A DNA stretch of 40,036 nucleotides. Origin: a virus. Positions 1-40,036 of the stretch are shown here, piece by piece. The notes below the pieces were generated by a model. The model had not been told where the DNA came from, did not search any database, and saw only the letters and a list, made by a program, of their open reading frames with translations. The number at the start of each line of letters is the position of its first letter. Within the stretch, counting starts at the first letter, position 1. The stretch spans positions 1 through 40,036 of the IMG/VR virus record IMGVR_UViG_3300044727_000119, one strand, 5' to 3'. Position numbers and translations under genes: made by a program.

Positions 1-447
1 GATGCCTTGGCGTCTGCCCTCGATGCCGGGAGACCACCAGAGCAGGCTAAGGAAACCGCACTGACCCGGACCTCTGGCAGCATCTCCCGGCATGTCCTGA
101 ACGGGGGGCGGGAAACCATCCTGCGCTCCGTTGCCGAGGACAGAGAAGCGCTGGGCTGGGGGCGGGTGACGGATGGCGATCCCTGCGCATTCTGCGCCAT
201 GCTTGCCGGTCGCGGCCCTGTCTACCAAGAGGACACGGTCGGCTTCGAGGCTCACGATGAATGTGGCTGCGGCGCCGAGCCCGTGTACTACCGAGATGCC
301 CCATGGCCGGGCCGCTCCCGCGAGTTCCACGACATGTACAACGAAGCCCTACTGCAGGCCCGCCAGGACGGCACGATGGCGACCGGTACCAGCAATGACC
401 TTCTGAACACCTTTCGCCGGTTCTACGACCGCCAGCGGTCGCAGTAG
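1..447 (+). CDS. MuF-like capsid morphogenesis protein, 5' truncated
   Basis: This is the C-terminal 148 residues of a minor head protein of the MuF/VG15 type. The frame is open to the first base of the window, so the true start lies upstream and the internal TTG at position 7 is not a real start. The visible part carries the typical cysteine pattern of the family: a CAFC pair around residue 60, followed by HDECGC about 25 residues later, which probably forms a metal-binding knuckle. Family members sit just inside the portal and travel with the DNA or help head assembly. Its place immediately before scaffold and coat genes fits that role. The C-terminus is basic and helical. Identification rests on the motif and on gene order. 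Confidence 0.75.
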   Translation, partial: DALASALDAGRPPEQAKETALTRTSGSISRHVLNGGRETILRSVAEDREALGWGRVTDGDPCAFCAMLAGRGPVYQEDTVGFEAHDECGCGAEPVYYRDAPWPGRSREFHDMYNEALLQARQDGTMATGTSNDLLNTFRRFYDRQRSQ

Positions 448-565
448 CACGAACCGGTTCCGACTTCGCGCTGAACGCGCGAGTCCCGTAGCGCATCGCC
501 CCGAAGGGGCCGGGCGCGATCCCGTGTCCCCGAAAGGGGGCGCATCACAACACGAAGGGGGCCTA
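448..565 (+). promoter_or_regulatory. Hairpin-rich leader before scaffold gene
   Basis: This 118-base gap holds two small inverted repeats built from runs of C and G, CCCCGAAGGGG near 501 and CCCCGAAAGGGG near 528. There is no U-tract, so intrinsic termination is unlikely. The hairpins may stabilise or space the capsid mRNA. The scaffold gene's purine-rich ribosome binding site (GAAGGGGG) ends the gap. Confidence 0.35.
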
Positions 566-1177
566 ATGGCCGACGAGAGCACCGAGACCGAGGAGAAGGC
601 CGAGGTCGAGGAGACCGAAGAGGGCACGACCGAAGAGTCAACCGAAGAGGGCACGACCGAAGAGTCGGAGCAGGAGGCGTCCGAGGAGGGCAAATCCGGC
701 GAGGACTGGGAGGCCAAGGCGCGCAAGCGGTCAATCACCATCAAGACCGAACGCAAAAAACGCGAAGACGCCGAAGCCAAAGTCAAAGAGTACGAAGACG
801 CCCAAAAGTCGGACAGCGAGAAGCTGACCGAGAAGGCGACCACGGCTGAGGGTCGCGCGAACCAGGCGGAGGCGAAAGCGGTTCGCCTAGAGATCGCGAT
901 CGACAAAGGACTCACCGGTAAACAGGCGCGGGCATTCGCCAAGCGTCTGGTCGGTGAGACGCAGGAGGAGCTCGAAGAGGACGCAGACGAACTGCTGGCC
1001 TCATTCAAGCCCAAAGCGGAAGACGAGGAGACCGAGGAGGCGTCCGAGGAGGGCAAGCCCGAGGTCAAGCGTCGGCCCACCGAAAAGACGAAGCGCACCG
1101 GCGCGACGTCTCGCAAGGAGCCCGAGGAGATGGACCCGGACAAGTTGGCCGAGGCCATCCCCACCACGGGCTTCTAG
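566..1177 (+). CDS. Capsid scaffolding protein
   Basis: This 203-residue protein is highly acidic and helical, as phage scaffolds usually are. The first third is dominated by Glu and Thr in imperfect repeats (EEGTTEES occurs twice). The middle is a long charged helix suited to coiled-coil dimerisation, and the tail is basic (KRRPTEKTKRTG), the part that normally contacts the coat protein. Scaffolds guide procapsid assembly and are then removed. Its location directly upstream of the coat gene is the main support. I place the start at the ATG preceded by GAAGGGGG. A GTG 14 codons upstream is possible but would translate the hairpin leader. Sequence repeats in the first third could make this region prone to length variation. 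Confidence 0.85.
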   Translation: MADESTETEEKAEVEETEEGTTEESTEEGTTEESEQEASEEGKSGEDWEAKARKRSITIKTERKKREDAEAKVKEYEDAQKSDSEKLTEKATTAEGRANQAEAKAVRLEIAIDKGLTGKQARAFAKRLVGETQEELEEDADELLASFKPKAEDEETEEASEEGKPEVKRRPTEKTKRTGATSRKEPEEMDPDKLAEAIPTTGF

Positions 1178-1247
1178 TCCGTCTCGCACTGCACCGCCGT
1201 TGGTGGTTGCTCGCGAGTCACCTCTACAGAGATAGGAGTGATCGCCA

Positions 1248-2219
1248 ATGGCGAATGCATTTGAAAACCCCCAGAAGCTGACCAACCAGGGGCTTGGTCT
1301 GCTCAAGCGGGAACTGATCCTGCCCCGACTCATCGAGCGCAAGGGCATCGACGAATACAAGGGCGCGAAAAACTCGACGGTCGACATCAAGATCCCGTCG
1401 CTTCTGAAAGGTCGCGACTACGAGTGGCGTACGCGCAACTCGGCGATCCAGACGGATGACCTCGAGGAGTTCAGCATTCCGGTCGCGCTGAACAAACACC
1501 CCTACAGCGCCGTCGGACTGACCGACGAGGAGGAGACCCTGGATCTGATCTCCTGGGGCGAGCAGGTTGCCCGACCGCAGATCCGGGCGGTCGCCGAGAA
1601 ACTGGAGGGCTACGTCGCGGAAGCGATGGAAGACGATGCCAGCTATCGGCACGAGATCGACTGGGAGCAGGGCGACCCTGACGCCGACGATCGCTCCTTT
1701 TTCCGGGCGGCCGTGCGCTGTCGCAAACTCCTCAACGACGAGAACGTCCCGGTGGAGGGGCGGGTGCTGCTCCTGGGCTCCTCGGCCGAGGAGGCCGCGC
1801 TGAACTCCAAGCACCTCCTAGAGGCGGACAAGTCCGGCACCACGGGTGTCCTGCGGGAGGCGATCATCGGTCGCATCGCCGGGTTCACGGTTATCGGGAA
1901 CTGCAACTCGATCGACCCGGACTTCGCGGTCGCGTTCCACTCGACGGCGTTCGCTCTCGGCAACGTCGCCCCGGTGGTCCCCGACGGCGTCAGCAAGGGG
2001 GCCACGATCGTCGCCGACTCGCTGGCGATGCGCTGGATCAAAGACTACGACGCGCCCTACCTGCGTGATCGTTCGGTCTACTCCGCGTTCGCCGGGGCGG
2101 TCAGCGTCGAGGACGGACGCATCCTCGACGTGGAGAGCGCCGACTTCGGGGAGCTGACCGAAGAGAACGTGCGAGCGGTGAAGATCAACTTCACCCCGTT
2201 CGAAGTCGAAGGCTCCTAA
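1248..2219 (+). CDS. Major capsid protein, P22 coat-like
   Basis: This 323-residue protein forms the shell of the icosahedral head. Residues 20-90 contain the N-arm and the pattern of long polar strands (TVDIKIPSLLKGRDYEWR) seen in P22-type Gp5 coat proteins with the HK97 fold. A long spine helix follows near residues 105-130 (ARPQIRAVAEKLEGYV). The C-terminal half has the alternating strands and loops of the A domain. Start is ATG with a clear AGGAG seven or more bases upstream. The 70-base gap before it may hold a separate promoter, which I cannot identify confidently. It is followed by the head-tail connector genes, as in most siphoviruses. The assignment to the P22 branch is from sequence style, not from a search. 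Confidence 0.88.
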   Translation: MANAFENPQKLTNQGLGLLKRELILPRLIERKGIDEYKGAKNSTVDIKIPSLLKGRDYEWRTRNSAIQTDDLEEFSIPVALNKHPYSAVGLTDEEETLDLISWGEQVARPQIRAVAEKLEGYVAEAMEDDASYRHEIDWEQGDPDADDRSFFRAAVRCRKLLNDENVPVEGRVLLLGSSAEEAALNSKHLLEADKSGTTGVLREAIIGRIAGFTVIGNCNSIDPDFAVAFHSTAFALGNVAPVVPDGVSKGATIVADSLAMRWIKDYDAPYLRDRSVYSAFAGAVSVEDGRILDVESADFGELTEENVRAVKINFTPFEVEGS

Positions 2220-2280
2220 ACGGAGCTGAGGAATCGGGGGCTGGTCGCTAACGCGGCCGGCCCTCGCTTCTCGCCTGCCG

Positions 2281-2724
2281 ATGGCACTCGCGACCAAAGC
2301 TGACTTCGAAGTCCGCCACGGGCCGTTGCTCGACGGTGAAGAGGCTCGCGTGGAGGCGCTCCTCGAGGACGCCACTGCCCTGATCGAAGCCGAGCTTTCC
2401 GGTGTGGAAGTCTCGTGGCTCGGCGAGACTTCGGCGGAGGATCCGCCCGCCGCGGTGAAGGCGGTGTGCATTCAGGTTGCCTACCGCGTCTGGAGCAATC
2501 CAGACAGCGTGGCGCGGGAGGAACTGGGTGAGGTTGCCCGGACCTATCGAGGTACCGACCAAGCGGACGCTCTCTGGCTAACCGTCAACGAGGCTCGGTT
2601 GGTGAGGAAAGTTGCCGGCAGCGGCTCGACCTTCCAGTCGATCACCGTCGAGACGCCCTATTCGGGAGATCCCGACGAACCGCACCCGATGGACTTCTGG
2701 CCGCTGGAAGAAGAAGGCTCGTGA
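2281..2724 (+). CDS. Head-tail adaptor, Gp19/Gp15-like
   Basis: This 147-residue protein resembles the Gp19/Gp15/Gp42 (gp6-like) head-tail connector family, which docks beneath the portal after DNA packaging. The visible signature is an N-terminal helical bundle (KADFEVRHG, then EEARVEALLEDATALIEAEL), a loop with Pro residues, and a second helix pair (AAVKAVCIQVAYRVW). These match the short four-helix fold of the family. The C-terminal 50 residues are less ordered. It begins 61 bases after the coat gene and overlaps the next gene by four bases, so it is co-translated with the first glycosyltransferase. That coupling ties the glycosyltransferase cassette to late structural expression. Confidence 0.75.
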   Translation: MALATKADFEVRHGPLLDGEEARVEALLEDATALIEAELSGVEVSWLGETSAEDPPAAVKAVCIQVAYRVWSNPDSVAREELGEVARTYRGTDQADALWLTVNEARLVRKVAGSGSTFQSITVETPYSGDPDEPHPMDFWPLEEEGS

Positions 2725-3389
2725 ACGTCGCGATCCTTGTTCCAACTTTGGGCCGCGCCGATGCGCTGGCCCCACTGCTCCAGAACCTCTGCCAGGTCAC
2801 CGAATTTCGTTACCGGGTCTACTTCGTGGTCGATCGAGAGGACCAGGAGACCCGGCATGTGCTAGAGACGATGCCGGGATTCGACTTCGTAACGGTGGTA
2901 TGTGACGGCACCTTCCCGGAGAAGACCAATGCTGGGTACAGGGCTTCATCTGAGGAGCTGGTTGCTCCACTGGCCGACGATGTGGTCTTTCGCGCTGGCT
3001 GGCTCGAGGCAGCGCTGCCGCACTTCGAAGCTGGATGGCAGGTGGTCGGGACCTACGATCGCACGCCGGTAACGGATGGCGGATGGCATGTCACGATGCC
3101 GATCCTTCGGCGCTCCTACATCGAAGGTCCGGGGGCGGCCTGGGGTGAGACCGACACGGTCTTCCACGAAGGGCTACATCACAATTTCACGGACACCGAG
3201 CTCTGGCAGCTCGCTCGGCATCGAGACGTGGCTGTCTTCGAGCCTGAGTCGGTCATCGAGCATCGGCACCCGCAGTGGGGGACCCGGCCGGCCGACGCGA
3301 CTGACGCCAAGGGCAACGGTCAAAACTGGGAGGCCGATGAGGCGCTCTTCATCCGCCGCAAGGAGGAATGGAGCGCGGTTCCAGCATGA
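2721..3389 (+). CDS. Glycosyltransferase, GT2-like (GT-A fold)
   Basis: This 222-residue protein starts with a classic GT-A nucleotide-sugar entry strand (MNVAILVPTLGRADALAPLL). A second strand and a DDV acidic motif follow near residue 91 (PLADDVVFRAGWLEAAL), a good candidate for metal and sugar-nucleotide binding. HxFTDTELW near residues 154-162 resembles the acceptor-side region in which a carboxylate acts as base. It probably transfers a sugar from a UDP- or GDP-sugar to an acceptor in the cytoplasm. The start is a GTG within the GTGA overlap with the adaptor gene. The neighbours on the + strand are two more glycosyltransferases. Virion protein glycosylation is a plausible role, because some actinobacteriophages modify capsid or tail proteins this way, but the acceptor is unknown. 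Confidence 0.8.
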   Translation: MNVAILVPTLGRADALAPLLQNLCQVTEFRYRVYFVVDREDQETRHVLETMPGFDFVTVVCDGTFPEKTNAGYRASSEELVAPLADDVVFRAGWLEAALPHFEAGWQVVGTYDRTPVTDGGWHVTMPILRRSYIEGPGAAWGETDTVFHEGLHHNFTDTELWQLARHRDVAVFEPESVIEHRHPQWGTRPADATDAKGNGQNWEADEALFIRRKEEWSAVPA

Positions 3390-4729
3390 GGGTGGTAGCC
3401 CTGGTTCCCCGGCTCGCTGATGGTGGTGAGCGCGATCGTCTGTGGCGGTGGTGCAAGCGCTATTGGGCTGAGCAGTTTCCTGATCTTCTTCTGGTGGAAG
3501 GCCATGATCCGACCGATGGCCCGTTCAATCGCTCGGCAGCACTGAACGCGGCGGCAGAGGGCGAGTGGGACGTGGCGGTCATCCTTGATGCCGACACGAT
3601 CCTTGACGCTGAGTCGATCCGGCGGGGTATCGCCCTCGCCTCGGAGGCCGGGCGCCTGGTCCTTCCCTTCTCAGATCGGTGTCTGGTGAGCCGACAGGGG
3701 ACGCGGAAGATCCTGGACGGCTACCGAGGTTCGTGGCGACGCTTCGTGACAGCCCGGCAAACCCCTTCGGACTCCTACGTCTACATCTCTGGTTGCCAGG
3801 TAGTTCCGCGGGCGCTGTGGGATGAGATCGGCGGATTCGACGAGCGCTTTGAGTCCTACGGTGGCGAGGACGATGCTTTCCACGCCGCCTCCGTGGCCCT
3901 GACGGGGCACGATGCTCGGGAGGATCGACCGGAGGGGAGCTGCTGGCATCTCTGGCATCGGCCCTCGCCTGAGGCTCGGAATCGGCCGGCGCGAAAGCTG
4001 GTCGCGGCCCTCGCCGACCGCTACACGAGCTGCGTGCGGGACCGCGAACGGATGCGGGCGTTGCTCGATGAGCCGCGGACGCCCGATCAGATTGTCCTCT
4101 CCGTTCTGACCTGCCCCGGCCGCGACACGCTCGAGCAGACGATCGCCTCGCTGGATGAGCAGCTCGACGGGCCGGTGGGGCGCAAGATCATCTGTGTCGA
4201 TGCCGAGGAGGTTCACTTCGATCCCTTCTCAGGCTGGGAGGCGATCCCGATGGGTCCCTCTCAGGGCTACACGACCGCGATGCGTCGATGCCAGGAGATC
4301 GAGATGGGGTCGGGGCAGGCCTGGGTGGCCCACTGCGAGGACGATGTGCTGCTCAACCGACCCGTCGACCTCGACGAGATGCAGTTGGTCATGGAGGAGC
4401 ATCCTGACCTCGCCCAGCTCTCGCTCAAGCGCCAGGCAGTTCATCCGGAGGAGGTCGAGGTGGGGGACATGCTCGCCTGGCGGCCGGAAGGGACCTTCGA
4501 GGAGCGAGATGGGCATATCGCCCACCGTGCCTTCTGGGCCGCGACGTTCTCGCTGACTCGGCGGCGGTTCCTTGCGGAGCACCCGTGGCCCCTGCAGGGG
4601 GACTCGGAGCGGCGGTTCGGTAATCAACTCTTCCGTCAGACGCGCCTGCGTGGCGGGATTCTGGGTGGCTTGGAGGACGCGCCGCGGATGACGCACATCG
4701 GCCATGAGAGGGCGGGCGTTGGCTACTGA
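3386..4729 (+). CDS. Two-domain glycosyltransferase
   Basis: This 447-residue protein appears to be a fusion of two GT-A domains. Domain 1 (about 1-220) has MRVVALVPRL, the ILDADTILD metal-binding motif, and GGFDERFESYGGEDDAF, a hallmark of GT2/GT7-type enzymes where the ED pair contributes the catalytic base. Domain 2 (about 235-447) restarts with IVLSVLTCPGRDTLEQTI and has HCEDDVLL as its own acidic motif. I take the ATG in the ATGA overlap with the preceding gene as start. An in-frame ATG six codons earlier is also possible. The two domains could add two different sugars in sequence, or one may be structural. The gene ends just before a bidirectional-looking hairpin. Confidence 0.8.
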   Translation: MRVVALVPRLADGGERDRLWRWCKRYWAEQFPDLLLVEGHDPTDGPFNRSAALNAAAEGEWDVAVILDADTILDAESIRRGIALASEAGRLVLPFSDRCLVSRQGTRKILDGYRGSWRRFVTARQTPSDSYVYISGCQVVPRALWDEIGGFDERFESYGGEDDAFHAASVALTGHDAREDRPEGSCWHLWHRPSPEARNRPARKLVAALADRYTSCVRDRERMRALLDEPRTPDQIVLSVLTCPGRDTLEQTIASLDEQLDGPVGRKIICVDAEEVHFDPFSGWEAIPMGPSQGYTTAMRRCQEIEMGSGQAWVAHCEDDVLLNRPVDLDEMQLVMEEHPDLAQLSLKRQAVHPEEVEVGDMLAWRPEGTFEERDGHIAHRAFWAATFSLTRRRFLAEHPWPLQGDSERRFGNQLFRQTRLRGGILGGLEDAPRMTHIGHERAGVGY

Positions 4730-4737
4730 ACGCAAAC

Positions 4738-4758
4738 GACCCGCCACGGGGGCGGGTC
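4738..4758. terminator. Hairpin between convergent genes
   Basis: GACCCGCC and GGCGGGTC form a perfect 8-bp stem with a 5-base loop. It lies between the end of the + strand glycosyltransferase at 4729 and the end of the - strand gene at 4794. There is no long U-tract on either strand, so it may act as a weak or factor-assisted bidirectional terminator. Confidence 0.45.
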
Positions 4759-4793
4759 GATGCGCAGAGCGGGCGAAGTTGGAGACAGGCCCG

Positions 4794-5003
4794 CTAAGTT
4801 TCGGCAGCGACGCGGTTGCGAGACTTTCGTTCTTCGACTCCTCCATCGAGTGCGCGCGCGGCGGCGAGATATGCATCCTTGCTCTCATCGCGGGTTGCGA
4901 ACCAGCGCGTCCACCCGTGGTCAACTTCTGACAAGGTCGCGCGCCACTCCATATGCGCCTCGTAAAGCTTCTGGGCCAGCGAGTCGGCCAGTCGATCGTC
5001 CAT
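4794..5003 (-). CDS. Small opposite-strand protein in glycosyltransferase cassette
   Basis: A 69-residue protein is encoded against the direction of the head operon. I do not recognise the family. It is mostly helical with many charged residues and four tryptophans or nearby aromatics in the middle (HMEWRATLSEVDHGWTRWF), and a basic C-terminal tail. The start is chosen at an ATG preceded by GGAGGGA on the - strand. An upstream in-frame ATG at 5045 would add a very basic 14-residue extension without a good ribosome site. No membrane segment is visible. Having its own strong ribosome site on the antisense strand suggests independent expression, perhaps in the lysogen. Reality is supported by the ribosome site and by the absence of any + strand gene here. 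Confidence 0.55.
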   Translation of the reverse strand: MDDRLADSLAQKLYEAHMEWRATLSEVDHGWTRWFATRDESKDAYLAAARALDGGVEERKSRNRVAAET

Positions 5004-5068
5004 CTCGGGTCTCCCTCCGAGTAGTCGCTTTTTTCGTTTGCCCATCCTATCGCTGGGGAGGCTCGGGT

Positions 5069-5746
5069 TTGGTCACTGTCGTAGTGCCTTTTCGCGGAGG
5101 TTGCCCCTACCGCGAGAGAGCATGGGAGTGGGTACAGGCCCGCTACGTCGAGCACCATCCTGACTGGGAAGTAATTGAGGCTTCGGCGCCAGAGGGGCCG
5201 TGGTCCAAGGGAGCCGCGGTCAACCCGGTGGTGCGGGGGTGCGACGCCGAGATCGTCATTCAGGCCGATTCGGACGTGTGGTGTGACGGGCTCGAGCGAG
5301 CCGTCTACGCAGTGATCTGCGGACAAGCTGAATGGGCAGTTCCTCATCGCCTGGTTCACAGGCTTGGTGAGGAGGCGACTGAAGCAGTGCTTGATGGCGC
5401 GGACTGGCGAGAGCAGACGGACCTCGCACAGAAGCCCTACGAAGGATTCTGGGGCGGTGGGGTTGTGGTCGGCCGACGCGACGCGCTTCTTGACTGCCTG
5501 ATCGATCCACGGTTTCGATCTTGGGGGCAGGAGGACGAATCATGGGCGCTCGCGCTTAGTTGCCTGCGAGGCAAAGGGTGGCGAGGGGAGGCCGACCTGA
5601 TCCATTGCTGGCACCCGCCAGCCGAACGTCAGAACCGCCGGTATGGGTCACGAGAGAACCGTGCCCTCCACAGCCGCTATCGCCGGGCCCGCCGTGACCC
5701 GAGACGAATGCGAGCCCTTCTTCAGGAGGCGAGAGACCAAGGATGA
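5069..5746 (+). CDS. Glycosyltransferase, GT2-like, third of cassette
   Basis: This 225-residue enzyme begins MVTVVVPFRGGCPYRERAW, a GT-A first strand. The metal-binding acidic motif is QADSDVW near residue 70. The later GFWGGGVVVGRRDALL and WGQEDESWALAL segments match the GGG and ED signatures of GT2/GT27-like enzymes, where the aspartate or glutamate acts as base. The start is a TTG with GGGGAGG eight bases upstream. A much longer upstream open frame from 4760 has no coding character and covers the opposite-strand gene, so I rejected it. The stop overlaps the head-closure gene by four bases (ATGA), so translation of this enzyme is coupled to a structural gene. The acceptor is unknown. Confidence 0.8.
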   Translation: MVTVVVPFRGGCPYRERAWEWVQARYVEHHPDWEVIEASAPEGPWSKGAAVNPVVRGCDAEIVIQADSDVWCDGLERAVYAVICGQAEWAVPHRLVHRLGEEATEAVLDGADWREQTDLAQKPYEGFWGGGVVVGRRDALLDCLIDPRFRSWGQEDESWALALSCLRGKGWRGEADLIHCWHPPAERQNRRYGSRENRALHSRYRRARRDPRRMRALLQEARDQG

Positions 5747-6096
5747 GCGTCACGCGGATGATGACGAGGACGGCGACGATCCATCGCGAGATCGAGACCG
5801 AGGCAAAGGATCGCGGCGGCAACGCTTTGATGGAGTCCGCCGAAGAGGAGGTCCGCTGCGCGTTTCAGCAGAAGCACCGCGCCGAGCACGAAGACGGTGG
5901 CGAGATCTCCGACACGCTCTGGACCCTCTACCTGCCATTCGGAACCGAGATCGACATGGGTGACTCGATCGTCGTCGAAGGCCGCCGCTACGAGGTGGTT
6001 GGGGAGCCGTGGAGCGCCCAGGAAGGGTCGCGCTCGATGTGGCACCTAGAGGCGTCCGTGCAGAGGACTGCTGGGGCAGGAGGCGGCGGATCGTGA
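5743..6096 (+). CDS. Head closure / head-tail stopper protein
   Basis: This 117-residue protein has the small beta-barrel pattern of SPP1 gp16-like head-closure proteins: an N-terminal strand with Thr-rich sequence (RTATIHRE), a stretch of alternating strands, and DSIVVEGRRYEVVGEPW, which is very typical of the family. These proteins seal the filled head and bind the tail. The gene is coupled by 4-base overlaps to both neighbours. A Gly-rich C-terminal tail is present. Position in the order adaptor, closure, neck, major tail supports the assignment. Confidence 0.75.
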   Translation: MSVTRMMTRTATIHREIETEAKDRGGNALMESAEEEVRCAFQQKHRAEHEDGGEISDTLWTLYLPFGTEIDMGDSIVVEGRRYEVVGEPWSAQEGSRSMWHLEASVQRTAGAGGGGS

Positions 6097-6527
6097 GCGA
6101 ACCGGTTGAGCTTCTCGATATGTCGGCCATCGTCTGCGACTACCTGCGCGAGCAGGCGGCTGTGCAGGCCCTGGTAGGAGACCGGGTGGCCACCCGGTCG
6201 CCCGATGATTTCGAAAAACCGTGGGTGCGGGTGACGATGCTCGACCCCCAGAATGCCACCGGCAACTCGCAGGTGGAGTGGCTGGTTTCCTACTACCTGC
6301 AGATCGACTGCTATGCGGGTGCGCCGAACCTCTTTCACGAGGAAGCTTTCGATCTGGCGCGAGCGGTGCGGGTTGCGCTCACGGCTTTACTCGATGTCGA
6401 CCTCGAAGACGCTGTGGTGACCGCCATCGGATTCGCCTCGATGCCGAGTCAGCCGGACACCGACCTGAAGCCGGCGCGTGAGCGCGTGATCCTCGATGCG
6501 GAACTCTGGGCGCACCCGCCGCCATGA
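6093..6527 (+). CDS. Tail terminator / tail completion protein
   Basis: This 144-residue protein sits where siphoviruses encode the neck protein that caps the tail tube. It has an N-terminal helix (MSAIVCDYLREQAAVQALV), a strand GDRVATR, and a beta pair with SYYLQIDCYAG, a layout common to tail completion proteins of the gpU/DUF3168 kind. The start is the GTG in a GTGA overlap, with GGCAGGAGG about ten bases upstream. A longer frame from 6009 adds an implausible Arg-rich leader and overlaps the closure gene. Function is inferred mainly from position and size. Confidence 0.65.
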   Translation: MSEPVELLDMSAIVCDYLREQAAVQALVGDRVATRSPDDFEKPWVRVTMLDPQNATGNSQVEWLVSYYLQIDCYAGAPNLFHEEAFDLARAVRVALTALLDVDLEDAVVTAIGFASMPSQPDTDLKPARERVILDAELWAHPPP

Positions 6528-6835
6528 ACCGAGTTCGCTACGTCCCCAACCCAGCCTTTACGACTGAGGTCCAAGAGCAGCCTCAGCACGAGAAGGGGAT
6601 GCGGTCGATCACGAAGACTGCCGCGAAAGCTGTGCGGACGGCGGCGCGGCCGTTCCGCAACACCGGCTACTACGAACGGCGGGTGAAGGCCCGGGCCGAG
6701 TCGGTTGTAGCCACGGACCACTTTTGGTTTCTGAGCGAGTTCGGCAGCGTGAATAACGCTGCCTACGCGCCGTTTCGCCGTGGTCTTCGGGCCGCCGGCA
6801 TCCGCTTGATGATGGATCCCAAGCCGCCTCGCTGA
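6524..6835 (+). CDS. HK97 gp10-like neck / minor tail protein
   Basis: This 103-residue protein is rich in basic residues at the N-terminal half and carries the phrase HFWFLSEFGSVNNAAYAPFRRGL near residues 66-90. That resembles the conserved LVEFGS.....Y.PLRRG segment of HK97 gp10-type neck proteins in actinobacteriophages. It likely helps join tail tube and connector. It overlaps the preceding gene by four bases (ATGA) and is followed by a 118-base gap before the major tail gene. Confidence 0.6.
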   Translation: MNRVRYVPNPAFTTEVQEQPQHEKGMRSITKTAAKAVRTAARPFRNTGYYERRVKARAESVVATDHFWFLSEFGSVNNAAYAPFRRGLRAAGIRLMMDPKPPR

Positions 6836-6953
6836 ACGAACTTCTTCCCAGTAGTGCCCCGCCGGGTGAGTTACCGGCGATTCCTAACGGCCGCCAGCAG
6901 GGCGGCTGAACATGTTCAACCAACCGCCCTGCAGGGCGTAAGGAGGTACTGCT
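6836..6953 (+). promoter_or_regulatory. Leader with three dyads before major tail gene
   Basis: This gap contains a 6-bp hairpin with loop AGCAG (6890-6906), a perfect 12-bp palindrome TGAACATGTTCA (6907-6918), and a perfect 14-bp palindrome CGCCCTGCAGGGCG (6925-6938). A strong AGGAGG follows just before the TTG start. The arrangement suggests RNA processing, stabilisation or a protein-binding site that boosts the abundantly needed tail protein. I see no convincing -35/-10 pair. Confidence 0.45.
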
Positions 6954-7532
6954 TTGGCGCAGAACGCTGAACAGATCAAGGTGGCCGCCAACGGTGGCCT
7001 CTACATCGCCCGATACGATGACGAACCGACTCTGCCGACCGATGTCGAGACGCCTCTCGACCCGCTCTTCGGCGAATTGGGCTACGCCAGTGACGACGGC
7101 GTGACCTTCAACAAGAGCGAGGAGGTCGAGGACATCAACGTTTGGCAGTCGAAGTCGGCTGTCGAGCAGATCGTCACGTCTCGCAACTTCTCGGCCGCGT
7201 CGCAGCTCGCGCAGTGGAACCGGGACACGGTCTCGCTTGCGTTCGGCGGAGGCGAATGGTCAGAACCCGAACCGGGCCTGTACCACTACGAGCCGCCCTC
7301 GGACTACGACCCCCTCACCAAATGGGTTGCGGTCATCGAGACGGTCGTCGGCGAACGGATCGACCGCTGGGTTATCGAGCGGCTGACCGTCACGGGTGAC
7401 ATCGAGGCGCAGGCCGTCAAGAACGCCCCGATGCTGCTCCCGATCACCCTCTCGGCTCTGACCGCGCCTGGGAAAACGCGGGCGTGGTCCTACTGGTCGA
7501 ATGACCCGGCCTACGCGGGAGCCGGCTCCTAA
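6954..7532 (+). CDS. Major tail protein
   Basis: This 192-residue protein should polymerise into the tail tube. It begins MAQNAEQIKVAANGGLYIA and is mainly beta, with the phrases LGYASDDGVTFNKSEEVEDINVWQS and ITLSALTAPGKTRAWSYW that are characteristic of siphoviral tail tube proteins of actinobacteriophages. The start is TTG with a perfect AGGAGG nine bases upstream. A TTG with such a strong ribosome site suggests tuned, high expression. It is followed directly, in TAATG arrangement, by the tail chaperone gene, which is the normal order. Confidence 0.85.
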   Translation: MAQNAEQIKVAANGGLYIARYDDEPTLPTDVETPLDPLFGELGYASDDGVTFNKSEEVEDINVWQSKSAVEQIVTSRNFSAASQLAQWNRDTVSLAFGGGEWSEPEPGLYHYEPPSDYDPLTKWVAVIETVVGERIDRWVIERLTVTGDIEAQAVKNAPMLLPITLSALTAPGKTRAWSYWSNDPAYAGAGS

Positions 7533-7849
7533 TGGCAACCGCCAAAACGAAAGGCAAAGGGGGCGCACGGGTCATCGACCTGGATAGCGCGCGTGCCGCT
7601 AGGGCCGAGAAGCGTGGCGACGTTGATTCGCCACGCATTCGGTTCAGCGAGGAGGATTTCGACCTTCCGTTGGAGTTGCCCGCGGACTTCGTCCTCTTGG
7701 TCGAAGAGGGGCGCTTTCGAGACGGCATCAAGTCGCTGTTCAGCGAGGCCGACGCGGAGCGTTTCTTCGCCCATCAGCCCTCCATGGATGACCTCGAGCA
7801 GCTCGCCGAGTCGCTCTTCGACACCTACGGAGTGGATGAGGGAAAGTAG
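7532..7849 (+). CDS. Tail assembly chaperone, short form (gpG-like)
   Basis: This 105-residue acidic protein is the unshifted product of the tail chaperone locus between the major tail and tape measure genes. Its N-terminus is basic (ATAKTKGKGG). The rest is helical and acidic. Chaperones of this type coat the tape measure and recruit tail protein. It ends GKVx-style at a TAG immediately after the slippery heptamer GGGAAAG (7840-7846), read as G GGA AAG TAG, so a fraction of ribosomes should slip back one base and continue. Confidence 0.85.
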   Translation: MATAKTKGKGGARVIDLDSARAARAEKRGDVDSPRIRFSEEDFDLPLELPADFVLLVEEGRFRDGIKSLFSEADAERFFAHQPSMDDLEQLAESLFDTYGVDEGK

Positions 7850-8223
7850 CCCGCCTCGGGTGGCTCCTACGGGAGAAGTGGGAGCCACTCGAGGCCGACT
7901 TCCAACGCTTTTATCGGCTTGATCTGCGAGTCGAGATAGAGCGGTGCGGGGTGCGGCGGCTCTGTGCCCTTGTTGAGGGCTTACCGCCGGACGCCGCGAT
8001 CGAACGCATCGACGGGCAGCAGTGGACCGTCAGCGACGAGCTTCTCGCGCTGGTGGCTGAGCGGGTTGACGCTTGGGGCCTACTGAATGCCCGAGTTGGC
8101 ACGGATAAGAAGTTCCACCGATACCTGCCCGACGAGCCGCTCCGAATCTCGCGGCCCGGCAAGCAGGAAACGGCGGATCGGGTGATCACGGACTCGCGTG
8201 AGATCGCCCGGTTCTTTGGCTAA
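7846..8223 (+). CDS. Tail assembly chaperone, -1 frameshift extension (gpT-like)
   Basis: The frame -1 to the short chaperone is open from the slip site to TAA at 8221 and adds 125 residues, giving a fusion of about 230. It begins VARLGWLLREKWEPLEADFQRFYRLDLR, which looks like the usual second chaperone domain in actinobacteriophages. There is no start codon and no ribosome site near its beginning. The TGA at 7837 in this frame lies just before the slip site, so the segment can be reached only by frameshifting. The join is 7532..7846 with 7846..8223. The slippery sequence GGGAAAG is the same as that of lambda G/GT. Confidence 0.85.
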   Translation, partial: VARLGWLLREKWEPLEADFQRFYRLDLRVEIERCGVRRLCALVEGLPPDAAIERIDGQQWTVSDELLALVAERVDAWGLLNARVGTDKKFHRYLPDEPLRISRPGKQETADRVITDSREIARFFG

Positions 8224-8251
8224 CACAGTGGAGAAGGGGGGGTGAGCGCAT

Positions 8252-11200
8252 ATGGCGGCAGTTGCGGGCACCAAAGTCGGGGCTGGGTTCGTGGAGATCC
8301 ACCCCGACTTCAGCCGGTTTCAGAAACGGGTTGGAGACCAACTAAACCAAGCGCTCGCCCCCGCATTGCAAAGGGCAGGGGGACGTGCGGGGAAGGACCT
8401 CGCTCGCGGCATCGATCGAGGGGGATTCGGTCAGATGCTGCGCCAGCGCTTCAGCCGGATCGGTGACGACGCCGGTAAGGAACTGGCCTCGAAGATCAGC
8501 AAAGGTGCCAAGCGGGCCGAGGGCGACATGTTCGGGCTGGCGGATGCGGTGCGCGAAGTCGAGCGCCGCACCCGAAAGACCTCGAGCGCGGCCAAAGGCC
8601 TGCAGGGCGACATGTTCGGAATCGGCAGGGCCGCGAAAGCGTCCGGTCGCGGGCTGGCTTTCTCCAGCAGCCACACTAGTAGTTGGACCCGGCGGGCCGA
8701 TGGAGCGACGGCCGCCAGCAACCGGCTGCGAGACCGGGTCAAGGGGTTGGGTTATGAGTTCGGGTCGCTGTCTCGCGGCATCCGCACCAGCTCAGGTGGA
8801 TTCTCTGGCTTCGACGGAGTGATGGCGCGAGTCAACCGTAGCTCCCAGTTCTTCCGCAATGTCCTGAGGACCATCAAATGGCCGGCGTTCATCGCGGGTC
8901 TCGGGCTTTCCTTGCAGGGGCTCTCAGCTCTTGCGGCCGGTGCGGTCGCCGCGGCGACCGCCCTTGGCTCGCTATCGGGGCTAATGGTTGCTCTCCCCGC
9001 TGCCGCCCTTGCCGGTGCCCAAGCTCTGGGCGCCTTCAAGCTCGCGACCGCCGGGGTGGCGGACACCGTCAAGGCCGCGTTTGCGGCTGAAGTAAAAGGC
9101 GGCACGCAGGCGAGCGACGTTCTTCGCCAGCAGCGAGACGCGACCGAACGGGTGGCGGATGCCAAGCGCAACCTCACCGATGTCCAAGGGCAGGCGAAGA
9201 AGGCACAGGACGATCTTCGGGAGGCACGGGAAAGCGCGACCCGCCAGTTGCAGGACATGCGCCTCACGGCAGAAGCGACGGGGACCAGCGAAAAACAGGC
9301 TGCTCTCTCTTTGAGGGAGGCTCGACGCGAGCTTGCGCGCACCCTCTCCGACCCCGCCGCGAATGGCCTTGACGTGCAGGGCGCGGAAATCGCGGTCGAA
9401 CAGGCGCGAAACGATCTAACGAGCACCCGCGTAGAAGCCAAGCGGACCCGCGAGGACTACAGGGACGCGCAGAAGTCGGGCGTCGATGGAATGCCCGAAG
9501 TGGTTGCGGCCAAGGAAGCCGAGGCCGACGCCAACAGAGCGGTGACGGACGCTCAGCGTGATCTACGGCGGGCAACCGGAGACGCCACGGCGGCGATGAA
9601 GGACCAGGGGTCTGCTGCCACCGCCCTACAGGAAAAAATGTCGCAGCTCCCGCCGGCCGGGCAGAAGTTCGTCCGGTTCCTGGTCTCGCTGAAACCGCGA
9701 CTGGATGCGCTGCGTGCGTCTGCCGCCAAGGGCTTTTTGCCAGGCGCTGAAAAGGGGCTGAAAGGAGTACTGCGTAACTTTGGAGTCTTCCGGGGTCTGA
9801 TCGACGGGACCTCTAAATCGCTAGGACGGCTCGCGGCGAAAGCGGGCCAGCGGCTCGGCGATGCGGTCTGGGGTAGGGACCTCTCAAGGCTCGGGAAGCT
9901 GAACACTCGGATCATCGACCGAATGGGCGATGCGGGGTTGAACCTCGCCGATGCTCTTCGTCACGTCCTCGTCTCCGCTCAACCATTCTTGGATTGGCTC
10001 AGCGAAAGCACCCTTCAGCTCGCCAAATGGATCGCGGGTGAGGCAGCAGCGGGACGTGAGACCGGTCGGCTTGGCCAGTTCTTCGACAGGACCCGCGAAA
10101 CGATGGAACGGCTCGGCCGCATCCTCAAGGGCGTTGGCGGGGGCCTGCTCAACGTCGGAGAGGCGGGCCGCTCGGTTGGCAACGAAATCCTCGGTTCTTT
10201 GGGAGACGCCGCTGAAGGGTGGAAGAAATGGACCGATAGCACCAAGGGGCAGAATCGTCTAAAGGCCTACTTCGAGGAAACCAAACCGGCGATCTTCGAG
10301 ATGGGGCGACTGATCCGCGATGTGGGGAAGTCGTTTTTCGAACTTGGACGGCAGCGAGGCGTCGCCCACTTGCTACGTCTCGTGCGAACCGGCCTGCTCC
10401 CCGTCCTCCGCGAACTCGTGGGCGCAACCACGGGGTGGGCCAGCGGCTTTCTCAAAGAATTCCAGCGACTGCGGAAACAGGGGACTGGGGGCTTCGACGC
10501 CTTCGTTCAGGTGCTGGCCGAACACGCTGCTGAAGCCGGAGTCAAAATCGCCAAGGCACTGGTCACTGCGTTCGTCCACGCCGACATCTGGGGAAAGCTC
10601 GCGATCGGCGGGTTCCTGTTCTCGAAATTCGGCGGTGTCTCAGCGTTCGACAAATTCGGGAAAAGTGCCGGGCGCCGATTTGCGACCGGGTTCCTTCTTG
10701 CCGTTCTCGGCACCGAACTGGCGAAGGAAATCAAAACGATCATTGAAGGCCACAAGCTCGGTGCGCCGAAGTCGGAGAAGTTCGCGATGGCGCTGAATGA
10801 GGACTTCGACGCGGACAACGCGGCCAAAATCATCGCCCCGAACCGCGTCAAGATCACGTCCGCGCTCGGCACGCTGATCTTCAACTCGGCTACCGAAAAG
10901 GTCATCAAGGCCCAGGGAAGGAAGCTCCAGCAGTTCGTCGGCGAGATCCCGGCTCAGATCCTGCCGGAGTTCGATCGCTTGCGAAGCCTCCCGCAGAAAC
11001 TGAAGAGCACCTTCCAGCCTCTCCCTCAGATCGCGGGCAAGGCGGGGGCCGACGTGAGTCGGGCTCTCCTGCCGAAGCTTGATTCCCTCTCGATGCGGGG
11101 CGGCAAAAAGGCAGAGACCTTCGCCGAACGGGTCAGCAACTCCTTCAAGGGAATGACCGACGTCGCCACTGAAGCGATGGAAGTGCTCGGCACGAACGTC

Positions 11201-14086
11201 AGTCAGATGCTCCGTATGCTTGGTGGGAAACCGCCGAAGATCAACCTCCAAAAGGCGCTGCAGTCCCTTCCCGAACTGCCTCCGATGCAGCAGCGGCAGG
11301 ATGGCGGCTTCATTGTCCCTGGCACTGGATCTGGCGACACCTTTAAGACCATGCTCCCCGTCGGGAGCTTTGTAGAAAACCGCAATGCGGTGCAGCGTCT
11401 CCCCTTCCAGGATGGTGGGGGGGTCTCGGTGGCCTTGGAGCCGGGCGAGAGGGTTCATTTCCCTGAGCGGGTGCGCCGGATCGGCGCAAAAGTCCTTCGA
11501 TCGCGTAACGAAGAGGCGCCGCGCTTCGGGTTCCAGAGGGGTGGATCGATTGGCCCCGAACCGAAGATCGCTGGTCCGATGGGCGGCCTGCGCTCTATCG
11601 GGCAGATGGCAATCAAGAAGGTCTACGAGGGCGCGAAAGACTTCCTCGACAAACAGGGCAGCGTCGGTGGGGGCATCGCGAACGCCGGGCCGCTCAAGGA
11701 GTTCAACCGCTCCTATCCCGAACATACGCTTTTCAACGCTGACGGCCGCGCGCGCTTCAGTGAATCGCTCGTAGCACGCATCGCTAGTTGGGCGGGTCTA
11801 CCGGGTCGCCTGTTCGGTCAGGTGGCGCACGGCGAGTCCAACTTCTATCCGGGCGTCTACGGAATCGATCCGGGCGGGACCGAAGGGCTTGGTCTCTGGC
11901 AGATCACTACGGGGTTCAACGACGCGCGCATCCGCAAATTCGGCGGGCGCAAGCAGATGTTCAACCCGCTGAAGAACGCGAAGGCCGCGAAGGAGATCTA
12001 CGACGAGCAGGGCATCGGTGCCTGGTACGGGCTCGACTTCGTGACGGGGATGCGGGAGGGCGGGCTGGTCCGTGGCGCGGCGAATCGTCTCAAGGAACGG
12101 TTTGGATCGTTGGCGAAGCTTGCCGGTGGCGGCATGGTCGACCCCGCCTGGGATCCAGGCGGGGAGGTCATCAACGGCTCGATCGCACAGCTCGTTGCCG
12201 AGTACGCGAAGCGCTACGACATCGATATCACTGCTGGCTACGACCCCGGCGGCGGCCACGCCTCGCCCGGGCACAACGCCACCGGTACCGCGACGGACGT
12301 TGTGCCCCGTGACGGCAACTGGGATGGAGCGTTTGCCAAGGGACTCGAAACGCTCGCGAAACTCGGGTTCGAGGTCGGCTATGACGGCAGCATCCCCGGC
12401 ACCGAAAACTGGCCGGACCACGGTCGCGGCAACCACGCCCACATCGAGTGGGTCGGCAACGGCACCGCGGGTGACGCTCGCCAGCGATTGCGCGAGTACT
12501 TGGGCGGGGTAGGTGGTGCTGCCGCAGGTGAAGGGCCAGCGGCAGCTCCCAAGGAAAAGATCCCCGCCTCCTACAAAGGCGCCAAAACCGGAGCCCTCGA
12601 CCTTGGCCCCAAGCCGACCACGGTCAAAGAGGTCGACAGGCAGATCGCTAGGTGGCAGAAGGAAGCTCCGGTCTACCGCAAGGCGAAAGCCGCTGCAGAA
12701 AAGAACGGGAAAGCCGGCACCGCGCAGGCGATCGGCCAGAACCTCACCAAGATCGAGGAACGTCTCGCGGCGCTTCGCTCCCTGCGGACCCAGCTGCGCC
12801 TCAAAGAGGTTCGCAAGAATCTGAACAAGCGCCTCTCCAAGGCCTTCGGTCGATTCGGCAACTACGAACAGACCATCGAAGGCTCACAGCTCGCCTACGA
12901 AAAGGCCTCCCAGGACGCCGAACAGATCGTCGGCCTCGAGCCACAGAGCCCTGAACTGCCGGCAAGCGCGACCGACGCACAGCGTGAAGCAGCCGAAAAG
13001 TCCTACGTGGAGCAGTTCACCAGCTACGTGAATTCCCAGGAGCGGCCCGCCTACCAGACCGTCCTCAGTCGAGCGGCCGACTGGCGAAACAACATCCTGC
13101 GCGCTGAGCGGTTCGGATTCGGCAAAGGCACGCCGTCCGTCACCGACTCTGAGAATCAATGGGAAGGCGAGGTCCGCGGCGTTCGGGCCCGCATCCAGAA
13201 GATCGGTCAGTTCTCAGATGCCGTGCAGGAGAGAGTCCAGAAGTTCAAACGCAAACACAAAGGCCAGGCTCTCCCGAAATGGCTGAAACAGCAGGTGGCC
13301 GAAGTAGAGGAGATGCGCAAGGAGCTGCCGGCGCTGAAGCTTCGCGACACCCGGCTTTCCGACTCCGTATTGAAAGCAAGGGAACTGTTCTTCCCTGGGG
13401 GGGAGAACCGGCTCGATGAGCTGCCCATGGGTAAACGGGTGCAGGTTCCCCTACCCGGTAGCGGCAGCCTCGAGGAAAAACTTCGCGAAGTTCAGGGCAT
13501 CCATTGGCCGGAGCAGCACGAACTGCTCTCTGCTGGTGAGATCGGCGGAACCCGGATCGCGGGTCGGTTCGGCGGCGTCCTCTGGGATCTCCAGGAAACG
13601 TTCGAAGGGCTGGGGCTGAAGATCTCCCAAGCCGCCAACGGCATCGGTTCCAGTGGTAGCGGCGAAGGGGAAGATTCCGAACTCGTCTCGATTCTGCGAG
13701 AGATCGCCGAGCGCGAACACAAAGGGCGGCTGATCTCCGAACGGCTGGCCAGCACCTTCGCGCACTTCGATGCCACCCATGGCGACATGCCGAAATTCCA
13801 CTCCGGTGGCGTTACGCCCGGTCCGGCCACCCGCGAGTTCCCCGCCCTGCTGAAGGGCCACGAGACGATCCGTACGGCAGAGCAGGAGGTTGGTCTGATC
13901 AGCGCGATTCAGGGAATCGCTGGCGGCGGCGGCAGCGGCGATCTGCTGGTGGAAGTCAACGTCTTGGGCAAGATCGACTCCGACTACGAGGATCCGGTCG
14001 AGGTTGTCCTGCGCGACCCGAAGACCAAGCGCATGGTCCAGCGGACGCGGGGCGGCAGAGTCACCGCGGCGGGGGCGAGGCGTTAG
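8252..14086 (+). CDS. Tape measure protein with two muralytic domains
   Basis: This 1944-residue protein sets tail length and passes into the cell at infection. Residues 206-270 are a hydrophobic Ala/Gly-rich stretch with likely membrane-spanning helices. Residues 285-470 and about 1430-1720 are long charged coiled-coil regions. A lytic transglycosylase (SLT-like) domain lies at about 1170-1260, with GESNF (catalytic Glu about 1195) followed by GLGLWQIT. An M15/VanY-like metallopeptidase domain lies at about 1310-1400: H1341-x-x-x-G-x-A-x-D1349 and NHAHIEW with H1395 and H1397 give a zinc-site pattern. Gly-rich GGFIVPGTGSGD-type segments occur near 1015 and again near the C-terminus. ATG at 8252 follows GGGGGGTGAG. 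Two wall-degrading domains suggest entry through a thick cell wall. Confidence 0.92.
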   Translation: MAAVAGTKVGAGFVEIHPDFSRFQKRVGDQLNQALAPALQRAGGRAGKDLARGIDRGGFGQMLRQRFSRIGDDAGKELASKISKGAKRAEGDMFGLADAVREVERRTRKTSSAAKGLQGDMFGIGRAAKASGRGLAFSSSHTSSWTRRADGATAASNRLRDRVKGLGYEFGSLSRGIRTSSGGFSGFDGVMARVNRSSQFFRNVLRTIKWPAFIAGLGLSLQGLSALAAGAVAAATALGSLSGLMVALPAAALAGAQALGAFKLATAGVADTVKAAFAAEVKGGTQASDVLRQQRDATERVADAKRNLTDVQGQAKKAQDDLREARESATRQLQDMRLTAEATGTSEKQAALSLREARRELARTLSDPAANGLDVQGAEIAVEQARNDLTSTRVEAKRTREDYRDAQKSGVDGMPEVVAAKEAEADANRAVTDAQRDLRRATGDATAAMKDQGSAATALQEKMSQLPPAGQKFVRFLVSLKPRLDALRASAAKGFLPGAEKGLKGVLRNFGVFRGLIDGTSKSLGRLAAKAGQRLGDAVWGRDLSRLGKLNTRIIDRMGDAGLNLADALRHVLVSAQPFLDWLSESTLQLAKWIAGEAAAGRETGRLGQFFDRTRETMERLGRILKGVGGGLLNVGEAGRSVGNEILGSLGDAAEGWKKWTDSTKGQNRLKAYFEETKPAIFEMGRLIRDVGKSFFELGRQRGVAHLLRLVRTGLLPVLRELVGATTGWASGFLKEFQRLRKQGTGGFDAFVQVLAEHAAEAGVKIAKALVTAFVHADIWGKLAIGGFLFSKFGGVSAFDKFGKSAGRRFATGFLLAVLGTELAKEIKTIIEGHKLGAPKSEKFAMALNEDFDADNAAKIIAPNRVKITSALGTLIFNSATEKVIKAQGRKLQQFVGEIPAQILPEFDRLRSLPQKLKSTFQPLPQIAGKAGADVSRALLPKLDSLSMRGGKKAETFAERVSNSFKGMTDVATEAMEVLGTNVSQMLRMLGGKPPKINLQKALQSLPELPPMQQRQDGGFIVPGTGSGDTFKTMLPVGSFVENRNAVQRLPFQDGGGVSVALEPGERVHFPERVRRIGAKVLRSRNEEAPRFGFQRGGSIGPEPKIAGPMGGLRSIGQMAIKKVYEGAKDFLDKQGSVGGGIANAGPLKEFNRSYPEHTLFNADGRARFSESLVARIASWAGLPGRLFGQVAHGESNFYPGVYGIDPGGTEGLGLWQITTGFNDARIRKFGGRKQMFNPLKNAKAAKEIYDEQGIGAWYGLDFVTGMREGGLVRGAANRLKERFGSLAKLAGGGMVDPAWDPGGEVINGSIAQLVAEYAKRYDIDITAGYDPGGGHASPGHNATGTATDVVPRDGNWDGAFAKGLETLAKLGFEVGYDGSIPGTENWPDHGRGNHAHIEWVGNGTAGDARQRLREYLGGVGGAAAGEGPAAAPKEKIPASYKGAKTGALDLGPKPTTVKEVDRQIARWQKEAPVYRKAKAAAEKNGKAGTAQAIGQNLTKIEERLAALRSLRTQLRLKEVRKNLNKRLSKAFGRFGNYEQTIEGSQLAYEKASQDAEQIVGLEPQSPELPASATDAQREAAEKSYVEQFTSYVNSQERPAYQTVLSRAADWRNNILRAERFGFGKGTPSVTDSENQWEGEVRGVRARIQKIGQFSDAVQERVQKFKRKHKGQALPKWLKQQVAEVEEMRKELPALKLRDTRLSDSVLKARELFFPGGENRLDELPMGKRVQVPLPGSGSLEEKLREVQGIHWPEQHELLSAGEIGGTRIAGRFGGVLWDLQETFEGLGLKISQAANGIGSSGSGEGEDSELVSILREIAEREHKGRLISERLASTFAHFDATHGDMPKFHSGGVTPGPATREFPALLKGHETIRTAEQEVGLISAIQGIAGGGGSGDLLVEVNVLGKIDSDYEDPVEVVLRDPKTKRMVQRTRGGRVTAAGARR

Positions 14087-16147
14087 ATGCTCGTTGCCGA
14101 TGACATCGTCGTGAACCCCGAAGAGGCTCCGATGGTCCCCGCACGGTCCCCGGTGAGCCTCAGCGAACTCGGCATCAGCGTGGTCGAGTTCCGGCCAGGC
14201 GAATCGAGCATCGAGGGCACGTCGATCAGGACCGCGACCGGTCAGCGGCTCGTCGACCGCAAGGGGAAGACGACGACCGTCGAGATGACCCTCGAAGTCG
14301 CCGAGGATGCCGATGTCGACCTCCCCGCCGCCGCCTACCGTCTCCAGCAGATGTTCGGTTCCATGCAGGAACGGGAGACCTGGATCATGCGGGTGCCCTA
14401 CGTGGGTGGGGACTTCGCCGGTCCGATCCTCTACAAGATTACGGGAGTTGTAGCCCTTGGTGACTTTGGAGGATGGGGGAGGGGTGAACAGCCGGATGTG
14501 AAGCTGGTGCTGGAACGGGACCCGGTCGGGTATTCGACTGAAGAGGACGAAAGCGAAGAATTCAAAACGTCGGCTGGGGCACGCCAACTGATCTATTCCC
14601 TGGGGGCCACTGGGAGTAGTGCCGAGGGTCTCAAGAGAATCCACATCGTCAACTCTTCGACGCGCAGCCTGCGAGGGGTGATTTGGGCCGAGGAGTGTCG
14701 GGACGCACCCGACGATCTCAGCGACCCGACGGCAGACCTTGCCTATCTCGCGAAGAACCTGACGCCGCAAGGCGGCGCGGAAGTCAAAACCATTTCGGGC
14801 GCTGAAGTCGTCCAGCACACGGCTCTCTCGGATCAGTGGCTCGCGATCCTCGATTCCACCATCGCGGGAGTCGGGGAGATGACGCATCGGGGTGCCCGAC
14901 AACTCTGGATGCGGGTTTACGATCCGGGCGAAGCACCAGGGGGCGTCGAGCTTCGTGTGCTATCCCGGGCTTTCGGGGCGAGCCGATGGGTTGACGATGG
15001 CCCGATCGTAGGAACCCCACTCGTTGACGACTTCGCCTTGCTCGATATGGGGACGTTGCGTCCACAGTACGCGCCCCTCGGCGAAGATCGTTGGCAATTC
15101 AGGGTCATTGCGCGGGCGGCTGGCGGCTCCGGCGCGATTCGGCTTAGGGATGTTTATCCGGCACCGACCGAGAGCTACGCCTACTACAAGGAGCCCCTCG
15201 CAGTGGAGGTGCCCACTGATCTTGCCGCTCGAGATGACTTCGAACAGAGTGCCGGCGCCCTGACGGGAAAGACCGCAGAAGTGGGAGGCGTCTGGAAGGG
15301 CGCCGGCGATCCCGATGACTTCCAGGTCGATGCAGCCAACGATCTCGTCGTCCGCACCTCGAAAAGCGACGATTCGCCCGGCCGCATTGCCACTCTCGGC
15401 GAAGTACTCACCGACACGATGGTCCAGGTTGAGGTCAAATGGGACGCCACCTCATCTCTAGGGCCAGAGGTTGGGCCGGTAGCCCGCTTCGAAAACGCCG
15501 ATAACTTTGCCCACGCTCTGATACAGGGAGAAGGCTCGGCAGGGGTTCCTAGACTGTATTTGGCGAGCTTCAAAGCCGGGTCATTAAAACTCTACGCATC
15601 CGCGGACCTGCCGGACCTAGCAGCGCCTGATCCCTCTTTTTACATTGAAACTAGAAAATGGGTGTCAGTGTGGCTAATGATTCTAGGATCTGGTGAGTAT
15701 GCCGTCTGGGTAGGTGCCGCCGGACCGGCGCCGACCTTACGACTGGCCGGTCGCCACGCCGATTTCGCGGAAGGGGTCCTCGCTGACGGAGAAGCCGGAA
15801 TTCGGGACGCCCACTTCGACTCAGTCGCGATTACTCGCTACTTCCGCAAGCCAGTCGCTTGGGCGCCTGAGGTTGAAAGCCTCTGCTATCCGAAAAGAGC
15901 CTTGGAGCTGCGCTCCGATGGTCCCTACCGACAGCACCCGGTGGACGATGAGGGTTGGGGGAAGATCATCGAAGAGGGCTTCAGGCCGGTGGACCGTCCT
16001 AGCGGCCTAGAGCTTCGTCCAACGCGGGGGATCATCATTCCTTCTCACGGGGACCTCGATCGCCTTCCTGACTCACCAACGCCGTCACTCGAAGCCAGGG
16101 TTTACCGCAGGGCGGGGCATCTGGTCAGTCGTGAGCCGGTCGTCTGA
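14087..16147 (+). CDS. Distal tail protein with lectin-like domain
   Basis: This 686-residue protein follows the tape measure directly, the normal place of a distal tail (Dit) protein. Residues 1-160 have the Dit-like pattern of a first strand pair, then VDLPAAAYRLQQMFGSMQERETWIMRVPY. Residues 160-380 look like beta sandwich. Residues about 385-590 resemble a LamG/concanavalin-type carbohydrate-binding domain (DDFEQSAGALTG, then VARFENADNFAHALI, FKAGSLKLYASADL, RHADFAEGVLADGEAGI). The domain could help the virion find a sugar receptor. Start ATG sits immediately after the tape measure stop. Domain calls are by sequence pattern only. Confidence 0.75.
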   Translation: MLVADDIVVNPEEAPMVPARSPVSLSELGISVVEFRPGESSIEGTSIRTATGQRLVDRKGKTTTVEMTLEVAEDADVDLPAAAYRLQQMFGSMQERETWIMRVPYVGGDFAGPILYKITGVVALGDFGGWGRGEQPDVKLVLERDPVGYSTEEDESEEFKTSAGARQLIYSLGATGSSAEGLKRIHIVNSSTRSLRGVIWAEECRDAPDDLSDPTADLAYLAKNLTPQGGAEVKTISGAEVVQHTALSDQWLAILDSTIAGVGEMTHRGARQLWMRVYDPGEAPGGVELRVLSRAFGASRWVDDGPIVGTPLVDDFALLDMGTLRPQYAPLGEDRWQFRVIARAAGGSGAIRLRDVYPAPTESYAYYKEPLAVEVPTDLAARDDFEQSAGALTGKTAEVGGVWKGAGDPDDFQVDAANDLVVRTSKSDDSPGRIATLGEVLTDTMVQVEVKWDATSSLGPEVGPVARFENADNFAHALIQGEGSAGVPRLYLASFKAGSLKLYASADLPDLAAPDPSFYIETRKWVSVWLMILGSGEYAVWVGAAGPAPTLRLAGRHADFAEGVLADGEAGIRDAHFDSVAITRYFRKPVAWAPEVESLCYPKRALELRSDGPYRQHPVDDEGWGKIIEEGFRPVDRPSGLELRPTRGIIIPSHGDLDRLPDSPTPSLEARVYRRAGHLVSREPVV

Positions 16148-16185
16148 GCTAGAAATCTCCTGGTGCCATGCCCCGGTAGCGCAAG

Positions 16186-16746
16186 TCAGGCGGCTTTTCT
16201 GCGGCCGGCGCGAAGTCCCGCGAGACCCAGCAGTCCTCCGCCCACCCCCAGCATGTAGACACCGATGCCGGGAGAGCCTTGGAAGGTTTCGCCGCCTCCG
16301 ATAAGCGCGGGCCCCGTGGTCTGGAGTTCCAAGCGTTCCCCGGTCCCGTAGTAGATCGCGGCACCGACGATCAGGGCGGCGATGATGATGAGCGTCTTTT
16401 CGACCCCGCTCTCAGCTCGCGAGCGATACGCCGCAGCCGCTCCAGCGATTGCCAGGGCGATAACTCCGCCGCCCACGATGAAGTCCGTCGCCATGATCGA
16501 GTTGTCGGCGATGTGAAGAGAGGTCGAGGTATCGGTGCGGGGCAAGAACACTGCGATAGCCGAAGCAACGGCGCCGACCGCCCCACCGAGGAACCTCGCC
16601 GTTAGGTCAGAGACTGCCGAGGCAGGGGCCGCGAGAGGCGCCCGCTGGTCGGTCCACTCGCTGCCGTTCCAGTAGCGCTGAGTCTGGGCCTGCTCGGGAT
16701 CTGGATACCAGCCCGCCGGGGCATCGACCTCGTGCCCTACCGCCAT
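16186..16746 (-). CDS. DUF2510 multi-pass membrane protein, opposite strand
   Basis: This 186-residue protein is encoded against the tail operon. Residues 8-40 are a DUF2510 motif (PAGWYPDPEQAQTQRYWNG then SEWTDQRAP), a short aromatic module common in actinobacterial membrane proteins. Four hydrophobic segments follow, near residues 52-70, 85-105, 112-130 and 155-178, and the last has the pattern SPGIGVYMLGVGGGLLGL. It ends with a short basic tail. Start ATG has GGGAGG on the - strand. A much longer open frame from 17037 overlaps the spike gene and lacks coding character upstream. It likely acts in the host envelope, perhaps in exclusion of other phages. The architecture is similar to the opposite-strand gene at 22365-22775. 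Confidence 0.75.
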   Translation of the reverse strand: MAVGHEVDAPAGWYPDPEQAQTQRYWNGSEWTDQRAPLAAPASAVSDLTARFLGGAVGAVASAIAVFLPRTDTSTSLHIADNSIMATDFIVGGGVIALAIAGAAAAYRSRAESGVEKTLIIIAALIVGAAIYYGTGERLELQTTGPALIGGGETFQGSPGIGVYMLGVGGGLLGLAGLRAGRRKAA

Positions 16747-16840
16747 CTCGGCACCTCCCAGTGCGTCGGGACTGAAGACGTGCAGCATCGTACCCAAAGA
16801 CCGCCTGCCCCGTTTTTCCCCAGCATGAAAGGAGGCCAGC

Positions 16841-18538
16841 TTGTCCGAGTTCGCACCGAAGACCTGGGTCATCGAGAAAAAACCTCTCGGACCGCCGGCC
16901 GACGCCAAAAAAGTGACTCCGCTGGGGAAAGGACTGAACGACCTCGAGGAACGGATCGAGGCTGGCTTCGCCAACGTCCGAGTCTCCAAGGAGGCGCCCA
17001 TCAATGTCGAGCATCCGGAGTATGGGGCGGACGGCACGGGAGTTTCTGCCTCCGATGCTGCGTTCGCTAAAGCGATAGCGGCGCTCCCGTCTGAAGGGGG
17101 GGCGATTCTTGCCCCTCGTCGCTACAAGCTCTCGTCGAAACTCAACGCCGACAAAACGCGGAGCGTGCGGATCGTGGGGCAGTCGGCACTCACGGCTGGC
17201 AATACCGGGGCCTCCCAGCTCCTCTTCACCCAGGGTGGCACCGAAGCTCTGATTTCGGCCCGATCCTCAGTTGGATTCGGCCTGCAGGATCTGGGGATCT
17301 TCTACAACAACGGCTCCTTCACGGGTCCCGCCCTGGACCTGAGCCACGCGGAAGGTAGCGGTGACGGGGCCTACGACACCTTCGAGCGGTGCAACTTCGT
17401 CGGCCAGGGGGTGAGAACTGCTCTTGGGGTCGACCTGGACAAGGCGATCGCCATGGCTTTCCGGGACGTCTACTTCAACAACTTCGACGTCGATGTTCGC
17501 GGGATGAAGACCGCCGGCAGCTACTCCAACGCCCACCTCTTTGACCACTGCATCTTTGCCGGCACCAAAACGATCCCCCTTCTGAACGGAGGAGAGGCCT
17601 GGGGTCTTCGCAACTGCATCTTCGAGAACCTAAACGGCGGCGGCGCAGGGGCCTTTCTCGTCGAAGAAGGGTTTAGCGCCATCGGCATGTGCTTCGACAC
17701 CTGCTGGTTTGGTGATGCGACGACCGGCTCGGGGACTTGGATCACCTTCCGCGGACAGCAGCTCGCCGTCCGCCACGGGGCGCTTGGCGGAGGCGGCCTC
17801 GGGGTCTTCCTCCCGGATGCCTCAACTGACGGGCTCTACGTGGAGGCAGTCGAGTTCATCAACATTACGGATGCGATCCGGGCGAACTGGTCTGGCGGTG
17901 GCAACAAGAACTACGTCATCAACCCCAATGGCTACAGCGGGGTGGCTGGCAAAAAGGTATCCCTAGACAACGGGGCGACCGATCTGGGAGTCGCCCGGCA
18001 TATAGGCGGGAACGGGCTCACGCTCGGCGGAGATGTCGCCCTCTCGCGGGCTGAAGCTTCCGTCGCAGCCCTCTACGGTCAGCTCCGAATCCTCGGCGCA
18101 TCGGGTGGGGTCTCCCTGGGGATCCGGCAGCCCGCGGACGAATCGGCCAGGTTCCGGGTGCTGGAAACCGGTGAGATGCAGATGGGCGACGGCACGCTAG
18201 CCGGGCTCGACACGAACCTCTACAGGTCGGCGGCCGATCAGCTCAAGACCGATGACCAACTCGTTGTCGTTGGGGGGATGGTGCCCAACGCCGCATCAGC
18301 AGCTTCCAAAGCCACCGTCAGCCTTGCCGCCGGCTTTCCCACGCTTGTCGAAATCACCGGCACCACCGAAGTCAAAAAAATCACGGCCACCGCTAAAGGA
18401 CATCGGGTGACCCTGCTCTTCGAAAAAGCCCTGACGGTCAAGAACGGGGAAAACCTGAAACTGGGGGCGGACTTCGCGGCAACGGCAGGCTCCACCTTGA
18501 CCTTGGTCTGTGACGGATCGAATTGGTATCCCGCCTGA
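16841..18538 (+). CDS. Tail spike/fibre, beta-helix (pectate lyase-like)
   Basis: This 565-residue protein probably contacts the host surface. Residues 1-55 form the virion attachment part. Residues 57-110 match the start of pectate-lyase-3-type folds (EYGADGTGVSASDAAFAKAI, then LPSEGGAILAPRRYKLSS). Residues 110-370 contain regular strands with RCNFVG, HCIFAG, NCIFEN and TCWFGD, each about one helical turn apart, typical of a right-handed beta-helix. The C-terminal about 90 residues (VEITGTTEVKKITA ... TLVCDGSNWYPA) are a common fibre tip domain. Start is TTG with AGGAGG. Enzymatic activity is uncertain because many such spikes only bind. It is preceded by a divergent gap shared with the opposite-strand gene. 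Confidence 0.85.
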   Translation: MSEFAPKTWVIEKKPLGPPADAKKVTPLGKGLNDLEERIEAGFANVRVSKEAPINVEHPEYGADGTGVSASDAAFAKAIAALPSEGGAILAPRRYKLSSKLNADKTRSVRIVGQSALTAGNTGASQLLFTQGGTEALISARSSVGFGLQDLGIFYNNGSFTGPALDLSHAEGSGDGAYDTFERCNFVGQGVRTALGVDLDKAIAMAFRDVYFNNFDVDVRGMKTAGSYSNAHLFDHCIFAGTKTIPLLNGGEAWGLRNCIFENLNGGGAGAFLVEEGFSAIGMCFDTCWFGDATTGSGTWITFRGQQLAVRHGALGGGGLGVFLPDASTDGLYVEAVEFINITDAIRANWSGGGNKNYVINPNGYSGVAGKKVSLDNGATDLGVARHIGGNGLTLGGDVALSRAEASVAALYGQLRILGASGGVSLGIRQPADESARFRVLETGEMQMGDGTLAGLDTNLYRSAADQLKTDDQLVVVGGMVPNAASAASKATVSLAAGFPTLVEITGTTEVKKITATAKGHRVTLLFEKALTVKNGENLKLGADFAATAGSTLTLVCDGSNWYPA

Positions 18539-18554
18539 TGAAAGGAGCCGGCTG

Positions 18555-18860
18555 ATGGCCAGCTACGAAGTTGCCAAAGGAAAGGTCGGCGCTCACGCCA
18601 AGACCCTCACCCCGAACGTCATCGACTCAGTGACCTTCCAAGCCGTAGGGGATATGGACATCGAGGTGCGCTCCGATGGGGCGGCGGCGATCTACTTCAC
18701 GTTGGACGGAAGCGATCCAACGATCGGCGGTGACCACTGCTACGAGCTGCCCGCCGCGCCTTCTGTGCGGACGGTCGATCGCACCAAGAACCAGAACCAG
18801 GTGGTGAAGCTGATCTCTTCTGGCTCACCCGAATACAGCGTCTCGAAACTGGGGGACTGA
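18555..18860 (+). CDS. Small virion-associated protein, unrecognised
   Basis: This 101-residue beta-rich protein lies between two fibre genes. The middle (SVTFQAVGDMDIEVRSDG then AIYFTLDGSDPTIGG) reads like an immunoglobulin-like or small beta-sandwich fold with a chitobiase/FN3-type C-terminal signature (YFTLDGSDPT). Such domains often decorate fibres. It starts at an ATG with AAAGGAG upstream. An in-frame GTG 15 codons earlier overlaps the spike stop and is less likely. No signal peptide is present. Role in fibre assembly or glycan binding is inference from neighbourhood. Confidence 0.55.
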   Translation: MASYEVAKGKVGAHAKTLTPNVIDSVTFQAVGDMDIEVRSDGAAAIYFTLDGSDPTIGGDHCYELPAAPSVRTVDRTKNQNQVVKLISSGSPEYSVSKLGD

Positions 18861-18862
18861 AG

Positions 18863-20017
18863 ATGAGCTTGCTACTTGGACCGGGGGCGACCTCCGCTGC
18901 GCTCGACCTGGTCAATCTCGGCACTGACTGGTCAGACGGGGAACGCCTCTTCGGTTTCGAATCCCAGAACGCCGCGGGTAAGAAGCTGGAAATCCGCTTA
19001 GGCAAAACGTCGGCACCCGACGAAGGCAACCGGCCAAATGCCGTCTTCAGCCGTGTCCTCAAAACCCCCGAATCTTCCTTCTCGGGCGACGGGGCGGGGA
19101 ACCTAGCGGCCCTTCGCGCGCACACTACGGCCGTTGCGGGATCGGAGGGACAGGCCATCGGGGCGGTGGGCAGCGCAATCTCTTTCTCCAAATACGAAGA
19201 AGGCAACTCCCTTGCCGACGCGGTTGGCCTCTATGGCCTCGGCATCGTAAAGGGGGAAAGTACTCGCACCGGCCTGGGAGTTTTCGCCAACGGACGTCGC
19301 GATACGGCTACGGGCCGCACTTGCGGTATTGAGTGCGTCTCCAATAACCAGCCGGAAGGCGCAGCGGAGGCGTGGGTTGAAGGAAACTACCCTTCGACCA
19401 AGGGGATTCACCTTCACGCGGTAGGTGCCTCACAGTCGGCCGTGGGTCTTTTTACCTCCAACGTCGGTGTCGGTTATCACACCTTCATCGGCGGCATGAA
19501 AGGCGCCCCCATCAGCAACGCCTTCTACCGTGACGAGACCGAAGCGCCTTACTCGATCCGCATCCGGGGTAAACACGCGACCGCCGCGATAGCGGTTAAC
19601 TCTGGCGCTGGGGGCATGATTATCGGGGGGGAGACGCTTGCGAGTGCCGGCTGCCTTCTGGAGGTGTTCGGTGGCGCAGAAGTCAAGGACCCGCTCTACC
19701 AGTTCCGTGTAACGGGCACCAAAGGAATGCGCGGGCATTTGGCCGGGGACACGGGCGCTCTGCTTACGGCGTTCTGCTCAGGCGGAGCCAGCCAGTTCGT
19801 CACCGGCAGCGTTGCCAAAGACGTGGGGTTTCAATTCTTGGCCGGGACGAACTTCTTCCTCGCCCCGACCGGCAAAACGGCCGTCCTGCGAGCGGCTGAA
19901 GCCAAACTCGGATTCTTCGGCACGGCACCTGTCGCCAAACCGAACGTTAAAGCTGCAGCGGAAGTCACGGCCAAAGAACTATGTGAAGCCCTCGAAACGT
20001 TGGGGCTGGTCGAATGA
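18863..20017 (+). CDS. Tail fibre-type protein, unrecognised
   Basis: This 384-residue protein lies in the fibre block and is rich in Gly, Ala, Ser and Thr with evenly spaced short strands. It looks like an elongated repeat protein: FGFESQNAAGKKLEIRLG, then repeated segments such as AVNSGAGGMIIGG. The C-terminus (FFGTAPVAKPNVKAAAEVTAKELCEALETLGLVE) closely follows the ending used by many actinophage fibres, where this segment is a trimerising or capping helix. No catalytic motif is visible. It is two bases downstream of the preceding stop and overlaps the next gene by four bases, so the three are one translational unit. Fibre function is inferred from position and composition. Confidence 0.6.
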   Translation: MSLLLGPGATSAALDLVNLGTDWSDGERLFGFESQNAAGKKLEIRLGKTSAPDEGNRPNAVFSRVLKTPESSFSGDGAGNLAALRAHTTAVAGSEGQAIGAVGSAISFSKYEEGNSLADAVGLYGLGIVKGESTRTGLGVFANGRRDTATGRTCGIECVSNNQPEGAAEAWVEGNYPSTKGIHLHAVGASQSAVGLFTSNVGVGYHTFIGGMKGAPISNAFYRDETEAPYSIRIRGKHATAAIAVNSGAGGMIIGGETLASAGCLLEVFGGAEVKDPLYQFRVTGTKGMRGHLAGDTGALLTAFCSGGASQFVTGSVAKDVGFQFLAGTNFFLAPTGKTAVLRAAEAKLGFFGTAPVAKPNVKAAAEVTAKELCEALETLGLVE

Positions 20018-20373
20018 GCGAGTGGAGAGAGGGAGCCAGGTCCGAGGCGTCACCCAAGTTGGAGGGATTCGATTTCGCTCGCGTCGGCACTGTAACCAGC
20101 ACGGCATTCCTGGTTCAGGCCGATCAGGACGGAACGAAAACCAGCGTTCAGATCGGAATCTCGCGTCAGGAGAACGGCGGACCGCGAGAAGAGGTTGCTC
20201 TGGTCGTTTCACGACAGCCCCTCGATGGCGGCCCCGAGCGAATTGCCGAAATCAACCCGGATGGCGAGCTGGTCACCGACCTCAGCGAGGCGGAGCTGAC
20301 CGAGACTATCGGGAACACGGTCCTCGCTGGCTGTCGTCAGCACGCCCTGGACCTGAGGGCAACCAATGGCTGA
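20014..20373 (+). CDS. Hypothetical protein in fibre block
   Basis: I do not recognise this 119-residue protein. It is acidic and mostly strand-forming in the first 90 residues, then ends in a helix (AELTETIGNTVLAGCRQHAL). The start is an ATG in a 4-base overlap with the preceding fibre gene and the stop overlaps the next gene by eight bases. Those overlaps strongly suggest a real co-translated gene. A fibre chaperone or small baseplate part is possible but unproved. Confidence 0.55.
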   Translation: MSEWREGARSEASPKLEGFDFARVGTVTSTAFLVQADQDGTKTSVQIGISRQENGGPREEVALVVSRQPLDGGPERIAEINPDGELVTDLSEAELTETIGNTVLAGCRQHALDLRATNG

Positions 20374-22375
20374 TCGCAAGAAACAGCCGACCCGGGGGTC
20401 GCGCAAAAGGAGCCCGGCGAAGAAGAAGACCGAGCCCCTGACGATCGAGCCCCTGGAGGTCCACCTACAGCTAGTCGGCATCCAGCGGAACGCAAAGGGC
20501 GAAGTAGTCGGGAAAGCGGTGATGCTCGAAGGGACGCTGCTGCCGCCGGACTTCACCAGGAGGCGGCTGCACAGACCGAGGAGGGGTAGGACCACCGTGG
20601 CGATCACTAACGCCCTCTACCCGAGCGAAGACCTCTATCCCTCGGAAGATCTCTATCCCTCGGATGGGTTCGAGCACCAGATTGCCGTTCTCAGGGAGCA
20701 TCCACCCGACCGGATGGCGATTAGGATCTCCGACCCGAAGACGGGACGAACGATTGCCCGCCTCTCCGAGGATGAGGCCGATCTCGCCAACGTCGTCAAC
20801 GCCATCGGCTACGAGAGCGAAATGCAAGGCGGCTGCACCCGCCTGAAGGGGAACCTCGGTCGCGACCCGCGAGTCCCCTGGTCAGACCTTCCGGCCTATG
20901 CCGATGTCACCGCCTACAGCGATGGAGTCGAGGAGCTTTGGTGGGGTCGAATCGACAAACTCGACGGGGCGGAGGGGGACCGCACCGGGGTCGACCTCGA
21001 AGCAGTCGGCCATATCGCAGCGCTCGAAGACGACAAAGCCTGCCTTGGCCTCGGCTTCATCGACGCCGACCAGACCAAATGGGGCGATCCTTCGGTAGAG
21101 CGGCGCAAGCGGTTGATCGAAGCCAACATCGCCCTGGCTGCCAGCACCTCCCTGGGATTCGGTTCGTTGGAGAACGAAAAAGAACCGCCGGGGATCCTCA
21201 ACGACTTCACGAACGTCACCACGCTCGAAGGCAAGGACGAGGCCGGCGAGGCCGACTACGTCTCTGGCGGCGTGGACATAGATGAAGTGCTCTACGACTA
21301 CCGGCAGTTGACGAGCAACCCCGAAGATTCCAACTGGGAGTCGAATCTCGCGCTAGGCACGACGGACACGTTCGCCACCGCGATAGCCGGCAGCGACCAC
21401 AACCGCGTCACGGCGCTCCAGCAGTTGGTCTCAGCGGCGGGGGAAAGCGGCTACCGCTTCGCCCGTCTGCGGGATCGCTACACCTCTTCGGCCGGCGGCT
21501 CTCAGATGAACGATCTGATCGCCTGGCAGAACCTAAAGGTGTTGAGCCTGCTCGCTACGCAGAGCGGCCTCACTCTGCAGGGGACTTGGCCCAACGTCGG
21601 CTACACGGCCAAGCAGATGCTCGGGTGCGCGGTGCCCCGCTACTCCTATCTCGAAGCCCGCGGCGAAGACCTCGAAGACGATGGCTTCGTTATTCCCCAT
21701 GCCTGGTTCTCTGACCCCGGAGACCTCGCGACGGTCGTTAAGGATTTGACGAAATTCGGGCTGCTGGACTGGTTCATCTACGAGGGCAAGCGTCTCCAGC
21801 TCCGCTATCCCGGCACCTACGGTCGTTTCTGGCAGGCGGCACCGGGCCCGGCGGAGCTGAAGGAAACCGGGCTCGACGCTAACCGCCTCTGGCGCACGAT
21901 CGTCGTTGCCTTCCAAGACGTGGACGGTTCGACCAAATACGTTGGCCCCCCCGGCTCCGGCGCCCACATCGAAGATGCGCGGCTCGAAGTCACCGACCCC
22001 GACCATCCGGCAGTCCGCGCCGACATCTCCCGCAACGACCTCTTGGTGATGAAAGGGGTCGGCGATGTCCCGACCGGGATCAAGATCGGGATCAACTGGC
22101 TGGTTGAGGCCAACGAACTCAGCCACGCCGGCGAGTGCAACCTGCGCGACTGGGTGATGAGCGACAAGGGCATCTGGTATCCGACCTCGCATGTGAAAGC
22201 CGGGGACTACGTCCGCTTCCCTGGTCGCGACTCCGCCTACCGCAAGATCACCGCGGCTCCCTACGAGCGCGATGAACGGAACGCGCACTGTACGCTCGAC
22301 GCGCCCCCCGATGGGATCGCGGCGCTCGAGGAGCGCTTTCAGGTCGAACTGAAGGTCCTTGGCGTTACGAGTTAG
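20366..22375 (+). CDS. Minor tail / baseplate protein
   Basis: This 669-residue protein is probably a central baseplate or hub-type minor tail protein. Residues 1-75 are very basic with KRSPAKKK and RRRLHRPRRGR. Residues 84-101 carry three tandem copies of LYPSED (the last ends LYPSD), a motif I associate with minor tail proteins of actinobacteriophages. The rest has many Trp, Tyr and Asp residues in a mixed alpha/beta layout, with DLATVVKDLTKFGLLDWFIYEGKRLQLRYP at about 455-485. The start overlaps the preceding gene by eight bases. Its last 11 bases overlap the end of the opposite-strand membrane gene. The basic first 75 residues could be a fused small protein. Confidence 0.65.
   Translation: MADRKKQPTRGSRKRSPAKKKTEPLTIEPLEVHLQLVGIQRNAKGEVVGKAVMLEGTLLPPDFTRRRLHRPRRGRTTVAITNALYPSEDLYPSEDLYPSDGFEHQIAVLREHPPDRMAIRISDPKTGRTIARLSEDEADLANVVNAIGYESEMQGGCTRLKGNLGRDPRVPWSDLPAYADVTAYSDGVEELWWGRIDKLDGAEGDRTGVDLEAVGHIAALEDDKACLGLGFIDADQTKWGDPSVERRKRLIEANIALAASTSLGFGSLENEKEPPGILNDFTNVTTLEGKDEAGEADYVSGGVDIDEVLYDYRQLTSNPEDSNWESNLALGTTDTFATAIAGSDHNRVTALQQLVSAAGESGYRFARLRDRYTSSAGGSQMNDLIAWQNLKVLSLLATQSGLTLQGTWPNVGYTAKQMLGCAVPRYSYLEARGEDLEDDGFVIPHAWFSDPGDLATVVKDLTKFGLLDWFIYEGKRLQLRYPGTYGRFWQAAPGPAELKETGLDANRLWRTIVVAFQDVDGSTKYVGPPGSGAHIEDARLEVTDPDHPAVRADISRNDLLVMKGVGDVPTGIKIGINWLVEANELSHAGECNLRDWVMSDKGIWYPTSHVKAGDYVRFPGRDSAYRKITAAPYERDERNAHCTLDAPPDGIAALEERFQVELKVLGVTS
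20615..20665 (+). repeat. Three tandem LYPSED-coding repeats (18-base unit)
   Basis: The 18-base unit coding LYPSED appears three times in frame inside the minor tail gene, the last copy changed to LYPSDG. The second and third copies are nearly identical at DNA level. Copy number could change by slippage, and such motifs probably form a stiff, Tyr/Pro-rich linker. Confidence 0.75.
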
Positions 22376-22775
22376 CTTCGCTTTCCGGGGCATCCACCCA
22401 AAGGGCGGTGGCGCCTGCTGCGAGAACAACTGATCCAACGGTGGTTAGCCAGAGACCCCAGCCGGGGCTAACGAGGCGGACCTCCTCGCCGAACACGGTC
22501 TGCTCGGAGGTATAGATCTCCTTTAGGTCATAGCCGGCAACGAAGGCACTGCCGACAGCGAGCAGGCCGGCGATCATCAACCAGTTCGACCCCGGTGGTC
22601 GATCGAGGACGAGCGCGCCGGCGCCCAACGCTAGGACAAGCGTGATCACCCCGTCGCCATCGAGACCGGCGCGGTCTACGAGGAGCGAGGTCTGCCACGG
22701 CCCTACGGCTCCGAGGATCACGGCGACGCACGCGAGCAGAGTGACTTTGCGGACCGCTGGGCTGTCCCATTCCAC
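22365..22775 (-). CDS. Four-pass membrane protein, opposite strand
   Basis: This 136-residue protein has four hydrophobic segments: VTLLACVAVILGAVGPW, ITLVLALGAGALVL, WLMIAGLLAVGSAFVAGY and WLTTVGSVVLAAGATAL. A loop of about 20 residues with acidic character lies between the third and fourth, followed by SPGWGLWLTTVGS. That order, and the PGxGxxL turn into the last helix, mirror the opposite-strand gene at 16186-16746. I chose GTG at 22775. The ribosome site there is weak, and a longer frame reaching 22988 has an implausible basic leader. No family name is claimed. Likely a host-envelope protein expressed from its own promoter in the lysogen. Confidence 0.7.
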   Translation of the reverse strand: MEWDSPAVRKVTLLACVAVILGAVGPWQTSLLVDRAGLDGDGVITLVLALGAGALVLDRPPGSNWLMIAGLLAVGSAFVAGYDLKEIYTSEQTVFGEEVRLVSPGWGLWLTTVGSVVLAAGATALWVDAPESEANS

Positions 22776-22824
22776 GGCCGCGAATGTACCCGAAAACCAC
22801 CGACCGGAGGAAGCGAGCCCGTGC

Positions 22825-23016
22825 GTGAAACCGACCGAACCCTTGCGTCGCCACCTCATCGGCTGGAACTTCTCCCGAGTGGTCGGCGTCCTAATTCTGC
22901 TGTACGAGGCCACCCTTTGGCCCCAGCCACAGGAGGCGATAGTCATGGCGGCGATCGGGTTGTTGGGCTTCCCGTACGTGATCGGCATCGACCAAAAGAA
23001 CCGAGGCGAGGAGTGA
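22825..23016 (+). CDS. Small membrane protein near lysis genes
   Basis: This 63-residue protein has a short basic N-terminus, then VVGVLILLYEATLW and AIVMAAIGLLGFPYVIGI as two membrane segments, and a charged tail. It resembles small actinophage membrane proteins that lie next to lysis genes. Start GTG at 22825 is uncertain: a GTG four bases earlier starts another frame and the GGAGG lies 15 bases upstream. The stop overlaps the next small gene by four bases (GTGA). Confidence 0.6.
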   Translation: MKPTEPLRRHLIGWNFSRVVGVLILLYEATLWPQPQEAIVMAAIGLLGFPYVIGIDQKNRGEE

Positions 23017-23105
23017 GCACGCTGCTGCTCTGCTACCCGCGGACGTTCCTCTACTGCGGCGTCTGGGTCTACCTGATCGCCCTCTGGGAGGTATATGGCG
23101 TATGA
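23013..23105 (+). CDS. 30-residue single-pass membrane peptide
   Basis: A GTG in a GTGA overlap starts MSTLLLCYPRTFLYCGVWVY and continues to a stop at 23105, a single hydrophobic segment with almost no soluble part. The stop overlaps the next gene's ATG (GTATGA). Four-base overlaps on both sides make this tiny gene credible. It is below common gene-finder size limits. A role in membrane targeting or lysis timing is possible. Confidence 0.5.
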   Translation: MSTLLLCYPRTFLYCGVWVYLIALWEVYGV

Positions 23106-23830
23106 ACCCTTTTCCCGGCCACCACCTCGGCGAGCCCACCTGGCGGCGTGTAAAGGGCGGCGCGTGGATCGTCCTCACGGTCGTATTCGTCTTCCTCCTC
23201 ATTCGTGCCGAAAACAAGTCCGACGAGGCGATCGACCGGGTCACGAAAGTCGAATCTCCCTGCCTGAAATATGGGGCGAAGTCTGATCAATGCAAGGAAG
23301 CGTTCGAACAAGCGGTCCTCACGATCACCCACGCGCAGGCTTGCGCGATTCTGCGTAAAGCGGGTCTAGAGATCCAGCCGTGCGCCCACGCGCGACTCCG
23401 TCAGGAATCCGACCGTCGTAACGAGCGATCGGCTGCAGCTGCTTCAGGTGGTGATGCCCCTCAACCCGGATCTACCGGCTATCAGCAACCGAGCCCTCGT
23501 GATGAGGGCTCGAGTGGAGATGTTGGGACGGGAAAGCAGCGGGGTCGAGGCGATGACGGTTCGGGCGGGGGCGATCACGTCCAGCCTGCCCCGGCCCCCG
23601 CGCCCGATCCTGAAACCGTGCCGACTGAATCAGCCGCCGACTCTTCACCCGGCCGCAGCGGTGACGCGCCCGGGAACCCAGACCCACCGGCCTCCCCGTC
23701 TCCCGGAACGGTGCCCTCCACCGTGGAAGCAGCGGGTGGTGCTGTGAAAGAAGCTGGGGAAGGTGTAGGGGGAGCGGTCGAAGGTGTTGGGAAGGGCGTC
23801 GATTGCGCTTTGCGGGGTGACTGCCCGTGA
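23102..23830 (+). CDS. Membrane-anchored Pro/Gly-rich protein
   Basis: This 242-residue protein has one membrane segment near residues 20-36 (GAWIVLTVVFVFLLIRA), then a helical part with four cysteines (CLKYGAKSDQCKEAF then ACAILRKAGLEIQPC) that could form disulphides outside the cell. Residues 110-205 are low-complexity Pro, Gly, Ser and Asp (QPAPAPAPDPETVP). The end is a Gly-Val repeat. The layout (anchor plus extended periplasmic arm) is spanin- or wall-spanning-like and might bridge membrane and cell wall. It contains a perfect 8-bp inverted repeat at 23491-23511. Exact function is unknown. Confidence 0.6.
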   Translation: MNPFPGHHLGEPTWRRVKGGAWIVLTVVFVFLLIRAENKSDEAIDRVTKVESPCLKYGAKSDQCKEAFEQAVLTITHAQACAILRKAGLEIQPCAHARLRQESDRRNERSAAAASGGDAPQPGSTGYQQPSPRDEGSSGDVGTGKQRGRGDDGSGGGDHVQPAPAPAPDPETVPTESAADSSPGRSGDAPGNPDPPASPSPGTVPSTVEAAGGAVKEAGEGVGGAVEGVGKGVDCALRGDCP

Positions 23831-23988
23831 CCCGGCGAGCGCTCAGATGGCACATCGCCCGACTGATTGTCGGCTGCCCGGCCTGGTTCGTCGCATCCTT
23901 GCTTGATGGTCTGAGTGCCTTTCGCGATACCTGGCGAGACCGTCCCCGCGCTTCCGAGCGCGAGCAATACGAAGGGGTTTCAAAATGA
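23827..23988 (+). CDS. 53-residue small protein
   Basis: A GTG in a GTGA overlap with the preceding gene starts MTRRALRWHIARLIVGCPAW and the frame runs to a TGA at 23988 that overlaps an ATG. The first half has a semi-hydrophobic helix (LIVGCPAWFVASLLDGLSAF), the second half is charged. It may be an amphipathic or single-pass peptide in the lysis region. Coupling on both sides supports it as real. Family not recognised. Confidence 0.5.
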   Translation: MTRRALRWHIARLIVGCPAWFVASLLDGLSAFRDTWRDRPRASEREQYEGVSK

Positions 23989-24104
23989 CGATCCAGCGTG
24001 CGCCTCGGCTGGGGCACGTGGGGCAACGAGTTGTCGACCAAACCAGCGCTGGACCCGACCTCGCTCAACCGAGAAGTCCCGACGATAACCAAAGAGGAGC
24101 GTCA

Positions 24105-24482
24105 ATGACGAAGCAGAGCCAAGCCAAGGTGACCGACGGCCGCGGCTTCCACCCGCACGCGACCTACATGAAGGAGGTTGCCGTCGGTGACCACCTGGTA
24201 CTCGACACTTTCTATGGAGCCGAGCCGGTCACCAGCGTCGAGCTACTCGAGGACCAGCGTCCGCCGGGATTTCTTTATGCCGAAACGCTCATCGTGATCG
24301 AGGTCACGCGCCGCTTATACGACGGTAGCGGAGGGACCTACACCGCCCGCGCCATCCGAAGTGGCCGCGAGCCCGCGACCGTCTGGCGGCAGGAAGACAA
24401 GCTGCCCGACGATATTCGGGAGCGGCTCGCCAGGATTCGCGACGAGATTGCAACTCTCACTTCGCCGAGATGCGCTGCGTGA
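24105..24482 (+). CDS. Hypothetical protein, 125 residues
   Basis: This protein is unrecognised. It is a compact alpha/beta protein with a central strand group (VAVGDHLVLDTFYGAEPVTSVELL, shown only in part here) and a C-terminal helix (DIRERLARIRDEIATL). The start is placed at ATG 24105 with GAGGAG seven bases upstream. An in-frame ATG at 23985, in an ATGA overlap with the preceding gene and with its own GAAGGGG, would add 40 residues, so both starts may be used. Confidence 0.6.
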   Translation: MTKQSQAKVTDGRGFHPHATYMKEVAVGDHLVLDTFYGAEPVTSVELLEDQRPPGFLYAETLIVIEVTRRLYDGSGGTYTARAIRSGREPATVWRQEDKLPDDIRERLARIRDEIATLTSPRCAA

Positions 24483-24576
24483 AGCTCAGGCCCGCCCCTT
24501 GACTTCAGCCAGCCCAGACACCATCGTTTCTTAGGGCAGCAAAGGGCGGCGCCTCAATCGAGAGGAGAGCCGCGCA

Positions 24577-24783
24577 GTGCCCTTGGATCAGCAGCACGTC
24601 TGGGTGGTGCGGCGTGAGTCCGGTTCTCTCCTGCTGCCCGTCTGGAGCTCTGAGGCCGCCGAGGTCTTCAAAAAGGCTGGGTGGCAGGTAACGGCGGTGC
24701 CGCTATCGGCGTTCAGTGCTGAGGAGATGCGGTGCTTGGGGATCAGGCGTCGAGCCGAGCCACATCGGCCTCAGCCGCGCTGA
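24577..24783 (+). CDS. Hypothetical protein, 68 residues
   Basis: A GTG preceded by GAGAGGAGAG starts a protein with VWVVRRESGSLLLPVWSSEA and then AGWQVTAVPLSAFSAEEM, a short beta-helix-like alternation without known motif. The last 41 bases overlap the convergent opposite-strand gene. The C-terminus is basic and probably disordered. Support is the strong ribosome site. Confidence 0.5.
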   Translation: MPLDQQHVWVVRRESGSLLLPVWSSEAAEVFKKAGWQVTAVPLSAFSAEEMRCLGIRRRAEPHRPQPR

Positions 24784-24925
24784 GGCTCGCGGCAAATCGG
24801 GAGATGTACTCCGCATCCTTTGCGCGCTCGGCGTGGCCCAAAGCCATCCGCAAATAGGCAGTCCGGAATCGCACAACCGAGAGCGCCAGCTTCTGCCCAG
24901 ACACGGTGATAGTCGGTTCCGTCAC
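24743..24925 (-). CDS. 60-residue helical protein, opposite strand
   Basis: This short protein starts at a GTG preceded by AAGGTGG on the - strand and reads MTEPTITVSGQKLALSVVRF, then a long helix (AYLRMALGHAERAKDAEYIS, FAASLSAAEADVARL). It looks like a folded helical hairpin and has good coding character. Its start overlaps the stop of the upstream - strand frame by four bases (GTGA), so the two are likely co-translated. It opposes the lysis genes, like the opposite-strand genes elsewhere in this phage. Function unknown. Confidence 0.5.
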   Translation of the reverse strand: MTEPTITVSGQKLALSVVRFRTAYLRMALGHAERAKDAEYISRFAASLSAAEADVARLDA

Positions 24926-25149
24926 GGCGCCCACCTTACACCCAGCTTTCCCCTGATCCCGCCGCAACTCAGGCAAACGGCGGCAGGTGAAACAGGGCCG
25001 CCACGCTGAGGTAGGCCGCCCCGACCTTCCCGTAGGCGATCAGCTCGCCTCTCCAAGACGCCGGTTTGACGAAGCCCCGTAGGACGCGCCGATTGGCTCG
25101 GGCGAGTTTCGCGGAACACGTCGGCGAAGGCAGCGGTCACGCCCTGCAT
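24922..25149 (-). CDS. Opposite-strand ORF, possibly frameshifted
   Basis: The annotated frame starts at ATG 25149 with GAGG upstream and gives 75 residues, ending in a GTGA overlap with the next - strand gene. The first dozen codons are GC3-rich but the rest is not. The +1 frame from about 25136 to 24969 instead reads as a well-formed protein (ANRRVLRGFVKPASWRGELI, then YGKVGAAYLSVAALFHLPPF) with GC-rich third positions, yet it has no start codon. Either a frameshift (natural or a sequencing error) joins them, or one frame is spurious. Keep both possibilities. Confidence 0.35.
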   Translation of the reverse strand: MQGVTAAFADVFRETRPSQSARPTGLRQTGVLERRADRLREGRGGLPQRGGPVSPAAVCLSCGGIRGKLGVRWAP

Positions 25150-25223
25150 CTTACCTCGCCCCTCTTCCTGATCCTCGCCGCCAAGTAGCGCGGCTTCCAT
25201 AATCGAATGAAAGGAATCCGCCG

Positions 25224-26123
25224 ATGCTGGCGAACCTCCGCGAGCGCCTTCGCGCCCTCTCGCACACCCTTGGAATCCAGGCAGCCCTCCGTGACAGGGC
25301 GGTGCGCCGAATGCGATCGCGCCACGCCGAAAAGACCGGGCACGAAGAGGTGCTGGAGCGGCTACAGGACGAAGCCGATGCGCTCTGGAAGCGAGCCAGG
25401 TCTCTGCGCCAGGCCGGTCAAACCGCGCGCGCCGAAGAAGGTCGGCGCAAAGCCCTCCGTAAGGACAAGGCTGTGCAGAAGCGCAAAGTCCGCCGCGATC
25501 GCACCGAGGCGAAGGCGATCACCTGGAAGCAGCGGGCCCGAGACAAGACGAAGCTGATCGCGGGCATCCACGAGGACATCGAGGCCGTGCAGAAAGAGAT
25601 GGCCAAGTACGGGCCGACGGTCCACCTGGAGGACAACAAGGTCACTGGCGGCACCTTCAAAGAGCGCTGGATCCTCTCCAACCTGACCGCGGTCACCTGC
25701 TGCAACAACGGTCGCCGTCGCAACGCCTACTCCCAGGGCGGCACGCCGGACATCCGGCATCCGTTCGGGCCTGGCCCAGCCGCCGGCCGGCGTGACGACT
25801 GCTCCAGCTACACGACCTCGCAAGCTCTCGCAACCGGTGCCGATGATCCCAACGGGGAGGACTTCTCGGGCTCGGGTTACACCGGCACGCTGGTGCTGGC
25901 GATGGGGGGGTGGCGCGAAGCCACGCTCGTCGAGATGATCCGGGCGGGGCAGGGCTACATCGTCTACGGGTCGGGAGCAGGCCACCACGTCGAGTGCTAC
26001 TGCCCGAGCGTGAGCGACCGCTACCGCACGGTCGGGCACGGCTCTGCCCCCGTCGACTTCGGCACCGTCCACCTGTTCGGGTCGGGCGAAGTCGAGCGCT
26101 ACTTCATCTACGACCCCGAGTAA
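25224..26123 (+). CDS. Endolysin, CHAP/NlpC-like
   Basis: This 299-residue protein degrades the cell wall at lysis. Residues 1-120 are a charged coiled coil with many Arg and Lys. The catalytic domain spans about 175-299. It contains RRDDCSSYTTSQA with Cys193 as likely nucleophile and GSGAGHHVECY with His254 or His255 as base, followed by a strand with VGHGSAP. That order (Cys, then His about 60 residues later) is shared by CHAP and NlpC/P60 amidases and endopeptidases. The start ATG has AAAGGAAT upstream. The holin gene follows 22 bases later, which is the typical lysis pair. No signal peptide is visible, so release should depend on the holin. Confidence 0.8.
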   Translation: MLANLRERLRALSHTLGIQAALRDRAVRRMRSRHAEKTGHEEVLERLQDEADALWKRARSLRQAGQTARAEEGRRKALRKDKAVQKRKVRRDRTEAKAITWKQRARDKTKLIAGIHEDIEAVQKEMAKYGPTVHLEDNKVTGGTFKERWILSNLTAVTCCNNGRRRNAYSQGGTPDIRHPFGPGPAAGRRDDCSSYTTSQALATGADDPNGEDFSGSGYTGTLVLAMGGWREATLVEMIRAGQGYIVYGSGAGHHVECYCPSVSDRYRTVGHGSAPVDFGTVHLFGSGEVERYFIYDPE

Positions 26124-26145
26124 CCCCCAACGAAAGGAGGGGTCG

Positions 26146-26355
26146 ATGACCCCTGACACGTACACCGAGGCCACGAGCCTCTTTCCCAAGCTTGGCCGGT
26201 ACCGCAAGCTGGTCGTCTCGCTGCTGACCACGGCGACGCCGTTCGTGATCTGGCTGGTGAGCTCGCCCCAGTCGGCAGCCGCGATCGTCGCCGCTTCGCT
26301 CGGCTTCGTGCTGGCGAACTTCGGGGTCTACAAGATCCCCAACGAGCCGGAGTAG
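26146..26355 (+). CDS. Holin
   Basis: This 69-residue protein has two hydrophobic segments: LVVSLLTTATPFVIWLV and AAAIVAASLGFVLANFGVY. The ending FGVYKIPNEPE closely resembles the C-termini of actinobacteriophage holins. Holins form membrane lesions that let the endolysin out. ATG follows AAAGGAGGGG, a very strong ribosome site. It is the last gene of the late operon, ahead of a hairpin pair and a strong terminator. Confidence 0.8.
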   Translation: MTPDTYTEATSLFPKLGRYRKLVVSLLTTATPFVIWLVSSPQSAAAIVAASLGFVLANFGVYKIPNEPE

Positions 26356-26406
26356 CCGCCTTACAGCAAGGTATTCAGAGCGGTGTAGTGTCCAAGCCGC
26401 CGAGTC

Positions 26407-26447
26407 GTTGCGACGCCAGCCCCTGGTTGATCATTTGGCGTCGCGAC
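26407..26447 (+). other. Imperfect 12-bp stem-loop after holin
   Basis: GTTGCGACGCCA at 26407-26418 pairs with TGGCGTCGCGAC at 26436-26447 with one mismatch and a 17-base loop. It lies directly before the terminator and does not fit a tRNA. It could stabilise the 3' end of the late mRNA or be part of a small RNA. Confidence 0.45.
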
Positions 26448-26460
26448 AGGTTCCCTGTTA

Positions 26461-26507
26461 AAAGCCCTCGTCTCCCTGTCCCTGGGGGAGACGAGGGCTT
26501 TTTTTGT
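26461..26507 (+). terminator. Strong intrinsic terminator of the late operon
   Basis: A perfect 16-bp stem is formed by 26461-26476 and 26486-26501 around a 9-base loop, followed by a run of T on the + strand. The stem is GC-rich (GCCCTCGTCTCCC arm). This is a textbook Rho-independent terminator ending the late operon after the holin. Confidence 0.9.
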
Positions 26508-26574
26508 TGCCAACTTTCAGTGATGGAGATATCTACACCTCTCAAGGCTTCTTTTCATAAAGTGCCGCGCCGTG

Positions 26575-27468
26575 ATGGGCAAAGCTGAATATCGACAGTT
26601 GGCTGACGGGCTGACTGCACGCGTCGCGCCCGTGTGGTCAGAGGAGAAGTTGATGATTCTCGAGGCCTACTTGAAGGCCTTCGCCAAGGCGTGCACGAAG
26701 GTCGGGGGCTGGTATGCCCTTGATCTGTTTGCCGGCAGTGGAGGTAACTGGTCACAGGTCAGAGAAGTGGAGCGGCTGAGCTCACCGCAGATTGCCCTGC
26801 AGGCGGGAGAGCCGAAGGCCGTGAAAGTAGTCGCAGCTGAGAGCGCGGGGCGGCTCCATTCGGCGCTGGAGGCCCGGACGGAGGCCTACGGGGACAGGAT
26901 CGTGCTGTTTAAGGAGGACGCGAATCGCGCCGTCGATCGCATGCTGCGAGCAATCCCGGTCAAGGCGCCCACCTTCGCCTTTCTGGATCCAGAGGGCTCA
27001 GAGCTTGACTGGCAGACCGTTCATGCAATAGCCGACCACAAGCGCGGCCATAGTCGAACCAAGATCGAGCAGTTGATTCTCTTTCCGACCGATACCGGCT
27101 TCATGCGCCTGGCACCCGAGCGTCCTGAGTATGTGACGAGGATCTTTGGGAACGAGGATTGGATGGAGATTTACGAGAGGCGGGTTGCCAACAAGCTTTC
27201 TCCCGACCAGGCCCGCGGGCTGTACGTCCAGCTCTATGGGCGAGGGCTACGGCGGCTCGGCTACGACGTCGTGCTCGATCGGCAAATCACCAAGGACAAC
27301 GGGCAACCGATGTACTTCCTGATCTTCGCAACCGACCACAGTGCCGGCGAGCGCATCATGGACCACTGCTTCAACCAGGTGCGCGTCCGAGTGGCGGAGG
27401 AGCTGGGGCAAGGCCAGCTCTTTACCCTTCCGGAGGCGCCTCGGCGAAAGCGCCTAGACGAGGGTTAG
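26575..27468 (+). CDS. tcmP: Three-Cys-motif partner protein TcmP
   Basis: This 297-residue protein belongs to the TcmP family, whose members are named for their repeated pairing with three-Cys-motif proteins. Residues 45-60 carry a methyltransferase-like glycine loop (WYALDLFAGSGGN), and the motif FAFLDPEGSELDW near 140 fits the catalytic-strand region of Rossmann-fold enzymes. The C-terminal part (RGLRRLGYDVVLDRQITKD, then YFLIFATDHSAG) is family-typical. It may be an S-adenosylmethionine-dependent enzyme acting on nucleic acid, but the substrate is not established. The GTG three bases upstream of the ATG is an alternative start, and no strong ribosome site is visible. Its 3' end overlaps the convergent partner gene by 15 bases. 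Confidence 0.85.
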   Translation: MGKAEYRQLADGLTARVAPVWSEEKLMILEAYLKAFAKACTKVGGWYALDLFAGSGGNWSQVREVERLSSPQIALQAGEPKAVKVVAAESAGRLHSALEARTEAYGDRIVLFKEDANRAVDRMLRAIPVKAPTFAFLDPEGSELDWQTVHAIADHKRGHSRTKIEQLILFPTDTGFMRLAPERPEYVTRIFGNEDWMEIYERRVANKLSPDQARGLYVQLYGRGLRRLGYDVVLDRQITKDNGQPMYFLIFATDHSAGERIMDHCFNQVRVRVAEELGQGQLFTLPEAPRRKRLDEG

Positions 27469-28185
27469 GGCTGCGGCGCGGTGAGGCATGGCATCGTGCG
27501 TCGTGCCTTCGAGCTGGCGACCGCCGGACTTTGGGCGGAACCCTCCCCACTGCTTGAAGAAAAAGGCGACGTTCGCGTTATGACAACGGTCACGAAGGTC
27601 GACCAGCCACTCTTCTTTCACCTGCCGATGTGCGGGGCCTGACTCGCCACCTGCGATCAGCCAGTGGATCCCATCGAGGTCAAGGTCTTCGAGTGGGCCG
27701 AGCAGAGGCTCGGCTGAAATGAAGCGCACGGCGGCTGGCACCTGGCGCAGGCAATCGGCCCGGTCTACGAACCGCCGATTCTCGATGCTCACGCCCATCC
27801 AGACGTTGCCGGGCCAAGGAAGGTCAGGCGCGATCTCGGCGAGCCTCTCATGGCGCTTGGTCAGGATCTGGAAGGTGTGGCGCTCCGCCCGGACCATCAC
27901 ATCGAAGACCCGCGAGATGTAGTCGAATGGGACGTCCTCATGGAAGAGGTCCGACATCGAATTGACGAAGACCATCCGAGGGCGCTTCCAGCGCATTGGC
28001 ATCTCTAGCCGCTGAGGCCAAAGTTTTAGGTCGAAACCCTGCTCGTAAGCGTGGCCGGGCACGCCTCGCCACCGCTCGGCAAATGCTTTCGCGTAGCAGT
28101 GGGCACAGCCCGGCGAAACCTCATCGCAGCCGGTTACAGGGTTCCAGGTTGACTCGGTCCACTCGATCGTGCTCCGGTCAGCCAT
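27454..28185 (-). CDS. Three-Cys-motif protein, DUF5131 (phage Gp37/Gp68)
   Basis: This 243-residue protein opens ADRSTIEWTESTWNPVTGC and then SPGCAHCYA, giving three cysteines at 20, 27 and 30 (C-x6-C-x2-C). The family is related in sequence style to radical-SAM/photoproduct-lyase-type enzymes, so an iron-sulphur cluster is likely. Further family marks are LKLWPQRLEMPMRWKRPRMV and FVNSMSDLFHEDVPF, plus GGESGPAHR and FFFKQWGG near the end. Its function is not established in the literature I know. The pairing with TcmP is the reason for the family name. Here the pair is convergent with a 15-base overlap, so either two promoters drive them or antisense regulation occurs. Confidence 0.88.
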   Translation of the reverse strand: MADRSTIEWTESTWNPVTGCDEVSPGCAHCYAKAFAERWRGVPGHAYEQGFDLKLWPQRLEMPMRWKRPRMVFVNSMSDLFHEDVPFDYISRVFDVMVRAERHTFQILTKRHERLAEIAPDLPWPGNVWMGVSIENRRFVDRADCLRQVPAAVRFISAEPLLGPLEDLDLDGIHWLIAGGESGPAHRQVKEEWLVDLRDRCHNANVAFFFKQWGGFRPKSGGRQLEGTTHDAMPHRAAALTLV

Positions 28186-28428
28186 CCCTCCATTCTAGAG
28201 ATCGGTCCCGACCAATCGGCGGTGCCTCACTGGTCGGAGCCGCTGCCGCGGAAGCGATTACTGCCGTCCCCTCTCAGTGGACCAAAGTTCCTTGACAGAA
28301 GGCTCTTCGACCCCCGATACTGCCGCAGTCTCTTAAAGAGACCTCGTGCAAAGTATGCTCTCGTCCCTAAATAGAAATGGTCCCCGCATCGCGCAAACGA
28401 CCGGGGACCCGGAGCCAAGGAGCAGACC
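28186..28428. promoter_or_regulatory. Divergent regulatory gap upstream of secreted protein
   Basis: This gap serves the - strand three-Cys gene and the + strand cargo operon. A + strand promoter candidate has TTGACA (28292-28297), 18-base spacer and GATACT (28316-28321), predicting a start near 28328. A perfect palindrome with 7-base arms, GTCTCTTAAAGAGAC (28328-28342), sits at that start and is a good operator candidate. An 8-bp hairpin follows at 28379-28409, close to the TTG and its AAGGAG site. Confidence 0.55.
28379..28409 (+). other. 8-bp hairpin before secreted protein gene
   Basis: GGTCCCCG and CGGGGACC form an 8-bp stem with a 15-base loop just upstream of the ribosome site of the TTG at 28429. 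It is a possible attenuator, but without a U-tract it may be a translational or stabilising element. Confidence 0.45.
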
Positions 28429-28872
28429 TTGACCCAGCAGGGAAGTTATTCAGATTCGGCGCGGGTTGCCCTGATCGTGCAGGTTGTGATCGCCAGCCTC
28501 CTCGCAGCGGCCTGGGTGGCGATCATGCCCAGCACTGCATCCGCAGATTCCTTTGCAGGGCACGTCCGCATACATCACACCTCTTGCTGTGGCCAGCAGG
28601 TCGCGGTCTTCAAGGCTTTCGGCCAAAGCGAAGTTGCGTATCGGGTCTGCCTAATCCGCCCAAGCGGCGAACGAAAGTGCCGAATCATGAGAACCGGTGC
28701 GGCTGGGTCACCTTCCCGAGCGACCTTCATCAACGCCGGCGTTGGCGTGCATCGGGTGATCTGGAAGGTAGGTGGTCGGCTCGTGGATAGCGACCGCTAT
28801 GTCGTGGTGGTGGAGCAGGACTTCCGGAGGCGCCTTCCGGCGAGAGCCGAGGAGGTCCGAACCGATGCCTGA
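28429..28872 (+). CDS. Secreted beta-rich protein (cargo)
   Basis: This 147-residue protein has an N-terminal signal peptide (about 1-40): a short polar start, hydrophobic VALIVQVVIASLLAAAWVA and a small-residue end (STASADSF) that fits a signal peptidase site. The mature part of about 100 residues has even strands and four cysteines (HHTSCCGQQ, VCLIRPSGERKC), consistent with a disulphide-linked Ig-like domain. The start is TTG with AAGGAG upstream. The stop overlaps the methyltransferase start by eight bases. Expression into the host envelope or outside suggests lysogenic conversion. Not recognised as a named family. Confidence 0.7.
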   Translation: MTQQGSYSDSARVALIVQVVIASLLAAAWVAIMPSTASADSFAGHVRIHHTSCCGQQVAVFKAFGQSEVAYRVCLIRPSGERKCRIMRTGAAGSPSRATFINAGVGVHRVIWKVGGRLVDSDRYVVVVEQDFRRRLPARAEEVRTDA

Positions 28873-29677
28873 TCAGATTTCAGATTCAGCTCGAGAGGCC
28901 TACGACACCCTCGCGCCTGCCTATGACGAATTCAACATCGAGGGCGCATACGAGCACTGGCTTGGCGATGTACTTGTGCCTGAGTTGGCCAAGCATGGGT
29001 TGAAAGTTGGTCGTGTGCTGGACGTTGGCTGTGGGACCGGCCATGCTTTCGATCCTCTTCTGAGTCGTGGCTGGGAGGTCTTCGGCGTTGACGGATCGGC
29101 GGCGATGCTCCGAGAAGCCGCCAAAAATCGGGCTGCTTCCCTTGTCGACGGTCCGGTGCCACTCGCCCAATTCGACGCACGCGAACTGCCGAAGTATCGG
29201 GAGCCTTTCGATTTGGTCATCCTCCTGAACGACGTCGTCAATTGCCTGACGGAGGACGGCGACCTCGAGCGATGCTTTGACGGCGTGGCGAGGAACCTTT
29301 CGCCGACCGGGTTGGTCTGCTTCGACGCGAACAACCTGAGCCTCTACGAAAGCGAGTGGCTCGCAGGTAGCGCGGGTGCGATGACCCAGAGCAGGGGATG
29401 GAACTGGACTGCCCTCACCCGGGAGGCGGTGCCCGGTGGGATCTTCGAGGTCGAACTTGGGGCCGAGGGCGTCGATGTGAGCCTTCATCGCCAGAGACAT
29501 TGGCCGCGGCCTGCCATCGAAGCGGCGCTCACCACTGCAGGCCTTCGAGTTTGTGCGGTGCTGGGGCAGCGCGAGAATGACGGCCGCGTCCTTCTGGGAA
29601 GCCGACCCGACGAAGTTAGGCACCACAAGATGGTCTTTGTCGCCGGGTCGGCACAAGAGGTCAGGAACCTTTCGTGA
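28865..29677 (+). CDS. Class I SAM-dependent methyltransferase (cargo)
   Basis: This 270-residue enzyme contains the SAM-binding motif VLDVGCGTG near residues 51-59, then FGVDGSAAMLREA for motif II, QFDARELP and FDLVILLNDVVNCL for motifs III and IV. It is a typical small-molecule type methyltransferase of the class I Rossmann fold. The C-terminal part (GGIFEVELGAEGVDVS, FVAGSAQEVR) is less conserved. Start ATG lies inside the end of the secreted protein gene. The stop overlaps a small gene by four bases (GTGA). Substrate unknown; the clustering with a secreted protein and a regulator suggests a small operon acquired from a bacterial chromosome. Confidence 0.85.
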   Translation: MPDQISDSAREAYDTLAPAYDEFNIEGAYEHWLGDVLVPELAKHGLKVGRVLDVGCGTGHAFDPLLSRGWEVFGVDGSAAMLREAAKNRAASLVDGPVPLAQFDARELPKYREPFDLVILLNDVVNCLTEDGDLERCFDGVARNLSPTGLVCFDANNLSLYESEWLAGSAGAMTQSRGWNWTALTREAVPGGIFEVELGAEGVDVSLHRQRHWPRPAIEAALTTAGLRVCAVLGQRENDGRVLLGSRPDEVRHHKMVFVAGSAQEVRNLS

Positions 29678-29832
29678 TCGAACTCGCCGGAATTATCGCG
29701 GCAGCATTGCCGAGCGTCATCTGTGTCACCTCCCTCCGGACTCGCTTGGACTCTCAGTCCACTAATCGAGTCGGATGGAGCGACGCGGTAAATCAATCGC
29801 TAAAGTCTCAATACTCAAGGAACTGTGTATGA
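29674..29832 (+). CDS. 52-residue peptide linking methyltransferase and regulator
   Basis: This ORF starts with a GTG in a GTGA overlap with the methyltransferase stop and ends with a TGA in an ATGA overlap with the regulator start. It reads MIELAGIIAAALPSVICVTS, then a polar segment (DSQSTNRVGWSDAVNQSLKS). The first 20 residues are hydrophobic and could be a membrane helix. It is too short for typical gene finders. Two four-base overlaps are strong evidence for a real translated gene. Family and role unknown. Confidence 0.5.
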   Translation: MIELAGIIAAALPSVICVTSLRTRLDSQSTNRVGWSDAVNQSLKSQYSRNCV

Positions 29833-30431
29833 ATAGGCCCGTGGACTCAAAAGTGAAACAGCGGAAAGCGGGGTGTGGGCGGGTTGCAGCGATGGCGCAC
29901 CCGGTCCGGGCGGCGACTCTTCGCTACCTGCATTCGCACGGCACCGCTAATCCCCAGGAGGTTGCCGACGCGCTCGGCGAGGACGTGTCGAATGTCAGCT
30001 ACCACATGAAACGCCTGGTTGAGTTGGACTGCGCAGAGTTGGTGAGCCTTGAGCCCGTGCGAGGGGCGGTGAAGCACATCTACCGGGCGGTTCAGGGCCA
30101 CCTCGTAGAGACCGGTGATTGGGAGCACCTCCCGGACGGGGTGAAGCAAAGCAACGTTGTCGAATGCGGGGAGCTCGTCTTCGACGATTTCCGTACGGCC
30201 TTGAACGCCGGGACGATCGGCCGGCCGGATGATGAGACCTTTGCAGTGATCCACTATCCGATGCGCGGCCTGGACAGAGAGGGCCTCAAAGAAGTTGTCG
30301 AGATCGCCGAACGGGCATATCGCGCAGCCGAGGAAGTTCCAGAGCGTTGTCTCGAGCGAATGGAAAAAAGCGGCGAGGAGCCGATACGGGTCTCCTTCTC
30401 GCAGCTCGCGTTCGAGGTGCCGCACTTCTAA
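29829..30431 (+). CDS. ArsR-type winged-helix transcriptional regulator
   Basis: This 200-residue DNA-binding protein has a winged helix-turn-helix at about residues 20-95: AMAHPVRAATLRYLHSHG, then PQEVADALGEDVSNVSYHMK as helix-turn-helix and VRGAVKHIYRAV as the wing. No metal-binding CxxC motif is visible. The C-terminal half may bind a ligand or dimerise. The style (a regulator with this HPVRxxxLRxL motif) is common in Thermoleophilia. Start ATG has AAGGAA upstream. It probably regulates the four-gene cargo operon, perhaps through the palindrome at 28328. Confidence 0.8.
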   Translation: MNRPVDSKVKQRKAGCGRVAAMAHPVRAATLRYLHSHGTANPQEVADALGEDVSNVSYHMKRLVELDCAELVSLEPVRGAVKHIYRAVQGHLVETGDWEHLPDGVKQSNVVECGELVFDDFRTALNAGTIGRPDDETFAVIHYPMRGLDREGLKEVVEIAERAYRAAEEVPERCLERMEKSGEEPIRVSFSQLAFEVPHF

Positions 30432-30468
30432 CGACGCTGTCACTGGAGGTAATTCCAGCGCAGAAAAG

Positions 30469-30496
30469 TTGACATCCGTCGCTGACCTTCTACAGA
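30469..30496 (+). promoter_or_regulatory. Promoter candidate in repressor region
   Basis: TTGACA at 30469-30474, a 16-base spacer and TACAGA at 30491-30496 form a plausible + strand promoter that would feed the ORF at 30548. The -35 is perfect, the -10 is weak. Confidence 0.4.
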
Positions 30497-30547
30497 CTCC
30501 CGTTTGCTGCAGCGGTGTAGAGCAAACAGGGGAAAGGGAGGCAACGA

Positions 30548-30913
30548 GTGGTGCTCAATGGCGGGTCAGCCGATGGAAGCGAGGCCGAGTCGGAGCAGCG
30601 TGGCAATTTCTTGGCCGATAGTTGCTCGCCTCCCAACGATCTCGGCCTCGCTTCCATCGGCCTACCTCCACCCATTTCCCTGGCTGCATCAGCCCAGGCA
30701 GAACGCCAAGAGCTCGCCCTTGCCCTAGCGGCGAGTCGAAAGCTTAGGAATTCGAGACTGCTACCGCCGCACGCTAAGGATGCGGTTGAGGCTTTCGTAG
30801 ATCTTCTAGCTCACTACGCACCTGAGAGATCGTTGACAGTAATACCGAACGCTGAGCCTTCAGCTCACCAAGTTGGTCGTCCGGTAGCTGCGCCACGGCA
30901 GCGCCTTCCCTAA
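30548..30913 (+). CDS. Doubtful ORF overlapping the repressor tail
   Basis: A GTG with GGGAGG upstream and a candidate promoter starts a 121-residue frame. Part reads like a helix (ERQELALALAASRKL, then LLPPHAKDAVEAFVDLLAHY) but the rest is low-complexity, and it overlaps 140 bases of the - strand repressor-like gene. A perfect 21-bp inverted repeat lies inside it. It may be a small antitoxin-like or spurious ORF. I keep it only as a possibility. Confidence 0.3.
   Translation: MVLNGGSADGSEAESEQRGNFLADSCSPPNDLGLASIGLPPPISLAASAQAERQELALALAASRKLRNSRLLPPHAKDAVEAFVDLLAHYAPERSLTVIPNAEPSAHQVGRPVAAPRQRLP
30569..30661. repeat. Perfect 21-bp inverted repeat, 51 bases apart
   Basis: The segment 30569-30589 (GCCGATGGAAGCGAGGCC then GAG) is the exact reverse complement of 30641-30661. 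The spacer is 51 bases. Transcribed, it would form a long stem-loop. It lies in the gap between cargo and repressor-like genes and may be a regulatory RNA, a protein-binding site or a remnant of a mobile element end. Confidence 0.85.
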
Positions 30914-31157
30914 GTAGCGAGCGCCAGTCGGCGACCTCAAACCAGTCAGCGCCGACTCCGAGGATCTCGCCTAAGGCAAGAGACAGGGGTCTGGATGGCT
31001 CGGCCTTGTCACCAGGTCGCCCTGGGCGTGAAGCCGCCTCTTGCCCGAACTTCCAGTCAGGTCCAGCGAGGATCCGATCGACCTCGGTCAGGGTGGTCGC
31101 GTTTAAGGCGACGGCGGCGTCGACCCGTCGTTTGTATTCGTCCTTACTTAAGGGCAT
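30774..31157 (-). CDS. Repressor-like DNA-binding protein
   Basis: This 127-residue protein is transcribed leftward from a shared control region opposite the early operon, the classic place for an immunity repressor. It starts MPLSKDEYKRRVDAAVALNA and has a helical DNA-binding-type region (TLTEVDRILAGPDWKFGQ, GRPGDKAEPSRPLSLALGE then ILGVGADWFEVADWRSLL), similar to lambda-style helix-turn-helix with a Trp-rich end. A C-terminal helical tail (LSTISQVRSELEDLRK) could dimerise. No ribosome site is obvious; TATTCC seven bases upstream of the ATG fits a leaderless start. Function is inferred from position and helical layout. Confidence 0.55.
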   Translation of the reverse strand: MPLSKDEYKRRVDAAVALNATTLTEVDRILAGPDWKFGQEAASRPGRPGDKAEPSRPLSLALGEILGVGADWFEVADWRSLLREGAAVAQLPDDQLGELKAQRSVLLSTISQVRSELEDLRKPQPHP

Positions 31158-31182
31158 TTGCGCAGGAATAGCAGGGAAATGC

Positions 31183-31267
31183 TCGACGTGACCCGGCAGA
31201 TATCGACATGACTTGACAAATGTCGACAGAGCTTGCTACTTTGTCGATATGACTTCGACCAGATCGA
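31183..31267. promoter_or_regulatory. Phased TCGA operator array
   Basis: Five TCGA-centred boxes lie at 31183, 31203, 31223, 31244 and 31264, that is 20, 20, 21 and 20 bases apart. The middle three are strongest (ATATCGACAT, TGTCGACA, TTGTCGATAT). A spacing of two helical turns would place bound dimers on one face of the DNA. The array covers the rightward promoter and the start of the first XRE gene, so it should be the repressor operator. Confidence 0.6.
31213..31242 (+). promoter_or_regulatory. Rightward early promoter, leaderless start
   Basis: TTGACA at 31213-31218, an 18-base spacer and TACTTT at 31237-31242 form the promoter. The ATG at 31249 is seven bases after the -10, so the mRNA probably starts at the A of ATG. 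Operator boxes overlap the spacer and -10, suitable for repression. Confidence 0.6.
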
Positions 31268-31476
31268 CGCCGCTTAGCCCCGAGGAGGTCGGACAGGAGA
31301 TCCGAGAGCTGCGGATCAGCCGTGGTCTCAGCCCTGAGCAATTGGGTATGCGGGTGGGACTTTCAGGCCACACGATCCGCCGGGTCGAGGAAGGTAAGAA
31401 CCGACCCACGGTTAGGACGAAGTTCCTCATCTCTCTTGAGTTCGGGCTGGAGGTGCGGGACCTATGGCCGGCATGA
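31249..31476 (+). CDS. XRE-family helix-turn-helix protein 1
   Basis: This 75-residue protein is a compact Cro/C1-type DNA-binding domain: EVGQEIRELRISRGLSPEQL, then GMRVGLSGHTIRRVEEGKNR and an ending LEVRDLWPA. It is the first gene right of the switch and probably competes with the leftward repressor, like Cro or Cox. Start is the ATG at the predicted transcription start; an upstream TTG in frame lies in the -35 and is unlikely. Its stop overlaps the second XRE gene by four bases (ATGA). Confidence 0.75.
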   Translation: MTSTRSTPLSPEEVGQEIRELRISRGLSPEQLGMRVGLSGHTIRRVEEGKNRPTVRTKFLISLEFGLEVRDLWPA

Positions 31477-31673
31477 ACCTCGCCAAGCTGCGGTTCGACG
31501 CAGGGCTGACGCCGGAGGAACTTGGAGACCTTTGCGGGATCTCCGGTCGCCAGGTGCGCCGGATCGAGGAGGGCACGACCCCTACTCCGCGGGTAGCCAA
31601 AAAACTCGCCGACCATTTCGGCCTGAAGCCGTCCGATATATGGCCGGTCGAGGCGAAAGCGAGCGCCGCATGA
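31473..31673 (+). CDS. XRE-family helix-turn-helix protein 2
   Basis: This 66-residue protein is a second HTH domain, clearly related to the first: NLAKLRFDAGLTPEELGDLC, then GISGRQVRRIEEGTTPTPRV and ending LKPSDIWPVEA. The tandem arrangement and shared DxWP ending suggest duplication. I take the ATG in the ATGA overlap. An ATG nine bases earlier is possible. It may act with the first protein, or modulate the same operators. Confidence 0.75.
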   Translation: MNLAKLRFDAGLTPEELGDLCGISGRQVRRIEEGTTPTPRVAKKLADHFGLKPSDIWPVEAKASAA

Positions 31674-31689
31674 TCTTCGGGGCTGGACG

Positions 31690-31794
31690 GTGGTGGCACT
31701 AGTGATCTACCTGACCCTCGGGACCTTCTTCGTCTTCGGCTTCCTCTCAGGAATGAGCGCCACCTTCTACATGCAATCGCGGGGGGAGATCTAA
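31690..31794 (+). CDS. 34-residue single-pass membrane peptide
   Basis: GTG starts MVALVIYLTLGTFFVFGFLS and a short polar end (MSATFYMQSRGEI). It is one membrane helix, starting from either of two adjacent GTG codons. It lies between the second HTH gene and the next small gene, with no gap. Too small for most gene finders. Confidence 0.45.
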   Translation: MVALVIYLTLGTFFVFGFLSGMSATFYMQSRGEI

Positions 31795-32028
31795 GTGTTC
31801 GCAGTTGAAGTCACCTTCGAGTTCGACCAGAACGGAGTGAGGTCTCGCTACGAGCGTAAAGAGACCCCGGAGGAGGCCGCCCAGTGCTTCGAAAGCGAGG
31901 CCGGTACCCCTCCCTGCGATCTCTCGCTGCTTGTTGAAGAACTTGCCCTGGGGAAGAAGCTCGAGGAGTTCGATGAAGAGACCGGCAAGCTGGTTGTCGC
32001 CTTTGAGCTCGTCGGGGCGGTGGTCTAG
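31795..32028 (+). CDS. Small acidic early protein
   Basis: This 77-residue protein, started by a GTG directly after the preceding stop, has a strand (FAVEVTFEFDQNGVRSRYER) followed by acidic helices (EELALGKKLEEFDEETG). I do not recognise it. The GGGGGGAG ribosome site eight bases upstream supports it. Acidic early phage proteins often mimic DNA or inhibit host enzymes; that is only a possibility here. Confidence 0.55.
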   Translation: MFAVEVTFEFDQNGVRSRYERKETPEEAAQCFESEAGTPPCDLSLLVEELALGKKLEEFDEETGKLVVAFELVGAVV

Positions 32029-32250
32029 GTGGAGCCGCTGGTTGTCGAGCCGCACATGGTCGAGCGGGTGGTGCCGGGTTACTACGACCGGCTCAACCGC
32101 GAACGCCGCCCTGAGCGCCGCTGCGAAGAGCAGAAAGGTTGGACGGCGCGGCGCGGTTCTCTGCAGGTGTGGTCGATGAGTCGCGACCTCGCCGTTCAGA
32201 TGCTCGGCTTCATGGAAGGCCACAAGCGAGCGGAGGCCGACCAGTCATGA
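32029..32250 (+). CDS. Small basic early protein
   Basis: This 73-residue protein starts with GTG immediately after the preceding stop and has a very basic middle (RLNRERRPERRCEEQKGWTA) and a helical end (MSRDLAVQMLGFMEGHKRAE). It may bind nucleic acid. Its stop overlaps the next start by four bases. Not recognised. Confidence 0.5.
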   Translation: MEPLVVEPHMVERVVPGYYDRLNRERRPERRCEEQKGWTARRGSLQVWSMSRDLAVQMLGFMEGHKRAEADQS

Positions 32251-32525
32251 CCTCCAAGCTCAGCTACTCCGTCCTAGTGGCCTCGTTGATCGCGAGCGCC
32301 CTCTACATCCCCTTCCTCGCCATCCCAACGTTGGATTGGTACTGGTGGTTCGGTTTCGTGCTGTTTGCCATTCCGGTGGTGACCGTCCTTGCTCCGGTCA
32401 TCTCCTACAAGTGGACGACGAGGCCGAGCCACCGGTACCCCGCTGCGCCTGCGCTCGACTATCGGGCTGAGATTGCAGTGAGGGACAAGACGCGCCGCGG
32501 TCCCGAACTCCGGAGGGCTGCCTGA
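32247..32525 (+). CDS. Small two-pass membrane protein
   Basis: This 92-residue protein has two hydrophobic segments: LVASLIASALYIPFLAI and WFGFVLFAIPVVTVLAPVI. A basic C-terminal tail (RDKTRRGPELRRAA) should lie in the cytoplasm. It is coupled to its neighbours by overlaps (ATGA at the start, TGATG at the end). Early membrane proteins may serve superinfection exclusion. Function not established. Confidence 0.6.
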   Translation: MTSKLSYSVLVASLIASALYIPFLAIPTLDWYWWFGFVLFAIPVVTVLAPVISYKWTTRPSHRYPAAPALDYRAEIAVRDKTRRGPELRRAA

Positions 32526-32848
32526 TGGCGACGGCAGTTAGGAGCAACGACCGCGAGCGGATGGCCGACGACCTCAAGGCACTGGGCCTCTACGCGACTG
32601 CGAACCTGGTCCGGGCGGGCAAGATCAGCCCGACTCACGGCGTCGAGCACGTGCGGCACTACGTCCTATCCGACGTGCTCGGGATGGCCCGGTCGCAGGA
32701 AGCGCACGAAAAGCAGTATCCGCCCATTCCGGGCACCTTCGGCGCCATCGCCCTCATCGGCATTCGCCAGCGCCTCGATCAACTTCAAGGCTTCCTAGGC
32801 GACTGGGCGGCCTACGACCTTCCGACTGCGGATCAAGAGGTCGCCTGA
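32525..32848 (+). CDS. Hypothetical early protein, 107 residues
   Basis: This helical protein (RERMADDLKALGLYATANLV, EHVRHYVLSDVLGMARSQE, LIGIRQRLDQLQGFLGDW) is not recognised. ATG overlaps the preceding stop by one base, and the stop overlaps the next ATG. It may form a helical bundle. Operon position is the only functional hint. Confidence 0.55.
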   Translation: MATAVRSNDRERMADDLKALGLYATANLVRAGKISPTHGVEHVRHYVLSDVLGMARSQEAHEKQYPPIPGTFGAIALIGIRQRLDQLQGFLGDWAAYDLPTADQEVA

Positions 32849-32955
32849 TGGCCTGCGCTCTCCTTGCCTTCGCTGCCGGCGGCTTCGCCGTTGCACTTAC
32901 CGACCTGCTGATTCAGGCCGGGCATCTCCGGCAGCGGAACTGGGGACCGCGATGA
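32848..32955 (+). CDS. 35-residue hydrophobic peptide
   Basis: ATG in a TGATG junction starts MACALLAFAAGGFAVALTDL, then a basic end (GHLRQRNWGPR). One membrane helix is likely. Its stop overlaps the next gene's ATG by four bases. Tiny but fully coupled on both sides. Confidence 0.5.
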   Translation: MACALLAFAAGGFAVALTDLLIQAGHLRQRNWGPR

Positions 32956-33368
32956 ATCCCCGCGACTTCGACAACAAAAACGCGGCCCACGGCGCTGGCA
33001 CGCCTGGCCGCTCAACCGAAGAGGAGATGCCCTCAATGGCTGCTGGAGAAAAGTTACCGATCAGCGAGATGATCAGGGAACGGGAGCGGGTCGACGCGAT
33101 GGGGCGTCTGCTGTTCCCGGGGCTTCCCGATCCGGTCGAGCGCCTCGATGGGCACGTCGACCTTGACCCGGTGACCCGCGAGCGGATCGGGATGGGGGTC
33201 TCGCCCCTGGCGATCGCCGCCGAGCGTCTTGAGGAAGCCCGGATGTCCCTGCGCGAAGCGATGAAGTTCATCGACTGCACCGAGCACCGGGACCTGCACT
33301 TGCGGCTCGGGAACGAAGTCAACTCGCAGGACGATCTTCGGGCGGTCCTGATGGAGCGTTGCTCGTGA
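32952..33368 (+). CDS. Hypothetical early protein, 138 residues
   Basis: This protein has a disordered N-terminus (about 1-40), then charged helices (PISEMIRERERVDAMGRLLF, VSPLAIAAERLEEARMSLRE). It starts in an ATGA overlap and its stop overlaps the ERF gene (GTGA). A role with ERF is possible because of coupling. Not recognised. Confidence 0.55.
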   Translation: MNPRDFDNKNAAHGAGTPGRSTEEEMPSMAAGEKLPISEMIRERERVDAMGRLLFPGLPDPVERLDGHVDLDPVTRERIGMGVSPLAIAAERLEEARMSLREAMKFIDCTEHRDLHLRLGNEVNSQDDLRAVLMERCS

Positions 33369-34135
33369 GCGGGCTGGCCACGAAAGCGAAGAACGCCACC
33401 GGGCTGGTCGACGCTCCAGCGCAGGCATCGACGCACAAGAGCCTCGCCGAGGCTCTGCTCGCCGCGCAGCTGGAGATGCCGGCGGTCGAGCCCGACAAGA
33501 CCAACCCGCACTTCAAGAGCAAGTTCGTCTCTCTCGGCAACCTGCTTTCCAAGGTGCGCCCGGTATTGAACCAGCACGGCCTCGTGTTGATTCAAGCGCC
33601 GGCCACCGGCGAGGATGGCCAGTTCGTCTTGCGGACGATCATCATGCACCGCTCTGGCGAGAAGCTGGAGTTCGACGCGCCGCTGAAGCCGACCAAGGAT
33701 GACCCGCAGGGGCAGGGCTCGGCGATCACCTACATGCGGCGCTACTCGGCTGCCTCCGCTTTCGCCATCGCCGACCAGGAAGATGACGACGGCAACGCAG
33801 CTACGCAGAGGCCGGCGCCCCAGGCCACTCCCCACGAGCGGAAAGCATCTGAACGGCCGATCACCGGTGAGCAGAAGGGGAAGGTCAACGCCCGTCTCGC
33901 GGCTGCCGGTCTCAGCGAGCAAGAGGCTTCGGCCGTACGCGTCTGGTATTGCGTCGAGCAGGGTGCCGATCACTTCGATCGGCTGCCGACCAAACAGGCG
34001 TCCTACCTGATCAACCAGCTGCGCGAGGACGGTTCAGGTGCCCGGGGAATTCTTGATGACCTCAAGGTGCAGGCGTCCAAGGGGCACGAAGTGGCGCAGA
34101 AGATCCTGGCGCGAATGGAGGGGACCGATGCCTGA
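33365..34135 (+). CDS. erf: ERF-family single-strand annealing protein
   Basis: This 256-residue recombinase promotes pairing of complementary single strands during recombination or genome circularisation. The ERF core spans about 25-145: NPHFKSKFVSLGNLLSKVRP, LVLIQAPATGEDGQFVLRTI, and PQGQGSAITYMRRYSAASAF then AIADQEDDDGNAA. The GSAITYxRRYS segment is the clearest ERF signature. The C-terminal 100 residues are helical and may contact SSB or the nuclease. GTG start in a GTGA overlap. The next gene is a PD-(D/E)XK nuclease, so the two form a recombination pair. Confidence 0.88.
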   Translation: MSGLATKAKNATGLVDAPAQASTHKSLAEALLAAQLEMPAVEPDKTNPHFKSKFVSLGNLLSKVRPVLNQHGLVLIQAPATGEDGQFVLRTIIMHRSGEKLEFDAPLKPTKDDPQGQGSAITYMRRYSAASAFAIADQEDDDGNAATQRPAPQATPHERKASERPITGEQKGKVNARLAAAGLSEQEASAVRVWYCVEQGADHFDRLPTKQASYLINQLREDGSGARGILDDLKVQASKGHEVAQKILARMEGTDA

Positions 34136-35015
34136 TCTTCCGGTCGCAGCCCTAAGCCATTCTTCAATGCGCGTCCTTTACCAGTGCGCGATGCGGTGGA
34201 AATTCCGCTACGTCGACCGACTCTACGAGCCGCCGACGGGGAAGATCATTCGCGGCTCCACCTTCGGCGCTGCCGAGGCTCAGTCGGATCACACCTGGAT
34301 GGAGTCAGGCGAACCGCTGAATATCGACCAAGTTCTCGACGCCTACGCCGACGAGTGGTCAGCCCTCGATGAGGGCGAGGTCAACTGGCAGGACGATAAG
34401 CCGATCGCCATCCGCGAGTCCGGGGAGGCGTGCCTCCGCGCCTACCACGAGCTACTACTGCCCACGATGGCGCGGCCCGTAGCCGCCGAGCGTGAGGCTC
34501 GGGTGGACGTCTCCCACCCCGACGGCAGCGCCGTGGAGTTCGTGGCCTACCTCGATGTAGAGACCGATGACGACCGGGTCCGTGACCGGAAGGTCTCGGG
34601 CGCGAGTGAGTGGGCCAATGAGCGCTCGGCATGTACTAAAGCTGACCGTGACTGGCAGGCGACCGGTTACCTGGCGATCCGCCGGGCCGAGGGAATCCCT
34701 GCGACCGGCTTCGACTTCGAGGTCACCCGGCCTCTGAAAACGCCGAAAGCTGTGCGCGTCGCCACCGATCGCACTGACGAGGTACTAGACGATTTCCTCG
34801 CGCGCATTGTTGGGGCGGCGGATGAGATCGCGTGGCGCACCGCGACGGACACCTGGTCCTACGCGCCCGACGGCGCCTGGTGGTGCTCGAAGAAGTCCTG
34901 TGGTTACTGGAGTCAATGCCCCGGCGGCGGTTTGTACCGGCGTAAACGCGCCGAGGTTGTCCCTGACGATCTCGAAGCCGAACTGGCTAAGTCGCTAGAG
35001 GCGGTGAGCAGCTAG
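34128..35015 (+). CDS. PD-(D/E)XK nuclease, Cas4/RecB-like
   Basis: This 295-residue protein resembles PD-(D/E)XK exonucleases of the Cas4/RecB type. It opens with SSMRVLYQCAMRWKFRYVDRL, a Cas4-like entry helix. Residues about 140-155 have YLDVETDDDRVRDRKVSGAS, fitting the D...(D/E)xK core, and GGSxxxQxxxY-like helix comes later (DWQATGYLAIRRAEG). The C-terminus has CSKKSCGYWSQCPGG, a cysteine group typical of the Fe-S-containing end of Cas4-like nucleases. It overlaps ERF by eight bases. It probably makes single strands for ERF. Confidence 0.8.
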   Translation: MPDLPVAALSHSSMRVLYQCAMRWKFRYVDRLYEPPTGKIIRGSTFGAAEAQSDHTWMESGEPLNIDQVLDAYADEWSALDEGEVNWQDDKPIAIRESGEACLRAYHELLLPTMARPVAAEREARVDVSHPDGSAVEFVAYLDVETDDDRVRDRKVSGASEWANERSACTKADRDWQATGYLAIRRAEGIPATGFDFEVTRPLKTPKAVRVATDRTDEVLDDFLARIVGAADEIAWRTATDTWSYAPDGAWWCSKKSCGYWSQCPGGGLYRRKRAEVVPDDLEAELAKSLEAVSS

Positions 35016-35302
35016 TGGCGGGGGAGATCGATCGCGCTCTTGCCCGCTACAGCGAGCGCATCGAGGCCGCCGCCCCGGACTTTGTCGATCTCCAGGGTGA
35101 TGACGCCCTGCGGGCCGTGCGGATGAGCCTGTTGGGCTTCGATCTCGATTTCGAGGAAGTCGAGTCGTGGATTCGGAAGGGCCTCGTCGCGGCCACGATC
35201 GTCGGCGGGGCGCCGGTGGACTTCTTCGTCAGCGGATCGATCGGAGGACTCGCCATCGGCCTGCTCATCGCAGAGGAGCGCGAGAAGGCGGGGCAGACGT
35301 GA
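35015..35302 (+). CDS. Hypothetical early protein, 95 residues
   Basis: This protein starts with GTG in a one-base overlap. It has helices (IDRALARYSERIEAAAPDFV), an acidic segment (FDLDFEEVESWIRKG) and a hydrophobic stretch (FVSGSIGGLAIGLLIAEE) that may be a membrane helix or core. Not recognised. It lies between a recombination nuclease and a winged-helix protein. Confidence 0.55.
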   Translation: MAGEIDRALARYSERIEAAAPDFVDLQGDDALRAVRMSLLGFDLDFEEVESWIRKGLVAATIVGGAPVDFFVSGSIGGLAIGLLIAEEREKAGQT

Positions 35303-35532
35303 TGCCCGAACTCACCCCCGAGCAGAAGGAAGCGCTCAAAGACGAGAAGCGCTCCGCCATCCACACCTTCCTGAAGGAGCAGAAGAAACCCGCCTCGCTG
35401 GGTGAGATCTCGCGGGGCATCGACCTCAGAGACCTCGCCAAGGTCAGCTACCACCTGAACAAGCTGGCGGAAGTCGACGTAGTGGAGATGGTGCCGGGGA
35501 CTCGTAGGTACCGGCTGGTGGGGGGCGAGTAG
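35302..35532 (+). CDS. Small winged-helix protein
   Basis: This 76-residue protein looks like a winged helix-turn-helix: PEQKEALKDEKRSAIHTFLK, then PASLGEISRGIDLRDLAKVS and YHLNKLAEVDVVEMVPGTRR. The HTH and the wing (YRLVG) are evident. It may regulate early genes or help load replication proteins. Start ATG is in TGATG with the previous gene. Confidence 0.65.
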   Translation: MPELTPEQKEALKDEKRSAIHTFLKEQKKPASLGEISRGIDLRDLAKVSYHLNKLAEVDVVEMVPGTRRYRLVGGE

Positions 35533-35994
35533 GTGGGGGGCACGATTCACAACGCCGAACGGCACTGGACCTACAACACGAAGGTCTCCCTTTATGTCAT
35601 TGATTGCGGGGTATGCGGAATTACCTTTGGGCTGCCTGAGCGGCTGAACGACCACGCACTGGCGCACCCCGCCAACGCGCCGGGGACCGTCTACTTCTAT
35701 TGCCCCGCTGGTCACCAACTCCGCTACAACGGCGAGTCTCGCGAGCAGGAACTTGAGCGCAGTCTTGAGGCCAGTCGGAACCGCGCCGCTCGTCTGACGG
35801 CCGATCTCGACCAAACGGAGGCCAGCCGCAAAGCGCAGAAAGCAGCCGCCACCCGAGCCCGGAACGAACGAGACCGAATCCTCCAGCGCATCAAAGGCGG
35901 CGTCTGCCCCTGCTGCAACCGGAGCTTTAAGAACGTCCGTCGCCACATGGCCTCCCAACACCCGGACTATGCGATTCCGGAGGGTGAGCATTGA
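35533..35994 (+). CDS. Zinc-finger protein with coiled-coil linker
   Basis: This 153-residue protein has an N-terminal zinc-finger-like part (YVIDCGVCGITFGLPERLND, with H near residue 44, C-x2-C-x-H-type), a second CPAGHQLRY site, a helical linker (QELERSLEASRNRAARLTAD), and a C-terminal C2H2 finger (CPCCNRSFKNVRRHMASQHP: Cys-x2-Cys-x9-His-x4-His). C2H2 fingers are unusual in bacteria and their phages. Start is GTG just after the previous stop. It may bind DNA or RNA in replication or act as an anti-host protein. Confidence 0.75.
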   Translation: MGGTIHNAERHWTYNTKVSLYVIDCGVCGITFGLPERLNDHALAHPANAPGTVYFYCPAGHQLRYNGESREQELERSLEASRNRAARLTADLDQTEASRKAQKAAATRARNERDRILQRIKGGVCPCCNRSFKNVRRHMASQHPDYAIPEGEH

Positions 35995-36135
35995 ATCCCC
36001 GACCACACACGATCGCCGGAGTCGGCGCTGGTAGGGGGGAAGACACCCGAAAGGAATGCCTTCTTAAGACCCCCGCCTGTGGAGCCAGCGTCGACTCGGG
36101 CGATGACCGAAAACAGCGATCCGAGAGGAGCATGT
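35995..36135 (+). other. Gap before next gene, no clear element
   Basis: The 141-base gap has a few GC-rich inverted segments but no convincing promoter or terminator. The end carries GAGAGGAG, the ribosome site of the next ATG. Confidence 0.3.
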
Positions 36136-36507
36136 ATGCCTGAGCAAGCCGCCGCCGCGGCGCAACCCGAGCGGGAGAACGCCGAGGAGGCGCCGCCCGT
36201 CAAGCAGTTCAACGTCTTCCTGCAGGAGCACCGAGGGGCAGGACTTCACAACGAACTCAGTGAGGGTTTGGCTGAGTTGACCGCCGCCGTCTTGCAGCAA
36301 CAGAAGAAGGGCAGCCTCACCGTCACCGTGAACGTCGCGCCCGCCGAGGGTGCCGCCGTTGCCGTCGTCGTCACCGACGAGGTGAAGGTCAAGGCACCGA
36401 GGGCCGCTACGCCGCCGTCGCTCTTCTTCTCAGATGACCACGGGAATCTCTCGCGCCGCGACCCGCGTCAAACCTCGATGCCGCTTCACGACGCGAGCAA
36501 GAGCTAG
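36136..36507 (+). CDS. Hypothetical early protein, 123 residues
   Basis: This protein has an Ala/Glu-rich disordered N-terminus, a helix (LHNELSEGLAELTAAVLQQQ) and a strand-rich part (SLTVTVNVAPAEGAAVAVVV). The rest is polar. I do not recognise it with certainty. GAGAGGAG is seven bases upstream of the ATG. It precedes a DUF2303 protein, so both may act in the same process. Confidence 0.6.
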   Translation: MPEQAAAAAQPERENAEEAPPVKQFNVFLQEHRGAGLHNELSEGLAELTAAVLQQQKKGSLTVTVNVAPAEGAAVAVVVTDEVKVKAPRAATPPSLFFSDDHGNLSRRDPRQTSMPLHDASKS

Positions 36508-36549
36508 CCCGCTCCGTCCAAACCACCACCGAAAGGAATCAACCTCAAA

Positions 36550-37383
36550 ATGGACCCCACCCTTCCCCCGCAGGAAAGCAACGCTGCGGCCGTGATCGAT
36601 GTCGCCAAGGAGGCGGCGCAGAACACGATGACCTTGAAAGAGGTCAACCCGACGACCGACTACGTGGTCGTCGATCGCGATGGCGCCGCTCGCATCCTCG
36701 ATCTATCCAGCCTGCTCGACAAACCCAAGCGACCCGAAGGCACCTATAAGCCGGCCACCCTCCTCGCTCTCATCGACTACGTCGAAAAGCATGAGCAGGG
36801 CGACCACACCACGTTGTGGGTTCATCCCACCAGCGGCAACGTCGTGGCGATCCTCGATGATCACTCCGCCAAATGGACCGCATGGCGGAAGCACCGGGCA
36901 GAGCTGAAGCTCCTCGTTACCGAGGAGTGGCAGTTCTGGACTCGCCACGACGGCAACTACATGTCGCAGCAGGAATTCGCCGAGCTGCTGCAGGAGGGCC
37001 TGCCGGATATCGCAAAACCGGACGGGGCGGACCTTCTGGAGACCTGCTCCACGATCCAAGCGACCACCAACGCCACCTTCCGTTCGGGTTTCCGCCTCGA
37101 CAACGGCGAGGTCAAGATGCAGTACGACGAGGAGATCGACGGCAAAGCCGGCAAGCACGGCGAACTGTCCATCCCTGAGGAATTCCTCCTGAGCCTCGCC
37201 CCGTTCGTCGGCAACGAGAAGGTCGTCGTCGCGGCCCATCTCCGGTACCGGATCCGAGGTGGCAACCTCTCGGTCGGCTACAAGCTCCAGCAGCCCGACC
37301 GCGTGGTCCAGGCCGCGCTCGAGGAGATCGCCGACAAGCTGGCTAAGAAGTTCAGCCGCGTCTACCGGGGCACGCCTGCGTGA
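36550..37383 (+). CDS. DUF2303 family protein
   Basis: This 277-residue protein belongs to DUF2303, common in temperate actinobacteriophages near recombination genes. Recognisable parts are TYKPATLLALIDYVEKHEQG, TTLWVHPTSGNVVAILDDHS, AELKLLVTEEWQFWTRHDGN and YMSQQEFAELLQEGLPDIAK, then a strand-rich C-terminal part. Biochemical function is not established. ATG follows AAAGGAAT. The stop overlaps the next GTG by four bases. Confidence 0.8.
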   Translation: MDPTLPPQESNAAAVIDVAKEAAQNTMTLKEVNPTTDYVVVDRDGAARILDLSSLLDKPKRPEGTYKPATLLALIDYVEKHEQGDHTTLWVHPTSGNVVAILDDHSAKWTAWRKHRAELKLLVTEEWQFWTRHDGNYMSQQEFAELLQEGLPDIAKPDGADLLETCSTIQATTNATFRSGFRLDNGEVKMQYDEEIDGKAGKHGELSIPEEFLLSLAPFVGNEKVVVAAHLRYRIRGGNLSVGYKLQQPDRVVQAALEEIADKLAKKFSRVYRGTPA

Positions 37384-38216
37384 CCACCTCGCAGCACACC
37401 ACCCCGGGGGCCGACCGGTCCCCGGGTAGCGCCGACGCCGTCCCGACCTGCGGATGGTGCGGCAGTGAACTGGTCGGCAAGCGCCGCCACGCCGAGTACT
37501 GCGACTCATCCTGTAGGGGGAAAGCGACCCACTGGAGGCAGAGCCGGTCCGGCGGGAATGAGAAAACGCTAGGAAGCGCTAGCCCCCCGCCCATACAGGC
37601 CATCCGTGACGAGCAGGAGACCGCCAAGGCGCACTGGTCGATGATCGTCCGCGAGGGCATCATCGAAGTACTGAAGGCGACCGGCGCCTACCACGCCGAC
37701 GACCTTGATCACCTCGGCATCCCAGACGAGCATCGGAACATCATCGGCTCGCAGACCGCGAAGCTCGTCAACCAGAAGTGGATAGAGGAAGCGGGTCGGC
37801 GGAAGTCAATCCTCCCCAGCCGCAACGGAGCGAAGTCGGGGATCTACAAGCTCACCGATCTCGGGAAGTCCCGGATCGCCGGAGTGGGGGGAGGTGTCTC
37901 AGGCGGTTCTCCCGTTTCGTTCGACTGTTGCGGCGAGTCATCCGTTGGAGCCTCCCCCCATTCGGGCGAAGCCGGGTTGACTGGTCCCGGTAGCGGTGCT
38001 GGTGTGGCGAAATCGCAAGATGGGCCGGGCTCCCATGACGGCCTTCCTGACACCAGCACCGCTTCGCCCGACAAGCAACTCGCCGGAGTGAGCGCCGGTC
38101 GTCCTACCCCGCAAGGGATGGAAGGTCTGGAGGAGACTCAAAAGCAGGCCGGCGCTCATTCGGGCGAGTCTCTTTCACTGCTCCCTGAGCCTGATCCTGA
38201 GAGCTGGGCTGCGTAG
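37380..38216 (+). CDS. Zinc-ribbon plus helix-turn-helix protein
   Basis: This 278-residue protein begins with a disordered segment and then a zinc-ribbon-like CGWCGSELVGKRRHAEYC (Cys-x2-Cys, then Cys-x3-Cys at CDSSC). A helical winged region follows (AHWSMIVREGIIEVLKATGA, PDEHRNIIGSQTAKLVNQKW, SGIYKLTDLGKSRIAG), and the last 90 residues are Gly/Ser-rich and likely disordered. It may bind DNA in replication initiation or regulation. GTG start in GTGA overlap with DUF2303. Confidence 0.6.
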   Translation: MTTSQHTTPGADRSPGSADAVPTCGWCGSELVGKRRHAEYCDSSCRGKATHWRQSRSGGNEKTLGSASPPPIQAIRDEQETAKAHWSMIVREGIIEVLKATGAYHADDLDHLGIPDEHRNIIGSQTAKLVNQKWIEEAGRRKSILPSRNGAKSGIYKLTDLGKSRIAGVGGGVSGGSPVSFDCCGESSVGASPHSGEAGLTGPGSGAGVAKSQDGPGSHDGLPDTSTASPDKQLAGVSAGRPTPQGMEGLEETQKQAGAHSGESLSLLPEPDPESWAA

Positions 38217-38882
38217 ATGGGCTACGAGTTCCGAACGGTCTCGGCTGACTGGCTCAAAGAGACGGGGCGCCTGCACCCGGGGCGCCTCGAAGCTCTGTTG
38301 TTTCCCGAAGAGATATGGGCAGAGCCTGAGCGGCTGTACAAATGCGGCGAAGATCCGTTCGTCTGCGGCGGTGGGGACCGCTGCGGCACGATCGCAGTAC
38401 CGAACTACCGTCATCACGTACACCGTGAGTGCGACGATCACGAGCTCATTTGGGACGCCTGTTCGAGCGCTGGCGCTCTTGTGTTCCTGGCCGTGCCGGG
38501 GCACCATTGGAGCGCTGGTCCCAGTGGTCCTGGTTGGGTAGAGAGAGTCGCTCGAACCCTCGGAGATCCCGCCCGAGTGCACGCCGTGAGCGCAGAGATC
38601 AATTGGCTGTGGCTTCGGGGGTTTCTGGTGTTCCACGATGCGAAGGCGGCGCCGAAGCGGAGTCCGCGACGCAAGAAACCAATCCCCGGAAAGCTGCGCT
38701 GGGAGGTCTTCAAGCGGGACGACTTCCGTTGTCGACACTGCGGCACCCGAGACGACCTAGCCGCCGACCACATCCACCCGGAGTCAATGGGCGGGCCGAC
38801 GACGCTGGGGAACCTTCAGACGCTTTGCCGCCCCTGTAACAGCCGTAAGGGAGCCAGAGTCACGGTCGGAGTGGGGGGATGA
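38217..38882 (+). CDS. HNH endonuclease
   Basis: This 221-residue protein ends in an HNH nuclease domain (about 160-215): LRWEVFKRDDFRCRHCGTRD, LAADHIHPESMGGPTTLGNL then QTLCRPCNSRKGAR. The two Cys-x2-Cys pairs bind structural zinc, and DHIHP with the N of GNLQ forms the active site. The first 150 residues hold cysteines (CGEDPFVCGGGDRC) and unrecognised sequence. It may act as homing-type endonuclease or nick DNA during replication. ATG lies directly after the previous stop, the stop overlaps the next ATG by four bases. Confidence 0.85.
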   Translation: MGYEFRTVSADWLKETGRLHPGRLEALLFPEEIWAEPERLYKCGEDPFVCGGGDRCGTIAVPNYRHHVHRECDDHELIWDACSSAGALVFLAVPGHHWSAGPSGPGWVERVARTLGDPARVHAVSAEINWLWLRGFLVFHDAKAAPKRSPRRKKPIPGKLRWEVFKRDDFRCRHCGTRDDLAADHIHPESMGGPTTLGNLQTLCRPCNSRKGARVTVGVGG

Positions 38883-39238
38883 CGTGGGCGAAATTCGACG
38901 ACAGCTTCCACTCGCACCCGAAAGTGCGCGGCGCCTGGTACCGCTGCCCCGCTTCGATCGGACTGCATCTCTTCGGCGTCACCTATGCCGCGGATCACGA
39001 AACGGACGGGGTGGTGCCGTCCTGGTTTGTGGCCGGCTTCTTCCAGAAGCCGCGAGAGCTAGAGGCTGCCGTGTCGACGCTCACCGAGCTTGGCATGTGG
39101 GAACGGAAGGCCGACGACTTTGTGATTCACGACTTCCTGGAGTACCACCCGTCGAAGTCCGCGCTGAAGAAGAAGCGCGACGCCGACGCGAAGCGAAAGC
39201 GCGAAGAGCGCGAAGCCGAAGCAAAGGCGGTCGCCTGA
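38879..39238 (+). CDS. Replication initiator-like N-terminal domain protein
   Basis: This 119-residue protein starts MTWAKFDDSFHSHPKVRGAW, the typical entry of phage replisome organiser / DnaD-like proteins. The middle is a winged-helix-like region (AAVSTLTELGMWERKADDFV then IHDFLEYHPSKSALKKKRDA) and the end is a lysine-rich helix. It likely binds the phage origin or the helicase. ATGA overlap with the HNH gene. Confidence 0.7.
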   Translation: MTWAKFDDSFHSHPKVRGAWYRCPASIGLHLFGVTYAADHETDGVVPSWFVAGFFQKPRELEAAVSTLTELGMWERKADDFVIHDFLEYHPSKSALKKKRDADAKRKREEREAEAKAVA

Positions 39239-39711
39239 TGTCCGAGAAGTGTCCGCTCGGACAGAAACCGGACAGTGAAAAGACGGCGTTCGGATCTTGC
39301 ATGGACGCCGTTCGGACCCTAGACCCGACCCGACCCGACCCGACCCAGAACCGTCCCGAAGAAGGGGGAGGGCTGTCGCATTCTACGGATTCAGATAAGT
39401 ACAGCCCTGACCCTTTCCCGGCGCAACGAGAGATCTGGCACCACCTGACCGCTGGCCTGCGGATGCTGCCGCCGAACGATCACGGCCGGGACTGGCCCAA
39501 TCCGGACCGGCGGACGCTCGCCCGGCTACTCGACGAGTTCGACGCCGACCTCTGCATCCGCGCTGCCCGCGAAGCCCGCGAGATCGTCGGCTCCCAAGAC
39601 CGCGCCCCGAATATCACCGGGCTCTTCGAGAAGAAGCTGCGGGAGCTGGCAGGAGTTCGGTCGACGGTTCGCCGAGAGCTGGAGTTCGTCTCGGCTGGGG
39701 GTGAGGGCTAG
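39238..39711 (+). CDS. Replication protein C-terminal partner
   Basis: This 157-residue protein begins at ATG in a TGATG junction. The first 60 residues are disordered and contain DPTRPDPTQNRP, encoded by a GACCC repeat. The rest is helical (PDRRTLARLLDEFDADLCIR, REAREIVGSQDRAPNITGLF) and resembles C-terminal parts of phage replication proteins that contact helicase. Together with the previous gene it might be a split replication initiator. The repeat may be part of an origin. Confidence 0.6.
   Translation: MSEKCPLGQKPDSEKTAFGSCMDAVRTLDPTRPDPTQNRPEEGGGLSHSTDSDKYSPDPFPAQREIWHHLTAGLRMLPPNDHGRDWPNPDRRTLARLLDEFDADLCIRAAREAREIVGSQDRAPNITGLFEKKLRELAGVRSTVRRELEFVSAGGEG
39322..39346 (+). repeat. Five tandem GACCC repeats
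   Basis: Five uninterrupted GACCC units lie inside the replication gene and code for the RPDPT-type linker. A pentamer repeat near replication genes may act as an iteron-like site, but it can also simply be a coding linker. Confidence 0.75.
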
Positions 39712-40036
39712 TGGGCTCACCGGCAAAGGAGCGCTACTGGCTGGACGGGCCCAAGCTCGTGGACTGGCTGACCGACCGGGGCCGCAGGCTCAGCAAGGAC
39801 CACATCACCGAAACCGGCGCCCGCCGTATCCGCGACTGGCGGGCCGGCGGCAAAGCCTCGGTCTTCAGCGCCGACGTGGTCCTGGTCCGCCTCGGCATCC
39901 ACCTGCACGAGCTCCCCGACGAGCTGTACCTGGCGACTGACGCCAAGGCCACCAGCCCATACCCAGCAGAGGTACGGGAAGAGGCGGTCCGGCGTGTCCT
40001 CTCAGAGGGCGAGTCGATCAACAGGGTCGCCCGCTC
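39711..40036 (+). CDS. HTH protein, 3' truncated by the window end
   Basis: This frame opens with GTG 39711, directly after the preceding stop, and is open to the last base. It reads GSPAKERYWLDGPKLVDWLT, then a helical region with ISDWRAG-like motif (HITETGARRIRDWRAGGKAS) and an ending YPAEVREEAVRRVLSEGESI then NRVAR. The ending resembles the first helix-turn-helix of transposase/IS3-type or phage regulator proteins. About 108 codons are visible. Whether this is a phage regulator or the start of a mobile element cannot be told here. Confidence 0.6.
   Translation, partial: MGSPAKERYWLDGPKLVDWLTDRGRRLSKDHITETGARRIRDWRAGGKASVFSADVVLVRLGIHLHELPDELYLATDAKATSPYPAEVREEAVRRVLSEGESINRVAR

Follow-up and report, generated by a model that had tools for sequence, protein, structure and literature searches.

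What do a TcmP gene and a gene for a three-Cys-motif (DUF5131) protein, joined tail to tail and standing apart from the structural genes, do for the tailed phage that carries them? The pair is already known, being catalogued in PADLOC-DB as the two-gene candidates PDC-M41 and PDC-M30, and the copy described here is one more member. New here are the predicted folds of both proteins, the finding that TcmP depends on a neighbour of radical-SAM type, and the rapid divergence of the TcmP sequences.

A convergent pair between the late genes and a cargo group

The window, that is, the whole stretch of 40,036 nucleotides analysed from virus record IMGVR_UViG_3300044727_000119, belongs to a tailed phage, with a head scaffold and a major head protein at its left end, two Cro/C1-type regulators at 31.2-31.7 kb and an Erf-type annealing protein at 33.4 kb. 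The features of the locus are as follows:

26460-26502, + strand: predicted intrinsic terminator between the late genes and the pair (18-bp stem and U tail)
26575-27468, + strand: TcmP gene, 297 aa (start ATG at 26575 or GTG at 26572)
26722-26745, + strand: TcmP motif I, DLFAGSGG, residues 50-57, predicted SAM loop
26986-26997, + strand: TcmP motif IV, DPEG, residues 138-141, predicted catalytic motif
27454-27468: tail-to-tail overlap of the TcmP and DUF5131 genes, 15 nt by ORF coordinates
28185-27454, - strand: DUF5131 gene, 243 aa
28096-28128, - strand: DUF5131 codons Cys20-Cys30 (C-x6-C-x2-C), predicted Fe-S ligands

The first-pass annotation of this DNA had described two convergent genes with a 15-base overlap, placed between a late-operon terminator and a cargo operon, and both points are confirmed by the ORF coordinates and by the surrounding features. 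The hairpin at 26460-26502 folds with -34.6 kcal/mol and is much more stable than its shuffles (z -6.4). On the other side of the pair, the first cargo ORF on the + strand begins at 28429 and encodes a small protein, followed by a generic methyltransferase (28868) and an ArsR-like regulator (29775). The methyltransferase (28868-29677) is of generic class I and matches MADS mad2 with an E value of 4.8e-16, over a stretch of 119 residues only. No tyrosine or serine integrase was found within the 40 kb of the window, a record that may be incomplete, and no repressor lies directly in front of TcmP. The phage collection held no near relative of this phage. In the structural region, just past the major head protein, two galactosyltransferase-like genes occupy 3368-5746.

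The tail-to-tail overlap had also been read as a hint of antisense control. Among 119 clean pairs, however, 95 are co-directional with either gene first, 22 are convergent and 2 are divergent, and at least 22-25 layout switches are needed on the two gene trees, compared to about 54 for shuffled labels. Layout is thus inherited but changes frequently, and the overlap of the tails is no conserved device. The 15-nt overlap is itself ordinary, since most other convergent pairs lie between an overlap of about 45 nt and a gap of 50 nt. Because layouts vary and switch often, antisense control by the overlap was rejected as a general feature of the pair.

Linkage and divergence of the two families

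TcmP is too divergent for a single-sequence pattern, and a search of viral contigs with one such TcmP pattern accordingly gave no match. Relatives were therefore collected starting from DUF5131, and a TcmP profile was built afterwards. The peptide-pattern search yielded 296 viral stretches that were matched and confirmed, indicating that the pair is common in phages. In a sample of 80 viral loci found via DUF5131, in which TcmP was scored with its own profile, 63 had TcmP within 300 nt of DUF5131. TcmP was likewise found beside DUF5131 at 65 of 80 GTDB genome loci from many phyla, several of the remainder lying at contig ends. The co-occurrence that the first-pass annotation had mentioned is thereby borne out, and the genome-wide linkage on which it had staked the pairing beforehand is present: in 296 sampled Actinomycetota genomes, TcmP occurs in 35, DUF5131 in 34 and both in 23 (odds ratio 44, P 1.3e-17), the two being close together in 22 of these 23.

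Thirteen Actinomycetota genomes carry a TcmP that has no DUF5131 above the cut-off beside it. Two of them are cut by contig ends and were left out of the testable set; in all of the 11 that could be inspected, a radical-SAM-related protein adjoins TcmP. In Pseudomonadota, TcmP scored above the cut-off in 24 of 398 sampled genomes, with DUF5131 adjacent in every case. Over the two phyla, DUF5131 or another radical-SAM-type gene stands beside TcmP in 57 of 57 testable TcmP genomes, and the dependence of TcmP on such a neighbour is near-obligate. The reverse does not hold, as DUF5131 occurs without TcmP in 11 of the 34 Actinomycetota genomes and in several Mycobacterium and Gordonia phages. On one Caldilineales contig (L086) the two proteins are naturally fused in a single frame of 534 aa, with DUF5131 first. 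We consider it very probable that TcmP and DUF5131 work as one module.

The asymmetry between the two genes also bears on a toxin/antidote arrangement, in which TcmP would methylate an essential site in host RNA or DNA and be harmful alone, the radical-SAM enzyme would remove or overwrite the mark in a repair-like manner, and disturbance of the pair during infection would free TcmP and stop growth. That every testable TcmP genome has a radical-SAM-type gene beside TcmP, while DUF5131 occurs alone, is what this arrangement predicts, and the nearest fold of DUF5131 is that of a repair enzyme (see below). The same asymmetry is nevertheless expected if TcmP merely needs the product of the radical enzyme; moreover, gene order is free, with TcmP or DUF5131 first, and the module has no small antitoxin-like protein. 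We regard a toxin/antidote as unlikely.

The two genes differ strongly in their rate of change. Over the same 120 pairs, two TcmP proteins share 20% identity in the median and two DUF5131 proteins 56%, and the agreement of the two distance matrices, although above all 999 permutations, is weak (r 0.22). DUF5131 is thus constrained, whereas TcmP diverges fast and is sometimes exchanged. A TcmP that sets the target, or that faces attack by phages, would be expected to behave in this way.

Several loci depart from the two-gene form. At L231, L235 and L226, one DUF5131 stands between or ahead of two distinct TcmP genes (for proteins of about 415 and about 300 aa), so that the module has three genes. 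DUF5131 proteins of another subfamily (about 140 bits; L182 2773-3735, L183 3025-4080) have no TcmP and carry an extra C-terminal cysteine cluster. In phages Bipper, dwieneke and Bakery (L164-L166; Mycobacterium/Gordonia), DUF5131 without TcmP lies within long strings of small genes, with differing neighbours (HNH, DNA methylase), and its role there may differ.

Predicted folds and candidate chemistry

The DUF5131 protein of the window matches PF07505 over model positions 2-243 of 243 with 328.6 bits (gathering threshold 28.9, E 3e-98). Its AlphaFold2 model (pLDDT 89.6) is a partial TIM-barrel, and the top matches listed are nearly all radical-SAM enzymes. The best of them is spore photoproduct lyase (Z 13.8 over 196 residues, rmsd 2.9), followed by SuiB, viperins, lipoyl synthase and RlmN (Z 11-12). 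Cys20, Cys27 and Cys30, which the first-pass annotation had pointed out and whose variation in close homologues would by its own account have refuted it, are present with fixed spacing and invariant in all 61 aligned relatives, always followed by Tyr31; the peptide patterns by which these relatives were collected do not cover these residues. Cys201 (59 of 61) and GGES at 179-182 (all relatives) are also conserved and are candidates for catalytic or SAM-binding roles.

The earlier suggestion of an Fe-S/radical-SAM-like enzyme fits this predicted fold. At the sequence level, the window protein matched neither the Pfam Radical_SAM model PF04055 nor the spore photoproduct lyase (SPL) family model, and a sequence search of the PDB returned chance matches only, so that its likeness to spore photoproduct lyase rests on the fold. 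The spacing C-x6-C-x2-C also departs from the classical radical-SAM C-x3-C-x2-C, although variant cysteine spacings are known in the radical SAM superfamily. The link to PF04055 runs through the alternative TcmP partners. Of five scanned, four score above the PF04055 threshold and the fifth just below, all five match DUF5131 weakly (E 1e-5 to 5e-4), one matches SPL (E 3e-6) and one (L173) has the classical CxxxCxxC. A profile of these partners aligns with DUF5131 (E 7e-9) with the cysteine motifs superposed. As the connection exists only through these bridging partners, we name DUF5131 radical-SAM-type and do not file it in PF04055; that it is an enzyme of this type is highly likely.

In spore photoproduct lyase, as in DUF5131, the third cluster cysteine is followed by a tyrosine, which we take to be the Tyr98 of the solved Y98F mutant. 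The lyase differs in having the classical spacing and a length of about 340 aa, compared to 243 aa for DUF5131, which, unlike the lyase, is always cargo and usually accompanied by TcmP. Another system to be compared is the Radical SAM mobile pair (TIGR04471/TIGR04470). DUF5131 matches its member A (E 6.7e-21, below the cut-off) and the alternative partners match member B weakly, with scores far under the curated cut-offs. That pair consists of two radical-SAM proteins, whereas here one partner is a methyltransferase.

The viperin matches (Z 11.4-11.7) raise a small-molecule route, in which a viperin-like DUF5131 would act on free nucleotides to give chain-terminating or toxic products that TcmP tailors. 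We hold this to be extremely unlikely, because spore photoproduct lyase scores about 2 Z units higher and RlmJ-type methyltransferases, whose fold TcmP resembles, act on polynucleotides.

TcmP was assigned to TIGR04474 with 138.1 bits (curated cut-off 53, E 4.9e-40), and the adjacent three-Cys-motif protein that this family calls for is the DUF5131 protein, whose gene overlaps TcmP by 15 nt. No Pfam family matched the window TcmP, the RlmJ family PF04378 included. Its AlphaFold2 model (pLDDT 90) nevertheless matches RlmJ, the 23S rRNA A2030 N6-methyltransferase, along the full length (Foldseek E 1.3e-7; Z 19.4 over 226 residues), ahead of Trm1 as the next family (Z 15.0), and a TcmP profile searched against PDB sequences also gave RlmJ first (E 8e-4). 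The Rossmann-type loop DLFAGSGGN noted earlier can thus be assigned more narrowly to an RlmJ-like methyltransferase fold, and from the predicted structure TcmP is very probably a methyltransferase.

In the alignment with RlmJ, the Lys25 region, the SAM loop, a GSP-like motif and Asp138-Pro superpose. All 56 relatives keep Lys25 and Asp138, and nearly all keep Tyr32, while in motif I Asp50 is kept in 54 of 56 (Glu in the other two) and Gly54 in 55 of 56. Motif IV is DPPY in RlmJ, DP[FYW]G in most TcmP relatives and DPEG in the window copy. Since it is not DPPY, the identity of a canonical N6-adenine methyltransferase was considered and not adopted. The Trm1 guanine-N2 methyltransferases carry DPFG at this place, which makes methylation of a base amine by TcmP plausible as judged from the motif. 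Unlike RlmJ, TcmP belongs to a mobile pair with a radical-SAM-type enzyme. A longer TcmP (L167 2704-3789) has a weak C-terminal match to a GMT-like winged-helix domain (PF22560, E 7e-4, below the cut-off), which is absent from the short window TcmP.

Genomic setting and a candidate role in phage defence

The adjacent window genes match both component models of PDC-M41 and PDC-M30: DUF5131 matches M41B (E 6e-109) and M30B (E 1.6e-102), and TcmP matches M41A (E 3.5e-15) and M30A (E 1.4e-9), the moderate values for the latter marking the window TcmP as a divergent member. These are catalogue entries without a mechanism. PDC systems derive from guilt-by-embedding, and PDC-M30 was found in 32 of 100 P. 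aeruginosa strains, of which 68.8% were classed as resistant, a correlation only (PMC10855318). One putative transcriptional unit listed for Sinorhizobium meliloti groups a TcmP gene with hna, a gene of proven defence function (PMC12445080). We found no functional study of DUF5131, the three-Cys-motif proteins, the Radical SAM mobile pair or GMT-wHTH in the open-access literature, in which one may have been missed.

Among the matches listed, genes near the genomic pairs encode restriction enzymes of types IIG and III, a type I specificity subunit, PglZ, Shedu SduA, AbiEi and PD-Lambda proteins. In the same genomes, 175 PADLOC families were matched near the pairs, 132 at 6-10 kb and 50 at random places; these counts are not independent, the family names are known for the matches listed, and we claim no P value. 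The matches listed at random places are mainly kinase models, with three proteins each. The defence genes that the first-pass annotation proposed to look for are thus present among the neighbours, but genes 6-10 kb away are also defence-rich, which leaves the near-versus-far comparison uninformative.

The temperate Gordonia phages BaxterFox, Fairfaxidum and Easley have the pair in convergent layout, at most a few kb away from the integrase. Their TcmP lies on the strand of the immunity repressor gene and begins either 4 nt inside that gene or 3 nt past its end. The same slot behind the repressor is occupied in Gordonia phage CarolAnn by another two-gene cargo, the RexAB-like genes 43 and 44, which in lysogens are transcribed together with the repressor and confer protection from other phages (PMC6426606). 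The CarolAnn proteins, a membrane protein and a DUF4747-like protein, are unrelated to the TcmP pair; they were therefore rejected as an experimental case of TcmP/DUF5131, and their defence is proven while the pair is a candidate. In cluster N mycobacteriophages, defence genes map to a variable region between the lysis and immunity genes (PMC7542560). Cargo with a possible defence function, as first suggested for this locus, is consistent with these contexts and with the PADLOC entries, and on balance we lean slightly towards an anti-phage role of the pair.

We propose a mobile two-enzyme module for nucleic-acid modification, carried by phages as host-protecting (anti-phage) cargo, a reading for which we see the chances as evenly balanced. 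DUF5131 would bind a [4Fe-4S] cluster via Cys20, Cys27 and Cys30, cleave S-adenosylmethionine and place a radical on a nucleobase or ribose, in the way that spore photoproduct lyase, the closest relative by fold, does on DNA. TcmP, as a conventional SAM methyltransferase of RlmJ fold, would methylate a base in RNA or DNA. Both enzymes would act on the same substrate and TcmP would need the radical enzyme; TcmP, which diverges fast, would set the target or be the face that phages attack. To name a particular order in which the two act would be a guess. The linkage, the near-obligate TcmP dependence, the single fusion, the conserved residues and the predicted folds are results of this analysis, whereas we infer the cluster, chemistry, substrate, order of action and protection against other phages.

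Counted in favour of this proposal were the linkage, the L086 fusion, both folds with the bridging partners, the PADLOC entries, the neighbouring defence genes set against kinase matches at random places, the Gordonia repressor slot with its CarolAnn parallel, and the S. meliloti TcmP grouped with hna. Counted against it were the lack of a PF04055 match and the non-classical cysteine spacing of the window DUF5131, DUF5131 without TcmP in many phages, a window TcmP that is not behind a repressor, with no integrase found, and a coarse neighbour comparison in which far neighbours are also defence-rich. A more specific version is possible, if rather doubtful: a hitherto undescribed defence chemistry in which a spore-photoproduct-lyase-type radical-SAM enzyme and an RlmJ-type methyltransferase, in sequence or as toxin and antidote, would act on a base of host RNA or of invading nucleic acid, with TcmP choosing the target, and would sit beside the immunity repressor in temperate phages to exclude rivals.

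Two readings give the pair another use. Rather than attacking other phages, it might modify the DNA of its carrier phage or host tRNA/rRNA to escape host restriction or foreign nucleases, a form of counter-defence that would suit two SAM-using nucleic-acid-type enzymes in a module without a nuclease and the abundance of the pair in phages. The pair is, however, equally common in chromosomes and beside restriction systems, and the Gordonia copies adjoin the repressor, where genes are expressed in lysogens rather than during lytic growth, so that we rate such self-marking as quite unlikely. Neutral or metabolic cargo that plays no part against phages, for example DNA/RNA damage repair useful to the host, is less probable still: the sporadic spread of TcmP and the resemblance of DUF5131 to a DNA repair enzyme in fold would agree with it, but the neighbouring defence genes and the divergence of TcmP relative to DUF5131 suggest conflict rather than housekeeping.

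The anti-phage module that we favour is thus a widespread pair, catalogued for defence without a mechanism, whose predicted folds point to a chemistry worth testing. The folds, the TcmP dependence and the repressor slot in named, culturable Gordonia phages turn a bare candidate into a directly testable hypothesis, and the advance lies in this mechanistic frame together with named phages for testing. In BaxterFox, the DUF5131 gene (L162 8987-10000; about 31936-32949 of the record) is unannotated, and genes 40 and 41 are annotated there on the opposite strand.
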